From Bryobacterales bacterium (lineage in GTDB: Bacteria > Acidobacteriota > Terriglobia > Bryobacterales > UBA6623), in assembly GCA_028819235.1 (NCBI GenBank), contig JAPPMC010000270.1:62001-126000 (forward strand): a stretch of 64,000 bases of DNA. The letters are read 5' to 3'. Positions 1 through 64,000 of this stretch are shown here, piece after piece; positions within the stretch are counted from its first letter, which is position 1, and every line of letters starts with the position of its first letter. Made by a program: the position numbers and the translations under genes. The notes below the pieces were generated by a model, which had not been told where the DNA came from, did no database searches, and was given only the letters and a program-made list of their open reading frames with translations.

Positions 1-204
1 CACCGCCTTCGCCTTCGCGGGCGGGGCGTTACGCGCTTGCGCCACAGTGGGCGGGGCGACCTGTACGCGCATATCGCCGTGACGGTCCCCAAGCGACTGA
101 CGTCGAAGCAGCGCGAGCTCTTCGAGCGGCTCTCCGAGGAACTCGACGCAGAGCGTCCGAGCGACCGGGGATTCTTCAGGAAACTGGGCACAGCCTTCCG
201 ATAG
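1..204 (+). CDS. dnaJ: DnaJ chaperone, C-terminal end (partial)
   Basis: The reading frame enters the window from the left and ends at a TAG. The 67 visible residues contain the run RLRGRGVTRLRHSGRGDLY, then a VTVPKRLTSKQRELFERL segment. This is the typical end of the second C-terminal substrate-binding domain of DnaJ, the Hsp40 co-chaperone that delivers unfolded proteins to DnaK in the cytoplasm. The J domain and the zinc-finger region lie outside the window, so DnaJ cannot be told apart from the DnaJ-like CbpA. It is too short for the ORF track because it has no start codon in the window. The next gene begins 36 bases downstream on the same strand. Confidence 0.8.
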   Translation, partial: HRLRLRGRGVTRLRHSGRGDLYAHIAVTVPKRLTSKQRELFERLSEELDAERPSDRGFFRKLGTAFR

Positions 205-240
205 GGGACGGATTCCGCCGGAATCCGCTACCATCAATTC

Positions 241-2457
241 GTGCTCAGACCGGCCGCAGCGGCTCTCGCCGCCGCCGCGTCGCTGGCGGTAATGGCGGGG
301 ATGCCATCTGCCGCACTGGATCGGGAGCAGCGCCTGGTGGAGCAGGTGCGCCAGCTGATCGCGGGACAGCGGCAGATCCGGATCTACGACTGGGTGACGT
401 TTCGGCTGGACGGGAGCGCCGTGATCCTGACCGGGGCAGTGACCCGGCCCAGCCTGCGGGCCTCGATCGAACGCTCGGTCGGAGCGCTGGAAGCGGTCGA
501 CTCCGTCGTAAACGAACTGCGCATTCTGTCGCGTTCGGGCGATGACATCGGCATCCGCATGAACGCCTACTGGCGGATTTACGGTCACCCGGAGATGCGC
601 CGCTACCAAAGGCGCGAGGGCGGCTTCGCCCAGCGCCTGCGCCGGGCGGCCGGCGACACCCAGATGGTCCTGCTGGAACCCGTGCACATCGTGGTCGAAG
701 ACAGCCACCTGACGCTCGAAGGGGAGGTGGAGCAGCAGCGGGAGCGGCGCGTCGTGGAGGAGCAGGCCCGAACAGTGGCCGGCGTACGCTCCATTACGAA
801 CAACATCGTGGTCACTGGCACCGACACCGAAGAGCTGGAGCCAATCGACTTTGAGCGGGATCCGTGGTGGGCCGACTCCGAGTCCGTCGTGGAGCCGGTC
901 CTAAGGGTGGAGAACCGCACCGGCGGCGTGACGGTCCGGGTCGCTAACACCGAGAGAGTCCGCCTCAGGCGCAGCTCGCCTGCCAGGCCCGTGCGCGACG
1001 GCGATACGGAAACCACCCGGCTCGGTCTGAAGACGCGCATCCGAGCAGTCCCGGACGACGGGTCCCCGATCGACCTGGAGGTCGACCTGCCGTACGGGCA
1101 CCGGCTGGAAGTCGAGACGATCGACGGGCCGATCGCCCTAGAGGGGCTTCTCCGCCGTGCCGATGTGAGGACGATGGTGGGCCGGATAGAGTTGGCGATG
1201 CCGTGGCGGGCCGTCCGGCTGGATGCCCGGCTGGGATACCGTCCCAGACGACTCTCGATACCGCTGCACTTGCGGGCATCGCTCGCCGCACCGAAGGATA
1301 GCCCCTCGCAGGGGGCCAGTTGGACGCTCGAGGACGTTCGGCCGGCCCATGTGCAGCTTTACGGATCGGTGCAGGTACGGGGCCGCCACCCCGATTCCAT
1401 GGAACTCACAGAGGGGCCGCTTCCGGAGGATTCCCCGGTTCGGATGCACTGGCAGGCACCCGAGGCGCTGGAGAACATGCTGCGTCGCCGGACTGCCATG
1501 CGCCTCACTGAGCGTAGTGATGCACAAGGGACGCCGGCGTCGGCCAGCGAGCCCGAACCCCGAGGCACTGCGAGCTTCCGGTCGGACGTGCGCCTCGTGC
1601 AGCTCACCGCCTCAGTTGTCGACGGACAGGGACACCCTGTACTGGGCCTGCGCACGGAGGACTTCCAGATTTTCGAGGAAGGCGAGCGCCAGGAAATCGG
1701 GATTATCCAGGACAACGAGTCGGCCTTCAATCTGGTGCTCTTGCTCGACTGCAGCACCAGCACGCTCGTGGACCGGAGTGCAGTGCTGGAGGCCGCCCGT
1801 CAGTTCGTCGGGACTGCCCGGCCTGGGGATCAGGTCGCGATCTACGTGCTCTCCGACGCCTTCCTGCAGGTGGTCAGCCCCCTCACCGCGGACCGCGACG
1901 CGCTCCTGCGGGCCATCAGCCGCATCCCGAGGCTCTCGGGCGGAACCCCCCTCTACGACGCCATCGTGCTCTCGTATGCCCAAGAACTGGCCAAACGGCG
2001 CTGGGAGCGGAACGCTGTCATCGTGATCAGCGACGGAATGGACAACGACCTGCTTCCGCGGCGCAGCCGCTCAGTGCCGTCGACCGTCCCCTTCGACGAC
2101 CTTTTCCGGGCCGTGGCCGAGATCAACGGCGCGATCTATCCGATCTTCCTAGAACCGGAGGAGTTCGGAGTGCGAGTCGAGCGCAGCTGGAAGGAGCGCC
2201 AGCGTCAGTCGACGGACCGGGCCCGGGAGCGCATGCGCAAGCTTGCGGATGCGACCGGCGGTCGGCTGTTCTCGGCCCGGTCCATACGCGACCTGGACCA
2301 TGTCTACGCGGAAGTGGCCGAGGAGCTGCGCAGCGTGTACACGCTCGGCTACTATCCGACGAACCAAGAGTTCGACGGCTCTTGGCGCGGCATCCGCGTG
2401 CGGGCTCTGCCGGGCTCCGCGCGGGTCCGCACACGGCCAGGCTACTACGCCCACTGA
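241..2457 (+). CDS. Secreted BON-BON-VWFA protein (VWFA-related acidobacterial type)
   Basis: The 738-residue product starts at a GTG and opens with an alanine-rich signal peptide (about residues 1-25). Two BON-like segments follow (about 30-95 and 120-195); the second ends in the typical VAGVRSITNNIVV. A middle region of about 200 residues has no recognised fold. The C-terminal 300 residues match the VWFA-related domain common in Acidobacteriota: RLVQLTASVVDGQGHPVLGL leads into it, and the metal-ion-dependent adhesion site is DCSTS at 503-507. BON domains usually bind lipid or membrane surfaces and VWA domains bind protein ligands, so an envelope role is likely, but the function is unknown. 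BON and VWFA in one chain is an uncommon pairing in my experience. It follows dnaJ by 36 bases and may share its transcript. Confidence 0.82.
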   Translation: MLRPAAAALAAAASLAVMAGMPSAALDREQRLVEQVRQLIAGQRQIRIYDWVTFRLDGSAVILTGAVTRPSLRASIERSVGALEAVDSVVNELRILSRSGDDIGIRMNAYWRIYGHPEMRRYQRREGGFAQRLRRAAGDTQMVLLEPVHIVVEDSHLTLEGEVEQQRERRVVEEQARTVAGVRSITNNIVVTGTDTEELEPIDFERDPWWADSESVVEPVLRVENRTGGVTVRVANTERVRLRRSSPARPVRDGDTETTRLGLKTRIRAVPDDGSPIDLEVDLPYGHRLEVETIDGPIALEGLLRRADVRTMVGRIELAMPWRAVRLDARLGYRPRRLSIPLHLRASLAAPKDSPSQGASWTLEDVRPAHVQLYGSVQVRGRHPDSMELTEGPLPEDSPVRMHWQAPEALENMLRRRTAMRLTERSDAQGTPASASEPEPRGTASFRSDVRLVQLTASVVDGQGHPVLGLRTEDFQIFEEGERQEIGIIQDNESAFNLVLLLDCSTSTLVDRSAVLEAARQFVGTARPGDQVAIYVLSDAFLQVVSPLTADRDALLRAISRIPRLSGGTPLYDAIVLSYAQELAKRRWERNAVIVISDGMDNDLLPRRSRSVPSTVPFDDLFRAVAEINGAIYPIFLEPEEFGVRVERSWKERQRQSTDRARERMRKLADATGGRLFSARSIRDLDHVYAEVAEELRSVYTLGYYPTNQEFDGSWRGIRVRALPGSARVRTRPGYYAH

Positions 2458-2496
2458 GCGGCGTCTCCGGCGGTAGTTCGGGCCCGCCTGCGCTTC

Positions 2497-2534
2497 TTGC
2501 GGCCCGCGGATCGGCCAATGTATACTTACAAGTA
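2497..2534 (+). promoter_or_regulatory. suf operon promoter with palindrome over the -10 box
   Basis: TTGCGG (2497-2502) and TATACT (2521-2526) are separated by 18 bases and look like a sigma-70 promoter. The -10 box lies inside an inverted repeat, TACTT-AC-AAGTA (2523-2534). Transcription would begin near 2533, giving a leader of about 45 bases before the sufB ATG at 2578. A repressor bound here would block the polymerase; the Rrf2 protein encoded later in the same operon is the obvious candidate. The site does not clearly match the E. coli IscR type 1 consensus, so the link is inferred. Confidence 0.5.
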
Positions 2535-2577
2535 CAGATTGGTTGCCGCGTGGCGGCGGCCCGGAACGCAATACACC

Positions 2578-4026
2578 ATGAGCACTGCAGTCGACCCACT
2601 CGAGGGCCTCGCGTCCCAGGAGTACAAGTACGGTTTTGTCACCGACATCGAGCAGGACACGCTCCCTCCCGGCCTCAATGAGGACACCGTGCGCTTCATA
2701 TCGGCCAAGAAGGGAGAGCCGCAGTGGCTGCTGGACTGGAGGCTGAAGGCCTTCCGGTACTGGCAGGGCATGAAAGAGCCGACCTGGCCGAACGTGCACT
2801 ACCCGCCCATCGACTACCAAGCGATCTCGTACTACGCGGCACCCAAGAGCGCAGAAGACAAGCCGAAGAGCCTCGACGAGGTTGACCCCGAGCTGCTGGC
2901 CACCTACGAGAAGCTCGGGATTCCGTTGGAAGAGCGTGCCATCCTCGCCGGCGTTGCAGTGGACGCGGTCTTTGACAGCGTGTCAGTGGCGACGACATTC
3001 CGGGAAAAGCTGGCAGAGGCGGGAGTGATCTTCATGCCCATCTCCGAGGCCGTTCAGGAGCACCCGGACTTGGTGCGGCGCTACTTGGGATCTGTCGTGC
3101 CGCCGTCGGACAACTTCTTCGCGGCGTTGAACTCGGCCGTCTTCTCCGACGGCTCGTTCGTGTTCATCCCCAAGGGGGTGACCTGCCCGATGGAGCTGTC
3201 GACGTACTTCCGGATCAATGCCATGAACACGGGCCAGTTCGAGCGCACGCTGATCGTGGCCGAGGAGGGCTCCCACGTCAGCTACCTCGAGGGCTGCACG
3301 GCGCCCATGCGCGACGAGAACCAACTGCACGCGGCGGTGGTCGAGCTGGTCGCGCTCGACGACGCCCGCATCAAGTACTCGACCGTGCAGAACTGGTACC
3401 CGGGGGACAAGGACGGCAACGGCGGCATCTACAACTTCGTCACGAAGCGCGGGGCCTGCCGGGGCAGGCGGTCCAAGATCTCCTGGACGCAGGTCGAGAC
3501 CGGCTCGGCCATCACCTGGAAGTACCCCAGCTGCATCCTCATCGGGGACGGCTCCACGGGGGAGTTCTACTCGGTCGCGGTCACCAACAACCACCAGCAG
3601 GCGGACACTGGCACGAAGATGATCCACATCGGCAGGAACACGTCCTCGACGATCATCTCGAAGGGCATCTCAGCCGGCCTGTCCAACAATTCCTACCGCG
3701 GCCTGGTCAAGATCATGCCCAGGGCGGAGGGCGCGCGGAACTTCTCCCAGTGCGACTCGATGCTGATGGGAGACCGCTGCGGCGCGCACACCTTCCCGTA
3801 TCTGGAAGTTCGCAACAAGTCGGCCCAGGTCGAGCATGAGGCGACTACCTCGAAGATCGGGGAGGACCAGATCTTCTACCTCAACCAGCGCGGCATCGAG
3901 ACCGAAGATGCGGTCTCGATGATCGTGAACGGCTTCTGCAAGGAGGTCTTCCGAGAGCTTCCTATGGAGTTTGCGGTAGAGGCGCAGAAGCTGCTGAGCG
4001 TCAGCCTGGAAGGAAGCGTCGGCTGA
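2578..4026 (+). CDS. sufB: Fe-S cluster assembly scaffold SufB
   Basis: SufB is the scaffold subunit of the SufBCD complex, on which iron-sulfur clusters are built in the cytoplasm. The ATG at 2578 gives 482 residues, the usual SufB length. The longer ORF-track start at 2497 would lie in the promoter, so it is rejected. Family hallmarks are visible throughout: FKTEKGACRG-like [28 protein letters not shown], the [21 protein letters not shown]-like segment and the C-terminal [14 protein letters not shown], whose Cys corresponds to the cluster-building cysteine of E. coli SufB. It is the first gene of the seven-gene operon and lies 34 bases before sufC. No clear Shine-Dalgarno sequence precedes it. 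Confidence 0.96.
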
Positions 4027-4060
4027 CCGGCCGGCGGCGGGCAGGAGAGGGCCAGGAATC

Positions 4061-4831
4061 ATGCTGCGGATCAGCAACCTCCACGCCAGCGTGGACGGCA
4101 AGCGCATTCTGCGCGGGATCGATCTCGACGTAGAGGCGGGGACCGTGCACGCCGTCATGGGGCCCAACGGCTCCGGAAAGAGCACGCTCGCGGCGGTGCT
4201 TGCCGGTCGCGACGGCTACAGCGTCGATGCCGGCTCGGTGACCTTCCGGGGACAGGACCTGCTCGACATGGACCCGGAGATCCGGGCACGGGAGGGCCTG
4301 TTCCTCGCCTTCCAGTATCCGGTCGAGATACCGGGCGTGTCCATGATGTACTTCCTGCGGGAAGCGGTGAACTCGATCCGCCGCTACCGGGGTCTGGCGG
4401 AACTGGCGGCTGGAGACTTCATCAGGCTCGCTCGCCAGAAGATCCAACCCTTGGGCATCGACCCCGGGATGCTCAAGCGCGCCGTCAACGAGGGCTTCTC
4501 CGGAGGAGAGAAAAAGCGCTGCGAAGTGTTCCAGATGTCGGTACTGGAGCCCTGCCTCGGAATCTTGGACGAGACGGACTCGGGCCTCGACATCGACGCC
4601 CTAAAGGTGGTCTCGGAGGGCGTGAACGGGCTGCGGGGGCCGGACCGCGCGTTCGTCGTCATCACCCACTACCAACGGCTGCTTCGTTACATAGTGCCCG
4701 ACTACGTGCACGTGCTTGCAAACGGGCGCATCGCTCGGTCCGGAGACCGCACGCTGGCCTTGGACCTCGAGCGGCACGGCTATCGGTGGATTGAGGAGCG
4801 CTCGACCGCGCTAGCCGCTGCGGGGACCTGA
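4061..4831 (+). CDS. sufC: Fe-S assembly ATPase SufC
   Basis: SufC is the ABC-type ATPase that drives conformational change in SufB and SufD during cluster assembly. The 256-residue sequence has the Walker A motif GPNGSGKST near residue 36, the Q-loop AFQYP, the ABC signature FSGGEKKR, Walker B with LGILDETDSGLDIDAL, and the H-loop ITHYQRLL. The LDETDSGLD form is typical of SufC and differs from transporter ATPases. There are no membrane segments. The sequence GGCAGGAG lies upstream at a distance of about 13 bases. The gene ends two bases before sufD, which suggests translational coupling. Confidence 0.97.
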   Translation: MLRISNLHASVDGKRILRGIDLDVEAGTVHAVMGPNGSGKSTLAAVLAGRDGYSVDAGSVTFRGQDLLDMDPEIRAREGLFLAFQYPVEIPGVSMMYFLREAVNSIRRYRGLAELAAGDFIRLARQKIQPLGIDPGMLKRAVNEGFSGGEKKRCEVFQMSVLEPCLGILDETDSGLDIDALKVVSEGVNGLRGPDRAFVVITHYQRLLRYIVPDYVHVLANGRIARSGDRTLALDLERHGYRWIEERSTALAAAGT

Positions 4832-4833
4832 TC

Positions 4834-6111
4834 ATGGCCGCGGTGATGCAGCATGCCAGCGCCTATTTGGAGCGCTTCAGCTCCTCACAGGCGGGAAGGG
4901 ATTGGGAGCCCAAGTGGCTCCGAGAGCGGCGCGAGCTGGCAATGGAGCGCTTCCTGCGCATGGGCGTTCCGACGCCACGGGACGAGGAGTACAAGTACAC
5001 GGACCTGCGCTCCCTCTCCGATGGCCGGTTCCTCCTGAGCCCCGACGAGCCCGGTGGGCATGCTAGACCCGCGCACCTCGCCGGTCAGCGGATAGCCGCC
5101 GCGTGCGGGGACAGCTTGGCAGTGGCGGGCCCGGCTCCGCCCGGCATTCGCTTGATGTCCCTATCCGAGGCATTGGTGCGCGGCGAGCCCTGGCTGGAGG
5201 ATCGTCTGGCTTCGGTCGCCAGCTTCGAGCGCCATGCCCTGTGCGCCCTGAACACTGCGCTGTTCGAGGATGGCATCGTAATCGTCGCGGAGGCCGGAGC
5301 GGACAGCACTGAGCCGCTGCACCTGGAATTCGGCCCAGGCCGCGTTGCCCGGCTGGCCCGCGTGCTGGTCATTGCCGAGCGGAGCTCTCGAGTGACGGTC
5401 GTCGAAACGTACTCCGGACTCGGCGAATACTGGCGCAACGCCGTCACCGAGATCCACGTCTCGGAGAACGCCCGCGTGGATCACGTGCGGGCCCAGCTCG
5501 AGTCCCCTCGGTCCTTCCACACGGGCGTGGTGCAGGCGGCGCAGGAGCGCGACAGCCGCATGAGCTCGTTCTCGCTCAGCTTCGGCGCCCGAGTCGCGCG
5601 CAACGACATCGGCACGCGCCTCGATGGCACAGGCTGCGACTGTTCCCTAGACGGGCTCTACGCCGTGCGCGGGCACCAGCTCGTGGACCACCACACCGGC
5701 ATCGACCATGCGATGCCGCACTGCCACTCCCACCAGCTCTACAAGGGAGTGCTGGACGGAAACGCTAGGGGAGTGTTCAACGGCAAGATTTTCGTCCGGC
5801 GCGATGCACAGAAGACGGACGCAGTCCAGAGCAACAAGAACCTGCTGCTGTCCGACAGCGCCGAAGTCAACACCAAGCCACAGCTGGAGATCGACGCCAA
5901 CGACGTTCGCTGCACGCACGGTGCCACGATCGGCCAGCTTGACGCTGATGCAGCGTTCTACCTCCGCTCGCGAGGAATCGGCGAGGCGGAGGCGCGCAAG
6001 CTGCTCACGTACGCGTTCGCGACCGACGCGCTGGACCGCGTGGGGGTTGCCTCGCTGAGGGAACGCTTCGAGGCGCTGCTGCTGGACCGCTTCGCTCCCG
6101 AGGCGGCCTGA
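4834..6111 (+). CDS. sufD: Fe-S assembly scaffold subunit SufD
   Basis: SufD is a paralogue of SufB; it forms the SufB-SufD heterodimer on SufC2 and is needed for iron acquisition by the scaffold. The 425 residues have the usual two-part layout: a variable helical N-terminal part with PRDEEYKYTDLRSL, then a beta-helix core. The segment VNTKPQLEIDANDVRCTHGATIG includes the histidine equivalent to E. coli SufD His360. The C-terminal helical part has FYLRSRGIGEAEARKLL. It lies between sufC and sufS with gaps of 2 and 21 bases. A second in-frame Met at codon 5 is an alternative start. Confidence 0.95.
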   Translation: MAAVMQHASAYLERFSSSQAGRDWEPKWLRERRELAMERFLRMGVPTPRDEEYKYTDLRSLSDGRFLLSPDEPGGHARPAHLAGQRIAAACGDSLAVAGPAPPGIRLMSLSEALVRGEPWLEDRLASVASFERHALCALNTALFEDGIVIVAEAGADSTEPLHLEFGPGRVARLARVLVIAERSSRVTVVETYSGLGEYWRNAVTEIHVSENARVDHVRAQLESPRSFHTGVVQAAQERDSRMSSFSLSFGARVARNDIGTRLDGTGCDCSLDGLYAVRGHQLVDHHTGIDHAMPHCHSHQLYKGVLDGNARGVFNGKIFVRRDAQKTDAVQSNKNLLLSDSAEVNTKPQLEIDANDVRCTHGATIGQLDADAAFYLRSRGIGEAEARKLLTYAFATDALDRVGVASLRERFEALLLDRFAPEAA

Positions 6112-6132
6112 GGGGGTCTTGGGGAAAACGGC

Positions 6133-7377
6133 ATGCCCACTGTCGTCTGCAACGAGTCCGGGCTCGACACCGAGCTACTGCGCGGGGACTTCCCAGCCCT
6201 GCAGCAGCGGGTGCACGGCCGGCAGCTCGTGTACTTGGACAGCGCCGCCTCGTCCCAGACGCCGAGGCAGGTGATCTCGGCATTGCTGGAGTACTACGAA
6301 CGCGACCGTTCGAACGTGCACCGGGGTGTGCACGAACTGAGCCAGCGCGCCACCGACAAGTACGAGTCCGCCCGCTACCGCCTGCAGCGGTTTCTGAACG
6401 CCGCAGAGCCGGAAGAGGTGGTCTGGACCCGAGGGGCGACAGAGAGCATCAACCTCGTGGCGGCGGGGTGGGGCCGCCAGAACGTCGGCCGCGGGGACGA
6501 GGTGCTGGTTTCCGCAATGGAGCACCACTCGAACATCGTCCCGTGGCAGATCCTGTGCCAAGAGCGGGGCGCGCGGCTGAGGGTGATCCCCATGAACCGG
6601 CGGGGCGAGCTGGTGGAGGGCGCACTGGACGCAATGCTCTCCCCAAGCGTGCGCATCGTCGCCGTGGCGCATGTCTCGAACGCCCTTGGCACAGTGAATC
6701 CGGTGCGCGAGATTGCTGCCAAGGCACACGCCGCCGGAGCCCTTTGCCTGGTCGACGGGGCACAGTCGGCGCCGCACATGCCGATCGACGTCCAAGAGAT
6801 GGGCTGCGACTTCTTCGCGCTGTCGGGCCACAAAATGTGCGGGCCGACCGGCATCGGCGCCCTGTACGCCAGACGGCCCATCCTAGAGACTATGGCGCCT
6901 TATCAGAGCGGCGGCGACATGATCGCGTCCGTCACGTTCGAGCACACCGAGTACAATGACCTGCCGCACCGCTTCGAGGCCGGCACTCCAGCGATCGCGC
7001 AGGCGATCGGCATGGCTGCGGCGGTCGACTACCTGGAGAGCCTGGGAATGGACCGTATCCAGGCCCATGAGAGGGACCTGCTGGCCTACGGAACGGAGCG
7101 GCTGTCGGCAATCCCCGGCCTGCGGTTGATCGGCACTGCGCGAGACAAGGCGGCGGTGGTGACCTTCGATCTCAAGGGCGCGCACCCCGCCGATCTAGGA
7201 ACGCTGCTGGACCATCAGGGGATCGCCGTGCGGGTGGGACACCACTGCGCCGAGCCGGCGATGCGCTTCTTTGGCCTGAGCGCCGCGGCGAGGGCGTCCT
7301 TTTCGTTCTACAACACACGTTCGGACTTCGATGCCCTGGCAGAGGCAGTCGAGACTGCAAAGGAGATCTTGGCCTGA
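6133..7377 (+). CDS. sufS: Cysteine desulfurase SufS
   Basis: SufS is the PLP-dependent enzyme that takes sulfur from L-cysteine and holds it as a persulfide for cluster assembly. It has 414 residues, a normal length. The PLP-binding lysine is in ALSGHKMCGPTG, the ring-stacking histidine is in MEHHSNIVPW, and the catalytic cysteine is in RVGHHCAEPAM. The N-terminal YLDSAASSQTP motif is typical of group II desulfurases. Such enzymes normally need a sulfur acceptor, SufE or SufU; neither is in this operon. The stop codon overlaps the start of the next gene by one base (TGATG). Confidence 0.96.
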   Translation: MPTVVCNESGLDTELLRGDFPALQQRVHGRQLVYLDSAASSQTPRQVISALLEYYERDRSNVHRGVHELSQRATDKYESARYRLQRFLNAAEPEEVVWTRGATESINLVAAGWGRQNVGRGDEVLVSAMEHHSNIVPWQILCQERGARLRVIPMNRRGELVEGALDAMLSPSVRIVAVAHVSNALGTVNPVREIAAKAHAAGALCLVDGAQSAPHMPIDVQEMGCDFFALSGHKMCGPTGIGALYARRPILETMAPYQSGGDMIASVTFEHTEYNDLPHRFEAGTPAIAQAIGMAAAVDYLESLGMDRIQAHERDLLAYGTERLSAIPGLRLIGTARDKAAVVTFDLKGAHPADLGTLLDHQGIAVRVGHHCAEPAMRFFGLSAAARASFSFYNTRSDFDALAEAVETAKEILA

Positions 7378-7916
7378 TGTCACTGATCGAACTTGGACTC
7401 AACGACCTTGGCGTAGAAGAAGCGCCCGCGCCCCCGAGCAACCCGAGCGAGGCCAGATCCGAAGGCAGCGGCTCAAGCATGAATACATCGGCCTTGGCGT
7501 CTGCCCCGCGCTACCCTGACTTTGTTCCGAGCATGCACTCGAACATGACGATGACGTCACCGCTGCCGCCCAAGGAGCCGGAGTATGCGCCGGACGCCAG
7601 CCTTGAGGAGAAGGTGGTGGCAGTCCTGAAGACGTGCTACGACCCCGAGATACCGGTGGACATCTACCAGCTTGGGCTGATCTACCAGGTGATCGCGCCT
7701 AGGAGCCCCGCACCCAGCGATCACGACAGGGTGAAGGTGCTGATGACCCTCACCGCGCCCAACTGCCCGGCGGCGCAGACGTTGCCGGCGGAGGCAAAGT
7801 ACAAGGTCGAGCGTCTGGATGAGGTTTCCGACGCAGAGATCGAGATCACGTTCGACCCGCCCTGGACTCCCGAGAAGATGAGCGAGGAGGCCAGGCTGGT
7901 CCTGAATCTTATCTGA
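7377..7916 (+). CDS. sufT: SufT-like Fe-S maturation protein (MIP18/DUF59 family)
   Basis: The C-terminal 110 residues are a MIP18/DUF59 domain: EKVVAVLKTCYDPEIPVDIYQLGLIYQV, then VLMTLTAPNCPAAQTLP with the conserved cysteine, and ITFDPPWTPEKMSEEARL at the end. SufT proteins help to mature or deliver iron-sulfur clusters to client enzymes. The first 65 residues or so are rich in Ser, Pro and Met and look disordered. They may be genuine, because the start overlaps the sufS stop. A shorter product from the ATG at 7479 is possible. The position after sufS is typical of sufT. Confidence 0.88.
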   Translation: MSLIELGLNDLGVEEAPAPPSNPSEARSEGSGSSMNTSALASAPRYPDFVPSMHSNMTMTSPLPPKEPEYAPDASLEEKVVAVLKTCYDPEIPVDIYQLGLIYQVIAPRSPAPSDHDRVKVLMTLTAPNCPAAQTLPAEAKYKVERLDEVSDAEIEITFDPPWTPEKMSEEARLVLNLI

Positions 7917-7925
7917 GGCTGAGCT

Positions 7926-8423
7926 ATGCACCTGAGTTCGCAAGAAGAATACGGGCTTCGCTGCCTGCTGCACATAGCGCAGGCCGGGCCGGGAGCGACA
8001 ACCTCCATCCAAGAGATCTCTAGGGCAGAGGGCATCTCCGTCCCATACACTGCCAAGCTCATGCGAGTGCTACGCGAGGGCGGCCTGGTGACGAGCGAGC
8101 GCGGGCACACTGGCGGCTACCACCTCGCGCGACCGGCAGAGCGCATCACGGCGAAACAGGCGTTGGAGGTGCTGGGCGGGGATCTCTACGGTGGTGCCTT
8201 CTGCGAGCGCTACTCCGGCCACGAGGACATTTGCACGCACACGGTCAACTGTTCGATCCGGTCGCTTTGGAAGGCCGTGCAAGCCGTCGTGGACGAGCTG
8301 CTTTGTCGCACGACCCTGCGCGATCTCCTGTGCGGTGAGCGAGAGATGGACCGATTCGTGAACGATCTGGTCGTGCTGACCGGTGCGACCGAGCCTTCCG
8401 GGCAGGGGGTTAGCCATGCCTAG
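7926..8423 (+). CDS. Rrf2-family transcriptional regulator, probable Fe-S sensor
   Basis: The 165 residues begin with the Rrf2 winged-helix signature MHLSSQEEYGLRCLLHIA, followed by SIQEISRAEGISVPYTAKLMRVLREGGLVTSERGHTGGYHLAR (recognition helix and wing). Three cysteines come later in CERYSGHEDICTHTVNC, spaced C-x9-C-x5-C. Rrf2 proteins such as IscR, SufR and NsrR bind a cluster through such cysteines and use it to sense iron-sulfur or oxidative status. The location in the suf operon suggests feedback control of it. The gene lies nine bases after sufT and overlaps mrp by eight bases. The x9 spacing differs from the x5 or x7 spacing of IscR and NsrR. Confidence 0.9.
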   Translation: MHLSSQEEYGLRCLLHIAQAGPGATTSIQEISRAEGISVPYTAKLMRVLREGGLVTSERGHTGGYHLARPAERITAKQALEVLGGDLYGGAFCERYSGHEDICTHTVNCSIRSLWKAVQAVVDELLCRTTLRDLLCGEREMDRFVNDLVVLTGATEPSGQGVSHA

Positions 8424-9495
8424 CAGGGATCAGGTGGAGCAAGCGCTCCGCGGCGTCACCCACCCGGCATATGGCCGGAGCATCGTTGAGCTGGGCCTGG
8501 TCCGCGATGTCAGTGCGGCGAACGGGCATGTCAGCTTCAAACTCCAGAACACCTTGCCGCGCCGCGACACCACGGAGGCTGCCCTCGCGGAGGCCATTGC
8601 GTCCGTGCAGGCGCTCGACCCGGGCGCCCGGGTCGATGCGGCGCTGACAAGCACGGCTCGGCCGAATCCGGCGGGCAGCAGCGGGAAGGGCTCGATCCCG
8701 GGCGTGCGCAACGTCATCCCGGTCGCGTCGGGTAAAGGCGGCGTGGGAAAATCGACGGCGTCGGCAAACCTTGCCGTCGCCCTCGCGGCCTCTGGAGCGA
8801 GAGTCGGCCTGCTCGACGCCGATGTCTACGGGCCAAGCATCCCCCTCATCATGGGCGCGAGTGAAGGCCCCCGGCACGGCGGGCGTGGCATCTTGCCCGT
8901 GCGCTGCCACGGGATACCGCTAATCTCAACCGGGTTCTTCATCCGGCGGGACCAAGCGGTGGTGTGGCGCGGGCCGATGCTGGCAAAGATGGTCGAGCAG
9001 CTCACCGGCCAAGTCGAATGGGGCGAGCTGGACTACCTTGTCGTAGACCTGCCGCCGGGAACGGGAGACGTCCAGCTGAGCCTCTGCCAGAGGCTCGCGT
9101 TGACCGGGGCGGTGATCGTGACGACCCCGCAGCCCATGGCGGTCAACGTAGCGGAGAAGGCGATCATCATGTTCCAGCAGCTCAAGACCCCCCTGCTTGG
9201 CGTAGTCGAGAACATGAGCTACTACGAGTCCCGGACCACCGGGGAGCGAGAGTTCATCTTTGGCTCAGGCGGCGCCGAGCGCATCTCCAAGCGCTGGCGC
9301 ATTCCCGTGCTGGGCAAGGTGCCTCTGGCGACGACCGTGCGCGAAACCTCCGACGGCGGCACGCCAATCCTGCTGGCGGATCCAGACGCCCCGGCGGCGC
9401 GGTCCTTTTCGGCAATAGCGGCCCAGCTGGCGGTCGAGGTGGCGAAGCACAACCTGAAGGCCGAGGGCGAGTCGCCTGTGAAGATCAACTTCTAG
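8416..9495 (+). CDS. mrp: Mrp/ApbC-type Fe-S carrier P-loop ATPase
   Basis: This is a 359-residue P-loop NTPase of the Mrp/NBP35 family, which carries iron-sulfur clusters to apo-enzymes. The ATG at 8416 is chosen over the track start at 8383 because GGCAGGGGG lies just upstream and the protein then begins as the family does. An N-terminal MIP18/DUF59 domain (about 1-85) has THPAYGRSIVELGLV. The deviant Walker A is ASGKGGVGKST; then come LDADVYGPSIPLIMG and DYLVVDLPPGTGDVQLSL. Where cluster-binding homologues have CPxC after ENMSYF, this protein has ENMSYYESRTTGERE and no cysteines. It is the last gene of the suf operon and converges on the next gene with an 11-base overlap. Confidence 0.92.
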   Translation: MPSRDQVEQALRGVTHPAYGRSIVELGLVRDVSAANGHVSFKLQNTLPRRDTTEAALAEAIASVQALDPGARVDAALTSTARPNPAGSSGKGSIPGVRNVIPVASGKGGVGKSTASANLAVALAASGARVGLLDADVYGPSIPLIMGASEGPRHGGRGILPVRCHGIPLISTGFFIRRDQAVVWRGPMLAKMVEQLTGQVEWGELDYLVVDLPPGTGDVQLSLCQRLALTGAVIVTTPQPMAVNVAEKAIIMFQQLKTPLLGVVENMSYYESRTTGEREFIFGSGGAERISKRWRIPVLGKVPLATTVRETSDGGTPILLADPDAPAARSFSAIAAQLAVEVAKHNLKAEGESPVKINF

Positions 9496-10228
9496 GCGCG
9501 ACAGTCATGTTGGCGCCCGTTCGGGCGACGAACTTGGAAGCTCGCAGCAGGCCATCCACCGTGCCTGCGTCGATCCACCAGCCGTCCAGCTCCTCCCACT
9601 CCATCAGGCCGTCATCGATGTAGCTGTTGTTGACGTCGGTGATCTCGAGCTCCCCACGGCTTGAGCGCTCCAGGCGGGCGATGCGGTCGAACACCGTGCT
9701 GTCGTACATGTAGATGCCGGTGACGGCGAAGTCTGAGGCGGGCTTGGAGGGCTTCTCGTCGATGCGCACGACGCGCCCGTCCTCGATGCGCGGCACGCCG
9801 TAGCGGCCCGGATCAGGGACTCGCTTGAGGAGGATTTTGGCCCCTGCACTACCTTGGCGGAAGGCGTCCACGGACTTGCGCACGTCCCGCTCGATAATGT
9901 TGTCGCCGAGGATCACGCACAGGTGGCCGCCCCTGGCGAAGTGGCGGGCGAGATCCAGGGCCTCCGCGATTCCCCCTTCCCCCTCTTGGTAGGTGTAGTC
10001 GAGGTGCTTCAGTCCGAACTCCCGCCCGTTGCCGAGCAAGCGGAGGAAGTCCCCCGCATTGCGCCCACCCGTCACGATCATGATGTCCTCAATCCCGGCG
10101 TTGACCAGCGTCTGAATCGGGTAGTAGATCATCGGCTTGTCGTACACCGGAAGCAGGTGCTTGTTGATGATGCGTGTGATGGGATCCAGGCGCGTGCCCA
10201 GTCCGCCTGCCAAAACGATCCCCCTCAC
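9485..10228 (-). CDS. Sugar-1-phosphate nucleotidyltransferase, RmlA-like
   Basis: The product resembles short glucose-1-phosphate thymidylyltransferases, which make dTDP-glucose-type activated sugars for surface glycans. The GTG at 10228 is chosen because the protein then starts VRGIVLAGGLGTRLDPITR, the standard nucleotide-binding N-terminus. KHLLPVYDKPMIYYPI follows, and GDNI and TGIYMYD mark the active-site region. At 247 residues it is shorter than RmlA (about 290) and lacks the C-terminal extension, as some related single-domain enzymes do. The exact sugar cannot be read from the sequence. No other dTDP-sugar genes are nearby. It is transcribed toward mrp and divergently from the LarA-type gene. 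Confidence 0.85.
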   Translation of the reverse strand: MRGIVLAGGLGTRLDPITRIINKHLLPVYDKPMIYYPIQTLVNAGIEDIMIVTGGRNAGDFLRLLGNGREFGLKHLDYTYQEGEGGIAEALDLARHFARGGHLCVILGDNIIERDVRKSVDAFRQGSAGAKILLKRVPDPGRYGVPRIEDGRVVRIDEKPSKPASDFAVTGIYMYDSTVFDRIARLERSSRGELEITDVNNSYIDDGLMEWEELDGWWIDAGTVDGLLRASKFVARTGANMTVAPRS

Positions 10229-10364
10229 AGGCCTTGATTTTAGGACGCAGGGCAGGTCATCGCCCCTCCGGCCGCCCAAAGCGTGCACAGCGTGTGCGGC
10301 GCTACGATTGAAGGCGGGCTCCCGCCCGCTGACCTAAGGGCGCGGCAGCCGGAGAGGAGCTGAC

Positions 10365-11642
10365 ATGAGGGTCAACCTGGCGTTCGGACAGAAGGGGGCG
10401 TCGGTGACCCTGCCCGAGGGGCTCGACACGCGCGTGCTCCGGCCGCGTTTCGCAGCTGGCCTGAAGGATCCTGACGCGGCGATAGCAGCCGCGGTGCAGG
10501 ATCCGGTCGGCTGCGCGGGCCTGAGCCAGATCGCTCACGGCAAGAGCAGCGCCGCCATCGCTGTTTGCGACATAACCCGACCGGCACCGAACCGGCTCGT
10601 CCTTCCGCACGTGCTCGGCGCGTTGGAATCGGGCGGTATACCGGCCGAGCGGATCACGATCCTGATCGCGACCGGGCTGCACCGCGAGGCTACGGAAGAG
10701 GAACTTGAAGAAATCGTCGGGCGGTCGATCCTTGATCGGTACGAGGTCCACTCGCACCGCGCCCGTGAGATTGACGAGCAGGTGTTCCTCGGGGAGACAT
10801 CCGGCGGAACACAGGCGTTTGTCGATGCGCGCTTCGTCCAGGCCGATGTACACGTGACGCTCGGATTCATTGAGCCCCACCTGATGGCCGGGTTCTCTGG
10901 AGGCCGCAAGCTGATCTCGATCGGCCTAGCGGGCGAGCGCACGATCAAGCGCTTGCACAGCCCCATGTACATGCGCGATCCGGACGCGACCGAGGGCTCG
11001 TTCCCCGACAATCCCCTGCACCGTGAGCTTCTTGAGATCGCTGCCCTGGCGGGACACGACTTCATGGTTGACGTGGCACTCACGGATGCCCGGGAGATCG
11101 CCGCTGTGTTCGCGGGAGAGCCGGTCGCTGCGCATGGGCGAGGAGTGGACTTCGTGCGGCAATCCACCCTGGCGACGGTCGACCGTCCCGCCGATGCGGT
11201 GATCACGACCTCGGGCGGCCATCCACTGGACCTGACGTTCTACCAAGCCGTAAAGGGGCTGACCGCGGCGGCGCATGTCGTCAGGGATGGCGGCGAGATC
11301 CTGCTGGCCGCAGCTTGTGCCGAGGGGCTCGGCGGGCCGGAATTCAGCGACCTAGTGCGGGAGTCCGGCGATGCCGGGATGCTTCTCGAGGCACTGGCGG
11401 ACCGTTCCGTCGAGGTCGACCAGTGGCAAGCCGAGAAGCTTGCGATGGTCGCCCAGAAGGCCAGTCTGTCGTTCTGCGTCCCGGGCCTCGAAGAGGCGGA
11501 TCGGCAACGGCTCTGGGGCCCGGCCCACGCAAATGCCCAAGAAGCAGTGGAGGGCCTCCTGTCGCGCCTTCCCAGAGCTGCGTCGCTGGTCGTGATACCG
11601 GAGGGGCCTTACGTCTTTTCGCAGCTTGAGGGGGCAGCCTGA
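10365..11642 (+). CDS. LarA-family nickel-pincer racemase/epimerase
   Basis: The 425-residue protein is full length for LarA (DUF2088 N-terminal domain plus C-terminal domain). Catalytic features of Lactobacillus LarA are present: CDITRPAPN (Asp72/Arg75 region), TGLHREATEEE (His108), IEPHLMAGFSGGRK (His174 and Lys184) and FYQAVKG (Tyr294, Gln295, Lys298). These residues bind the nickel-pincer cofactor and the 2-hydroxyacid. Family members racemise or epimerise several 2-hydroxyacids, so lactate is only one possible substrate. The cofactor genes larB, larC and larE are not in the window. A GC-rich hairpin (10314-10329) lies in the leader, and GAGAGGAGC just before the ATG is a good ribosome-binding site. 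Confidence 0.88.
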   Translation: MRVNLAFGQKGASVTLPEGLDTRVLRPRFAAGLKDPDAAIAAAVQDPVGCAGLSQIAHGKSSAAIAVCDITRPAPNRLVLPHVLGALESGGIPAERITILIATGLHREATEEELEEIVGRSILDRYEVHSHRAREIDEQVFLGETSGGTQAFVDARFVQADVHVTLGFIEPHLMAGFSGGRKLISIGLAGERTIKRLHSPMYMRDPDATEGSFPDNPLHRELLEIAALAGHDFMVDVALTDAREIAAVFAGEPVAAHGRGVDFVRQSTLATVDRPADAVITTSGGHPLDLTFYQAVKGLTAAAHVVRDGGEILLAAACAEGLGGPEFSDLVRESGDAGMLLEALADRSVEVDQWQAEKLAMVAQKASLSFCVPGLEEADRQRLWGPAHANAQEAVEGLLSRLPRAASLVVIPEGPYVFSQLEGAA

Positions 11643-12155
11643 CAGGGCAGCACATCGGCCGCCGACGCTAGGTGGCAATCGACGCACTCTCAGTCATAGT
11701 GCTCCGGGGCGAGGTGTGCGATCATCCGCTCGCCCGCCGTCCGGGGCAAGGTGTCATTCGGCTTCATTGATTGAATGGGGGAATTCGTGCTCAGCGATCC
11801 GGTCCGGTGCGACCAGGGGTGACTTGCAGTAGAAACCAAGGCACTCTTGGATGTCTCGATTACGGCACGTTGGGACAGTTCGCGAACGAAGGGGCCGATC
11901 CCGCTTGCCTCGGACTAGCCCCAGATAGGGGGATCGTAACCTACGCCAGCACGGTCGGTGGGCACTGTGAGAGTGATCGGCGCAGATTGGTTCACGCTAC
12001 GGTCGACAAGTTCCGATTCCGTTCACGCTTGGGCGGGGGTAGCCATCGTTCATTCGCAGATCCACGGACGGAGTCGAACCGGATTCGCGCGTCCGCGACA
12101 TGTCGTGTCCTCCGGGGGCGATCAAACGGCGACCGGCAGACCTCGCGTCACACGG
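11643..12155 (+). other. Gene-poor convergent spacer
   Basis: About 510 bases lie between the converging racemase and rseP genes. The ORF-track entries here show no recognisable family or start context, so I call none. On the minus strand, 50-95 bases after the rseP stop, a nested hairpin-like sequence occurs (CGGAC...GTCCG around CGAA...TTCG, about 12065-12095). It includes a tRNA T-loop-like GGTTCGACTCC but does not fold as a tRNA. It may be a transcription end signal. Confidence 0.4.
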
Positions 12156-13448
12156 TCAGGGGCCGAAGATCTGGCGCGCCACGTCGTTGTACATGACGAT
12201 TCCGAACAACACCACAATGAATACTAGACCCGCCTGGGAGATGCGGAGTTTTACGACTTCACTCAGGTCCCGCCGAAGGAGTAGCTCAATCAGCAGGACC
12301 ATGATCTGGCCCCCGTCCAGAACGGGCACTGGGGCAAGGTTGATGACTCCGAGGTTGACACTGATCACGGCGATGAATTCCAGAAGGACGATCAGGCCAT
12401 ACGACGCGGCGGTCTGGGTGTGCTGGTAGATCCCGACGGGCCCCTCTAGCGCCGTGATCTCGAGCTGGCCAAGGACCAGCCCCCGGATTGCGAGCACGAC
12501 CGCGCCGGCAAACATGGCGTTCTCGCGGAGGGACATCTCCAGCGCCGGAACAAGGGCCAAGCTCTCGTACAAGCTCTCGTAGTGCCCGCGCATGCTGATG
12601 CCAACCTGCCACCGGTCCCCGTTCTCGCGCGGGACGACCTCGAATTCGTGGAGGACGCCACTCCGCTCCACCTCGATCTGCAGTGGGCGACCTCGGGACG
12701 CTGCCACGATGCCTGGGACCTGCTCGACCGCCACAACAGGGATCCCGTCGATGCTGGCGAGGCGATCCCCGGGCTCGATGCCGGCCTCAACTGCCGGCAT
12801 TCCCGCAGAAACTCCCTCAACGTGAACCGAATGGGCGGGAAACCATCCCAAGTCGCCCTCCGAGCCCAAACCATCCGGCACACGAATGATGGACCGCACT
12901 TCCGCGCCATCGCGCTCCACGAGGAGCTCCGCCTCGAGGCCGCCAGCCACGATCGTGTTCACCTTGAGATCTGCCCATGTCGCGCTCTTAACACCATCGA
13001 CGGATAGCACGAGGTCTCCCGCCCGTACGCCGGCTTCGGAGGCGGGCGAATCCGGCCGTACCCAGTCCACCCGCGGTTCCTGAGTCAAGTAGGTTGGGCG
13101 CTCGTACCGGTACATGAAGACGCCCGTGAGCACGAGGATCGCCAGTAGGAAGTTGAAGGCCGGACCGGCGAATAGGATCACCAGCCGCTGCCATCTGGGC
13201 TTCGAGCCAAAACCGGTTGGGACCTCCGAGGCCTCTCCACCGAAGCTGTGGCCGGCCATCTTGACGTACCCGCCTATTGGCAGGGCGCAGACCTTGAAGT
13301 CCGTTCCGCCGCGCTTGAAGCCCACCAGCCTCGGGCCGAAGCCAATCGCGAAGCTCTCCACGGGCACGCCAAAGTACCGAGCGGCGAGATAGTGGCCGAG
13401 CTCATGGAACAGCACGAGTACGCTGAGCACGATGATGAAGTTGACCAT
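12156..13448 (-). CDS. rseP: Site-2 protease RseP (M50 family, PDZ)
   Basis: RseP is an intramembrane zinc metalloprotease that cleaves anti-sigma factors and signal-peptide remnants in the inner membrane. The 430 residues begin with a membrane segment containing HELGH (about 16-20), the zinc-binding and catalytic motif. VPIGGYVKMAG-like LPIGGYVKMAG follows. Two PDZ domains fit about 115-195 (DSPASEAGVRAGDLVLSVDG) and 200-285 (MPAVEAGIEPGDRLASIDG). The C-terminal membrane part has NLGVINLAPVPVLDGGQ, with the LDG zinc ligand. It lies 10 bases after dxr, the usual neighbour in bacteria, and is probably co-transcribed with it. Confidence 0.95.
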   Translation of the reverse strand: MVNFIIVLSVLVLFHELGHYLAARYFGVPVESFAIGFGPRLVGFKRGGTDFKVCALPIGGYVKMAGHSFGGEASEVPTGFGSKPRWQRLVILFAGPAFNFLLAILVLTGVFMYRYERPTYLTQEPRVDWVRPDSPASEAGVRAGDLVLSVDGVKSATWADLKVNTIVAGGLEAELLVERDGAEVRSIIRVPDGLGSEGDLGWFPAHSVHVEGVSAGMPAVEAGIEPGDRLASIDGIPVVAVEQVPGIVAASRGRPLQIEVERSGVLHEFEVVPRENGDRWQVGISMRGHYESLYESLALVPALEMSLRENAMFAGAVVLAIRGLVLGQLEITALEGPVGIYQHTQTAASYGLIVLLEFIAVISVNLGVINLAPVPVLDGGQIMVLLIELLLRRDLSEVVKLRISQAGLVFIVVLFGIVMYNDVARQIFGP

Positions 13449-13458
13449 GTCTCGCAGA

Positions 13459-14652
13459 TCAGCCTAGAACGGCAGCCTCCCCGCCAGATCGAGCGATACC
13501 CGCGGCCACTCCTGCCGCGTATTCGCGGGCCTCGCGGTCGCACTCCATGACATCCCCGATGCTGGCGGCCCTTTGTCCGGCCCCCCAGCGGAGTGTGCGT
13601 TCGACGATCTGCGGGATCGCCAGAAACGGCACATGTCCTTCCAAGAACGCGGCGACGGCCACCTCGTCTGCGGCATTCAGCAGGCAGCCGGCGAGGCCCC
13701 CGACGCGCTGGGCCTCGTACGCCAGTGCCAACAGCGGGAAGCGGTCCAAGTCCGGTGGTTCGAAATCCAGTCTCGCAGCACGTGACCAGTCCATTCGCCG
13801 GCAAGGGCTCGGCTCGCGCTGGGGGTACGTCAGCGCGTAGCGGATCGGGAGCTTCATGTCGGGAGGGCTCAGCTGGGCTACCAATGACCCGTCGGAGAAC
13901 TCGACCATTGCGTGAACGATGGACTGGGGGTGGACGACGACGTCAACCTGCTCCGGCGGCAGCCCGAAGAGCTGGCAGGCCTCGATGACCTCGAATCCCT
14001 TGTTCATGAGGGTTGCTGAATCGATCGTTATGCGGCTGCCCATCTTCCATGTCGGATGTTGGAGGGCGCGCTCTGGCGTGACCGTCGCCAAATCCTCGGC
14101 GGGAGTGGTGCGGAAAGGACCTCCCGATGCCGTCAGCACGATGCGACCCACTTCGCGACTGCTGCCTGCCCGCATGCACTGGTGCACCGCGTTGTGCTCG
14201 CTGTCAACCGGCAGCAGCGAGGCACCAAACGCCCGCGCTGCGGCCATGACCAGATCCCCGGCGGAGACGAGCACTTCCTTGTTTGCCAATGCCACGCGCT
14301 GGCCAGCCTTGACAGCCGCATAGGTCGCCGGCAGGCCGACCACTCCGACTGCGGCCGAGACGAGAACGTCGGCGCGCGTTCCGATCGCGGCCTCGAGAAT
14401 TCCGTCCGGTCCGCACACGAGGCGCGGCCGGTAGCCGCGAACGGCAGCGATCCGATCGCGAAGGTCTCCGAGGGAGCGAGGGTCCGCGACCGACAGCAAG
14501 GAAGGACGAAACTCGACCGCCTGCCGGACGAGCCGGGCGACGTTCCGACCGGCCGCAAGGGCCACTACCTCGACTGTGGCCCCGATCTCGCGGATGACCT
14601 GAAGAGTGTTGCGCCCAACAGAGCCGGTCGCTCCGATCAGCGCGAGCCGCAT
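13459..14652 (-). CDS. dxr: 1-deoxy-D-xylulose 5-phosphate reductoisomerase
   Basis: Dxr makes 2-C-methyl-D-erythritol 4-phosphate with NADPH, the first committed step of the MEP isoprenoid pathway. The ATG at 14652 gives 397 residues, the normal length, and starts directly with the NADPH-binding MRLALIGATGSVGRNT. The longer track ORF adds about 100 residues of implausible composition. The metal and substrate sites are visible in LLPVDSEHNAVHQCM, LTASGGPFR and HPTWKMGSRITIDSATLMNKGFEVIEA. No clear Shine-Dalgarno sequence is seen. The upstream neighbour, 61 bases away, is the multihaem cytochrome rather than the usual cdsA or uppS. Confidence 0.95.
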   Translation of the reverse strand: MRLALIGATGSVGRNTLQVIREIGATVEVVALAAGRNVARLVRQAVEFRPSLLSVADPRSLGDLRDRIAAVRGYRPRLVCGPDGILEAAIGTRADVLVSAAVGVVGLPATYAAVKAGQRVALANKEVLVSAGDLVMAAARAFGASLLPVDSEHNAVHQCMRAGSSREVGRIVLTASGGPFRTTPAEDLATVTPERALQHPTWKMGSRITIDSATLMNKGFEVIEACQLFGLPPEQVDVVVHPQSIVHAMVEFSDGSLVAQLSPPDMKLPIRYALTYPQREPSPCRRMDWSRAARLDFEPPDLDRFPLLALAYEAQRVGGLAGCLLNAADEVAVAAFLEGHVPFLAIPQIVERTLRWGAGQRAASIGDVMECDREAREYAAGVAAGIARSGGEAAVLG

Positions 14653-14713
14653 CGCCGGGCGTCGCTCGGGGCGGTGGCGGCGAGGGCGCAGGATCGGCTC
14701 CGCTCGGGCGCGG

Positions 14714-15244
14714 CTAGCCGGGATCATGGCACAGGTCGCAGTCGTTGGGCGCGTTGTGGCGGGCGTGGCACTCCATGCACGAGGCCATAGTGGTCGGCTT
14801 TTCCTGGAAGAGCACCTCGCGCTCGGCGACCGGTCCATGGCAGGTCTCGCACTCGACGGCGGCATCTTCGACATGGGACGCGTGCGAAAACCATACGAAA
14901 TCGGGGACGCGATAGACGCGCTTCCAAGGGACGGCCTGTCCGCCGCTCTCGAATTCTGCAAGCCGCCGGATGTGCGGGCTGTCGACCTTGATCGAAGAGT
15001 GGCACACCATGCAAGTCGACTCGGCGGGATAGCCCGCCAAGAAGCCAGGATCAGCGATCGAATGGCAGTCGCGACACTGCAGCCCTAGCGCAATGTGGGT
15101 CTTGTGGCTGTACGGCAGCGGTTGCTCGACCGGAACCGGATCTGCGGGGGCAGGCCCTGGAGACTCGGCCGACCGGGACAGGGCCCACGGGATTGCCGCC
15201 AATGCCACGACAAGCCACCAGCGAGATCGGAGCATTCCCAGCAC
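14714..15244 (-). CDS. Pentahaem c-type cytochrome, membrane-anchored or secreted
   Basis: Five CxxCH haem-attachment motifs (CRDCH, CMVCH, CETCH, CMECH, CDLCH) occur in about 176 residues. Extra histidines in SHKTH and FSHASHV probably serve as distal haem ligands, as in class III (c3/c7-like) cytochromes. The N-terminus WWLVVALAAIPWALS is a signal peptide or membrane anchor, so the protein acts outside the cytoplasmic membrane in electron transfer. The GTG at 15244 is preferred because GGAGGGG lies six bases upstream; the ATG at 15235 is an alternative. It lies 19 bases after the formylglycine-generating enzyme gene and 61 before dxr, all on the minus strand. Its redox partner is unknown. 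Confidence 0.85.
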   Translation of the reverse strand: MLGMLRSRWWLVVALAAIPWALSRSAESPGPAPADPVPVEQPLPYSHKTHIALGLQCRDCHSIADPGFLAGYPAESTCMVCHSSIKVDSPHIRRLAEFESGGQAVPWKRVYRVPDFVWFSHASHVEDAAVECETCHGPVAEREVLFQEKPTTMASCMECHARHNAPNDCDLCHDPG

Positions 15245-15263
15245 AGCCGTCCCCTCCAAGATC

Positions 15264-16238
15264 TCAAATGTCCCGTGCGCACCGGAAGCCGAGGTTCGAT
15301 GTCGAACTGTCGGGCGTGTTGGATGTCCGCGCGGCCACCCTGTAGCGGTTGCAGTACGAAGCATGACACAGGAATGAGCCCCCGCGCATCACGCGGGCCG
15401 TCCCGTTTGGAGGACCGACGGGATTGTGGCGGGTGGCGGTGACGTGGTAGCCGGGATCGAACCAGTCGGCGCACCACTCCCACGCATTGCCGGTCATCGA
15501 GTAGATCCCGTAGCCGTTCGGCGGGAATGCATCGACGGGGCACGGCCCCCTGTAGCCATCTTCGCCTGTGTCGTCGCGCGGGAACACCCCCTGCCAGATG
15601 TTGCACAAATGCCGGCCGCCCGGCTCAAGCTCGCCCCCCCACGGGTAGGTCTGCTGCTCAAGACCGCCGCGGGCGCTGAATTCCCATTCGGCCTCGGTCA
15701 GGAGCCGCTTCCCTGCCCAATCGCAATAGGCGAGCGCGTCGGAGTGGGAGATGTGCGTCACGGGGTGGTCAGGGCGCTCGGAAACCGCCGAGTCCGGACC
15801 CTCGGGATGCCTCCAATCCGCCCCGCTGACCTTGCACCACCACTCATGCCCCGCGACCGTGTCGTCAGCGACGGAATCGTATCGATCCCTAGGGACCTGC
15901 GTATGAAACACGAACGACCAGCCGAACTGCTCTGCCTCGGTGACATGCCTAGTCGCCGCAACGAACTCCCTGAAGGACTCCACGGTGACGGGAAAAACGT
16001 CCAAGTAGAAGGGATCCACATGGACGCGGCGCACCGGTCCCTCCCCATCCGCCGGAAAGCCCCGATCGGTCTCCGTGCCCATGAGGAACGGTCCGCCATC
16101 CATGCGGATCATGTCCGCGGTCGAGCCGCGCCGTATCCTCCTCCGGCGGGCCGAGCAGCGCTCGGACTCGGCGAGCCGGTGGGCACGTTCAACGCTTGGA
16201 ACGCAGCACGGGTTGGGCAGAACGGACAAGCCACCCAT
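15264..16238 (-). CDS. Formylglycine-generating enzyme (sulfatase-activating)
   Basis: FGE oxidises the active-site cysteine of type I sulfatases to formylglycine, using oxygen and copper. The sequence follows human SUMF1 closely, as I recall it: EAEQFGWSFVF, GADWRHPEGPDS, RPDHPVTHISHSDALAYCDWAGKRLLTEAEWEFSARGG, ANIWQG-like CNIWQGVFP, and GNAWEW. The two catalytic cysteines (SUMF1 Cys336/Cys341) are kept in GGSFLCHASYCNRYR, followed by NTPDSSTSNLGFRCA. This supports a true FGE rather than a generic SUMF1-like protein. The start is uncertain: 16238 keeps a CCVPS segment that I believe recurs in bacterial homologues; 16112 (MIRMDGG) is the minimal start. Two Cys-type sulfatases in the window are possible clients. 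Confidence 0.9.
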   Translation of the reverse strand: MGGLSVLPNPCCVPSVERAHRLAESERCSARRRRIRRGSTADMIRMDGGPFLMGTETDRGFPADGEGPVRRVHVDPFYLDVFPVTVESFREFVAATRHVTEAEQFGWSFVFHTQVPRDRYDSVADDTVAGHEWWCKVSGADWRHPEGPDSAVSERPDHPVTHISHSDALAYCDWAGKRLLTEAEWEFSARGGLEQQTYPWGGELEPGGRHLCNIWQGVFPRDDTGEDGYRGPCPVDAFPPNGYGIYSMTGNAWEWCADWFDPGYHVTATRHNPVGPPNGTARVMRGGSFLCHASYCNRYRVAARTSNTPDSSTSNLGFRCARDI

Positions 16239-18121
16239 GCCGAGCCGCCGCCCCGGGCTGCTGACGGGCGCGACGCCGCACATGTCGAGATGTCGGGGCA
16301 CGGCCTGATCCAATATTAGCAAAGCCGTCTGGTTGGACGTGTGGCATCCCAACAAGGGACGGACTCCTTCGACCACATCCGGCCTTCCCACCGAATACCC
16401 GAATAGTTTCCGGGCGTTTGGTCGGGTTCTAGAGTCCAGCGTTCGAATCACTCCAAACGTGTCACAGACTGGAGTTTCAGGGGTTACGCACACATCGGAT
16501 ATTCGTCACTCCTTCCCGTTCTTGATTGGCCTCGAGACTTCACAAGTCAATCGCAATGTTTGGTTCGGGCGTGGTCTGCTCCAAGACTTTGAAACTGCGG
16601 CGCTTAGGGTTTTGGTGAATGACTTTCGTCCGATTGCTAACGGACTCTCACTCGATCAAGGACCCCTAGCAATACTAGCGTACCTTGATGTCTCTTCGCA
16701 CAACCTACTCGTCTGTCGTCTTCTTTCCATTCATTTCTCAACCAATGAAGTCACGGAGGATTTCACGGGAAATCTGTATTCTATATCGCCTAGGTTTATC
16801 TAGAATACAATCCCAGAAATGGAAATCATTGTGGTCAGTTAGTAGTCTCAGTTGGCATCAATGAGAACGTTAGAAACAAGCAAGCAAAGCAAGTAGTCTA
16901 CTCTATTTCGCCGAATCCGGTCAAAGGAGTTCGCCGACATTCCTCGGACTTGTGCTCAGAACATTGCCGGCCTTTGTCGCGAAGAGTGCTTGTGTGTATA
17001 GTATTCAAAGACTGAATACGAAGAGTTTATTCCCAGTCCTATGCCGACGAATGGCGTGGCAACTAGGTCCACCCGACGAGGACCGACGTTACGCACACTA
17101 CTGTTTACACTCAGATCAGGGGAGCACACTCTACGCCAGATGCGCGAGCAGGCTCGGGCTTCGAATTCCGAGGGACGCAGTCATCCTCCGTGGTGAGTAA
17201 GCGGTCGTGACCCAGCAGCGTACCAACATCCCGGATATGCACCCCGACCGTCAACAGTCCCACGGCGAGCATGTCCCTGAGGCACTGGGGTAGAACATCT
17301 CAACTCCAGCCTTAGACGCTAATCGCTGCAGCTGTGACGGCCAGTAGCCAGCTGCGCGAGTCCGTCGTGAGTCTCCGCTCCAGAATCAACAGGGCTTACG
17401 ATGCTGGGCAGCACACGCGGGGCGTTGATCACCTAGGGCGGTAGTGACGCAGTGACCGCTTGGCCTTTCTTCACGCTGCGTCGCACTATGAGCCCATCGG
17501 TTCTCAGGACGTCGTGAAGCCAGCGTAGTGGCATCTTGGAACGGTGAGGCTCGATCAGCGCATCAGCAAAATCAAGGCGCGTTCCGCGGCATGGACTCGT
17601 CATGACCTGCAGCAGACGGCACCTCTCCTTCCATATGAGAGGCAGGGCCTGCCTGCCTGCGGTCCGCTCTCTGGGTTTGAACTCATCGAGTGAGTCATCT
17701 CTGAACGCAGCTCTCGTTCTTGGACCAGTTCAGGAGGGCGCGAAACAGTGAAGTTCGCGCACAGCAACTAACGCTTGTCGTGGTTGCCTGCAGCAGTGCG
17801 GACGCTGGGGCCTCGACCGACCGCGTTTCGTTTCGAGTGGACCTGACTGTCTGGCGTATCCAGAGGGCCGCCTGAGGGCAGTGTCCCGCCAGTGTGGCAG
17901 GGTTCGGGGCCTGCCTGGAGGCCGTCGAGGTGATCATCTCTCAAGAGACGGGTCGTCTGCAACGGCGAATCGTCGAGCCAGGCCGGGCAACGAGTAGGCG
18001 AACGACCGCAAGCTGGCTCGCATAGGCCACATCTGGCGCCAGCCTGGCTGAGATCCTGCCCTTCAACCCAAAGAAGCCCTGCGGAACGTTCTGAAGCGGA
18101 ACTCTCGGCCCAATCCGGATG
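16239..18121. other. Lower-GC, gene-poor stretch
   Basis: About 1.9 kb carry no gene that I recognise. Hand counts give 26/60 G+C at 16681-16740 and 23/60 at 16801-16860, far below the flanking operons. The 156-codon ORF at 16333-16803 resembles nothing known to me. On the minus strand, 17433-17729 is open for 98 codons without a good start (LIWKERCRLLQVMTSPCR is part of it) and may be a broken gene. An 11-base repeat, GTTACGCACAC, occurs at 16483 and 17088. The stretch looks like decayed or acquired DNA. Confidence 0.45.
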
Positions 18122-18127
18122 TATACT
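18098..18127 (+). promoter_or_regulatory. Possible promoter of the Oar-like receptor
   Basis: TATACT at 18122-18127 is a good -10 box, about 55 bases before the receptor ATG. The matching -35 region has GGAACT (18098-18103) at 18 bases, which resembles an ECF-sigma -35 element more than TTGACA. The call rests on pattern alone. Confidence 0.3.
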
Positions 18128-18182
18128 GACGGCGCTGGGAGTGGACTGTGGCCGGGTCCCGGCAGAAACGGGAGAGCAGACC

Positions 18183-21100
18183 ATGAACGCACCACTTAGG
18201 CAAGCGATCCGCTTCGCGACAGCGCTGATCCTTCTGGGGTCCCTCTGTTGGGCTCAAACGGACGCCGAACTCGGTGGTACAGTGACCGATTCCACGGCTG
18301 CCGTCATTCCCGATGTGGAGATTACCGTCACTCATCTCGACACGGGTGTCGAGCGGACGACCACATCCAATGAACAGGGCTACTTTGTGGTTCCCCTGCT
18401 GCAACCGGGAGACTACCGAATCAACCTGGTGAAGGACGGTTTTCGACCAATCACCCAAACCGGAATCACGCTGTACGCCGGCTTGCCGGCCCGGATCAAC
18501 TTCACGATGGACATCGGTGCTGTGACCGAAGAAGTCACGGTTACAGCCGCGGCACCTCTCCTAGAGACGGCTACGCCAGCCCAGGGCCAGGTAATCGACA
18601 ACCAGAAGATCGTAGATCTTCCACTCAATGGCAGAGACTACATCCAGCTGGCGCTGCTCTCTGCTGGTGCCGGCGCTGTTCCATTTGGCCGGTTCAACAC
18701 CTTCAGTGCCAGCGGCATGCGGGCCAATCAGAACAATTTCATGCTGGATGGCGTTGACAACAACAGCATGCAGCGAGCGGGACAGGCGCGCCGCGCGGAG
18801 GTCATCAAACCCTCGATCGATGCCATTCAGGAATTCAAGCTCTCCACAAACTCGTATTCGGCAGAATTTGGCCGAGGCGGTGGAGCAATCGTCAACGTAA
18901 GCCTGAAGTCAGGAACGAATCGACTGCACGGGAGCATTTTCGAGTTCCTACGGAACGAGAAACTGGACGCAAAGAACTTCTTCGATCCTCCCGACCGGCC
19001 CAGACCGCCTTTCAAGCGCAATCAGTATGGATTTGCGATAGGAGGCCCGATAGTCAAGGACAAGACGTTCTTCTTCGGCGACTACGAGGGGACACGCATC
19101 CGCGAGTCCCGAACCGTCAATAACACGATCCCGACTCCAATGCAACTTCAAGGAGACTTTAGCGAGCTGCTTCCGGGGACAAGAGTCTACGACCCGTCCA
19201 CGTATGATGCAACAACAAATCTCCGCCAGCCGTTCCCAGATAACCGGATTCCTGCTACAAGCTTCGATCCGATTGGAGCCATGGTGTTAAATCTCTATCC
19301 GACTCCGAATAAAGCCGGCTTGACACGCAATTTTCTATTCAATCCCCCACAACCGGAGGATCTGGATCGCTGGGACGCCAAAATCGACCACAACCTAAGT
19401 GCCAGCGACCGTTTCTTCGTTCGATACAGCCTATCCAGCAACCACGTAGGATCGACTCCCAATCTGCCAGAACCAGCGTGGGGTGGCGGGCAGAGGGCGA
19501 CGCCGTTTGATCACGATGGCCAAAACGTGGTTGTGAATTACAACCGCGTTTTCTCGCCTTCATTCATCATGGAAATGAAGGGGGCTTGGAATAAGCTGTT
19601 CACCTTGAGGTCCTCGCCCATTGACGTGAATTACAATGAACAACTCGGATTGAAAGGTGTAGAACTTGCCGACCCTGGGATGGCTCAATTCACCGTTCAA
19701 GGCCTCCAACTCATCGGACTCGGTTCATGGATTCCGAACAAGTCTGGGAGTCAGAATCGACAATGGATCACAAATTTCACGTGGATTAGAGGAGATCATA
19801 CGCTAAAGTTCGGAATCAACTTCAGCTGGCTTCAGCATTTTCTCAACAATTCGCAAAATGCTCACGGCGTATTCACGTTCGACGGCGGCTACACGAGGAA
19901 CTCGGACACACTCAAAGAAGGCTCTTCCGCGGCTGACCTGCTTCTCGGTACGACGACACGGGCACAGGTTTCTACTTGGGTGTGGGAGAATATGAGGCGA
20001 CCCTACTACGACGCCTATTTTCAGGACGAATGGCGAGTCTCCCCTAGGCTGACCTTGAATCTCGGCCTGCGTTACGAATTGCACCCACCTTGGGTGGACC
20101 GGATGAATAACGGAGCAAACCTCGATTTCTCTGACCGCGCCAACCCCCGTATTGTCCTGATGCAGGACGGTACGCGGTTCAGCCGGGCTCTGGTCAGTAC
20201 GGACGGGAACAACTTTGCACCGCGACTTGGCATCGTTTACCGCCTGAAGGAGAAGACGGTCCTGCGAACCGGTTACGGGATCTTCTACGGCAACACAAAC
20301 TGGAAGAACGTCCTGGCCACGTTTCCACCGTACTTTTACCGTGCAACGGTGCAGACCGACCGAGTGCAGAACACCTTGCAGCTGAGCAAAGGCCTAGCGT
20401 CGGACCTGATCAGCCCGCAGAATGCGCGGAACATCGGTTTCGGACCCATCGACATGGATCTGCCAATGCCCTACACGCAGCAGTGGAACTTCGCCATCCA
20501 GCACGAGCTACCGGCCCAAACCTTGTTTGAAGTCGGTTACGTAGGGTCTGCATCGAATCGGCTCTCGAGGGCATACGACATTAACGTCCCGCTCCCGGGA
20601 CCGGGTGCGGTGAACGGACGGCGCCCGATTCGATCACTGGTGGTACCCCCGGATGACGTCACGATAGGGCCAATTGCGGGTCTGAACTACTTCGAACGGA
20701 CTGCGAATGCCAACTATCACGCCGTTCAGACGCGGCTGGAGAAGCGGCTGACGCATGGAGTGAGCATGCTTTCCAGTTACACTTGGTCGAAGAACATCAG
20801 TGACGGGCGCGGAGCCGGAGGGGTGGGCGGAACATCAAGCTTGACCGCCCAGAATCCCCACTTGCTCAGTGCGGAGCGTGCTCTCAGCGACGAGCACTTC
20901 GCCCATCGGTTTGTCGCAAGCCCGATCTACCAGTTGCCGATTGGACGCGGCAAGAGGTTCTTGACGGATTCCCCCTCAGCAGTAAACGCCCTGCTTGGAG
21001 GTTGGACCCTGGCGAGCATCGTCACCTTGTCTAGCGGTGGCCGAGCGAACCTCAGTGTCCGAGGCAATCCTGCCAACACTGGTACGGCGAATCGGCCCAA

Positions 21101-21434
21101 CTGGCTGCGCGAGTGGCGGTTAGGCTCCGGCACCCGGTCCCTTGACCGATGGTTCGACACCTCAGCATTCGAAAGAAACGCACCGTACACATACGGCAAC
21201 GCTGCCCGCAATCTGATCGAGGCGCCAGGTCTGGTCAACCTAGACTTGGCCATTTATAAGGCCTTTTCGATTCAGGAAGGCCTTACCGTGCAGTTCCGGG
21301 CCGAAGCGTTCAACGTATCGAACACCCCTGCCTTCGCTCGGCCCAACACTCAGGTGGGCAATCGAAACTTCGGTCAGATCGCCGGTGCAGGGAGGCCTCG
21401 CAACTTGCAGTTCGGACTGAAGATCATCTTCTGA
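18183..21434 (+). CDS. Oar-like TonB-dependent outer-membrane receptor
   Basis: The 1083-residue protein is typical of the very large acidobacterial TonB-dependent receptors. The ATG at 18183 is preceded by GGGAGAG and followed by a signal peptide ending near CWAQ. A carboxypeptidase-regulatory-like domain (about 27-115) has GTVTDSTAAVIPDVEITV and FVVPLLQPGDYRI. A plug region (about 125-240) has LPLNGRDYIQLALLSAG and NNFMLDGVDNN, then FKLSTNSYSAEFGRGGGAIVN. The rest is beta-barrel, ending in the aromatic-type strand LQFGLKIIF. Such proteins import large substrates, often glycans, but the ligand is unknown. Codon use is visibly less GC-rich than in the suf operon (25/60 G+C at 19741-19800). 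A sulfatase gene converges from downstream. Confidence 0.93.
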   Translation: MNAPLRQAIRFATALILLGSLCWAQTDAELGGTVTDSTAAVIPDVEITVTHLDTGVERTTTSNEQGYFVVPLLQPGDYRINLVKDGFRPITQTGITLYAGLPARINFTMDIGAVTEEVTVTAAAPLLETATPAQGQVIDNQKIVDLPLNGRDYIQLALLSAGAGAVPFGRFNTFSASGMRANQNNFMLDGVDNNSMQRAGQARRAEVIKPSIDAIQEFKLSTNSYSAEFGRGGGAIVNVSLKSGTNRLHGSIFEFLRNEKLDAKNFFDPPDRPRPPFKRNQYGFAIGGPIVKDKTFFFGDYEGTRIRESRTVNNTIPTPMQLQGDFSELLPGTRVYDPSTYDATTNLRQPFPDNRIPATSFDPIGAMVLNLYPTPNKAGLTRNFLFNPPQPEDLDRWDAKIDHNLSASDRFFVRYSLSSNHVGSTPNLPEPAWGGGQRATPFDHDGQNVVVNYNRVFSPSFIMEMKGAWNKLFTLRSSPIDVNYNEQLGLKGVELADPGMAQFTVQGLQLIGLGSWIPNKSGSQNRQWITNFTWIRGDHTLKFGINFSWLQHFLNNSQNAHGVFTFDGGYTRNSDTLKEGSSAADLLLGTTTRAQVSTWVWENMRRPYYDAYFQDEWRVSPRLTLNLGLRYELHPPWVDRMNNGANLDFSDRANPRIVLMQDGTRFSRALVSTDGNNFAPRLGIVYRLKEKTVLRTGYGIFYGNTNWKNVLATFPPYFYRATVQTDRVQNTLQLSKGLASDLISPQNARNIGFGPIDMDLPMPYTQQWNFAIQHELPAQTLFEVGYVGSASNRLSRAYDINVPLPGPGAVNGRRPIRSLVVPPDDVTIGPIAGLNYFERTANANYHAVQTRLEKRLTHGVSMLSSYTWSKNISDGRGAGGVGGTSSLTAQNPHLLSAERALSDEHFAHRFVASPIYQLPIGRGKRFLTDSPSAVNALLGGWTLASIVTLSSGGRANLSVRGNPANTGTANRPNWLREWRLGSGTRSLDRWFDTSAFERNAPYTYGNAARNLIEAPGLVNLDLAIYKAFSIQEGLTVQFRAEAFNVSNTPAFARPNTQVGNRNFGQIAGAGRPRNLQFGLKIIF

Positions 21435-21505
21435 CGCCGTGTAGGCATCGCGTCGGACTGCTCGGTCAAGGTCCATTCGGCCAATCCGCTTGAGGGCTAG
21501 GGCCG

Positions 21506-21537
21506 GGAAGGAGCGGTCGTAGCCGACCGCTCCTTCC
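21506..21537. terminator. Strong hairpin between convergent genes
   Basis: A perfect 14-base stem, beginning GGAAGGAGCGG, flanks the four-base loop TAGC. It lies 71 bases after the receptor stop and about 130 bases after the sulfatase stop on the other strand, so it can end transcription from both sides. There is no T-run, so a simple intrinsic terminator is not certain. Confidence 0.6.
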
Positions 21538-21666
21538 GAACAGATATTCCAACCGCATGGGACCTCATGGGAGCCCCGGCTTGGTTGGAGTCACAAATGC
21601 GTACTTGCAGATGCCATAGTACGGCCAACGCTGAAACTGTCATTCTCGACAAATGAGTCCTGCCAT

Positions 21667-23280
21667 TTACTGCAGTGGGATGACCGGTTCGAATCGCTGT
21701 CCGGCTTGAATCGGATACGCCGCCTCCATGGACTTGAGTTCCTCGACCATGCCCTGCATCATGTTCACTAGCAGTTCGGGGTTCTCCGACGCGAGGTTCC
21801 GCGACTCGCTCGGATCCTTTGCCAAATCGAACAGGGCATACCGCTTATCACCTTCGGCAAGATACTCGTAACGTACCTTCCTATCACCCTCGCGCCATGT
21901 GGTGAAGAAATGACTCTCTCCTCGCCGTGGGTGGGGATAGTGATTCAGGAACACGTTCCGATGATTCGGATCCGACCGTCCAGTCAGTATTCTCGTCAAA
22001 TTCTGTCCATCAACCGGGTGCCCTGCAGGGACAGGCACCTTGACCAAGTCCAGAACTGTCGGGAAGAGATCGTAGCAGACTCCAACCTCCTGACGAATGC
22101 TACCAGCTGGAATCACCAATTTCTTCTGCCACTGGTTGGTCGTATCGGGTTTGCCCCAAGCGGTGATGAATGGAACCCGCACGCCACCTTCCCACTTGCT
22201 GCCCTTCCGACCTCTCAGGGGCGCGCTGGAGGAAATGTCGTCAGTACCCGCCAGCGGAGCATCACCTCCGTTGTCTCCAAGGAAAATGATCAGAGTGTTC
22301 TCCGCGATACCCTTTGCGTCAAGGTAATCCATTAGGTCTCCCAAGGATTTGTCGATGCCTTCAACGAGAGTCGCGTAGTTCTGCGCAAGATCACTCTTCA
22401 CTCGGCTCCTATAGTGCGCCGCAAAACGAGCATCGGAATTAAACGGTGAGTGCACAGCATAGTGGGACATGTATAGAAAGAATGGCTTCTCCTCTTCCAA
22501 TGCATCATCCAATTCACTCATCGCCTCAAGCGTCAGGGCCTCGGTCAGAAACGTATCTGTGCCGTGGTACTTGTCTAGATCTGGAACGGGGCGCGCCAGC
22601 GGCTTTGTAGAACCTTTCCCATAATCGGCCTGACCATGGTAAGAGCCCGGCGCTCCGATGGCGGAACCTGCAACATTCACGTCAAACCCGAGGTGCCGCG
22701 GGTCAGCGCCTTCGTGTTCAAAGGGAGCGAAATGCGCTTTTCCGACGTGGATGGTCACGTATCCAACTTGTCTCAACAGCACTGGCAGCGTGATATCACG
22801 GCTCCTCAGACCTGCCCAATTCCACTCCGGTGGGCCGCGTTGCGACACTGCTAGGGGGAATGCATCGTTATCCAATGTTCGGTTGTCCTGCCAAGGATTG
22901 ATGTAGTCGGTAGTTCGGTGGCGCGCCGCGTTCTGACCCGTCATGATCGAGATGCGCGTCGGCGAACAGACGTTGTGCGCATAGAAATTAGCGAATCGGG
23001 TGCCCACCGCGGCAAGCCGTTCCATATTTGGAGTGCGATACCAGTCATTGAGCGAATGGCGCTGAGGATTGCCGTCTTCATCGGTGAGCATAGGAACCGA
23101 AGTGTCCATCAGCCCCATGTCGTCGACCAGAAATATGATGATGTTGGGCTTGCCTGCAAGCGCAGAGTCCCCTTGATCACGGGACGAGGTAGTGTCAACC
23201 CGCTCCACGCCGCATGCAGTGATCGTGAACAAGAGCGCCGCCAAGACGTGCTTTCGAGTGGCTGATGAACTCTTGATCAC
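21667..23280 (-). CDS. Sulfatase, Cys-type, lipoprotein
   Basis: The 537-residue protein is a type I sulfatase of the alkaline phosphatase superfamily, which removes sulfate esters. The N-terminus ends in a lipobox-like FTITACG, suggesting a lipid-anchored envelope protein. The metal-binding start NIIIFLVDDMG precedes the active-site motif CSPTR in NVCSPTRISIMTGQ; its Cys would be converted to formylglycine by FGE. FLGDNGG and GRKGSKWEGGVRVPFI are further family markers. The substrate cannot be deduced; SulfAtlas family assignment would need a search. G+C is low (27/60 at 22441-22500), like the receptor that converges on it. The FGE gene lies 5 kb away. Confidence 0.93.
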   Translation of the reverse strand: MIKSSSATRKHVLAALLFTITACGVERVDTTSSRDQGDSALAGKPNIIIFLVDDMGLMDTSVPMLTDEDGNPQRHSLNDWYRTPNMERLAAVGTRFANFYAHNVCSPTRISIMTGQNAARHRTTDYINPWQDNRTLDNDAFPLAVSQRGPPEWNWAGLRSRDITLPVLLRQVGYVTIHVGKAHFAPFEHEGADPRHLGFDVNVAGSAIGAPGSYHGQADYGKGSTKPLARPVPDLDKYHGTDTFLTEALTLEAMSELDDALEEEKPFFLYMSHYAVHSPFNSDARFAAHYRSRVKSDLAQNYATLVEGIDKSLGDLMDYLDAKGIAENTLIIFLGDNGGDAPLAGTDDISSSAPLRGRKGSKWEGGVRVPFITAWGKPDTTNQWQKKLVIPAGSIRQEVGVCYDLFPTVLDLVKVPVPAGHPVDGQNLTRILTGRSDPNHRNVFLNHYPHPRRGESHFFTTWREGDRKVRYEYLAEGDKRYALFDLAKDPSESRNLASENPELLVNMMQGMVEELKSMEAAYPIQAGQRFEPVIPLQ

Positions 23281-23304
23281 TGCTCGCTTTCCGTCTGCGA
23301 TCTG

Positions 23305-23943
23305 TCAAGTGGGCAACTGCTTGAATACACTGTACATCCCTGCTGTCGTCTTGACTGGCTTGTAGCCCTTCACAGCGACTCTATCGCGCATAATTCGGTT
23401 GGGCGTGAAGAATTTTCGAGCACCGCCGCGGCAGTCGCCGGGTGGTTGTGGGTGAACCGGGGGCTTGGCTCCCGATGCTCGGCTGCCTCGCCTCAGATTG
23501 GCAGCCGCGTTATCGCGGTCTAAGGCGAGTCGGGCCGTGGTCGCACCTGATTGCACGTGGTTGGCAAAGGCTTTGGGCAGTTTGTCAACGGCTCCCCACA
23601 GGGCCCGCAGGTAGCCCCTCTCCAGTAGGTTCGCTGCCAGCGCTGCTTGCGCAGGCTGGTCTTGCATGTCGCGGCCCAGGTTGGCGTGCCCCAGACGTCG
23701 GCGCAGCTTGCGCTTGGCGCTGGCGAGGCGGTGCTCAGCCGGGTTGTTGATGCGCGGCACACCCCGCAGCGCGTCGTTGCGCAGGCGCAGCGTTTGGCGC
23801 AGCTCGGCGAAGGCCGATTGGCTGGACTCAAGGCGGTCCTCCAGCGCGGCCAAGCGAAGTGCGCGCTCCTGCAGGGGCTTGACACCCAAGTGGCCTAGCC
23901 GCACATGCTTGCGCTGAGCTGTGCCAATTGCCGGATCGCCCAC
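23305..23943 (-). CDS. Unrecognised ORF, possible mobile-element fragment
   Basis: This 212-codon ORF is doubtful. Codons from about 23900 down to 23500 give a helical, Arg/Leu/Ala-rich sequence (LAALEDRLESSQSAFAELRQTLRLRNDALRG in part, followed by INNPAEHRLASAKRKLRRRLG) that could form a coiled coil. The last 50 residues look non-coding. I do not recognise the family. The composition and the coiled-coil pattern resemble parts of some large transposases, but no transposase catalytic motif or inverted repeat is visible. It lies between the sulfatase (minus) and the MscS gene (plus). The rest of 23281-24381 holds nothing that I can identify. Confidence 0.25.
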   Translation of the reverse strand: MGDPAIGTAQRKHVRLGHLGVKPLQERALRLAALEDRLESSQSAFAELRQTLRLRNDALRGVPRINNPAEHRLASAKRKLRRRLGHANLGRDMQDQPAQAALAANLLERGYLRALWGAVDKLPKAFANHVQSGATTARLALDRDNAAANLRRGSRASGAKPPVHPQPPGDCRGGARKFFTPNRIMRDRVAVKGYKPVKTTAGMYSVFKQLPT

Positions 23944-24381
23944 TCAGCCCATTCGACTCCGTGAAGCGAGGACCATTTCCCTGACCTCCCAGGCCCCCCC
24001 GGACTGAATGCTCACCACCTATCGATCTGCAACGGGCAACGGGTTCGGCAAGGCCCCTGTCTTCCCGGCCTCTGTCAGCACGTTCCTCTGTGCCATCCTC
24101 TTCCCGAGATTCGGCTAAGCTGTGGAACACGAGCGCGAGGCTGACTGGCTTTCGGAGCTTGTCGACTTGAGACGTCTCCCGATCAGGAGGCCTGGTGACC
24201 GCGGGCATTTCAGTGGATGGGGTGGTGGAATAAGGCCGCGTCGAGGTTCTCCGGAGCCACCGGGCCGTGGACGACTTCATGTTCATGCACGCGGTGGAGG
24301 AGATTGTGATCGACGGATGCCATTGAACGTGGCAACTCCCCGACTGGCCAGCATCGGCGGGGACCCTAGGGAGGGATTGAT

Positions 24382-25518
24382 TTGAACACTGTGGGGCGTG
24401 GAGTGGATTTCTTGGCCGACGTACCCGGCTGGTCGATGATCATCGCGCTGCTGGTTGTCGGGGTGGTCGTCGGGTGGCTCTGCGAAAAGCTGTTCGCCCG
24501 CTGGGCCGGGCGGGCGCAGCCAAGACTCTTCAGGGGGTGGGGCGACACGCTGCTGGGTTCGGTCCACCGCATGCCGATCATCTGGTGCGCGGCAGCCGGC
24601 GTCTATCTGGGCGTGAGGGTTGCCGGATATGTGGACCCCTGGCGCGGTCTCGTCGGAACCGCAGTCAGTGTGACCTTCATCGTCACGCTCGTCGTGGTGG
24701 GGATGCGCCTCTCCACCGCCTTGATCAGCGGGTTCGCCAAACGCGCCGCAGGGCTCCAAGTCTCCACTACCTTGGTGCAGAACGTCGTTCGACTGCTCCT
24801 GCTAATCGTTGGGATTGCCCTCGTCCTTCAGAACTTGGGGATCGATGTCACGACAATTGTCGCCGCGCTCGGGATCTCGGGACTTGCTGTCGCGCTGGCC
24901 TTGCAGGACACCTTGGGCAACCTGTTCGCCGGAATGCAGATCATCATGTCCCGGCAGATCCGGCCCGACGATTACGTGACCCTGGCCACTGGAGAGGAAG
25001 GGACTGTCACCGATATTCAGGCGCGGAACACCACGATAGTAACGTTTCCCGAGCGCAACCGGGTACTGGTCCCCAACACCATAATGGCATCGACAGTCGT
25101 GACAAACTACAGTCTCCCCCACAGGCGGCTCTTCATTAGGCTTCCGGTTGGTGTCTCCTACGATTCGAATCTGGAGCAGGTAGAGGCGGTAACCCTCGAT
25201 GTCGCCAGAAGTGTCCTCCGCGATGTCGAGGGCGGACTAACGGACGAAGATCCGTTCGTCCGTTTCGAAGAGTTTTCCGACTTCAGTATCAACTTTCTCC
25301 TGCGTGTGCCGGTGAGTCAATTCACGGACCAGTTCGTGATTCGGCACGAGCTGGTGAAACGGCTTCACGAGCGCTACGGGACCGAGGGGATCGAAATCCC
25401 GTTCCCGATCCGGACGGTCTACATGCGACAGCGCAGTGTCAGGGGAAAACGGCAGGTCGGGCAGTTGGATGGGGCGAGCGCGGATGGAAAACTAAGCCGG
25501 CCTCAGCCGCCTTCGTGA
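24382..25518 (+). CDS. MscS-family mechanosensitive ion channel
   Basis: MscS channels open under membrane tension and protect cells from hypo-osmotic shock. The TTG at 24382 is supported by the strong ribosome-binding site GGGAGGGA seven bases upstream. The 378 residues have four hydrophobic segments (about 13-32, 58-78, 92-115, 135-160). The pore helix follows in TTIVAALGISGLAVALALQDTLGNLFAGMQIIMSRQIRPDDYV, with the small-residue pattern that lines the MscS pore. The beta domain has GTVTDIQARNTTIVTFPERNRVLVPN, matching the family well. A C-terminal cytoplasmic alpha/beta domain follows. The gene stands alone, with gene-poor spacers on both sides. Confidence 0.93.
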   Translation: MNTVGRGVDFLADVPGWSMIIALLVVGVVVGWLCEKLFARWAGRAQPRLFRGWGDTLLGSVHRMPIIWCAAAGVYLGVRVAGYVDPWRGLVGTAVSVTFIVTLVVVGMRLSTALISGFAKRAAGLQVSTTLVQNVVRLLLLIVGIALVLQNLGIDVTTIVAALGISGLAVALALQDTLGNLFAGMQIIMSRQIRPDDYVTLATGEEGTVTDIQARNTTIVTFPERNRVLVPNTIMASTVVTNYSLPHRRLFIRLPVGVSYDSNLEQVEAVTLDVARSVLRDVEGGLTDEDPFVRFEEFSDFSINFLLRVPVSQFTDQFVIRHELVKRLHERYGTEGIEIPFPIRTVYMRQRSVRGKRQVGQLDGASADGKLSRPQPPS

Positions 25519-26391
25519 TGTCAGAACCATTTGCCGAGACGTAAGCGTTGGCTTCCGCTTAGCTCTCGCTCAGCAGCCCGATCGCACACCGGTGTTTGAA
25601 ATCGAGGTGCTTCTTAGAGGCGAACGTTTGGGAACGCACGGTCGTCCCTGTGCCGATTCCCGGTTTCACAGGGTGAGGCGGAGTGTCGAACCTGCAATCA
25701 CCGTTACTTGGTCCAAGTGCCCCCGGCCGGCTTTGCGCGAGGTCATTGGATGGGGGCATCGACCGCCGAATCCCAAGCCCGCAGAGGCGTCCCGGTGCGG
25801 GTCGAATGCACTCCGGCCGTCCAGTCCCAAATTCTCGACCGGAAGCCATGTGGGATGGTCGCGATTTTTTTCAATGCCCTAGGCGGGTCCCAAATCCCCG
25901 CGCTCTAGATTGGCCATCCAAGCATGCCCCAAGCCAGGAGTGGCTGGCCGTGGTCGAGCTGCGGCGACTCCTCGATGATCTCAAATGCGACCCCGGCACA
26001 GCGAGACTCGTTGTCCACGCATTGTCCTCGTGCGCGGGGCCGGCACTCTCCACACATCCTCTTCGACGTCGGTCCGCGGCCAGATCCCGGATTTGCTGGC
26101 GCGTGAATTAGTCAACCCCCGGCTTGTCCATCGGCAGGGGCAGTAACGCACAAGCCTCGCCGCGAGCTTAGCGCGCTACTTGGGCCTCGCGGATTCGTGG
26201 AATCAGGCACAAACGAACCGACCCCACCCCCCGACACTGCCGGTCCTGTCGTTGATGGCTCCTATTGCTACCCCGTACGACACCGCCGGTGCGGGCCATG
26301 CCATGGCCGGCAAGGCGAAGACTGAACCATCACCTGTACTATGCAATTGGCCGGGCCCGGCCGTCCTGCGGCGTTCAGCCATTCTCAGAGC
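25519..26391. other. Gene-poor spacer
   Basis: About 870 bases between the MscS channel and the ADOP permease hold only short, overlapping ORFs in several frames without recognisable motifs or good starts. I see no tRNA, clear repeat or strong hairpin here. The promoter of the permease should lie near the right end, but no convincing -35/-10 pair was found. Confidence 0.4.
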
Positions 26392-28884
26392 ATGCCCATC
26401 AGCGTCTCTCTTGCGCTTCGCGCCCTCCGGAGGAATCCTGGATTCTTTGCTGTTGCAACGCTAACCCTTGCAGTCGGCCTCGGACCTACCACCGCTGTCT
26501 TCAGTGTTTTCAAGTCGCTGATGCTGCAACCGCTTCCAGTGGAGGGCCCGCACGAACTGGCCGTCCTCGGTCCAGGTGCGATCGGTATCTTCAGCCGGAG
26601 CGACATGCCCCAGACGGAGACTTTCTCTTACGAGCAATACAGGGCTCTCAGCCAAGACAATCACGGAGTGCTTGAGGCAGTCGCGGCCGCGCCCACATTC
26701 CAGAGCCGCGTCTATTGGGGCGGACTCGGCCACGAGTCCGGCGAGCTCCTCCGAGCGTCGTGCCAACTCGTCACGGGCACGTATTTCCCCTTGCTCGGCG
26801 TGCTTCCGCTTCACGGTCGCTTGCTAACCCCAGGGGATGACGGTGCGCCGGGCTCGAACCCCGTAGCGGTGGTGAGCCACGACTTTTGGAACACAAGCCT
26901 CGGCGCGGATCCCAGCGTCGTCGGGTCGGCGATCAGGCTCCATGGCCTTCCCTACACCGTCGTCGGGATCGTTATGCCTCCGTTCCGGGGCCACACCCTT
27001 GAGAGCTCGATCGACATCTGGGTGCCAATGTCGATGCAGGAACAGATCACGCTGAGCCCGTCGCGATTGCAGCGATCCTTTCCGATCGAGACGTACTGGC
27101 TGAACATCCTGATGCGTCTCCGGCCAGAGGTGGGTCTCGACCGCGCCGAAGCGGCGGTCAATGCTCGACTGCAGGAGATCTTCGTGGAGCATCTTGGAGC
27201 GGGCATTAGTGCCAAGAGGCGCGAGGAGTTGGAGCGAATCAGGATTCCCCTCACACCTCTCAGCCACGGGCTCTCCCGGCTGCGCAAGGCTGCGGAGAGG
27301 CCCCTGATGCTGCTCTGGGGGGCCACAGGCCTGGTGCTCTTGGTCGCCTGCGCGAATCTGGGCGGTCTACTGCTGGTGCGAGCAAGCGGGCGGCGGGAGG
27401 AATTCTGGCTGAGGATGGCTCTGGGCGCTGGCCAATTCGATCGGATGAAGCCGGTGCTTGCCGAGAGCATGGTCCTCGCGGGGACCGGTGCGGCGACGGG
27501 ATACAGCCTAGCGTTCTGGTTGGTGCCGTTGATCCAGCGCTGGCTCCAGTCTGTCAGGGGTGCCGGTGCTGCCGGGGTGCTGGAGATTCGACCCTCACAT
27601 CCAGAATTGCTGTTCGCCGCGGCTATAGGAATCGTCACCGTGTTCGCCTGCGGACTCGTTCCCGCCACGCTGGGAGCGAGGGCAGGTTCCGCTAGCGGAC
27701 TCCGAACCGGACAGGCTGGAGTTTCAGCCGGGAGGCACGAGGTCCGCGCAAGGAGCTTGCTGGTGGGAGCACAGCTTGCACTGGCGGTTGTTCTGCTGTT
27801 CACCGCCGGACTGTTCCTCACGAACCTCAGGGAGTTGCGCGCCGCCGACCTCGGTCTTGAAGCGGCCACCGTCATCGGTATCAGGCTGGATCCCCAAGGG
27901 GGCGGTTTCTCTAGGGAGTCGCAGCCGGCGATGCGACGGCGGATCCTAGACCGAATCGAGACAGTGCCGGGGATCCAGTCGGCCGCATTCACGGGCTCGC
28001 TGCCTCTGTCGGGCAACGCCGCAATGCGCACGACATCGGTCTCAGGCTACGTGCCTGCGGAGGACGAGGAAATGTCAGTGATTCAAGTCTGGGCGTCTCC
28101 GGGATACTTCGACACGTTGGGCATCCGTCTGTTGGCGGGTCGGCTTCCGAATCGTGGGGAAGCCAACGTCGTGGTCGTCAACAACGCGTTCGCCGACCGC
28201 TACTTCGCGGAGGGCATGGCGCTGGGAGGAATCATCGACGGCGACGACCGCGTAGTCGGCATCGTCCGCAACGTACGGCAGATCGATGTACGGGCCGATC
28301 CGCCGCCGCTGCTTTACAAATCAACCACGGGCTATGAGGGCTTTCTCCAGACACTGGCGATTAGATCAACTGTGCCTAGCGCGGGCATCGTGAGGCGCGT
28401 CCGGGAGGCTGTCCGCGAGGTCACGCCTGGAATGCCGGTCGATCGACAATACAGTTCGGTAGAACTTCTCCTAGAGAGGGGCATCGCTCTCGAGCGCATG
28501 CTTGCGAGGCTGGTGGCGGCATTCGCGGGAGTCGCTCTTCTACTGTGCGCTGTCGGATTGTTTGGCGTCTGCAGCGAGATCGTCCGCAACCGGACGGGGG
28601 AGATAGGCCTGCGCTTGGCTCTCGGTGCTACGCGGGGGCAGGTCCAAGCTCTGGTCGTCCGCCGAGCTGCGATTCTGCTTGGCCTGGGCGCGGCTGTCGG
28701 TACCGCCGGCGCCGTTGCCGCCGGAAGGCTGATCGCTGGTGTGCTCTTCGAGGTAGGTCCGTTTGACTGGACGGTCCTTGCTAGGGCTCTATCCGCGCTC
28801 GCGGTTTGCGCGTGCTTGGCCGCGGCCCTGCCAGCGCTGCGCGCCGGGCATTTGAGCCCCTCTGAGGCATTGCGGCACCGCTGA
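26392..28884 (+). CDS. ADOP-family FtsX/MacB-like permease
   Basis: This 830-residue membrane protein matches the acidobacterial duplicated orphan permease type: MacB/FtsX-like permeases without an adjacent ATPase. The ATG at 26392 (MPISVSLALRALRRNPGF) is the family start; the track ORF is 17 codons longer. The first membrane helix (about 20-42) has ATLTLAVGLGPTTAVFSVFKSLML. A large periplasmic MacB-type domain follows, then an FtsX domain (about 290-420) with LLVACANLGGLLLVRASGRREEFWLRMALGAG. A second periplasmic domain and a second FtsX domain (about 700-825) have NRTGEIGLRLALGATRGQV. Members of this type usually occur in many scattered copies, and their cargo is mostly unknown. No ATPase gene is near. 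Confidence 0.9.
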   Translation: MPISVSLALRALRRNPGFFAVATLTLAVGLGPTTAVFSVFKSLMLQPLPVEGPHELAVLGPGAIGIFSRSDMPQTETFSYEQYRALSQDNHGVLEAVAAAPTFQSRVYWGGLGHESGELLRASCQLVTGTYFPLLGVLPLHGRLLTPGDDGAPGSNPVAVVSHDFWNTSLGADPSVVGSAIRLHGLPYTVVGIVMPPFRGHTLESSIDIWVPMSMQEQITLSPSRLQRSFPIETYWLNILMRLRPEVGLDRAEAAVNARLQEIFVEHLGAGISAKRREELERIRIPLTPLSHGLSRLRKAAERPLMLLWGATGLVLLVACANLGGLLLVRASGRREEFWLRMALGAGQFDRMKPVLAESMVLAGTGAATGYSLAFWLVPLIQRWLQSVRGAGAAGVLEIRPSHPELLFAAAIGIVTVFACGLVPATLGARAGSASGLRTGQAGVSAGRHEVRARSLLVGAQLALAVVLLFTAGLFLTNLRELRAADLGLEAATVIGIRLDPQGGGFSRESQPAMRRRILDRIETVPGIQSAAFTGSLPLSGNAAMRTTSVSGYVPAEDEEMSVIQVWASPGYFDTLGIRLLAGRLPNRGEANVVVVNNAFADRYFAEGMALGGIIDGDDRVVGIVRNVRQIDVRADPPPLLYKSTTGYEGFLQTLAIRSTVPSAGIVRRVREAVREVTPGMPVDRQYSSVELLLERGIALERMLARLVAAFAGVALLLCAVGLFGVCSEIVRNRTGEIGLRLALGATRGQVQALVVRRAAILLGLGAAVGTAGAVAAGRLIAGVLFEVGPFDWTVLARALSALAVCACLAAALPALRAGHLSPSEALRHR

Positions 28885-29522
28885 GAAGATGCAGGCCTGC
28901 GAGGTCCAGTCCCCTGCTCTGCCCCCTTCCTCTTCGACAGACGCAACGACGCATTCTTCCTGCACGTCCGAAACTCCGGTGATGCGGTCTCCAAGTGTGC
29001 AGCAGGTCGGATTCCGCCCGAGGAGCAAGGGCTGATCCGCTGCCATTTCGAAGAGGCGCTGACATCCGAAGATTCATGGCGGACGTCATTCTCGGGCTTT
29101 TCTGGCACAAGTGGCAACGTGGCCCTCCGAACGTTTCTGACAGGCGATCGAAGGCCCCATCCGTGAGCGTCACCTGGCCAATGCTCCCAATCACTGTGGC
29201 GACCGGCAGGAATCGGCGCGTGCGCCCGCGATGCCTTGGCCGTGTCCGCCGCACGGCCCAGTTGAGCTGGCGATGCCCCGTAGCCTCGGATCGGGTGTAG
29301 CCTGCCCAGCCAGATTTTTGTGACTCGCCAGTGAGGACAGTTTGTCGGCCTCCCACTGTCACAGCAGTGGGCAACCGTCATGGGCGGACGCCATCTGGGG
29401 CAAGGCCGCAATGGCTTCGCACGGCGCGAAGGCCGGGGTAGAGGTGCGTAATGCGGCCCTGAGTGGTTTTCCTCCCGAGTAGGTGCGACACAAGACAATC
29501 CTTGGAATATACTGGGCCCAAC
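28885..29522. other. Gene-poor spacer
   Basis: About 640 bases between the permease and the PSCyt/LamG gene contain no ORF that I can support on either strand. The only signal noted is TATACT at 29508-29513, a possible -10 box so close to the next start that the transcript would have almost no leader. Confidence 0.4.
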
Positions 29523-32596
<3,074 letters not shown>

Positions 32597-32600
<4 letters not shown>

Positions 32601-34030
32601 ATGCAACCGACCCGGTCCTCCGCCTGACCCGGCGCCATTTCTTCGGGCGCGGGGCGACTGGATTGGGAATCGCTGGGCTGGCCCACCTGATGGGAGGCGA
32701 TTCCGCTGCGCATGACGGGTTGGCCGGACTTCCGCACTTCGCGCCCAAGGCCAAGCACATCGTCTACCTGTTCCAGAGCGGTGGACCGTCGCAACTGGAC
32801 CTGTTCGACTACAAACCGAGACTCGACGATCTGCATGGCACGGAATTGCCGAGCTCGATTCGTCGCGGGCAGCGGCTGACCGGAATGACAGCCTCCCAGA
32901 CCTCGTTCCCTGTACACAGGTCATGGTTCGAGTTTCGGCAGCGGGGGGAGTCGGGAGCGTGGGTCAGCGAATTGCTGCCTCATACCGGAAGGATTGCCGA
33001 CAAGCTCTCGTTCGTCCGCACCATGCACACGGAGGCGATCAACCACGATCCGGCCGTGACGTTCTTCCAGACGGGAGCGCAGCTGGCTGGCCGCCCAAGT
33101 GTCGGCGCATGGCTCGCATACGGCCTCGGGAGCGAAAACCGCGATCTCCCTGCGTTCGTCGTGATGACCTCACGGGGATCCGGGAGAGTCGGGCAGGCGC
33201 TCTACACGCGGCTCTGGGGCAGTGGTTTCCTGCCGAGCCGATTCCAGGGCGTCAAGTTCCGGTCGCAGGGCGATCCGGTGTTGTACCTGTCCAACCCGGA
33301 AGGAGTGGGCCGCGATCGTAGGCGGATGTTTCTCGACGACCTCTCTGCACTCAACTCTATCCGGAAGGAAGAATTCGTCGACCCGGAAATCGAGACACGC
33401 ATCGCCCAGTATGAGATGGCATTCCGGATGCAGACCTCCGTGCCGGAACTCATGGATCTATCGGACGAGCCCGAATCCACGTTCGAACATTACGGGGAAT
33501 CCGCGCGCGAGCCCGGAACCTACGCTCGCCACTGCTTGGTCGCTCGCCGCCTCGTCGAACGCGGCGTCCGCTTCGTTCAGCTCTTTCACCGCGGATGGGA
33601 CCAGCACCGCGCGCTTCCGCAACAGCTCGCGAAACAGTGTAAGGACACAGATCAGGCCTCCGCTGCACTGGTTGAGGATCTGGACCGTCGCGGGCTGCTC
33701 GACGAAACGTTGGTGGTTTGGGGAGGGGAGTTCGGGCGCACAGTCTACTGCCAAGGACTGATGACGGAAGAGACCTACGGGCGAGACCACCACCCGCGAT
33801 GTTTCACGATCTGGCTCGCCGGTGGGGGGATCAAGCCGGGCGTCACGTACGGCGAGACCGATGACTTTTGTTACAACGTGGTCTCCAATCCCGTTCACGT
33901 GCACGACCTGCACGCCACCCTGCTGCACCAGGCAGGCGTTGACCACACGAAGCTGACCTATCGCTACCAAGGGCGTCAGTTCCGCCTTACCGATGTGGGC
34001 GGTCAGATCATTCGAGACTTGATCGCCTAG
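32597..34030 (+). CDS. DUF1501 protein with Tat signal
   Basis: The 477-residue protein belongs to DUF1501, a sulfatase-like fold of the alkaline phosphatase superfamily. The N-terminus has a twin-arginine signal, [19 protein letters not shown], so it is exported folded. Family motifs include [50 protein letters not shown] and [11 protein letters not shown], followed by [21 protein letters not shown] with likely metal ligands. The CxPxR site of true sulfatases is absent. DUF1501 genes almost always sit next to PSCyt/DUF1549-DUF1553 genes, as here, which implies a joint function. The four-base overlap (ATGA) suggests coupled translation. Confidence 0.93.
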
Positions 34031-34691
34031 CGATTATTCCGGTCGCGTACCGGGGGGCTTCGGCCACGACTATGCGAACTCCCGTGCGGCATGATAGCCT
34101 GCCTAGGCAAGCGCGAGGTTCCGCTGATCTTGGGTAACGGCCCAAGCCACCCGTCACGCCTTGCGTTGGGAGCGTCAGACTGCGCTCTTGGGCCGCCACA
34201 CTCGCCCCGGCCACCACGCACTCTCCTCTCCCGGCCCGAAGACCTGACTCGACATGTTGGCCAATGTCAGGTGCTGTTGGCTGTTGCTCCCCAGACTCCG
34301 AAGCCCGGAGCCCAGATTCGAAAGACGCTCCGTGGGCCGCCTTGTCAGGATGCCAAGCCACTGCGTCCCGAAGGGTCAAGTCTGCAGTGCTGCGAAGCGA
34401 GACACCGAAATCTCAATTGGCAGCAACGTTCTGCACGGCCCATCGCGAAGAGCATCACCTCCTAGTCCAGACTCACCCATGCCCTTGCAGCGACGGCCGG
34501 TGCCGGCCGACATCCACTTCAGGGGGGATAGGTGAAGAAACGGGCACGCCACCACATCCGAGCAGCACGCCAAGTCCACGTTCGGCAGGCGGCAGACCAG
34601 CCCTGCGGGTACAGCAGCCCAGACACGCAAGCGCATCCGAAGGAGGCGGCGTGCTGCTTTCCCAGCGGGGTTCGGGGCTCAGTTCTGGCAA
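34031..34691. other. Gene-poor convergent spacer
   Basis: About 660 bases separate the DUF1501 gene from the converging DUF1445 gene. Short ORFs overlap in several frames and none has family motifs. A small GC hairpin, GGCCGG-TG-CCGGCC (about 34494-34507), could help to end transcription. Nothing else was identified. Confidence 0.4.
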
Positions 34692-35483
34692 TCACGGCAG
34701 TGCCAGGCTAGCCGCATCCACGTCGGTCACGAAACCGTGCCCGGGAGAATGGGTGATCATAACGTCCACCTTGGCGGCGAGAGCGGCCTCCTGAGGGGTG
34801 ACTCCGCATGCCCAGAAGACCGGAAGAACTGACGGGGGAACCGAGTGTACGGGCGGTCCAAAGTACGGCTCCTCGAGATCCGCTCCGATCAGGCTGGGAT
34901 CGCCAATGTGCAGCGGGGCTCCGTGATTGAACGGGAAACGCCTTGTCACCTGCGTGGCCGTGATGGCTTCAGCTGCCGATAGCCAGCGCATCGTCACTAC
35001 CAAGGGCCCATGAAAGCGCCCAGCCGGGACCGTCGGCAATGAGGTTCGAAGCACCCACCTGTCCCTGGTCGTGCAGACCCCGGCGCGCTCCAGTGCCTGG
35101 TCGAAAGAGATTCCGGAGCCGATGAGGAATGCGACGAAGTCGTCTTGCCAGAGTTCGAGGATCGAAGTCTGGTCTGGCAGGCGCTCCCCGTCCCGGTAGA
35201 TGGCATATCGCGGCAGATCTGTGCGGAGGTCGGCGCCCGGAGCCATCTTTTTCGGTTCCGGGTCTCCGATGTCGGTGACTTCGAGGACCGGGCATGCCCG
35301 GGGGTTTCGCTGGCAGTAGAGAAGGAACTCGTAAGCATGCTTCTGGCGAATCACGACGAGGTTGCACTGGAGGAAGCCAATGGCTAGACCACGTGTCGTG
35401 CCCGTGTGCCGACCCTCGCGGCACGCCAATCGCACCGCGCTCGGCAATCTCAGCTCGTCGGCTGCGATGGTGTGGGAAATCAT
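34692..35483 (-). CDS. DUF1445 protein (YcsI/D-glutamate cyclase-like hydro-lyase)
   Basis: The 263 residues match the DUF1445 family throughout: RLACREGRHTGTTRGLAIGFLQCNLVVI, NPRACPVLEVTDIGDPEP, FVAFLIGSGISFDQALERAG, then TQVTRRFPFNHGAPLHIGDP and the C-terminal VFWACGVTPQEAA with ITHSPGHGFVTD. Relatives include bacterial YcsI and the mammalian mitochondrial D-glutamate cyclase, which interconverts D-glutamate and 5-oxo-D-proline. The actual substrate here is not known. The start overlaps the TRAP permease stop by four bases, so the gene is the last of a four-gene operon and probably handles the imported acid or a product of the DapA-family lyase. Confidence 0.9.
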   Translation of the reverse strand: MISHTIAADELRLPSAVRLACREGRHTGTTRGLAIGFLQCNLVVIRQKHAYEFLLYCQRNPRACPVLEVTDIGDPEPKKMAPGADLRTDLPRYAIYRDGERLPDQTSILELWQDDFVAFLIGSGISFDQALERAGVCTTRDRWVLRTSLPTVPAGRFHGPLVVTMRWLSAAEAITATQVTRRFPFNHGAPLHIGDPSLIGADLEEPYFGPPVHSVPPSVLPVFWACGVTPQEAALAAKVDVMITHSPGHGFVTDVDAASLALP

Positions 35484-37444
35484 TGGCGCCTCCTATTTGG
35501 ACGCGCCGAATGGTGGGCGGCCGACACTTGGGAAGTCGCGCCACGCTGCTCTCCCCTCCTAAGGACCAGCCAGAGCCACGCTGCGGCGAGGACGGCCAGA
35601 GAGCCCAGCCAGTGCGCAGTGCCTGTGGGCGCGAGTACTACGGCCGCACCGCTCGCGCCGCACCAGAGCCGCTCGCCGACGCGCAAGGAACCGTTCCAGT
35701 ACCCGACGACGGCTGCGGCCCACGCCAGGGTGGCGGCCACCAGCGACACGAAGGCCGCCGCCACCCAACCCAAGCTTCCCTCTCCCAGCAGCATGGGGTC
35801 GAAGGCGAGCGCAACCGGGATCAGGAACGACACAAGGCTCAGACGGAAGGCGTAGACGCTCGTTCGGAGCGTACCGCCTCCGGCAATCCCTGCAGCGGTG
35901 TAGGAGGCTAGAGCGACCGGCGGAGTGACCATCGAGAGCACACAGTAATACATCACGAAGAAGTGCGCAGACATCTCTGGGATACCGAGTCTGATCAGGG
36001 AAGGAGCGAACAGAATCGCGCCGATGATATAGGCCGCCACCGTCGGCAGGCCCATCCCCATCACCAGGCATCCCAGAATGATCAGGCCCACCGCCCCCAG
36101 CGCCGTCCCTCCGCTGGCGGCCATCAGTTCAGAGCTGAACTTCAACGCCAAGTTCGACTGGATCGCCACCGCGATGATGATGCCGATTGCCGCAATGGGC
36201 ACGGCCACCTGGCTGGCTTGGCGAGTGGCATTCACAGCGAGGCCAGCCACGAGCCTCCAGCTCAACCGCGTCTGTTCGCGAAAGTTGCACACTATGAGGC
36301 AACTCAAACTGGCGATCACCGCCGCATACGTAGCTGAGTATCCTGCGACGAGCATGCCGACCAACACGATCGGTGGGATCAACAGATGCGCACGCTTCCC
36401 GATCGACTCCTGTGCGTGGTGGTGCTCGGCCACAGAAGCCGCAATCCCGGACTTCCTCGCCCCCAAGTCCACGGAGGCAAAGACGGCCACGTAGAACGCC
36501 AGCGCAGGAATCAGCGCTGCCAAGGCGATGCGCCCATACTCGACCTGAAGCATCTCGGCCATGACGAACGCGGCCGCTCCCATTACGGGGGGCATCAGTT
36601 GGCCACCCGTCGAGGCCACGGCCTCTATGGCGCCGGCCATCTCGCGCGAGTGCCCGCCCCGTCGCATAAGGGGAATGGTGAACACGCCAGTGCCGGACAC
36701 GTTCGCCACGGCGCTTCCAGTGATACTGCCCATCAAGCTGCTGGAGACTACGGCCGCTTGCGCGGCACCTCCGGCGCGCGTTCCCGTTAGCCTCAATCCA
36801 GCGTCGATGATCAACTGGCCGCCGCCAATCGCAGCGTAGATCGCCCCGAAGAGAATGAAGTAGAAGACGAATTGTACGGAGGTGGCCGTCGTGATGCCGA
36901 GAATCCCGTTGAGAGACATCGACAAGATCTCGATGGCCTCCTTCAAGCCGAAACCTGAGAACCTCAACCAGCCTGGAGCCCATTGCCCAACGGAAGCGTA
37001 GGCGAGGAAGGCCACAAGCACCGCAACCAGCGACCATCCCACGACGCGTCGCACTGCCTCCAGCAGCAACGCCACCAGGAGGATGCCAACAACCATGTCC
37101 ACGGCCAAGACCGGGTCCACTCCCTCCATCCGTTCGGCCAACCGCCGGGCCGAGAGCGAGTAGTAGGCGCCCACTCCAAGTGCACAACCGAGTGCGAGCA
37201 CGTCGAGTGCCCGCATGAGTTGCCCGAAGCGCTCGGATCGGGCGGGAAACCACAGAAACAGGATCGTGGCAGCAAATGTCAGGTGAAGCGCCCGCTCCAG
37301 CAATGGTGCTTGGGGCTGGAAAAGCACATAGACCTGGAATGCAATCCATCCAATCCCCAGTCCTAGGCAAAGAACGGGCCGTAGTGTGTTGTGCGAGGGC
37401 TCGTCACGGTTTGGAACTGGCGAATTGGCTCCGGCTAGAGCCAT
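35480..37444 (-). CDS. TRAP transporter fused permease (TAXI type, DctQM fusion)
   Basis: The 654-residue membrane protein fuses the small (four-helix) and large TRAP permease subunits, the form that works with TAXI binding proteins. The ATG at 37444 overlaps the TAXI gene by ten bases and replaces the track start at 37537. Many membrane segments are visible, starting with VLCLGLGIGWIAFQVYVLF. The large-subunit core has GSITGSAVANVSGTGVFTIPLMRRGGHS, PPVMGAAAFVMAEMLQ and GMGLPTVAAYIIGAILFAPSLIRLG. These transporters use a sodium or proton gradient to import organic acids or amino acids. The substrate cannot be read from the sequence. Confidence 0.93.
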   Translation of the reverse strand: MALAGANSPVPNRDEPSHNTLRPVLCLGLGIGWIAFQVYVLFQPQAPLLERALHLTFAATILFLWFPARSERFGQLMRALDVLALGCALGVGAYYSLSARRLAERMEGVDPVLAVDMVVGILLVALLLEAVRRVVGWSLVAVLVAFLAYASVGQWAPGWLRFSGFGLKEAIEILSMSLNGILGITTATSVQFVFYFILFGAIYAAIGGGQLIIDAGLRLTGTRAGGAAQAAVVSSSLMGSITGSAVANVSGTGVFTIPLMRRGGHSREMAGAIEAVASTGGQLMPPVMGAAAFVMAEMLQVEYGRIALAALIPALAFYVAVFASVDLGARKSGIAASVAEHHHAQESIGKRAHLLIPPIVLVGMLVAGYSATYAAVIASLSCLIVCNFREQTRLSWRLVAGLAVNATRQASQVAVPIAAIGIIIAVAIQSNLALKFSSELMAASGGTALGAVGLIILGCLVMGMGLPTVAAYIIGAILFAPSLIRLGIPEMSAHFFVMYYCVLSMVTPPVALASYTAAGIAGGGTLRTSVYAFRLSLVSFLIPVALAFDPMLLGEGSLGWVAAAFVSLVAATLAWAAAVVGYWNGSLRVGERLWCGASGAAVVLAPTGTAHWLGSLAVLAAAWLWLVLRRGEQRGATSQVSAAHHSARPNRRRQ

Positions 37445-38439
37445 CCCCGTTCCCTGAAGTATCGTTCCGCGCCCGGGTGCAGCGGCACGCCGGTCTTCTC
37501 CAGGAGTCCCCCCTGCTCGGGCACGAAGTCCGCCCACGCACGGTGCGCCGCTGCCATCGCCGCGGTGTTCTCGCAGATCGTCTTGGTGATGAGGTAGGCC
37601 AAGTCTGGGGCGAGCCCGCTGTGGGTAATCAGCACTGTGCCCATGTCCACTGAATCGATGGGCTTGGCCTGCCCCTTGAACCAGACTGGCATCGGTACTC
37701 TGGTAATCCCCGGTCCTGAAAGGCGCTCAATCGCCTTCTGCGGGAAATCGACGAACGACATCGGCGTAGTTGTCGTTACCTCGGTTAGTGTCGGGTGACC
37801 CCGGATTGCTGTCTCCAGGTATAGATCGGCTCGACCGTCCCTGAGGATCGACGGAATCTGGTTGGCGCTTACCTGAATGATGTCTCCGCCTCTGGCGCGC
37901 ACATCTTCGGAACTCGTACCGAGCGCATCGAACAGGATCTCGGCTACGACCGGTACTGTGCTTCCCTGCGGCTTCATCACAATCCGAGGAGCATCCTCCG
38001 AACGCAGTGCCTCTCCGAGGGTTCGGTTGCCTGTCTCGGCCAGATAGGACTCTGTGAATATTGCCACCATCCAGACCCGGTTCAGACCGCCGACCAGCGC
38101 GCGGATGTTCTGATGCTTGCGGCCGCCGTAGGCGACGGGATCGCCGTTGAATGCCCAAGTCGCGGTGGCAGCCTGCGACAACGCGATGGATTGCTCCCCC
38201 CTGTCGACGAGAATCGGGTTCCCGATCCCGCCGCCTCGCGCGACAACCTCAACGCGCATACCATCGGGCAACGAATCCTCCAACAGGGTGGCCAGCGTCG
38301 CGCCGAACACATACCACGATGTCCCGGGCGGCATGGCTCCGATCGAGATGACGGACTCCCCGTCCGGGCGGCAAGCTGGATTGCTCAGCAGCAATGCGAT
38401 GGTCAATGCCAACGCGGAAGCTAGTCTAGGGGCCGACAT
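37435..38439 (-). CDS. TAXI-family TRAP substrate-binding protein
   Basis: The 334-residue product binds the substrate outside the membrane and passes it to the TRAP permease encoded next. The ATG at 38439 starts a signal sequence (LASALALTIALLLSNPAC) that may end at a lipidated Cys, though the lipobox is weak. TAXI features are visible in ISIGAMPPGTSWYVFGATLATLLED, VVARGGGIGNPILVDRGEQSIALSQAATA and the ALVGGLNRVWMVAIFTE strand. VNMGT-like VDMGTVLITHSGLAPDLAYLITKTICEN lies near the end. Many TAXI proteins bind glutamate, aromatic acids or other carboxylates. It follows the DapA-family gene by 29 bases. Confidence 0.92.
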   Translation of the reverse strand: MSAPRLASALALTIALLLSNPACRPDGESVISIGAMPPGTSWYVFGATLATLLEDSLPDGMRVEVVARGGGIGNPILVDRGEQSIALSQAATATWAFNGDPVAYGGRKHQNIRALVGGLNRVWMVAIFTESYLAETGNRTLGEALRSEDAPRIVMKPQGSTVPVVAEILFDALGTSSEDVRARGGDIIQVSANQIPSILRDGRADLYLETAIRGHPTLTEVTTTTPMSFVDFPQKAIERLSGPGITRVPMPVWFKGQAKPIDSVDMGTVLITHSGLAPDLAYLITKTICENTAAMAAAHRAWADFVPEQGGLLEKTGVPLHPGAERYFRERGWL

Positions 38440-38468
38440 GGTCGAAACGGGACTCCCGGTCGTGGCGC

Positions 38469-39446
38469 CTATGCTGTGGCGAGAGCACCTTCTGCGAGGG
38501 GGAGCGCCACGGGAGCCAGCAGACATGCATCTTCCACCGCGCGGCGGATGCGATCCAGCTGCTCCCGGCTCGGCTTCCGTGTGGGGGGTCGAGTCAGTGC
38601 GGACTTGAAACGGCCCGCGTAGACCATCGCGGACTTCATTCGAGCGTGGGCATCGCTCGACGGCTCATCGCTTGCATACACCGCTTCTTTGAGGATGTCG
38701 ATCCTTGCCTGCACTCCGCGGGCTCGCTTGAGGTCTCCCGCGCACACCGCGGAATACAGTTCGACCAACAGTTCAGGAATGAATGAAGCGAAGCCCACCA
38801 GGGCTCCATCCACGCCCTGCACCATCGACGCCAGAACATACTCGTCGTGGCAGGTCAGGATGGTGCAGCGCGGATTCGCACTGCGGATCGCGCGAATGTC
38901 CCGGTCGTACTTGGACATTTCCCTAGTGCCGACCTTGAACGACGTGACTCTTGGCAGGCGGGCCAACTCCGCCAGAAGGGCCGAAGAATAGCTGGCTTTA
39001 GTCCAAGCCGGATAGACGTGCACTATGAGACTGATGCTCACGGCCTCCGAGATTGCCAAGAAATGGTCGATCACGTTCTGGTGGCGCATGCCGAAACGGA
39101 GCCAGTAGTGGGGAGGCATGACTAGCAGTCCCCTTGCTCCTGCTTCCTGTGCGCCAAGCGCATGCTCCACGCTCTCGGCGATGGACTCGCAGCAGATCCC
39201 GGATATCACCGGAACTCTGCCGTGCATCTCGTCAGCGACGATGCGCGTAACCTCTCGGCGTTCCCGCGGATTCAGAGCGAACACCTCGCCGGTGTGGCCG
39301 TTGGTCACGAGTCCGCCGATGCCGTCGTGGTCGGCGAGCCAAGCGCAGAATCTGCGCAGCTCAGGTTCGTCTATCGAATAGTCGTCACGGAACGGAACCT
39401 GCATGGCCGGCAGAATTCCGCGAAAGTACTCGAGACCCCATTCCAC
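38469..39446 (-). CDS. DapA/NanA-family aldolase or lyase
   Basis: The 325-residue protein is a TIM-barrel Schiff-base aldolase of the dihydrodipicolinate synthase/N-acetylneuraminate lyase family. The catalytic lysine is in VTSFKVGTREM and the conserved tyrosine in LIVHVYPAWTK; GLVTNGHTGEVFAL corresponds to the pyruvate-binding loop (the GTTGE region). The loop reads GHTGE instead of GTTGE, which many non-DapA members show, so lysine synthesis is unlikely. It is the first gene of the TRAP-TAXI-DUF1445 operon and probably cleaves or dehydrates the imported carboxylate. A TATAGT box on the minus strand lies about 65 bases upstream (39509-39514), without a clear -35 box. Confidence 0.9.
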   Translation of the reverse strand: MEWGLEYFRGILPAMQVPFRDDYSIDEPELRRFCAWLADHDGIGGLVTNGHTGEVFALNPRERREVTRIVADEMHGRVPVISGICCESIAESVEHALGAQEAGARGLLVMPPHYWLRFGMRHQNVIDHFLAISEAVSISLIVHVYPAWTKASYSSALLAELARLPRVTSFKVGTREMSKYDRDIRAIRSANPRCTILTCHDEYVLASMVQGVDGALVGFASFIPELLVELYSAVCAGDLKRARGVQARIDILKEAVYASDEPSSDAHARMKSAMVYAGRFKSALTRPPTRKPSREQLDRIRRAVEDACLLAPVALPLAEGALATA

Positions 39447-39734
39447 AGATCAGTCTTCCTCTCGGCTCCGTGTCTCCGACCGGCCTTATCCGCGCCGAAG
39501 CCGGGCCAACTATAGCACGTCAGTCAGGCTCGGAAATCAGCAAATCCGCCGCTCCCGGCGAGGCGAGAGCAGGGGCTTGGGTAGTAGATCTGCGACCGAC
39601 CGCCGCGGCCGCGGATGCGTGGCAGGAGCGCAACTTGCCCATCAAGCATCGGTTTCGTGGGCTGGATCGCACCCTCAAGCCTGGCCCCGCGCGGCACCGT
39701 CTAGATCGAATCCGTCTTCGGGTGAATCAGGTTG

Positions 39735-42056
39735 CTACTCGAGAGGCGCGAATCCCAGATCGTCCAATGTATAGAGACGTCCCGGAGCCGTCTGGACCGT
39801 TCGGACCTCATCGCTGCCAGCTATCCGGACCCGGCACTCGTTCCCTGCCCGGGACAGGATTGTGGCACTGCGCAGAGTTCCCTCACCCCACTCCATGGAC
39901 ACCTCGAAACCACCGCGGGCCTTCAGCCCCTTGACGGATCCTTGGGCCCAAGCGGCCGGCAGGGCCGGCAGCAGGTGAAGCTCACCAGCGTGCGACTGCA
40001 GCAGCATTTCCGCAACGGCGGCCGTGCCGCCGAAGTTTCCGTCGATCTGGAAGGGAGGGTGGGTGTCGAAGAGGTTGACGAGGGTCGACTTCGCGAGCAG
40101 CGCGCGCAAGTTCTCGTGGGCGTTCGCCGCATCCTCAAGCCGGGCCCACAGGTTGATCAGCCACGCGCGGCTCCATCCGGTATGGCCCCCGCCGTTCGCG
40201 AGTCGGTGCTCGATGGACTTGCGCACTGCGGCCGCCAGATCGGGCGTGCCCCGAAGCGTGAACTGCGCGCCGGGGTGCAGCCCGAACGCATGGGAGATGT
40301 GCCGATGCCCCGGGTCCGCCTCCTCGAACTCGGCTCGCCATTCCATCAGGCGCCCGTCACGGCCGACCTGAGGTCCGGCAAGCTTGGCAAGCTTGGCCCG
40401 GACTTCTTCGGTGAAGTCGTCCGAGATGTCCAGGTCGCGCGCGGCCGCCAGAACGTTCGAGAAGAGGTCCCAGACAATCTGCTGGTCCATGGCCGGGCCC
40501 ATCGTGATCCTGGCCCGTTCCCCCTCGCGGGTCAGGAATACGTTTTCGGGTGACGTCGAGGGTCCGCTAACGAGTTCACCCGTCCGCGGGTCTTCGACGA
40601 GCCAGTCGAGGAAGAACTCTGCTGCCTCCCGGAGGACCGGGAAGGCCCTTTCGCGCAGAAATTCGCGGTCTCGGCTGAAGAGGTACGCCTCCCAGAGGTG
40701 CCGCGACGTCCAAGCCGCCCCCGCGGGCCACATGCCGTACTGCGCACGGCCAATCGGGCTTGTCCACCACCAAGCGTCGGTGGTGTGGTGCGCGACGAAG
40801 CCCCGGGCGTTGTAGTGCTCGCGCGCGGTCTTGCGACCCCGGACCCGCAGGTTGTCGAGCAGGTCCCACAGGGGCTCCTGCATCTCGGAGAGGTTGGTCA
40901 CGTCCGCTGGCCAATAGTTCATCTGCACGTTGATGTTGATGTGGTAGTCGGAGTTCCAAGGCGGGGCGATCTTGTCGTTCCAGATGCCCTGCAGGTTCGC
41001 CGGCATCGTTCCAGGGCGGGACGAGCCCATCAGCAGGTAGCGCCCGTACTGGAAGTAGGTCGCCACGAGGTCGGGATCGCTCCCGCCCATACGTACCCGC
41101 TCGAGTCGCTCGTCCGTCGGCAGGCTGCGCTCGCCGTGGCCACCCAAGTCGAGCGACACGCGCTTGAAGATTGCACTGTGATCCCTGGCGTGAGCTTCCC
41201 GCAGGGCTGCGTAGCCCAAGGCCTCGGCCAAGTCCAAGACGCGCTCTGCCTCTGTGGCGGGGTCCCCTCCGCGATAGTCCGTAGCTGCTGCGAGGAGCAG
41301 CGTCGCGGAATCGGCGCCCTCTATCGCTATGGATCCAGCATCAGTCCGCACGGAGCCTCCGTCGGCAATGGCCCTCAACCGCGCCTCGAAGCGTACGCCG
41401 AGGCGCTCGCCCCCGTGGCCAGCCCGCCCCCGCAGCAGCAGGTCGCCGCCATCCACCGAGGTGACCGCGTCGACGGAACGGTCTAAGCGTACGGTCGTAG
41501 TGACCGCCCCGGGACGGTTCGCTTCGATGCGCACTGCGAGCACGCCGTGCGGAGCGCTGGACAATACGTCCCGGCTAATAGTGGCCGAACCGTCGTTCCA
41601 CTCGGTTCGGGCAATGCCCGTGCTGAGATCAAGCTGCCGTCGGTAATCGGCCACACGGGCGCCAGCAGGCGTCTCGAGCCACAGATCACCAAGTGTCTGG
41701 TAGCCCTTGGGGAAGATCCGCTCGCCCATGATCGACTCCTCGATCATCTTCTCGGCCGCAACGTACTCCCCGTCGAAGAGCATCCGACGGATCTCGGGCA
41801 AGTGCCGGAACGCACCGGGCCTGTCTCGCTCCTCAGGAGCCCCTGCCCACAAGGTGTCCTCATTGAGCTGAATCCGCTCGTCGGACACCCGACCGAAGAC
41901 CATTCCCCCGAGGCGTCCGTTGCCCACGGGAAGGGCCTCGACCCACTCCTCGGCTGGCTTCTCGTACCACAGCAGCGGTTCGGGCCGGAGCGGCATGGAA
42001 AAGAGTGCCGCGAGAACAAGCAGTCTCGTGGGGGCTAACGGAAAGGTGGTTGACAC
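39735..42056 (-). CDS. Glycoside hydrolase family 95 (alpha-L-fucosidase type)
   Basis: GH95 enzymes are inverting 1,2-alpha-L-fucosidases or related alpha-L-galactosidases. The 773-residue protein starts at a GTG (42056) with a perfect AGGAGG six bases upstream and a signal peptide (about 1-25). The N-terminal beta domain has [18 protein letters not shown] and [12 protein letters not shown]. The catalytic (alpha/alpha)6 barrel has [30 protein letters not shown], whose asparagines match those that activate water in Bifidobacterium Afc[10 protein letters not shown] and the general-base region [18 protein letters not shown] are present. Its partners may be the sulfatases and receptors elsewhere in the window. 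It is 288 bases from the DapA-family gene and not overlapping any neighbour. Confidence 0.95.
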
Positions 42057-42158
42057 AAGGACCTCCTCAGGCCAGCGGACAAATCAAGGCAGCGGTTGAC
42101 GCGCCCGCCGCCATCGGGGGGAATGCGCGCCCGGAAGTCCGGCCGCAGCCTGCAATCA

Positions 42159-43052
42159 TCACGCGTCTTGGGGCTCAACGCTTTCGATGGTCGCCTTTTC
42201 CTTCATCGCGTCGACGAAGTCCTCCAGCAGCTTGGTCCGCTTGCGTTCCGTCATCTCTCTGGCGATCTCGTCGCGGACCTCTTTGAACGGCCGCAGGCCA
42301 GCCGAACGGCGCGCCGTGACCTTGACGATGTGATACCCGAATACCGTCCGGAAAACACGGCTAACGCCCCCGACCGGCAGGTCGAAAGCCACGTCCTCGA
42401 ACTCTTTGACCATCTTGCCCCGCGGGAAGTAGCCGAGGTCTCCTCCCTGCCCCGGACAGTCAGAGCGCTCATCGGCAAGCTTCTCGAAACTGTGGCCGGA
42501 CTCGAGCAAGGCCAGTATCTCGTCGGCTGTGGCCTTGGCCTGCTGACGTGTCACATCGCGGTCGACGTGCTTGACGATGTGCGACGCCCGCACCATCTCC
42601 TCGGTCGCGAAACGTCGCTTGTTCCCCCGGTACTCCTTCACGATCGCCTTCATCTTCGGAGGTCGGACGCGTCGGGTCAGCTGTTTGACGAATCGCTCCA
42701 CCTTTAGCTGCCGGCCAACGTCCTCCCTTAGGGCCTCTTGACTAACGCCAGCCTCGATAAGCTTGTCCGGGCCGCCAGCCCGGCCCATCGCCTCCCGCAG
42801 GCGCTTATCGAGCAAGGCCGGGTCCACAGGCTCTGGATCGGCCATCGCCGCCTGCCGCAGCAGGGTCTGCTCGATCACATTCTCCCGTCCCCATTCGACG
42901 GCTCGAGCCCGGATGCCGTCCTCGTCCAAACCCCACTTGTCCCGATCCTTCTTGGGAACCCGCTCCAAGCGCTGGCGGACCGACTCGGCCTCGCGCGCAA
43001 GGACGGCGTCGGGCACTAACTCCCCATTGACCCTTAGCGGCATCAACGTCAT
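42159..43052 (-). CDS. Parvulin-type peptidyl-prolyl isomerase without signal peptide
   Basis: The 297-residue protein has an N-terminal helical, SurA/NifM-like region and a C-terminal rotamase (parvulin) domain (about 155-255). The domain has VRASHIVKHVDRDVTRQQAKATADEILALLESGHSFEKLA and then GGDLGYFPRGKMVKEFEDVAF and VFGYHIVKV, all typical. Parvulins of this layout usually have a signal peptide or a membrane anchor, but this one begins MTLMPLRVNGELVPDAVLAREA, which is hydrophilic. It may be cytoplasmic, like NifM. The ATGs at 43052 and 43043 are both possible; neither has a good ribosome-binding site. It is divergent from the phosphopantetheinyl transferase gene, with 28 bases between the starts. 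Confidence 0.88.
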   Translation of the reverse strand: MTLMPLRVNGELVPDAVLAREAESVRQRLERVPKKDRDKWGLDEDGIRARAVEWGRENVIEQTLLRQAAMADPEPVDPALLDKRLREAMGRAGGPDKLIEAGVSQEALREDVGRQLKVERFVKQLTRRVRPPKMKAIVKEYRGNKRRFATEEMVRASHIVKHVDRDVTRQQAKATADEILALLESGHSFEKLADERSDCPGQGGDLGYFPRGKMVKEFEDVAFDLPVGGVSRVFRTVFGYHIVKVTARRSAGLRPFKEVRDEIAREMTERKRTKLLEDFVDAMKEKATIESVEPQDA

Positions 43053-43080
43053 TCTAGGATGGGACGGGAAGGCGCCGGAA

Positions 43081-43923
43081 ATGCAACGTGGCCCCGCGAC
43101 ACCACCGTTCGCGGACAGCCCCGAGGAATACACGGTCCGGTCGATGCCGCTGCCGGGCTCGATGGAACTGCCCCTAGACGGGGCAGACCTGTGGTTTGCG
43201 GCCCTAGACGGGCCGCTCGACCCACTCTCTTCGGACACTTCAGTGCTGGCGCCATGCGAGCTACGACGCGCGCAGGGTATGAGCGCGGGGCCCCGCCGGA
43301 CGTTTGTGGGCGCTAGGGCGCGCCTGCGGCGGCTGCTCGCCGCTTACCTGCCAACTAGTTCGGGACCCGTGGATTTGCGGCGCGGCGTGAACGGCAAGCC
43401 CCGACTAACGGGCCACCTTGCCCATTGCGGGCTTCACTTCAACACCTCACATTGCCAAGCCAGAGCCATGTTCGCGTTCTCCCGATCTCAGGTGGGGGTC
43501 GACATCGAAGCCCTCCGTCCTCTCTCGTCGGCCCTCAGACTGGCCGAGCGGTTCTTCACCCCGTCGGAAATCGCCGAGGTTGCCAAACAGCGGGCCCGGG
43601 GCCAGCCAGACACTTTCCTCAAGATCTGGACATGCAAGGAAGCTTACGTCAAAGCCATCGGCGGAAGCGTCCCGCAGGATCTGGGCACATTCCAAGTCGC
43701 TCTTGAGCCGCGGCGGGGAGCAGCGCTGCTAGACGAGGATGGGCGCGCGATCGGCGGCTGGACAATGCTGCCCCTACAGCCCCAGAGGGGCATCATTGGT
43801 GCATTGGCAGTCTGTCAGGCCAAGGTCAAGCTGCGCCGATGGCTTCTCGCCGGACGCCCGTCACAGCCCTGGCCTCAGCTGGACTCAGGGGCGAGGAACG
43901 CGTCGAGGAAGCCGGTGTCGTAG
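43081..43923 (+). CDS. Sfp-type 4'-phosphopantetheinyl transferase
   Basis: This enzyme attaches phosphopantetheine from CoA to carrier proteins of fatty-acid, polyketide or peptide synthases. Sfp-family motifs are present in order: FNTSHCQARAMFAF, the magnesium-binding VGVDIEALRP, and FLKIWTCKEAYVKAIGG. The ATG at 43081 gives 280 residues; the next Met (43144) is also possible. The C-terminal 25 residues extend past the usual end and run through the 3' end of accC on the other strand, a 49-base overlap. No synthase genes are nearby, so it may serve the primary acyl carrier protein. Confidence 0.9.
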   Translation: MQRGPATPPFADSPEEYTVRSMPLPGSMELPLDGADLWFAALDGPLDPLSSDTSVLAPCELRRAQGMSAGPRRTFVGARARLRRLLAAYLPTSSGPVDLRRGVNGKPRLTGHLAHCGLHFNTSHCQARAMFAFSRSQVGVDIEALRPLSSALRLAERFFTPSEIAEVAKQRARGQPDTFLKIWTCKEAYVKAIGGSVPQDLGTFQVALEPRRGAALLDEDGRAIGGWTMLPLQPQRGIIGALAVCQAKVKLRRWLLAGRPSQPWPQLDSGARNASRKPVS

Positions 43924-45227
43924 CGACCCTCAATGAATGCGGGGTCGTCCAGGATTCTCAAGTGCACCGGAATCGAAGTCTGGATTCCTTCGAGCACACA
44001 CATTCTCAGAGCACGCCTCATGCGCTGTATGGCCTGGCGCCGGCAGCCAGCACTCGCCACAACCTTCGCGACCAAGGAGTCGTAGTACGGACGCACCCTC
44101 CACCCCGCAAAAGCCGCGCTGTCCACCCTGATTCCGCACCCTCCGGGCGCGGCGAACTGCGTGATCGTGCCAGCCGACGGCAGGAACGTCTGCGGATCCT
44201 CGGCGTTGATCCGGCATTCGATTGCATGCCCGCGCACTTCAGTCGGCCCGGGAATGACGTCGTCCAGCGATTCGCCGCTGGCGAGCAGCATCTGGCTCCG
44301 CACGAGATCGATCCCAGTCACAGCCTCGGTGACGGGATGCTCCACCTGGATGCGGGCATTGAGCTCGATGAAGTGAAGGTCGCCGGATTGGTCCATCACG
44401 AACTCCGCCGTGCCGGCGTTGGAGTAGCCGATGGAGCCCAGCGCTCGGGCCAAGAGCTCGTTGACCTCGGCACGGCGGTCAGCGCTGAAATGGTTCGCCG
44501 GAGCTTCCTCGAGGAGTTTCTGGTGCCGTCGCTGGATCGAGCACTCGCGCTCTCCGAGCGAGACCACGTTTCCGTAGCGATCCCCGAGCACCTGAAACTC
44601 AATGTGGCGCGGGTGTTCGACGAACCGCTCGAGGTATAGCTCGCCGGACCCGAACGCCGCCCCCGCCTCGCTCTGGGCCTGATTGAAGGCTTCCTCCAAG
44701 TCGTCCATTTCCCGCGCGATGCGCATGCCGCGCCCGCCTCCGCCCTTCGAGGCCTTAAGAATCACCGGGAATCCCACGTCAAGCGCACAGTCCCGGACCG
44801 CCGCAACCGACCGCAGCGGCTCTCTGGACCCGGGCAGCACAGGAATGCCGGCGTCCTCGGCCGCCCTCCGCGCCCTGGCCTTGTCGCCCATGAGCCGGAT
44901 GGCATCGGGCGTCGGCCCGATGAAGTGAATACCGCAGGCCTGGCAGATCTCCGCGAATCTGGCGTCCTCAGCCAGGAAGCCGTAACCCGGGTGGATCGCA
45001 TCCACATCGGTCACTTCGGCGGCGCTGATGATGGCAGGAATGCTGAGGTAGCTCTGACTGCTGTGGGGCCCGCCGATGCAGACCGCTTCGTCGGCGTGAC
45101 GCACGTGCAGCGACTCGCGGTCCGCGGTCGAATACACAGCGACCGTGCGAATGCCCAAGTCCCGGCAAGCAGCGATCAACCGCAGAGCGATCTCGCCACG
45201 ATTGGCGATCAGGACTCTATCGAACAT
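43875..45227 (-). CDS. accC: Biotin carboxylase, acetyl-CoA carboxylase subunit
   Basis: AccC carboxylates biotin on AccB with bicarbonate and ATP, the first half of malonyl-CoA synthesis. The 450-residue length is normal. The N-terminal domain starts FDRVLIANRGEIALRLI, with HPGYGFLAEDARFAEIC next. The ATP-grasp domain has KASKGGGGRGMRIA, the catalytic ERECSIQRRHQKLLEEAP, and FIELNARIQVEHPVTE with the metal-binding glutamate and the catalytic arginine. HAIECRINAEDP marks the C-terminal domain. It follows accB by 20 bases, in the order pepP-accB-accC common in bacteria. Confidence 0.96.
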   Translation of the reverse strand: MFDRVLIANRGEIALRLIAACRDLGIRTVAVYSTADRESLHVRHADEAVCIGGPHSSQSYLSIPAIISAAEVTDVDAIHPGYGFLAEDARFAEICQACGIHFIGPTPDAIRLMGDKARARRAAEDAGIPVLPGSREPLRSVAAVRDCALDVGFPVILKASKGGGGRGMRIAREMDDLEEAFNQAQSEAGAAFGSGELYLERFVEHPRHIEFQVLGDRYGNVVSLGERECSIQRRHQKLLEEAPANHFSADRRAEVNELLARALGSIGYSNAGTAEFVMDQSGDLHFIELNARIQVEHPVTEAVTGIDLVRSQMLLASGESLDDVIPGPTEVRGHAIECRINAEDPQTFLPSAGTITQFAAPGGCGIRVDSAAFAGWRVRPYYDSLVAKVVASAGCRRQAIQRMRRALRMCVLEGIQTSIPVHLRILDDPAFIEGRYDTGFLDAFLAPESS

Positions 45228-45247
45228 TCAGTTTGCCGACCGGGAAC

Positions 45248-45706
45248 CTAGGCGGGCTCCAGCCGGAATAGCGGCTGGCCGTACTCAACGGCCTGTGCGT
45301 TCTCCACCAAGCACTCCCTGATCACGCCGTCGTGCTCGCTCTCGATCTCGTTCATCAGCTTCATGGCTTCGATGATGCACACCACCTGGCCCTTGCGCAC
45401 GCGCGCGCCCACATCGACAAATGGTGGAGAGTCAGGCGCCGACGCCACATAGAACGTCCCCACCATGGGCGACGTGATCACCGCCTCCGCAGACGGGGGC
45501 TCGGTCCCTTCGGCAGGTGCCTCAGGGCGCTGCTCCTCGACCGGCGCTCTCGGAACATGCCCAGCGGAGACCGGCTGCACGGCTCCTGACCGAGCCACCC
45601 GTAGCCTGAGGCCACCCGACTCGTACTCGATTTCGGTCAGGCGCCGCTCGTCGAGAATCTCGACCAAGGCCTCGATCGCCGCCCGGTCCACTCGGTTGGT
45701 CGCCAT
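45248..45706 (-). CDS. accB: Biotin carboxyl carrier protein
   Basis: AccB carries the biotin of acetyl-CoA carboxylase. The C-terminal 80 residues form the biotinyl domain, with the biotinylated lysine in [13 protein letters not shown] and the family segment [24 protein letters not shown], which includes the thumb. The N-terminal 35 residues contain [26 protein letters not shown], the usual AccB N-terminal domain, followed by a Pro/Ala/Glu-rich linker. The ATG at 45706 is preferred to the TTG at 45712 because TAGGA lies at a good distance. It follows pepP by nine bases. Confidence 0.95.
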
Positions 45707-45715
45707 GCTCAATTC

Positions 45716-46804
45716 CTAAGCTGCCAGCACGCGAAGGTCACGGGATGTCGGCGTCAGCACCTCGCAGCCCTGCCTGGTCACAACAACAACGTCCTCGACC
45801 CGGGCGCCCGCGCAGCCGTCAAGATATGCTCCGGGCTCCACGGTGATCACCATGCCCTCGCGTAGGAGTGTCTCCTGCCTCGCCGCGACTCGAGGTTGCT
45901 CGTGAATCTCTAAGCCCAACCCGTGACCGGTCGAGTGCCGGAACGCGTTGTCCAAGCGCACACCCGCCACGGTGAACTTGCTTAGCACCTGCCGCGCACG
46001 ACGGTGGACGCTGCGACATTCCACTCCTGGGCGAACCGCGTCGACCGCAGCGGCCTGTGCTTCCAGAACGCCTCGGAACAGGGCCAACTGGGTCGCATCC
46101 GGCTCGCCCCAGGCAACCATTCTGGTCATGTCGCTGCAGTATCCGGCGAGTATAGCACCTTGGTCGACCACCGTCAGGGCCCCTCGCTGGACGGGCCGAG
46201 CACGGGGCTCGGCGTGCGGCAGCGCACCGTGCGAGCCGCTGGCGACGATGGTCGGGAATGCAGCCCCCTCGGCCCCCAGACGCCGCATCCCAAACTCCAG
46301 CTCCGCCGCCAGCCGGGCCTCGGACCAGTCGGGGCTCGAGCGTTCCAGAACCTCGTCGAACACCTGCGAGTTCAGCGACACGGATGCCTTGATGGCCTCG
46401 ATCTCGCCCGGGCTCTTGACCATCCGTAGGTCCTCGACTAGCGGTCGCGCGGGGTCTAGGCGGCAGTCGGCCAGTTCGTCGCGCAGGTAGCGGTAAACCG
46501 CATACGGCAGGCTGTAAGGCTCGAACTCCACCCGGCGGAGCCCTTGCTGGGCAATGCCCCGCGCAAGCGCTATCTGGGGATCCCCGTCCGAGATAACCAC
46601 CTCAACGCCACTCGTTTGGCGGCGGGCCTGGGAACGGTAGCGCCCATCCGTGAACAGCGTTGCCGAGTCCGGGGTCACCAAGAGGTGGCCGGCGCTCCCG
46701 GTGAAGCCGGTCAGGTAACGGATGTTCGCCCGAGACGAGACGTACATGCACCGACGCCCCAGCTCGGCCAGCAACTCGGCCAGCCTCTGCTTCTGCTCGC
46801 CCAT
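45716..46804 (-). CDS. pepP: Xaa-Pro aminopeptidase (M24B)
   Basis: The enzyme removes N-terminal residues that precede proline, in the cytoplasm. The 362 residues show a creatinase-like N-terminal domain (about 1-125; YLTGFTGSAGHLLVTP, FTDGRYRSQA) and an M24 metallopeptidase domain. Five ligands of the two-metal site are visible: the Asp residues of VDQGAILAGYCSDMTRM, His in STGHGLGLEIHE, Glu in ITVEPGAYL and Glu in ARVEDVVVV. It is the first gene of pepP-accB-accC, a common arrangement. Confidence 0.93.
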   Translation of the reverse strand: MGEQKQRLAELLAELGRRCMYVSSRANIRYLTGFTGSAGHLLVTPDSATLFTDGRYRSQARRQTSGVEVVISDGDPQIALARGIAQQGLRRVEFEPYSLPYAVYRYLRDELADCRLDPARPLVEDLRMVKSPGEIEAIKASVSLNSQVFDEVLERSSPDWSEARLAAELEFGMRRLGAEGAAFPTIVASGSHGALPHAEPRARPVQRGALTVVDQGAILAGYCSDMTRMVAWGEPDATQLALFRGVLEAQAAAVDAVRPGVECRSVHRRARQVLSKFTVAGVRLDNAFRHSTGHGLGLEIHEQPRVAARQETLLREGMVITVEPGAYLDGCAGARVEDVVVVTRQGCEVLTPTSRDLRVLAA

Positions 46805-46861
46805 CCTGCCATGGTGCGGCGCTCACGGGCCGCAGCGCCCATCATACGGCCATGTCGAGGC

Positions 46862-49264
46862 CTACCAGAACACCCGCAAGCGAAGGCTGGCAGTAGCCGG
46901 CTGAACGACGCGAGTGCCCACGAAGACCGACTGGAAGCTGTACAGGGCCCGGCGGTTGGTCAGGTTGGTGATCTGAAATGCAAGTTCCCAGGCCCTCCGG
47001 TCGCCTCGGAAGTGCTCGTACCCCAAGGAGGCGTCGACGACGACGCGCGGCCGGATACGCGGAGGGTCGGAGAGGAGGTTGACGAAAGGCAACTGGTCGT
47101 AGTAGTCCGGATCGGCGGCCACCTGCTCCGGGTCGGACGGGTTGGCAACGAGACCGCTGTCGAATCGCACCTGCGAGCTTGCCCACAATGTCCTTGCGAG
47201 GCGCACGAGGATGTTGCCGCTGGCGCCCAGCACTTGGTCATGGTCGATGACGAACGGACCGTCAGAGAGGGCATCCAAGGCGGAACTGGCAAGGAAGAGC
47301 CCCCCCGTGAAGGGCGGCGTCACTATGGCGCGGAAGTGCGTAACGCCGAGCGATCCTGTGACGCGGCGAGACGTGGGAAGCACAACTCTGGCCTCGAACC
47401 CGTTGACCCGCGAGAACGCCAGCGAAGTGGGAAAGATGATGCCGGTGTTCAGGAAGTTGTCGTTGTCCTGGGCGTTCGATGAGTGCTTGTGGTAGTACGC
47501 GGCGTCGAGGGACAGACGCCCGCCCAAGGCCTGCTGCAGTCCGACCTCGAATGCGTTCTGCCTCTGCGGCTGGATGGGGATTGCGCCCCCACCCAGCCCG
47601 CGCCGCACCTCTGGCGGCGCGAGGGCGGCCGACTCCGGGGCATTTGCGAGGAGCAGGTTCTCGTTCGGAGGCGTCTGCAGGTTGCGGTTGTACGAGGCCC
47701 TGAGCACGGTACCCGTAGGGCGAAGGTGGTAAGCGAATCCGACGCGGGGTTGCAGTTCCGTTGCTAACACGAGCATGGAGTATCGGTCCAAGCGCAGGCC
47801 AAGGTCCAGCACCAAGGGACCAAGTGTGAGGCGGTCGCGGACAAAGCCTGAAAGGAGCTGGCCCGAGGCCGCATCTCGGAACCGGAACGGACTGCCCCCG
47901 CGCGTCAGGTCGTGCGCCAAGAGGTTGGGGTTGAACTGTGGAGAACCTGGCCGGTTGACGCCCGGGTCCGTCAGCCCGAACGAGAAGCTCTCCGAGAGCG
48001 GGAAGTGCTGAGCGTCGAATCCGAAGGCAGCCTCGTGCCTGCCGCGCTGCCACTGGACGCGGTTGAAGCTGGCCAGTGTTGCGAGCGCACGGTCCAGTTG
48101 GGCTGTCACCGGGGTGTCGCCGGGGCTGGGTTCCAAGCGTGCCGATGTCGTTCGCAGCGAGGTGGTCGACTCCAAGGTTGCTGCTGGCGAAAGCACGCGG
48201 ACGTACCCTAGCGAGAAGGCCTGGTCGTCGAGCTCCCGCCGTTGGCGCTGACCGCTGGCGTGCTGACTCCGCAGGTTTGCGAGCTGAAACGACGAGCGTC
48301 CCGCCATCACGCTTGCCCGGAAGACGTTCGTCAGGGAGCGATGCCAGTCCAGCCGCGCCGAGACGCGCTGTGCGTTGCCTCCGTTGTGCAGGTTGTCGAA
48401 AGATGGCGAGTCGAGAAAGCGATTGGTCTTCACGCTCGAGAGCGAGGCGAACCAGCCGAGATCTCCCCTCGTTCCACCGATCTGTGCCCCTCCGGTGACC
48501 GTGTCGAATCCGCCAGCCCCGACGTCCATCTGGCCAAACGGGCGCCCACCCCCGTCAAAGCCCGACCGCGTCGTTACCCGCGCCACACCCGAGACCTTCG
48601 CGCCGTATTCAGGCGGGATGTTCCCGGTAAACAGCTCCAGCGTCTCGACCAAGCTCGGGTCGATCGAGGTCGAGAACTGGCCGGAGAACTGGTCGCTGAT
48701 GGGCATTCCGTCGACGACGTATGTCATTTGGTTATGGGCGCCCCGGGGGTGGATCGAACCGTTCGCGTTGGCTGCGAAGCCAGGGAATCCCAGCAGGAGC
48801 GCTTCCAGCCCTCGCAGACTGCTGGCCACCGGCAGCTTCTCGATGATCCGCCGTCCCAACTGCACCTTCGTGCCGCTCGCACGGGGGCTCAGGAGCGTAG
48901 CCGATGCCGTCGTGCTCACTTCAAAGGACTCGTGGCGCAAGGCCACCTCGAGGCGGACCTCAACCTCCTCAGGACGGCTCGAGCGCATCTCAATGGGACG
49001 CAAGAACGTCCGGAACCCGGGATGGGACACCTCAAGCTCGTACCCATGGAGAGGCACGTTGGCGATCCGGAACCGCCCCGCTACGTTGGTGGATACCTCT
49101 CGCTCAAACGCGGAGACCCTGTTGAATAGGCGCACTTCCGCGCCCTCGACGGCGGCGCCGGACTGATCAATGACCGTCCCAAGGAGGGTCGCCGCTAACG
49201 TGCGCGCCTCCAAGGGCTGGGCTGCTGGCAGGATTAGGGCCAGCAATATCACAATCAAGGGCAT
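46862..49264 (-). CDS. TonB-dependent receptor, probably metal-regulated
   Basis: The 800-residue protein has a signal peptide (LIVILLALILPAAQPLEA), an N-terminal carboxypeptidase-regulatory-like domain (about 28-115; GTVIDQSGAAVEGAEVRLF) and a plug (about 125-250) with GLEALLLGFPGFAANANG, then RGAHNQMTYVVDGMPI and EYGAKVSGVARVTTRSG. The barrel ends in ATASLRLRVFW, with the terminal aromatic residue of outer-membrane proteins. It is about 300 residues shorter than the two Oar-like receptors here, nearer to siderophore or cofactor receptors. The promoter is overlapped by a DtxR/MntR-like palindrome, so import of an iron or manganese chelate is likely, though no ligand motif proves it. No TonB/ExbBD or permease gene is adjacent. 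Confidence 0.9.
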   Translation of the reverse strand: MPLIVILLALILPAAQPLEARTLAATLLGTVIDQSGAAVEGAEVRLFNRVSAFEREVSTNVAGRFRIANVPLHGYELEVSHPGFRTFLRPIEMRSSRPEEVEVRLEVALRHESFEVSTTASATLLSPRASGTKVQLGRRIIEKLPVASSLRGLEALLLGFPGFAANANGSIHPRGAHNQMTYVVDGMPISDQFSGQFSTSIDPSLVETLELFTGNIPPEYGAKVSGVARVTTRSGFDGGGRPFGQMDVGAGGFDTVTGGAQIGGTRGDLGWFASLSSVKTNRFLDSPSFDNLHNGGNAQRVSARLDWHRSLTNVFRASVMAGRSSFQLANLRSQHASGQRQRRELDDQAFSLGYVRVLSPAATLESTTSLRTTSARLEPSPGDTPVTAQLDRALATLASFNRVQWQRGRHEAAFGFDAQHFPLSESFSFGLTDPGVNRPGSPQFNPNLLAHDLTRGGSPFRFRDAASGQLLSGFVRDRLTLGPLVLDLGLRLDRYSMLVLATELQPRVGFAYHLRPTGTVLRASYNRNLQTPPNENLLLANAPESAALAPPEVRRGLGGGAIPIQPQRQNAFEVGLQQALGGRLSLDAAYYHKHSSNAQDNDNFLNTGIIFPTSLAFSRVNGFEARVVLPTSRRVTGSLGVTHFRAIVTPPFTGGLFLASSALDALSDGPFVIDHDQVLGASGNILVRLARTLWASSQVRFDSGLVANPSDPEQVAADPDYYDQLPFVNLLSDPPRIRPRVVVDASLGYEHFRGDRRAWELAFQITNLTNRRALYSFQSVFVGTRVVQPATASLRLRVFW

Positions 49265-49277
49265 GTCTAGTTTAGGC

Positions 49278-49308
49278 TTTAGGATAGCCTAAATTCTAAT
49301 CTCGTCAA
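49278..49308 (-). promoter_or_regulatory. Promoter with DtxR/MntR-like operator
   Basis: On the minus strand, TTGACG (49308-49303) and TATCCT (49286-49281) are spaced by 16 bases, a good sigma-70 promoter. The perfect palindrome TTTAGG-N4-CCTAAA (49278-49293) covers the -10 box, and one more half-site (TTTAGGC, 49271-49277) lies next to it, downstream. The pattern resembles boxes of DtxR-family metal-dependent repressors. Transcription would start about ten bases before the receptor ATG at 49264. A second palindrome, GCCGAA-TC-TTCGGC (49309-49322), touches the upstream edge of the -35 box. Confidence 0.72.
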
Positions 49309-49679
49309 GCCGAATCTTCGGCATGCGCAATGGGCGACGACGCGAGGGATCGACAGCCGTAGTCGCCTAGGTGTAGGTCGGGGGTGCGCCGCGAATAGTA
49401 CCTTCCGCCGAAGCTCTGTGGCCGGCATGCAGCGCGACAAGGGCACAGTCAACGCGGCACGCGGGGCCGCTGCCGTCGATGCGACGGACCAAGGCCGAGG
49501 TGGCGCCCCAGGACTGGCGAATCCCAGCAGCACTCCGCTCAGATCGAGCCGTCTGCGACTTGCTCGGGCCTTTCCCGGGGAGTCCAATCCATTTCGCGAG
49601 GTCTCGCGACCCCGCCTATGGCAGAGGAACAGGGGAGTGGCCGGACCCCGCGGCATCCGCCTAAACTCCGCTCGAAGTG
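49309..49679. other. Spacer upstream of the receptor promoter
   Basis: About 370 bases separate the receptor promoter from the PhoD stop codon, both on the minus strand. I see no gene or U-rich terminator. The small palindrome at 49309-49322 is described with the promoter. Confidence 0.4.
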
Positions 49680-51401
49680 TCAGCGCACAGGGTGAGACAG
49701 TTCGCTGCGCTTAATCGTGATCTCGCCCACGGTCTCATCGTCGATGCTAACGATCCGGAAGGTGACAGAGGGATCGGGCTTGGTCAAGTCGAACGCAAGC
49801 AGCCCAAACGACTGCTTTTCGTTGTAGCCGAACAGCGCCCCTGGAACCAAGTCGTGAACGGCTTCGTTTGTGAGACGCGAGCTCTCGAACTCGTACAGCG
49901 GGTATCCGGCTTTCCGGTCGATGCGCCTGGCGTCCGAGCGGTGCCGGTCGGCTGACAGCAAGAACACCCCTTCAACCCTGTTGCGGCTGAGAAAGCCAAA
50001 GATCTCGTCCCGCTCTTGGCGAAACCCGTTCCATGTGTCGACCGCATCGCCCTTCGTGTCGAACGACCATGGGACAGGCGAGACGAGCACCTTGAAAGTG
50101 GCCGTCGACTCTTTGAGCCGCCCTAGGAGCCACTTCTTCTGGTGCGGTCCGAGCATGGTGGGAGAGTCGGCGAACGGGTTTGTGCGGTAGAAGCGGCCGT
50201 CGAGCATGAAGAAGTCGACGTCGCCGATCGCGAACTCGAACCACGTCCCTGGCCATTGATCCGAGCCATAGCCCGGGTTGACCCAGTTGCGGCGAAAATG
50301 CCGCAGGGAAGGCAGCTTCCACGGCGGTCTCTCGACGTACGGGCCCAGCCAGACATCGTCGGTAGCGCTGTCGTGGTTATCCCAGATCGCGTAGATGCCG
50401 GTACGGGCGACGAAGTGTCGAAACTCGCTGCCCGACTGACGCCGATAGTAGGTGTAGTGGTGCAGGCCATTCAGGTCCTCCGGGAGATCGATGTACACGT
50501 TGTCGCCGAGAAACAGGAATGCCTGCAGCTTGCGGGCGGAGATGGTGTTCCACATCCGCTCGTTTCGGGGGACGTAGCCCGCGCCGCCCCCAAAGCCGAC
50601 CTCGAACCGGACAGGTTCGCCCCCCTCTGGGGCCGTCGCGAAGACCGGATAGGCAGGTCCCAGTTCCGGCCGGCCGTCGACCAGCACGTCGTACCGGTAC
50701 GTCGTGCCCGGCAGCAGGCCGCCGAGCGCCACGACCGCGGTAAAGTCTTCTCCGGCGTCCGACCGAGCCGGCTGCGAGCGGACAGCCGCCCGGAAGGGAC
50801 CGGACTCGCCCGCGGCGGCAACGACCTGCACTTCGGCCTCTTGCACCGTGCGGACCCAGAACTTGGCGCCGCGCGCGGTCACTGATCCCAGCATGGGACC
50901 GTGCAGCAGGCGAAGTTCGCGCATGGCGACCTCTCGGCGGAACGGCTCGTAGCCCGAGAGGGGTTGCAAGAGGTCGCGCGGTCCGGCAAGGAACCGCTCG
51001 AACGGCAGCCCCGCCGCCTCCGCCAGCCGAACCAGATCGAAGGCCTGGTCCAACTGCCCGAGCTGGGCTCGGGCAATGGCCAGGTTGAAGAGTGACTCTT
51101 GATCCATCGGATCGTCAGCAAGCAACTCCTCCGCATAGCGCGCAGCCTCTTCAGGCTGCCCTCGCACGATCTCCAACATCTGCCGTTGTCCCCGGCGCTT
51201 GGACAGCCGCTCGGCGTGCTCGTAGAAGAACCGCAGGTTCCAACGGGTCTCGGCACCGTAGTACGGGTACTCGGAACCGTTCTCGAACGCCTGTGGTGGG
51301 GCGTGGCCGCGAAACGGCTCATCGAGCTGCGAGCAGGCCGACAGCAATCCCACTGCGACTAAGGCCTTCAACACCTTGAAGACTGGGACAAGGCCAGTCA
51401 T
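49680..51401 (-). CDS. PhoD-like phosphodiesterase/alkaline phosphatase, lipoprotein
   Basis: PhoD-family enzymes are metal-dependent phosphoesterases that release phosphate from phosphodiesters and monoesters outside the cell. The ATG at 51401 overlaps the sulfatase stop (ATGA). The signal peptide ends in the lipobox LLSAC, so the protein is lipid-anchored. Residues 80-135 look like a TPR-type helical segment (QESLFNLAIARAQLGQLDQAFDLV). A beta domain follows (LHGPMLGSVTARGAKFWVRT), then the metallophosphatase core: FLGDNVYID, YAIWDNHDSATDD, and FLLSADRHRSDARR. The TPR-like insert is unusual for PhoD. The pairing with a sulfatase suggests release of phosphate and sulfate from the same kind of polymer. 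Confidence 0.9.
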   Translation of the reverse strand: MTGLVPVFKVLKALVAVGLLSACSQLDEPFRGHAPPQAFENGSEYPYYGAETRWNLRFFYEHAERLSKRRGQRQMLEIVRGQPEEAARYAEELLADDPMDQESLFNLAIARAQLGQLDQAFDLVRLAEAAGLPFERFLAGPRDLLQPLSGYEPFRREVAMRELRLLHGPMLGSVTARGAKFWVRTVQEAEVQVVAAAGESGPFRAAVRSQPARSDAGEDFTAVVALGGLLPGTTYRYDVLVDGRPELGPAYPVFATAPEGGEPVRFEVGFGGGAGYVPRNERMWNTISARKLQAFLFLGDNVYIDLPEDLNGLHHYTYYRRQSGSEFRHFVARTGIYAIWDNHDSATDDVWLGPYVERPPWKLPSLRHFRRNWVNPGYGSDQWPGTWFEFAIGDVDFFMLDGRFYRTNPFADSPTMLGPHQKKWLLGRLKESTATFKVLVSPVPWSFDTKGDAVDTWNGFRQERDEIFGFLSRNRVEGVFLLSADRHRSDARRIDRKAGYPLYEFESSRLTNEAVHDLVPGALFGYNEKQSFGLLAFDLTKPDPSVTFRIVSIDDETVGEITIKRSELSHPVR

Positions 51402-52810
51402 CGGTTCCCCGCAGCGATCCAAGCGTCAATCTCGGCCTGACTCGCTCCCAGGCCGAGAGCAGTATTGGGGTGCAGTGGGCGCCCGGCGCTCGTGCCGGGC
51501 CAGGCCGGCGGCGGGTGCTCGGCGTGCCACGCATCCGTGGCTCGCTCGAGGTCGGCAACTGCAGGGTCTTCGACACTGATGTCCACGCTCTCGGATGGGT
51601 CGTCAAGGATCTCGTATAGCTCCGGCTCCCGGTCCAAGCTGCGGACATACTTGCGGTCTGGCGTGCGCGCGGCGTACTGCGCCCCCTCGTGTGAGTGCCA
51701 ATAGAGCCGTTCGTGGGGCGGTTCCGACCGCTTTCCGCTGAGATAAGGCATGAGATTGACGCCGTCAAGGCCAACGGGCACGTCGGTCCCAGCGACGGCA
51801 ACGACCGTCGGGAAGATGTCAAGGGCGCTGACCGGAGGGTCATACTGCGACCCGGCCGGCAAGGACCCCGGCCATGCAACGACGAACGGCACGCGTATGC
51901 CACCCTCATAGACCGTGCCTTTTGTTGCCCTCAATGGCGAGTTGTCGGAAGCATTCGCCGGCGTCGGCCCTCCGTTGTCGCTCAGAAAGAACACGAGTGT
52001 GCTCTCGGACAGGTCCAGATCGGCCAGGAGCCCAACCAGCTGGCCCACACCGTCGTCGAGCGCCGTGACCATCGCAGCATAGGTCCTGCGACGCTCGTCT
52101 TCGATTGTGCGGACCCGTTGAAGCAGCTCGGGGGGAGCCTGCAAGGGCCCGTGGGGAGCGTTGTATGCGAGGTACAAGAAGAACGGAACGTCGGCATGTC
52201 GCTGCACGAAATCAAGGGCGGCTTGCGTAAGCTGATCGGTCAGGTAGCCCTCCACCGGGACGTCGGCGCCGTTATTGCTTAAGGGGATCAGGTACTCCCG
52301 GGCGTCGCTTCCCTCGGAACGGAAGTAGTCGTGGCCTCCCCCGAGAAGCCCGAAGAACTCGTCGAAGCCGCGTTCGCGCGGGCGGAACTGCGGCGCATCG
52401 CCCAAGTGCCACTTGCCTACGGCACCAGAGATGTAGCCTGCCCGAGCCAGGATCTCCGGAAGGATGGTCTCTTCGAGCGGAAGGCCTTCGCCAGCCCCGA
52501 ACTTCGGGTTCCTTGCGTGGCCGAAGCGGTGCTGGTTGCGACCGGTGAGCAGGCCGGCCCGAGACGGGCTGCAGTAGGGGTGGCTGACATACCCGTTTGT
52601 CAGTCGGATCCCGGCCGCGGCGAGACGGTCGATGTGGGGCGTTTCGAAGTCTTCCAGGCCTTGGAAGCCAACATCGGCGTATCCCAGGTCGTCGGCGAGG
52701 ATCACAACAACGTTGGGCGGACGCGCTGACTGGTAGGGCTTGTCGCCCAACGGCCCAGAGCAGGAGCAGGTCAATAGAAGGTATGGCAAGAATCTCCGCA
52801 CGGCTACCAC
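51398..52810 (-). CDS. Sulfatase, Cys-type, lipoprotein
   Basis: The type I sulfatase has 470 residues from the GTG at 52810. This start puts a short signal and lipobox-like RRFLPYLLLTCSCSG at the N-terminus; the track start lies about 95 codons too far upstream. An AGGAGG occurs 16 bases upstream of that GTG, rather far, so the GTG at 52801 is not excluded. NVVVILADDLGYADVG carries the metal-binding aspartates. The active-site motif is CSPSR in HPYCSPSRAGLLTGRN, the Cys form that FGE modifies. VGKWHLGD, FFLSDNGG and ATKGTVYEGGIRVPFV complete the family pattern. It is co-transcribed with the PhoD-like gene. Its substrate is unknown. Confidence 0.93.
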   Translation of the reverse strand: MVAVRRFLPYLLLTCSCSGPLGDKPYQSARPPNVVVILADDLGYADVGFQGLEDFETPHIDRLAAAGIRLTNGYVSHPYCSPSRAGLLTGRNQHRFGHARNPKFGAGEGLPLEETILPEILARAGYISGAVGKWHLGDAPQFRPRERGFDEFFGLLGGGHDYFRSEGSDAREYLIPLSNNGADVPVEGYLTDQLTQAALDFVQRHADVPFFLYLAYNAPHGPLQAPPELLQRVRTIEDERRRTYAAMVTALDDGVGQLVGLLADLDLSESTLVFFLSDNGGPTPANASDNSPLRATKGTVYEGGIRVPFVVAWPGSLPAGSQYDPPVSALDIFPTVVAVAGTDVPVGLDGVNLMPYLSGKRSEPPHERLYWHSHEGAQYAARTPDRKYVRSLDREPELYEILDDPSESVDISVEDPAVADLERATDAWHAEHPPPAWPGTSAGRPLHPNTALGLGASQAEIDAWIAAGNR

Positions 52811-53182
52811 AATCGCGAATGGACCACCTCCTGTAAAGTCCCCCGACAGCCTGATGCGTCGCGGACGCGCTCTGGCCGGTCGACGCGAGGCAGTTAACCG
52901 CTTGTGGCGCAGCGGTGCGCGCTCTCTGACCAGGTCGGCGACGGAGCAACCAGTCGTTGCCGTTGCCCCCCACGCGCCAAGCTTCTCAAGCCCGGCCTCA
53001 CGAGGTTGTCGCCGAAGTCGGCTGGCGGGTCCGTCGGTGACGCTGGGGGACCCGAAGCCCGGCACGTTCACACTGTGACGGACGGTGGCCACGCGGATCG
53101 CGCCAATCCAGCCCTCCCAGCCCTCGCTCCGGGTGGGATCGGAAGTGACAAGGCCAAGTGTCAGACAGGACCGGCCATTCCG
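52811..53182. other. Spacer between multicopper oxidase and sulfatase genes
   Basis: About 370 bases upstream of the sulfatase. The track extends several ORFs into it, but all appear to be shadows. AGGAGG (on the minus strand, just before the sulfatase start) is the only feature that I can name. Confidence 0.4.
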
Positions 53183-54892
53183 CTAGTGAAGGTCGATCAA
53201 GTCCACTCGTTGGGCGTGGAGCCCGTCAGCCGAGCCCGAAATCTCCCCATTCTCTGGAAGCCTCCATGTGAGACTCCTGAAGTGCTTGGGCTCCTTGACA
53301 ACCAAGAACTGCCCCATCATGCCGTTGTCTTCGTGTTCCATGATGTGGCAGTGGTACATGTAGGGAGTCTCGGGATCTGCGTATCGCTCGAACCGCATGA
53401 TAATTCGAACGAGTTCGCCGGGGTGAACCAAGACCGTATCTTTCCACCCGGACTCGACTCCAGTGACTGGATCCCCGTTTCGATCAAGGATTTGGAATTG
53501 CACCAAGTGAACGTGGAAAGGGTGGGGCTGCCCGCCACGATTCCTCACTTCCCAGATCTCGATGTCGCCCAGTCGCACGACTTCATCAATTCTGCCCATA
53601 TCCATTAGCTTGCCGTTGATTGGGAGACCCAACGCTCGATTGCCCCTGCCGCGGCCTCGCTGTCTTGGCCCCCCTGGTCGACCCAGTCCCTCGGTTATCG
53701 GCCCTGCCAAGACCATTGGGCGGGACTTGGCGGCGTGCGACGGATCGATGCGGGTAATGTCGTTGAGCAGCCTCGGAAGGGAGTGAGAGACTCGATTTGC
53801 GGGCTCGGGTACGATCTTCAGCAAGTTCAAGTGACCCGACCCGATTCCTCCGAAGAACGAACCGATCGTCTCCAAGAGCCCAGCTTCCGGGAAGCTCTTG
53901 AGAACGACATCAGCCCCGTCGCTGAAGTCCACAAGGATTTCCGCTCGTTCACCTGGAGCGAGAATCACCCGATTTGTTTCGTGGGCCATATCAAGGAAGC
54001 CGCCATCAGTAGCAATCTGGTGGAACGCACGTTCATCATCGAAGCCGATGTAGTAGATCCGCGCGTTCGAACCGTTCAACAGTCTGAAGCGAACGAGCCG
54101 AGCTTCGACATTGAGAAAGGGGCTCCAAGTCCCGTTGACCAATATAGTGTCCCCGTAAATGGCACCTTGATTCACTGCGAATCGGAATGATCCATCCTCG
54201 TCAAACTGGCGGTCTTGGAGCACAATCGGAATGTCGTCAACGCCGTATGTACTTGGCAAGTCCAGAGCATCGCTATTCTCATCATCGATCCACATGAGGC
54301 CACTGACCCCCCGATAGACCTGTCGCCCGGTTGTTCCATGAGGGTGGGGATGATACCACAATGGAGCGGCCTGTTGATGGACATTGAAACTCGCTGTCCA
54401 CACATCTCCGGGTTCTATTATCTGGTGGGGTGTACCGTCCATACGGGCAGGAACATGCATTCCATGCCAGTGCATTGTCGTAATCTCGTCCAAATTGTTG
54501 TGGACGGTCAAGTCGACTGAGTCACCTTGTCGCAGCCGCACAGTGGGGCCAAGGTATGGGCCGTTTACGCCCGCCGTTGCAGTTTCCCTGCCGGGCAAGA
54601 ATTCTCGTGTGCTCTCGGCGACAGTGAGGCTGAACTGCCGACGGCCCTCCACACGAGTTCCGAATAGTTGGTCAGGAATATTCAGTTCATTATCGAAGGT
54701 CAACCCTCCATTGGTGACGTCGTGGAACACGAGCCAATAGCAAATCAAGGTCGGCAACAAGATAACAGCCAACGCTCCCGCAGTAGCCCACTTCACCCAC
54801 TGGGGCCAATTCGCACAACACGCCGCTGCGCCGTCTGTGCGACCGACTCTCCGATTAGTTTGATTCATATCTGTGTTCTTCCGGTGCTCCAT
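53183..54892 (-). CDS. Membrane-anchored three-domain multicopper oxidase
   Basis: The 569-residue protein oxidises an unknown substrate (metal ion or phenolic compound) and reduces oxygen to water. The ATG at 54892 has GGAGAT seven bases upstream. A cytoplasmic N-terminal tail of about 30 residues is followed by one membrane helix (about 38-58; ATAGALAVILLPTLICYWLVF), so the catalytic part is outside the membrane. All four copper motifs are intact: HWHGMH, WYHPHPHG, HPFHVH and HCHIMEHEDNGMM, with Met as the axial type 1 ligand. No Met-rich CueO-like insert is seen. The DNA is less GC-rich than its neighbours (31/60 at 54241-54300), which may mean recent acquisition. Confidence 0.94.
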   Translation of the reverse strand: MEHRKNTDMNQTNRRVGRTDGAAACCANWPQWVKWATAGALAVILLPTLICYWLVFHDVTNGGLTFDNELNIPDQLFGTRVEGRRQFSLTVAESTREFLPGRETATAGVNGPYLGPTVRLRQGDSVDLTVHNNLDEITTMHWHGMHVPARMDGTPHQIIEPGDVWTASFNVHQQAAPLWYHPHPHGTTGRQVYRGVSGLMWIDDENSDALDLPSTYGVDDIPIVLQDRQFDEDGSFRFAVNQGAIYGDTILVNGTWSPFLNVEARLVRFRLLNGSNARIYYIGFDDERAFHQIATDGGFLDMAHETNRVILAPGERAEILVDFSDGADVVLKSFPEAGLLETIGSFFGGIGSGHLNLLKIVPEPANRVSHSLPRLLNDITRIDPSHAAKSRPMVLAGPITEGLGRPGGPRQRGRGRGNRALGLPINGKLMDMGRIDEVVRLGDIEIWEVRNRGGQPHPFHVHLVQFQILDRNGDPVTGVESGWKDTVLVHPGELVRIIMRFERYADPETPYMYHCHIMEHEDNGMMGQFLVVKEPKHFRSLTWRLPENGEISGSADGLHAQRVDLIDLH

Positions 54893-56188
54893 TCGCGATC
54901 TCCATTGAGCGATCCCAAGGCGGTGCAATGCGGTACCACACTCAGCACTGCCGTCCGAACTCCGATGCCGCTACTATGGTCTGCGAAAGACCGAGAGGCG
55001 GTGAGCCACTCCCGGCAAGTTGTGTTGACACTCCTTGAATCGCGCATCTCAGGATCGCGTTCCAGTGCTGTTTCCCCTCCGCTTCGACTCAATTGCCTTA
55101 GGATCCGGCGATCTAGTCCAATGACGGCACGGCAGCAGCTGGATTCTTAGGCCTACCACCACTTAGCAGGCAAGGGGCACAAGAGACAGCGTCCGGAGAA
55201 AGGTAGCTACTGTGCGCAGGGCCCCCACATACGTAAGGAGTCCGCTCTGAGGCAGCGGGTTACGCTGCTGTACTGGGTTACGCTATCGCGCTGATCTCAG
55301 GCCAATCAAGACCCACTGGTCGTTGTGAGCAGTGGGTCATTCACCGCTTGAGGCTCAGGGGGCCGTCCAACGTCCGGAACTGGGGCTGCCGGCGGCGATC
55401 GTCGAAAGCGAGCCCCGGTTCGTTATCGCGTTCAGCGTGCTGTGGGATGAGGAGGACATTGAACTGACATGCCTGTCCGCCTCCAGTTCGGGCGGAACAC
55501 TAGTGGCGAGGCGGAGATCGCTCGTGGGGCGCTGGCAAGTGCAGAAGCAGGAATGTCGCCGACCCGTCGTACGTCCAGCCAGCGAGTAGTCCACCGCAGC
55601 GCCAAGTCAGAGATTGTTGAGGCGGGAGTCGCAGGGAGCCTCCATCTCTGGCACGACGCGGCCGTGCCGACTCTTGACCATTGGCCGAATCAGTCCAAGG
55701 CGCACCAGCCATCGCGTCTAGAGTCACCTCGACCCATACGTCGTGTCTTGGGGCCGCAGTCGCCCCGGGGGGATCTCCGTGGCAATCGCATGGGTTCCGC
55801 TGGCATTCGAGCGCCGGTTCATGTTGAACCAAATGGCGCCCTACTTGACCGGTTTTCCCAATGGCCATCCTTGGCCCGGACAGCACGTCGACAGCCCCCT
55901 ACTGCAAACGTTCGTGGCAGCTGCCTCGTCCTCTCCTGCTGGATACCACCGTCGCGGTCCGAAGTGGTTCCCTCACAGTTACGCATGGGCGGCCGCGACT
56001 CCGGGAAGACGGTTGACAGGCCAAGATGGCCAGCCCAGCGGGCGATCCGCCAAGGTCCGCTCGTGTAACTAGAGAACCGAAGGGCGTGGGATTTGGCGTG
56101 CACCGGCGTTCCTGACCGGCCGTACCGACCGGCGAAGAGACGTCGCAGGGCCCACCGCGTGCCGTAGAATCAGGTTCCGGTACGGGGC
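54893..56188. other. Gene-poor stretch with small repeats
   Basis: About 1.3 kb hold no gene that I recognise; the larger ORFs (such as 55469-56068) look like chance frames. Small structures are visible: a ten-base direct repeat GGGTTACGCT at 55257 and 55275 (18-base period), and a nine-base inverted repeat, GACCCACTG (55310-55318) with CAGTGGGTC (55330-55338). The left part must hold the multicopper oxidase promoter, but I could not place it. Confidence 0.4.
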
Positions 56189-57749
56189 ATGGACGCGGCC
56201 ACGCGAAAGCGTAGATTGCCGATCGGGATCCAGACGTTCCGCAAGCTCCGCGAAGGCGGCTCGTACTACGTCGACAAGACGGGCTTCGCTGTGCAGCTTG
56301 CCAGTGAAGGCACGCATTTTTTCCTCTCACGTCCGCGTCGGTTTGGCAAGAGCCTCTTTCTCGACACGCTGAAGGAGTTGTTCGTAGGAAACCGACAACT
56401 GTTCCAGGGGCTGGAGGCCGACCGATCCTGGGACTGGTCGGTACGGTATCCGGTGGTGCGCCTTGATTTCGGATCCGTCAACGTGAGTGCGCCCGGGGAT
56501 CTGGACGCGGATCTAACCGAACAAGTACGAGCCATCGAAGACGCCGAGGGTGTGAACCGGCTGGATGACACCGCCCCGGGGGCGATTCCGACATCTCATT
56601 CGGAGCTTGCACCAGAAGCGCGGGCAGCGAGTCGTAGTGTTCGTCGACGAGTACGACAAGCCCATCCTCGATGCACTCGGCGAGCCCAGCATTGCACGCG
56701 CCAATCGCGACTACCTGCGCGGCTTGTACTCCGTCATCAAGTCTTGTGACGCCCACGTGCGCTTCTGCTTCCTCACCGGAGTCAGCAAGTTCTCCAAGGT
56801 GAGCCTATTCTCCGGGCTGAACAATCTGGTCGACATCACGCTCGAGCCGGCCTTCTCGGCAGTCTGCGGCTATACCGAGCACGACCTCGGCACCGTTTTC
56901 GCACCGGAACTGCACGGACTCGACCGAGAGAGGATCCGCGAGTGGTACAACGGCTACAGTTGGGGCGGCACGGAGAGGGTTTACAACCCTATCGACGTGC
57001 TGCTCCTATTTCGCAAGCGCCGCTTCGGGGCGTGGTGGTTTGAGACTGGATCTCCCGCCTTCCTCATCGACAGCCTCGTCGCTCGTGGGGTTCATACCGC
57101 CTCGCTTCAGGGGATGCGAGCCACGGACGAGCTGCTTTCCGCGTTCGATGTGGACACCATGTCGACGGAGGCGCTGCTGTTCCAGACCGGCTACCTCACG
57201 CTGCTCGACGCCGGTGAGGAAGACGGGGAGTGGATCTACCGGCTGGGCTATCCAAACAGGGAAGTGCGCCAAAGCCTCAACCGCACACTGCTCGGCGCCC
57301 TGCTGCCAGACGGGGCTCCGGATGTGAAGGCCACGAATCTCATACGGCGACAGCTCCGAAAGGCAGACCTCAGTGGAATCGAAAGGTCTCTTCGGGGGCT
57401 TTTTGCTGGCATACCTGCCGACTGGCACAGGCGCGACAAGATCGCCAAGTACGAAGGCTACTACGCCACCGTAGTCTATTCCTCCTTCACGGGGCTGGGT
57501 GTGGATGTGAGAGTCGAGGACGCCAGTAACGCGGGTCGCTTGGACATGGCTGTGCGGGCGTACGGCCGGGTCTACCTGCTTGAGTTTAAGGTTCAGGAGC
57601 AGGCCGGTGTCGGCTCGGCGATGGCACAGCTGAAGGACCGGGGCTACGCGAACAAGTACCGGCATCTGGACGAGACCGTGCACTTGCTTGGGATGGAGTT
57701 CAGCTCCAAAGAGCGGAATCTGGTGCGATTCGACGTGGATCTGGCTTGA
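56189..57749 (+). pseudogene. AAA-ATPase-like/PD-(D/E)XK nuclease protein, frameshifted
   Basis: Two ORFs (56189-56749 and 56565-57749) together make one protein of about 520 residues of the AAA-ATPase_like plus PDDEXK_9 family (DUF1703 type), abundant in bacteria and of unclear role. The first part has LPIGIQTFRKLREGGSYYVDKTGF and the Walker A-like RPRRFGKSLFL. The second has Walker B VVVFVDEYDKPILDAL, then FLTGVSKFSKVSLFSGLNNL, and the nuclease site GRLDMAVRAYGRVYLLEFKV near the C-terminus. The frames join at CCCCGGGGG (56574-56582); removing one G restores APGRFRH. It may be a sequencing error in a homopolymer, a real mutation or a slippage site. All catalytic motifs are otherwise intact. 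Confidence 0.85.
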
Positions 57750-58612
57750 TCGGAGGGGCTCTGGGCCGCTGGTGCATGGAGCGACGCCTTGTTACTGGCG
57801 AAGCAGGCGGTTGGCGGATCGGACGGGGCAATGGACGGGACTGGCGCTAGGCGCAGGCAGCTTGGTTCGTGGGCTTGCAAATCGTGAGGCGGATGGACAG
57901 CACGGCTGCCCGTTCCTGCCGCCGCGGCGGCAGGAACGCTTAGGAGACACTGGCTCCAAAGTCCTGCAGGGGCGTCGAACGGCCCGGCCAGCAGCGCAAG
58001 ACAGGAACACCGTGCAGCCGGCGACGCGGCACGGGGGAATGTGGCGGCAATGGAATGCACTTGGCCCAGAATGCCGCAGCTGGACCGGGGCACCGCCGGC
58101 TACGCAAGCGCGCTCCGCCGCGCACAACGGCTCAGCCGCCTCAATTGGCCATCTTGGCGTTGCGTCCGCTGGGTGGGGCCCGCATGGGTTGCAACACGAG
58201 CCGTCGGCTTCTCAGGGCAGGGCCGATGGAGCAATGAGGGTCCCCTGCCCGATGAGCCCTCCGTCGCCCCGACGCGAGACCCGGTCAAGCCGACCTCTTG
58301 GGGGGACTCTCCTGTGTCGTAGTCCTTAGCGCGTCGGCCACCGATACGGTCAGGTGTCCCAGTCCGATCCTCGCTTGCGCGCGCCCCTCACGAGGGCCGG
58401 CCAGCCAGGGGATCCCCGCGCGACGACCGTCTCAGCGTCTGCTCGGCCCCAGCTCACTGCCTGTCCTGCCAACCTGCCAATCGCACGAGCGACGGTGGGA
58501 CTGGTACAGTGCTATGAAGGCAGACTTGAAATTCGAGCGGCACTGCCTTCGCCATCCATGGTTGGGGATCATTGGCGCGCGCCGCGGCACCAGTAGGACA
58601 AGGGGGAATCTG
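57750..58612. other. Gene-poor spacer with a long perfect palindrome
   Basis: About 860 bases between the nuclease-like gene and the second Oar-like receptor. No ORF has recognisable motifs. It contains the 28-base palindrome listed separately. The receptor promoter should lie near the right end; no convincing box pair was found. Confidence 0.4.
57911..57938. repeat. Perfect 28-base palindrome
   Basis: The half-site CGTTCCTGCCGCCG is followed directly by its exact reverse complement, without a spacer. It lies 162 bases after the nuclease-like gene. The 14-base, GC-rich arms could form a very stable hairpin or cruciform, or act as a dimer-binding site. There is no T-run, so it is not a typical terminator. 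Confidence 0.75.
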
Positions 58613-61600
58613 ATGAGACTGAATCGATCATACGTGATTGGGTCGCTGGTCCTGTTGCTCACAGTGGCGGGCCTAGCCCAGCAGAACGCAACACTGACCG
58701 GCACGGTCAGCGACGGCACGGGGGCGGTGATCCCGTCCGCCGAGGTCGTGATCATGAACACCGAGACCGGTGAGACATACACGACCACGACCAACGCCAC
58801 GGGAACCTACACGATCCCGTTCATCAAGCCTGGGACGTTCGAGCTGATCGTCTCGACGCCGGGCTTCAAGCAGTACACCCGGGCCGGCATTCGCCTTGAC
58901 ACGGCCTCCAGCGCGCGGGCCGACGCAGTTCTGGAGCTGGGCGAGGTCACCGAGTCGGTTACGGTCGAGGCCGACGTTCCGCTTCTCAAGACGGAGAACT
59001 CTTCCGTCGGGGGCGTGATCCAGAACAGATCCATCGCGAACATGCCGCTACTGGGCCGGCGCGCTGCGCAATTGGTCCGCCTGAGCGGATTCGTTGTCCA
59101 GAGAGGGACCGGATCCCAGTTCCAGATCGCCGGCGGGCGCAGCAACAACGCGATGTGGACGCTGGACGGCGGTTCGACCCAGAACATCTTGCTGGGCGTG
59201 GCGTCGCTTAACTACGACCCGCCGATCGAGGCGCTCGAGGAGATGAACGTCGAAGTCTCGAATTACAAGGCGGAGATGGGCCGCTCGGGCGGCGGATTCA
59301 TCCAGATGACCACCAAGTCCGGGACCAACTCGTTCCACGGAGCGCTTTACGAGTTCGTGCGCAACGACGCAATGGACTCCCGGCACTTCTTCGCGGGAGC
59401 GAACAAGCAGGTGCTCCGCCGCAACCAGTTCGGGTGGGCCTTAGGCGGTCCTATCGTCAAGGACAGGACTTTCTTCTTCGGCAGCCAGGAGTACACCCTA
59501 CAGCGGACCGCGAGCCCGCGCATCGAGAACATCCCAAACCCGGCCGAGTGGACGGGGGACTTTTCCGGCATCGGCGCGACTGTCAGGAATCCTGTGACGG
59601 GAGATCCGGTGCCGAACAACATCATCCCGGCCAGCGAGCAGGACCCGGTCGGTGCGGCGGTCGCACAGTTCTGGCCGCAGCCGAACATCGCGGGCCGACC
59701 GACGCGCAGCCGGAACTTCACCAACAACGCCCGCAACATCAACGACAACAACACACTCTCGCTGCGAGTGGACCACACGCTCGGGCAGCGCCACCGTATC
59801 TACGGGCGCTACGTGCACACCGTGGGAGACCGAGAAGACTTCAAGGACATCTGGCCGCTGCCGGTCCACAACAATCAGCGCATCATCGACTACCACTACT
59901 TCAACTGGTCGGTCACGGAGATTTCCAACCTGACGAACAGGCTGGTCACGGAGAACCGCTTCACGTGGAACAAGCGCAAGTGGCATCCGACGATCGCTGC
60001 CAAGGGGCTGGGATTCTCGGAGCAGATCGGATTTAGGGGGAACAATCCGGAGTTCTTCCCGGGCTTCGGCTTCGCCGGCGGCATCCAGCGCATCGGTCGC
60101 GGGGGAGGCCAAGAGAGGCGGCAGTTTCCTATCCGCGACAACCACATCGTCTCCAATTGGACCTACGTCAGCGGCAAGCACACCCTGAAGTGGGGCGGCG
60201 AATTCCGCTGGTCGATAAACGACGACGTGTTCTTGCCAAGCGCTGGCGGATCTATGAACTTCAACGGCAACGCGACCGGAGATCCGGTTGCCGCCCTGCT
60301 CTATGGCTGGGTCGCCGGCGGCAGCCGGGTCGAGACGTTCCTGATCCGGAGCAGGGCCAACGCCATGGGCATGTACTTTCAGGACGACTGGAAGGTGAAT
60401 TCCAAGCTGGCCCTCAACCTTGGCCTTCGATGGGACTTTGACACGCCGCGCTTCGAAGCAATCGACAACCGTCAGAATTCGTTCGACGCGAGCGCCACTA
60501 ACCCGGCCTGCAACTGCCCTGGCCTGATCACTTGGTCAGGCCGCGACGCGCGGGGCGGTAGCAAATACGCCCATAATTTCGTCTACGGCAACATTGGGCC
60601 ACGCGTTGGCATCTCATACCGTGTCGACGACGACTGGGTCATTCGGGCGGGCGCTTCGATCGTCTACACGGGACAGTACGACCAAGCGACCCCGGTCGTT
60701 ACGAACGCCGGATTCTCTCTCCAGGGGTCATTCGGCACGCTGCGACCGACAGACGCAGCATTCCTGCTGCGCGACGGCCTGCCTGCGATCGCGGTACCAA
60801 GTGAGGCTGATCTGATCCCCGGGTTCGGCGCGGTCGCGATTGGCGACAAGCCGGTCTTCTCGCCGCAGTTCTTCCAGCCGGAGGACCGGCCCAATCCTTA
60901 CCTGCTGACGTATAACTTCAACATCCAGCGGCGGCTGCCTGGGGACATGCTGTTCGAAATCGGCTACCTGTCCACCGTCGGCAAGAAGCTCACGATCCCG
61001 GGTTCGGCGACTCAGAACCAGATCCACCCTTCGCACGTCGGTCTGATCGACAGCGAGGGCCGCGCGGCGCAGGTACTGCGCCCCTTCCCGCAGTTCTCCA
61101 ATGTGGTGATGATCTCGCCTACATTCGGGAGTTCCGAGTATCACGGGGTGAACTTCAAGCTCGAGAAGCGCTACTCAAGCGGCCTGCAGTTCCAGACGAA
61201 TTACACATGGTCTAAGGCCATGGACGATGTCGAAGGCCGGAATGAGCTGGGCGGCGAGGCGGGCAACGTGCCATTCGCGGATCAGTACAACCGGAGGATC
61301 GCCTGGTCATTGGGTGGCAGTCACATCGCGCACCGGGGGATTGTGAGCGTCGTCTACGACATCCCGCTTGGGCGCGGGCGCGCTGTTCCCTTCAACAACG
61401 CCGCGCTCAACGGCATTCTCGGTGGGTGGTCGATCGGCTCGATCGTTGAGGCCCGGACGGGACCGCCGTTCTCCCTGTACTGGGGCAATGCCAGCCAAGT
61501 CTACCCGACGGCAGCTCGCGTTAGGGCTGACGCCAGCGCGCCCTACAGTCAGAACGGCGCATGGCGTGACAACGTCCGCGGAGAGACTTTCTTTGACACC

Positions 61601-61885
61601 TCTGGCTTCCATCGGCCGGCGCGCTTCACGTTCGGCAACGTAGGGCGAAACGCCTTCATCGCACCAGGCGCTCTGCGCGCTGACGTGTCGGTCATCAAAG
61701 AGATCACCCTGCCTTGGGAGGGGCACTCGGTCCAGTTCCGTGGTGAGGTCATCAATCTGCCCAACCGGGCGAACTTTGGTCTGCCGCAGGGCAACCGACA
61801 GAACCGCGCCTTCGGTCGGATCACCAGCCTCACCCCCGGTGCCTCCGGGCGAATCCTGCAGCTTGGGCTGCGGTACGGCTTCTAG
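58613..61885 (+). CDS. Oar-like TonB-dependent outer-membrane receptor
   Basis: The 1090-residue receptor starts at the ATG at 58613, preceded by AAGGGGGAA; the track start at 58298 is rejected. A signal peptide (SLVLLLTVAGLAQQ) leads to a carboxypeptidase-regulatory-like domain (about 25-110; GTVSDGTGAVIPSAEVVIMN) and a plug (about 120-250; NMPLLGRRAAQLVRLSGFV, NNAMWTLDGGSTQN, YKAEMGRSGGGFIQMTTKSGTN). A long barrel ends in GRILQLGLRYGF. It shares layout with the receptor at 18.2 kb but is GC-rich like the core genome, so it is probably an old resident. Next to it is a DUF6807 gene. The ligand is unknown; glycans or protein fragments are likely for this type. Confidence 0.94.
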   Translation: MRLNRSYVIGSLVLLLTVAGLAQQNATLTGTVSDGTGAVIPSAEVVIMNTETGETYTTTTNATGTYTIPFIKPGTFELIVSTPGFKQYTRAGIRLDTASSARADAVLELGEVTESVTVEADVPLLKTENSSVGGVIQNRSIANMPLLGRRAAQLVRLSGFVVQRGTGSQFQIAGGRSNNAMWTLDGGSTQNILLGVASLNYDPPIEALEEMNVEVSNYKAEMGRSGGGFIQMTTKSGTNSFHGALYEFVRNDAMDSRHFFAGANKQVLRRNQFGWALGGPIVKDRTFFFGSQEYTLQRTASPRIENIPNPAEWTGDFSGIGATVRNPVTGDPVPNNIIPASEQDPVGAAVAQFWPQPNIAGRPTRSRNFTNNARNINDNNTLSLRVDHTLGQRHRIYGRYVHTVGDREDFKDIWPLPVHNNQRIIDYHYFNWSVTEISNLTNRLVTENRFTWNKRKWHPTIAAKGLGFSEQIGFRGNNPEFFPGFGFAGGIQRIGRGGGQERRQFPIRDNHIVSNWTYVSGKHTLKWGGEFRWSINDDVFLPSAGGSMNFNGNATGDPVAALLYGWVAGGSRVETFLIRSRANAMGMYFQDDWKVNSKLALNLGLRWDFDTPRFEAIDNRQNSFDASATNPACNCPGLITWSGRDARGGSKYAHNFVYGNIGPRVGISYRVDDDWVIRAGASIVYTGQYDQATPVVTNAGFSLQGSFGTLRPTDAAFLLRDGLPAIAVPSEADLIPGFGAVAIGDKPVFSPQFFQPEDRPNPYLLTYNFNIQRRLPGDMLFEIGYLSTVGKKLTIPGSATQNQIHPSHVGLIDSEGRAAQVLRPFPQFSNVVMISPTFGSSEYHGVNFKLEKRYSSGLQFQTNYTWSKAMDDVEGRNELGGEAGNVPFADQYNRRIAWSLGGSHIAHRGIVSVVYDIPLGRGRAVPFNNAALNGILGGWSIGSIVEARTGPPFSLYWGNASQVYPTAARVRADASAPYSQNGAWRDNVRGETFFDTSGFHRPARFTFGNVGRNAFIAPGALRADVSVIKEITLPWEGHSVQFRGEVINLPNRANFGLPQGNRQNRAFGRITSLTPGASGRILQLGLRYGF

Positions 61886-61908
61886 AACCAGCCTCCGGGC
61901 AAACGTTC

Positions 61909-61937
61909 AGCGGGGCGGCAAGATCTGCCGCCCCGCT
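61909..61937. terminator. Hairpin after the receptor gene
   Basis: A perfect 12-base stem, AGCGGGGCGGCA and its complement, surrounds a five-base loop (AGATC), 23 bases after the stop codon. Only CGTTTCC follows, not a true T-run. It probably ends or weakens transcription before the DUF6807 gene. Confidence 0.65.
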
Positions 61938-61990
61938 CGCCGTTTCCGGTCGGAGTCTGAGGCGGGATCCGCATGTTCCAGAATGGACGC

Positions 61991-62971
61991 ATGAGAAGAA
62001 CGATCCTCGCGGCTGTCGCGATGGCCGCTCCGGCGCTGGCGTCGGAAGCCGTTACGCTTCAGCGGAGCGGCGACCGGATCGAAGTCACCATCGGCACCAC
62101 TCCGTTCACGGCCTTCTACTTCGGTGGGAGTACGACCAAACCGTATCTGCACCCGTTGCGCGCCGCGGATGGCACGGCGGTCACACGGGGCTTCCCGATG
62201 GAGGATATCGAGGGCGAGCAGCGGGATCACCCGCACCACCGTGGAGCTTGGTTCAGCCATGGGAACGTCAACGGCGTTGACTTCTGGGCGAACGAGGTTG
62301 AGCAGCGTGGGCGAGGGTTGCCAAAGGGAACGATATCGCTCGAGGCGGTGCGCTCCTCAGGATCCGGCACGCCATCCGGAGTCATCGAGGCGACCCTGAC
62401 TTGGAAGGGACCTGAGGGGGAGCCGCTGGTCAAAGAGCAGCGACGCATGGACTTCTCCCGAAAAGGGGACCGAAACACCGTGGACTTCGACATAGTCCTG
62501 ACCGCGCTACAGGAATCGGTCAAGTTCGCGGATACCAAGGAAGGGACCTTCGCCATAAGGCTTGCCACGGAGCTCGAGGAACAGCATCTTCGGGCTAAGG
62601 GCATTCCGCGGACGGGGCGAATCTGGAACGCAGAGGGTCTGCAGACAGAGGCCGGAGCGTGGGGCAAACGGGCGACGTGGGTGGACTACTCGGGCAGCAT
62701 CTCCGGCAAGCCGCTGGGCGTGGCGATCCTGGACCATCCGGCCAACCCGAAGCATCCGACTTACTGGCACGTGCGGGGGTACGGACTGTTCGCGGCGAAC
62801 GCGTTTGGAGAGCACGACTTCCACGCCGACCCCAAGCGGGACGGTAGCATGACAATCTCCCGGGGAGAAAGCCTTCGGTTCCGGTACCGGGTCCTGATTC
62901 ATCCCGGCCGCACGGCGGACGCCGGGATTGATGCCGAGTTCGACGCTTGGGCCGGATCGGGCGGGAACTAG
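61991..62971 (+). CDS. DUF6807 (PmoA-like) secreted protein
   Basis: The 326-residue protein has a signal peptide (RRTILAAVAMAAPALA) and resembles the DUF6807/PmoA-like family throughout: TKPYLHPLRAADGTAVTRGFPMEDIEGEQRDHPHHRGAWFSHGNVNGVDFW is the hallmark block, although only parts of it are needed to recognise it. VAILDHPANPKHPTYWHVRGYGLFAANAFG follows. The family name comes from a weak link to methane oxygenase and should not be taken as function. Members occur beside carbohydrate genes in Planctomycetota and Acidobacteriota. The conserved histidines suggest a metal or substrate site. The start at 61991 fits the signal peptide better than 61973. Confidence 0.85.
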   Translation: MRRTILAAVAMAAPALASEAVTLQRSGDRIEVTIGTTPFTAFYFGGSTTKPYLHPLRAADGTAVTRGFPMEDIEGEQRDHPHHRGAWFSHGNVNGVDFWANEVEQRGRGLPKGTISLEAVRSSGSGTPSGVIEATLTWKGPEGEPLVKEQRRMDFSRKGDRNTVDFDIVLTALQESVKFADTKEGTFAIRLATELEEQHLRAKGIPRTGRIWNAEGLQTEAGAWGKRATWVDYSGSISGKPLGVAILDHPANPKHPTYWHVRGYGLFAANAFGEHDFHADPKRDGSMTISRGESLRFRYRVLIHPGRTADAGIDAEFDAWAGSGGN

Positions 62972-62987
62972 GGTTGTCACGGGACGG

Positions 62988-63365
62988 ATGCGGCACGCCA
63001 GAGCGGTCTTTAGAAGCTGGGTGCAAGACGCCTGGAGCTCAATCCCTGAGTCGATCCGCGAGCAATTCTCAAATCTGGTGATCGCGGTCGAGGACGAACC
63101 GACCCACGAACAGCTCCATGCAGCGCGTGTGCCGCCGGGGGACACTCTCCTCGGCCTGTACGAGGGAGTGCCGCTCAAGCGCCGCGGATGGCACTACCAG
63201 ATGGCGTTGCCGGACCAGATCACCCTATTCCAAGGCCCCCTCGAGCGCATGGCGGGTCCCGACGTCCAGCAGGCGATCTACGAAACCCTCTGGCATGAGC
63301 TTGCGCACCACATCGGCATGACCGAAGCGGAAGTACAGCAAGCGGAGCGCCGCAAGTTTGGCTGA
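62988..63365 (+). CDS. Small zincin-like metallopeptidase (MetallopeptidaseI family)
   Basis: The 125-residue protein belongs to the small bacterial zincin-like family with HExxH near the C-terminus. The motif is TLWHELAHHIGMTEAEVQQAE, and LLGLYEGVPLKRRGW with ITLFQGPLER is the usual conserved upstream part. No signal peptide is seen, so it is probably cytoplasmic. The ATG at 62988 is chosen over the track start at 62928, which overlaps the previous gene. The substrate is unknown. It lies 16 bases after the DUF6807 gene. Confidence 0.88.
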   Translation: MRHARAVFRSWVQDAWSSIPESIREQFSNLVIAVEDEPTHEQLHAARVPPGDTLLGLYEGVPLKRRGWHYQMALPDQITLFQGPLERMAGPDVQQAIYETLWHELAHHIGMTEAEVQQAERRKFG

Positions 63366-63483
63366 TACGCCGGATGCGGACTGCACCTGGTACGGAGTGC
63401 GGTCATTCCGACCGTGGATCGTCCCACAATGTTCGAGATGGCAGAAAGCGGGAGATCTGCAGTTCCAGAGCGAATCGGGGAGA

Positions 63484-64000
63484 TCAGCGCCCCAACGAGA
63501 GAACATTGGCGAAGATCCGGTAAGGCCCCGGAACACTGTAGGGAACCTGCCTATGGATCGCATAGGCGAAGTACGTGTAGTGGCCATTTCCGTAGGGCGC
63601 AGTTAGCCACCCGCCGCGCTGGGGGTCCTGACCTTCATCCTGAGTCTCGATCAGTGGGAGGTAGGAGTCATCCCAAGCTGAGAAGAACTTTGAGCCGCGC
63701 TGCTCTACCCAACCTTCAAAGTCGGCCGCTTCGATCTTGTTAGGCCCCTGCAAGACTGGGTGGTCCGGGGCCAGAATCTTGACAGGCGAGTCCTCTTCCG
63801 AGACCTCCTCGGCCCTGCGCGGAAGATCGGCCGGGAATGCCGCCCACTTACTAGGCACGAACTCCTGTGTCTGGTACAGGATGATGAGATTGCCACCTTG
63901 GTGGGCATAGTCGAGCAGGCGCTGGTTGTAGCTGATCAGGTCCGGACGCACGGCATAGGCGCGGGTACCTACGACAATGGCGCCATAAGTGCTCAGGTCC
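63484..64000 (-). CDS. PIG-L (LmbE) deacetylase family protein, C-terminal part (partial)
   Basis: The frame runs off the right end; 172 codons are visible. The sequence (AYAVRPDLISYNQRLLDYAHQGGNLIILYQTQEF, APDHPVLQGPNKIEAADFEGW, SAWDDSYLPLIETQDEG, YGNGHYTYFAYAIHRQVP) matches, as I recall, the glutamine-amidotransferase-like C-terminal domain of long PIG-L family proteins in Acidobacteriota. The deacetylase domain itself would be outside the window, so the assignment rests on the C-terminal domain only. It converges on the small zincin gene. Confidence 0.75.
   Translation of the reverse strand, partial: DLSTYGAIVVGTRAYAVRPDLISYNQRLLDYAHQGGNLIILYQTQEFVPSKWAAFPADLPRRAEEVSEEDSPVKILAPDHPVLQGPNKIEAADFEGWVEQRGSKFFSAWDDSYLPLIETQDEGQDPQRGGWLTAPYGNGHYTYFAYAIHRQVPYSVPGPYRIFANVLSLGR

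Follow-up and report, generated by a model that had tools for sequence, protein, structure and literature searches.

A palindrome in the promoter of a TonB-dependent receptor gene is predicted to be the operator of DtxR1, a DtxR-family repressor encoded elsewhere in the same genome, and we regard this assignment as very probable. Since such a box would be the switch of an iron/manganese repressor, the cargo of the receptor is most likely a source of iron or manganese, although sugars would be the default guess. The explanation as a whole, in which DtxR1 controls a receptor whose iron or manganese cargo would feed FeoB (and MntH in other lineages), is given a probability of about 0.83. Acidobacteriota genomes encode many TonB-dependent receptors whose cargo is almost never assigned, with sugars being presumed. 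Here, a regulatory logic kept over many genomes would assign one ortholog family to Fe/Mn uptake, and it names the repressor and both operators of a predicted regulon of two units, the receptor and dtxR-feo. Coupling of a receptor to FeoB or MntH instead of an ABC transporter, under the control of a DtxR-family protein instead of Fur, has few precedents in Gram-negative bacteria.

The operator, TTTAGGATAGCCTAAA (box A), was read directly at 49278-49293 of the window, which is the whole stretch of 64,000 nucleotides analysed here. It consists of the arms TTTAGG and CCTAAA around the centre ATAG and is a predicted site for one dimer of DtxR1 (G000:C238:4800-5489). The sequence-only reading had placed this palindrome over the -10 box of a minus-strand promoter, and both direct reading and a consensus scan confirmed it: the predicted promoter consists of TTGACG (49308-49303), 16 nt and TATCCT (49286-49281), and its -10 box lies within the operator. 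It matches the consensus at 9 of 12 positions overall and is the sole sigma-70-like promoter in 49150-49700, where shuffled sequences gave an expectation of 0.0 ± 0.2. Box A thus lies between the -35 box and the receptor start codon (ATG, 49264-49262), and a TTGAC-type hexamer occurs at about the same place in most of the receptor promoters of the congeners. An extra TTTAGG half-site (49271-49276; 7 bp in register from the operator arm) and a separate GCCGAA palindrome, GCCGAATCTTCGGC (49309-49322; a perfect hairpin), had also been pointed out. Both are present in the sequence, but neither is conserved. The receptor promoter of G002, the congener with 95% identity, has neither, and both are thus probably incidental; GCCGAATCTTCGGC was dropped as a second operator, and a role of the half-site in a two-dimer site is doubtful. 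When the window was searched with two mismatches allowed, one match to the box was found against 0.37 expected, so box A is unremarkable by the window count alone, and its weight comes from the genome-wide counts and the relatives.

The genome, a draft of 318 contigs and 7,189,338 bases (7.19 Mb), contains exactly two perfect copies of the 14-mer TTAGG-N4-CCTAA. One is at the receptor, and the other (C238:5491-5504) is 1 nt upstream of the GTG start codon of dtxR1. At the level of the 16-mer, there are one perfect copy and one copy with a single mismatch, the latter being that adjoining dtxR1. The product, DtxR1 (229 aa), has the architecture of DtxR, with matches to PF01325 (36.7 bits), PF02742 (102.6 bits) and the FeoA profile PF04023 (60.4 bits). 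A genome search for a DtxR-family gene and for other boxes near metal-transport genes, as proposed in the sequence-only reading, converged on this locus: dtxR1 is the one genuine DtxR-family gene, the two other PF01325 matches over the cut-off being GntR regulators, and it heads a feo operon in which the downstream genes encode a FeoA protein, with a hydrophobic segment at its N terminus, and FeoB, split into two ORFs. The two perfect copies indicate that the box marks the repressor-feo operon and the receptor. The genome also encodes Fur and several Nramp proteins, but none of their genes has the box, and no hidden boxes were found at these loci, where the best scores were 7-8 of 12; the metal is therefore not readable from the box. 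The 21 further 14-mers with one mismatch were rejected as regulon members, because the reversed-pattern control gave 133 and the number thus shows no sign of function. A third box could lie in sequence missing from the draft.

The gene between dtxR and feoB was found in two orders as an apparently membrane-anchored, DtxR-like FeoA, which contains a hydrophobic N-terminal segment, a DtxR-like metal-binding/dimerisation domain and one or more FeoA domains (L041:2178-3209, L047:2179-3207, L222:6122-7171). The second DtxR-like match after dtxR1 had been considered a DtxR-FeoB fusion, which was dropped in favor of this separate gene. The copy in the window's genome (L011:4141-4812) is shortened; the hydrophobic segment and the FeoA part remain, and the DtxR-like domain was not detected. 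The split FeoB consists of a GTPase protein and a permease protein. It occurs in the window's genome (L011:3326-4150 and 1935-3329) and in several others (L149:5679-7064, L222:7168-8315), one of which is a one-contig genome.

The pairing of the box with the receptor and with dtxR-feo, which bears out its earlier reading as a DtxR-type operator, was found in all ten congeneric genomes (G001-G010), although these genomes are related to each other and the counts are not independent events. In each of the ten, the receptor ortholog (66-95% identity to the receptor in the window) has a perfect box A that starts 29-32 bp before its start codon. All ten also have a box ahead of dtxR1, perfect in eight and, as in the window's genome, with one mismatch in G002 and G006. 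In the 11 receptor promoters of the genus, the twelve arm bases are 100% invariant, whereas across five divergent ones identity falls to 40% in the N4 centre and to 33% in the 40 nt upstream. Across the genus, the dtxR1 promoter has a good -35 box, then a -10 box and lastly the palindrome, immediately before the start codon, and this position fits repression by occlusion. The box had been likened to the sites of DtxR and IdeR. The likeness holds for the arms TTAGG/CCTAA, which are those of the classic 19-bp DtxR/IdeR box, TTAGGTTAGCCTAACCTAA, and the first 14 bases of the latter correspond to TTAGG-N4-CCTAA (PMC7762939). It does not extend to the spacing: the outer arms of the classic box are N9 apart (PMC7762939), whereas every conserved copy here has N4 instead of the 19-bp TTAGG-N9-CCTAA, and hence presents only the single one-dimer site contained within the longer box.

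All four genomes outside the genus that were examined and have both DtxR1 and a receptor ortholog carry box A at the receptor, perfect in G023 and G059 and with two mismatches in G012 and G013. In G059 and at locus L212, the receptor gene is divergent from dtxR1 and the box lies between them. In other Bryobacterales lacking DtxR1, the same receptor often carries a different palindrome, TTAACTATAGTTAA (box B), and the genomes with box B have an MntR-like paralog with a ScaR-type CPHG motif in place of DtxR1. Box B is exact before the receptor ortholog in G019, G021 and G049 and has one mismatch in G024, G028 and G043. It was first noticed on visual inspection of a few upstream regions; a search of those same genomes then found it in 14 of 61, each with a match to a DtxR relative, while the reversed control was almost empty. 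The association of box B with mntH (Nramp), which it precedes in about 12 cases, played no part in its choice. In shuffled upstream regions, either box was found at ≤2 mismatches in 0.3% of the trials. In G022, G029, G035 and G041, which do have an MntR-like protein, the receptor shows neither box B nor a neighboring mntR-like gene, and neither box was found in G033, G039, G042, G048 and G051, in which no DtxR relative was detected.

A scan of 84,980 species genomes recovered 80 receptor loci, mostly from Bryobacterales MAGs, which in part belong to the same genomes as those in the comparison above. Among the 78 loci with enough upstream sequence, box A was present in 15 and box B in 23 at ≤2 mismatches, where L169 and L170 were counted under both boxes with weak matches. 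Gene linkage was seen in several genomes: the receptor is followed by mntH in L234 and by an mntR-like gene in L174, it directly follows an mntR-like gene in G031, and it is clustered with dtxR, the DtxR-like FeoA and the split FeoB in L222 (Vicinamibacterales).

The receptor (800 aa; 46862-49264, minus strand) has a signal peptide, a CarboxypepD_reg domain, a plug and a β-barrel. Its matches to PF07715 and PF25183 and its CarboxypepD_reg plus OMP_b-brl_4 architecture place it among the TonB-dependent receptors. A structure model (pLDDT 70.6) showed an N-terminal hydrophobic helix and a strand-rich barrel, and Foldseek matched it to FrpB, FecA, PfeA and OprC with E-values of about 1e-18 or lower. 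The fold fits TonB-dependent receptors in general, so that the model and the Foldseek matches made no call on the cargo. The next paralog in the genome is only 33% identical, and orthologs occur across the order at 46-60% identity, with one close copy in most genomes. H177, H293 and D674/H675 are kept in the orthologs but are lacking in two paralogs. The neighbors of the receptor are pepP-accB-accC and a PhoD-like phosphatase gene. Within the genus, pepP-accB-accC (peptidase and biotin carboxylase genes; 43875-46804 in the window) is usually closely downstream of the receptor; in the window, 57 bp (46805-46861) separate them. Because of this position, these genes might share the metal-controlled receptor promoter.

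A metal-loaded dimer of a DtxR-family protein binds its box and blocks transcription, and metal shortage frees the box. With ample Fe2+ and/or Mn2+ in the cytoplasm, DtxR1 dimers loaded with metal would bind both boxes and block RNA polymerase, so that the receptor and the repressor-feo operon would be silenced, and scarcity would turn both on together. At the outer membrane, the TonB-powered receptor would import a source of iron or manganese, and FeoB, or MntH in other lineages, would move the divalent ion over the inner membrane. Both FeoB and MntH transport free divalent ions. On the simplest reading, the source would be released in the periplasm, probably as free M2+, instead of being passed to a siderophore ABC transporter.

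A role of the receptor in Fe/Mn uptake, which had been proposed from the operator, is supported by the box shared with dtxR-feo and kept in all the congeners, and it is quite likely on these sequence grounds. The Acidobacteriota default, namely that the receptor imports glycans or peptides and that the box is there by chance or as an additional input, is improbable. The CarboxypepD_reg plus OMP_b-brl_4 architecture and the presence of a GH95 glycosidase and a sulfatase within 10 kb would fit it. However, no SusD-like gene was found among the neighbors scanned, the SusC/RagA model TIGR04056 gave only 14.7 bits against its cut-off of 368, and GH95 was found beside none of the orthologs in the available flanks. 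Moreover, the box is invariant at the orthologs, and other families swap in a different metal-repressor box. It is more improbable still that the palindrome arose by chance or is the site of another regulator. Although matches with two mismatches are not unusual in the window, one of the only two perfect 14-mers in the genome is at the dtxR gene itself, and the arms are invariant, with conservation in 10/10 congeners.

The choice between the two metals is closer. The feo operon argues for iron, whereas the MntR-like sequence of DtxR1 and the links to mntH argue for manganese. DtxR1 keeps the metal ligands H-x-E-A-E-x-L-E-H, as is expected of the DtxR/MntR family. It has Glu at the position of Cys102 of DtxR and Asp/Asn at that of Met10 (this N-terminal ligand is Asp in most relatives and Asn in the window's genome and several congeners), and Lys replaces Glu11 of MntR. 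Its best NCBIfam match is the Thermus-type MntR, with 201 bits, which is under the cut-off of 350 for that model. The chains nearest to it by sequence include 5zr4, which we take to be the MntR of M. tuberculosis, and the iron-dependent-repressor chain 8pvt, presumably DR2539 of D. radiodurans. It is less likely, but quite possible, that the receptor imports manganese and not iron, DtxR1 being an MntR and the FeoB of the operon a Mn2+ importer, as in Porphyromonas gingivalis (PMC4805248). The ligand positions and the NCBIfam match would fit this, as would the receptor orthologs in other families that share box B with mntH or adjoin mntH. Against it, the regulon in this genus is feo, which typically serves ferrous iron, no box is found at the Nramp genes of this genome, and DR2539-like proteins answer to Fe too (PMC3327659). 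We give iron about an even chance of being the main metal in this genus, manganese a distinctly lower one and both metals together a lower one again. The occurrence of the same receptor under an MntR-like paralog with mntH in related families suggests Fe or Mn as its natural cargo, with either perhaps being accepted. More tentatively, the receptor family may be a dedicated outer-membrane Fe/Mn gate that feeds free ions to the M2+ importer of each lineage, its operator having been exchanged between two DtxR-family repressors. The operators would then be box A for DtxR1 and box B for the MntR-like paralog, and the family, which was found in Bryobacterales and one Vicinamibacterales record, would form the outer-membrane half of Feo/MntH uptake in Acidobacteriota.

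In the literature searched, no paper on a DtxR-regulated TonB receptor in Acidobacteriota was found. The nearest precedent is the TBDR-pTFP module of Stenotrophomonas maltophilia, in which a TonB-dependent receptor is regulated by MntR and which likewise combines DtxR-family control of a receptor with a metal importer in the regulon (PMC13217887). The S. maltophilia receptor has a CQNC motif in its plug and a periplasmic thioredoxin-fold partner, whereas the present receptor has neither: no cysteine at all follows residue 22 in 18 of 23 orthologs, and no thioredoxin-fold gene was found among its neighbors described above. In addition, the partners here are feo or mntH, and the phylum differs. 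The repressor closest in kind to DtxR1 is DR2539 of Deinococcus radiodurans, which responds to both Mn(II) and Fe(II) and shares with DtxR1 the Lys at the Glu11 position, an equivalent of His98 and an SH3-like domain; DR2539 was shown to control the metal importer gene mntH, whereas the predicted targets of DtxR1 are dtxR-feo and an outer-membrane receptor (PMC3327659). FciA and FeoABI of S. maltophilia, which act on ferric citrate, are similar in that receptor-delivered iron depends on FeoB and not on an ABC importer of the FecCD type, but that system has a different receptor operon, fciTABC (PMC9047314). In P. gingivalis, PgMntR is described as a DtxR-family regulator with twin FeoA domains, encoded in an operon with the FeoB-type manganese transporter FB2 (FeoB2), which indicates that FeoB can carry Mn; DtxR1 likewise has a FeoA domain and shares an operon with FeoB. 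The PgMntR regulon as described there includes no outer-membrane receptor, and FB2 carries Mn (PMC4805248).

Three further observations were made on genes near boxes or box-like motifs. In G011, a genome of 74% completeness without a detected receptor ortholog, a perfect box A lies directly before the gene of a 449-aa secreted protein (L089:4558-5907) with coiled-coil and porin-like features and without a Pfam match, possibly another outer-membrane entry for metal. Upstream of the receptor ortholog in genus g19, where no DtxR was detected, a palindrome-like TGATA-N6-TATCA motif recurs (L115, L117, L120) and may be bound by a further regulator. G027 encodes another TonB-dependent receptor (L148:1428-2912), distinct from the first and with a strong plug match. 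Its start lies 28 bp past the first base of a box B (TTAACTACAGTTAA), and it is a candidate for a further member of the MntR-like regulon.
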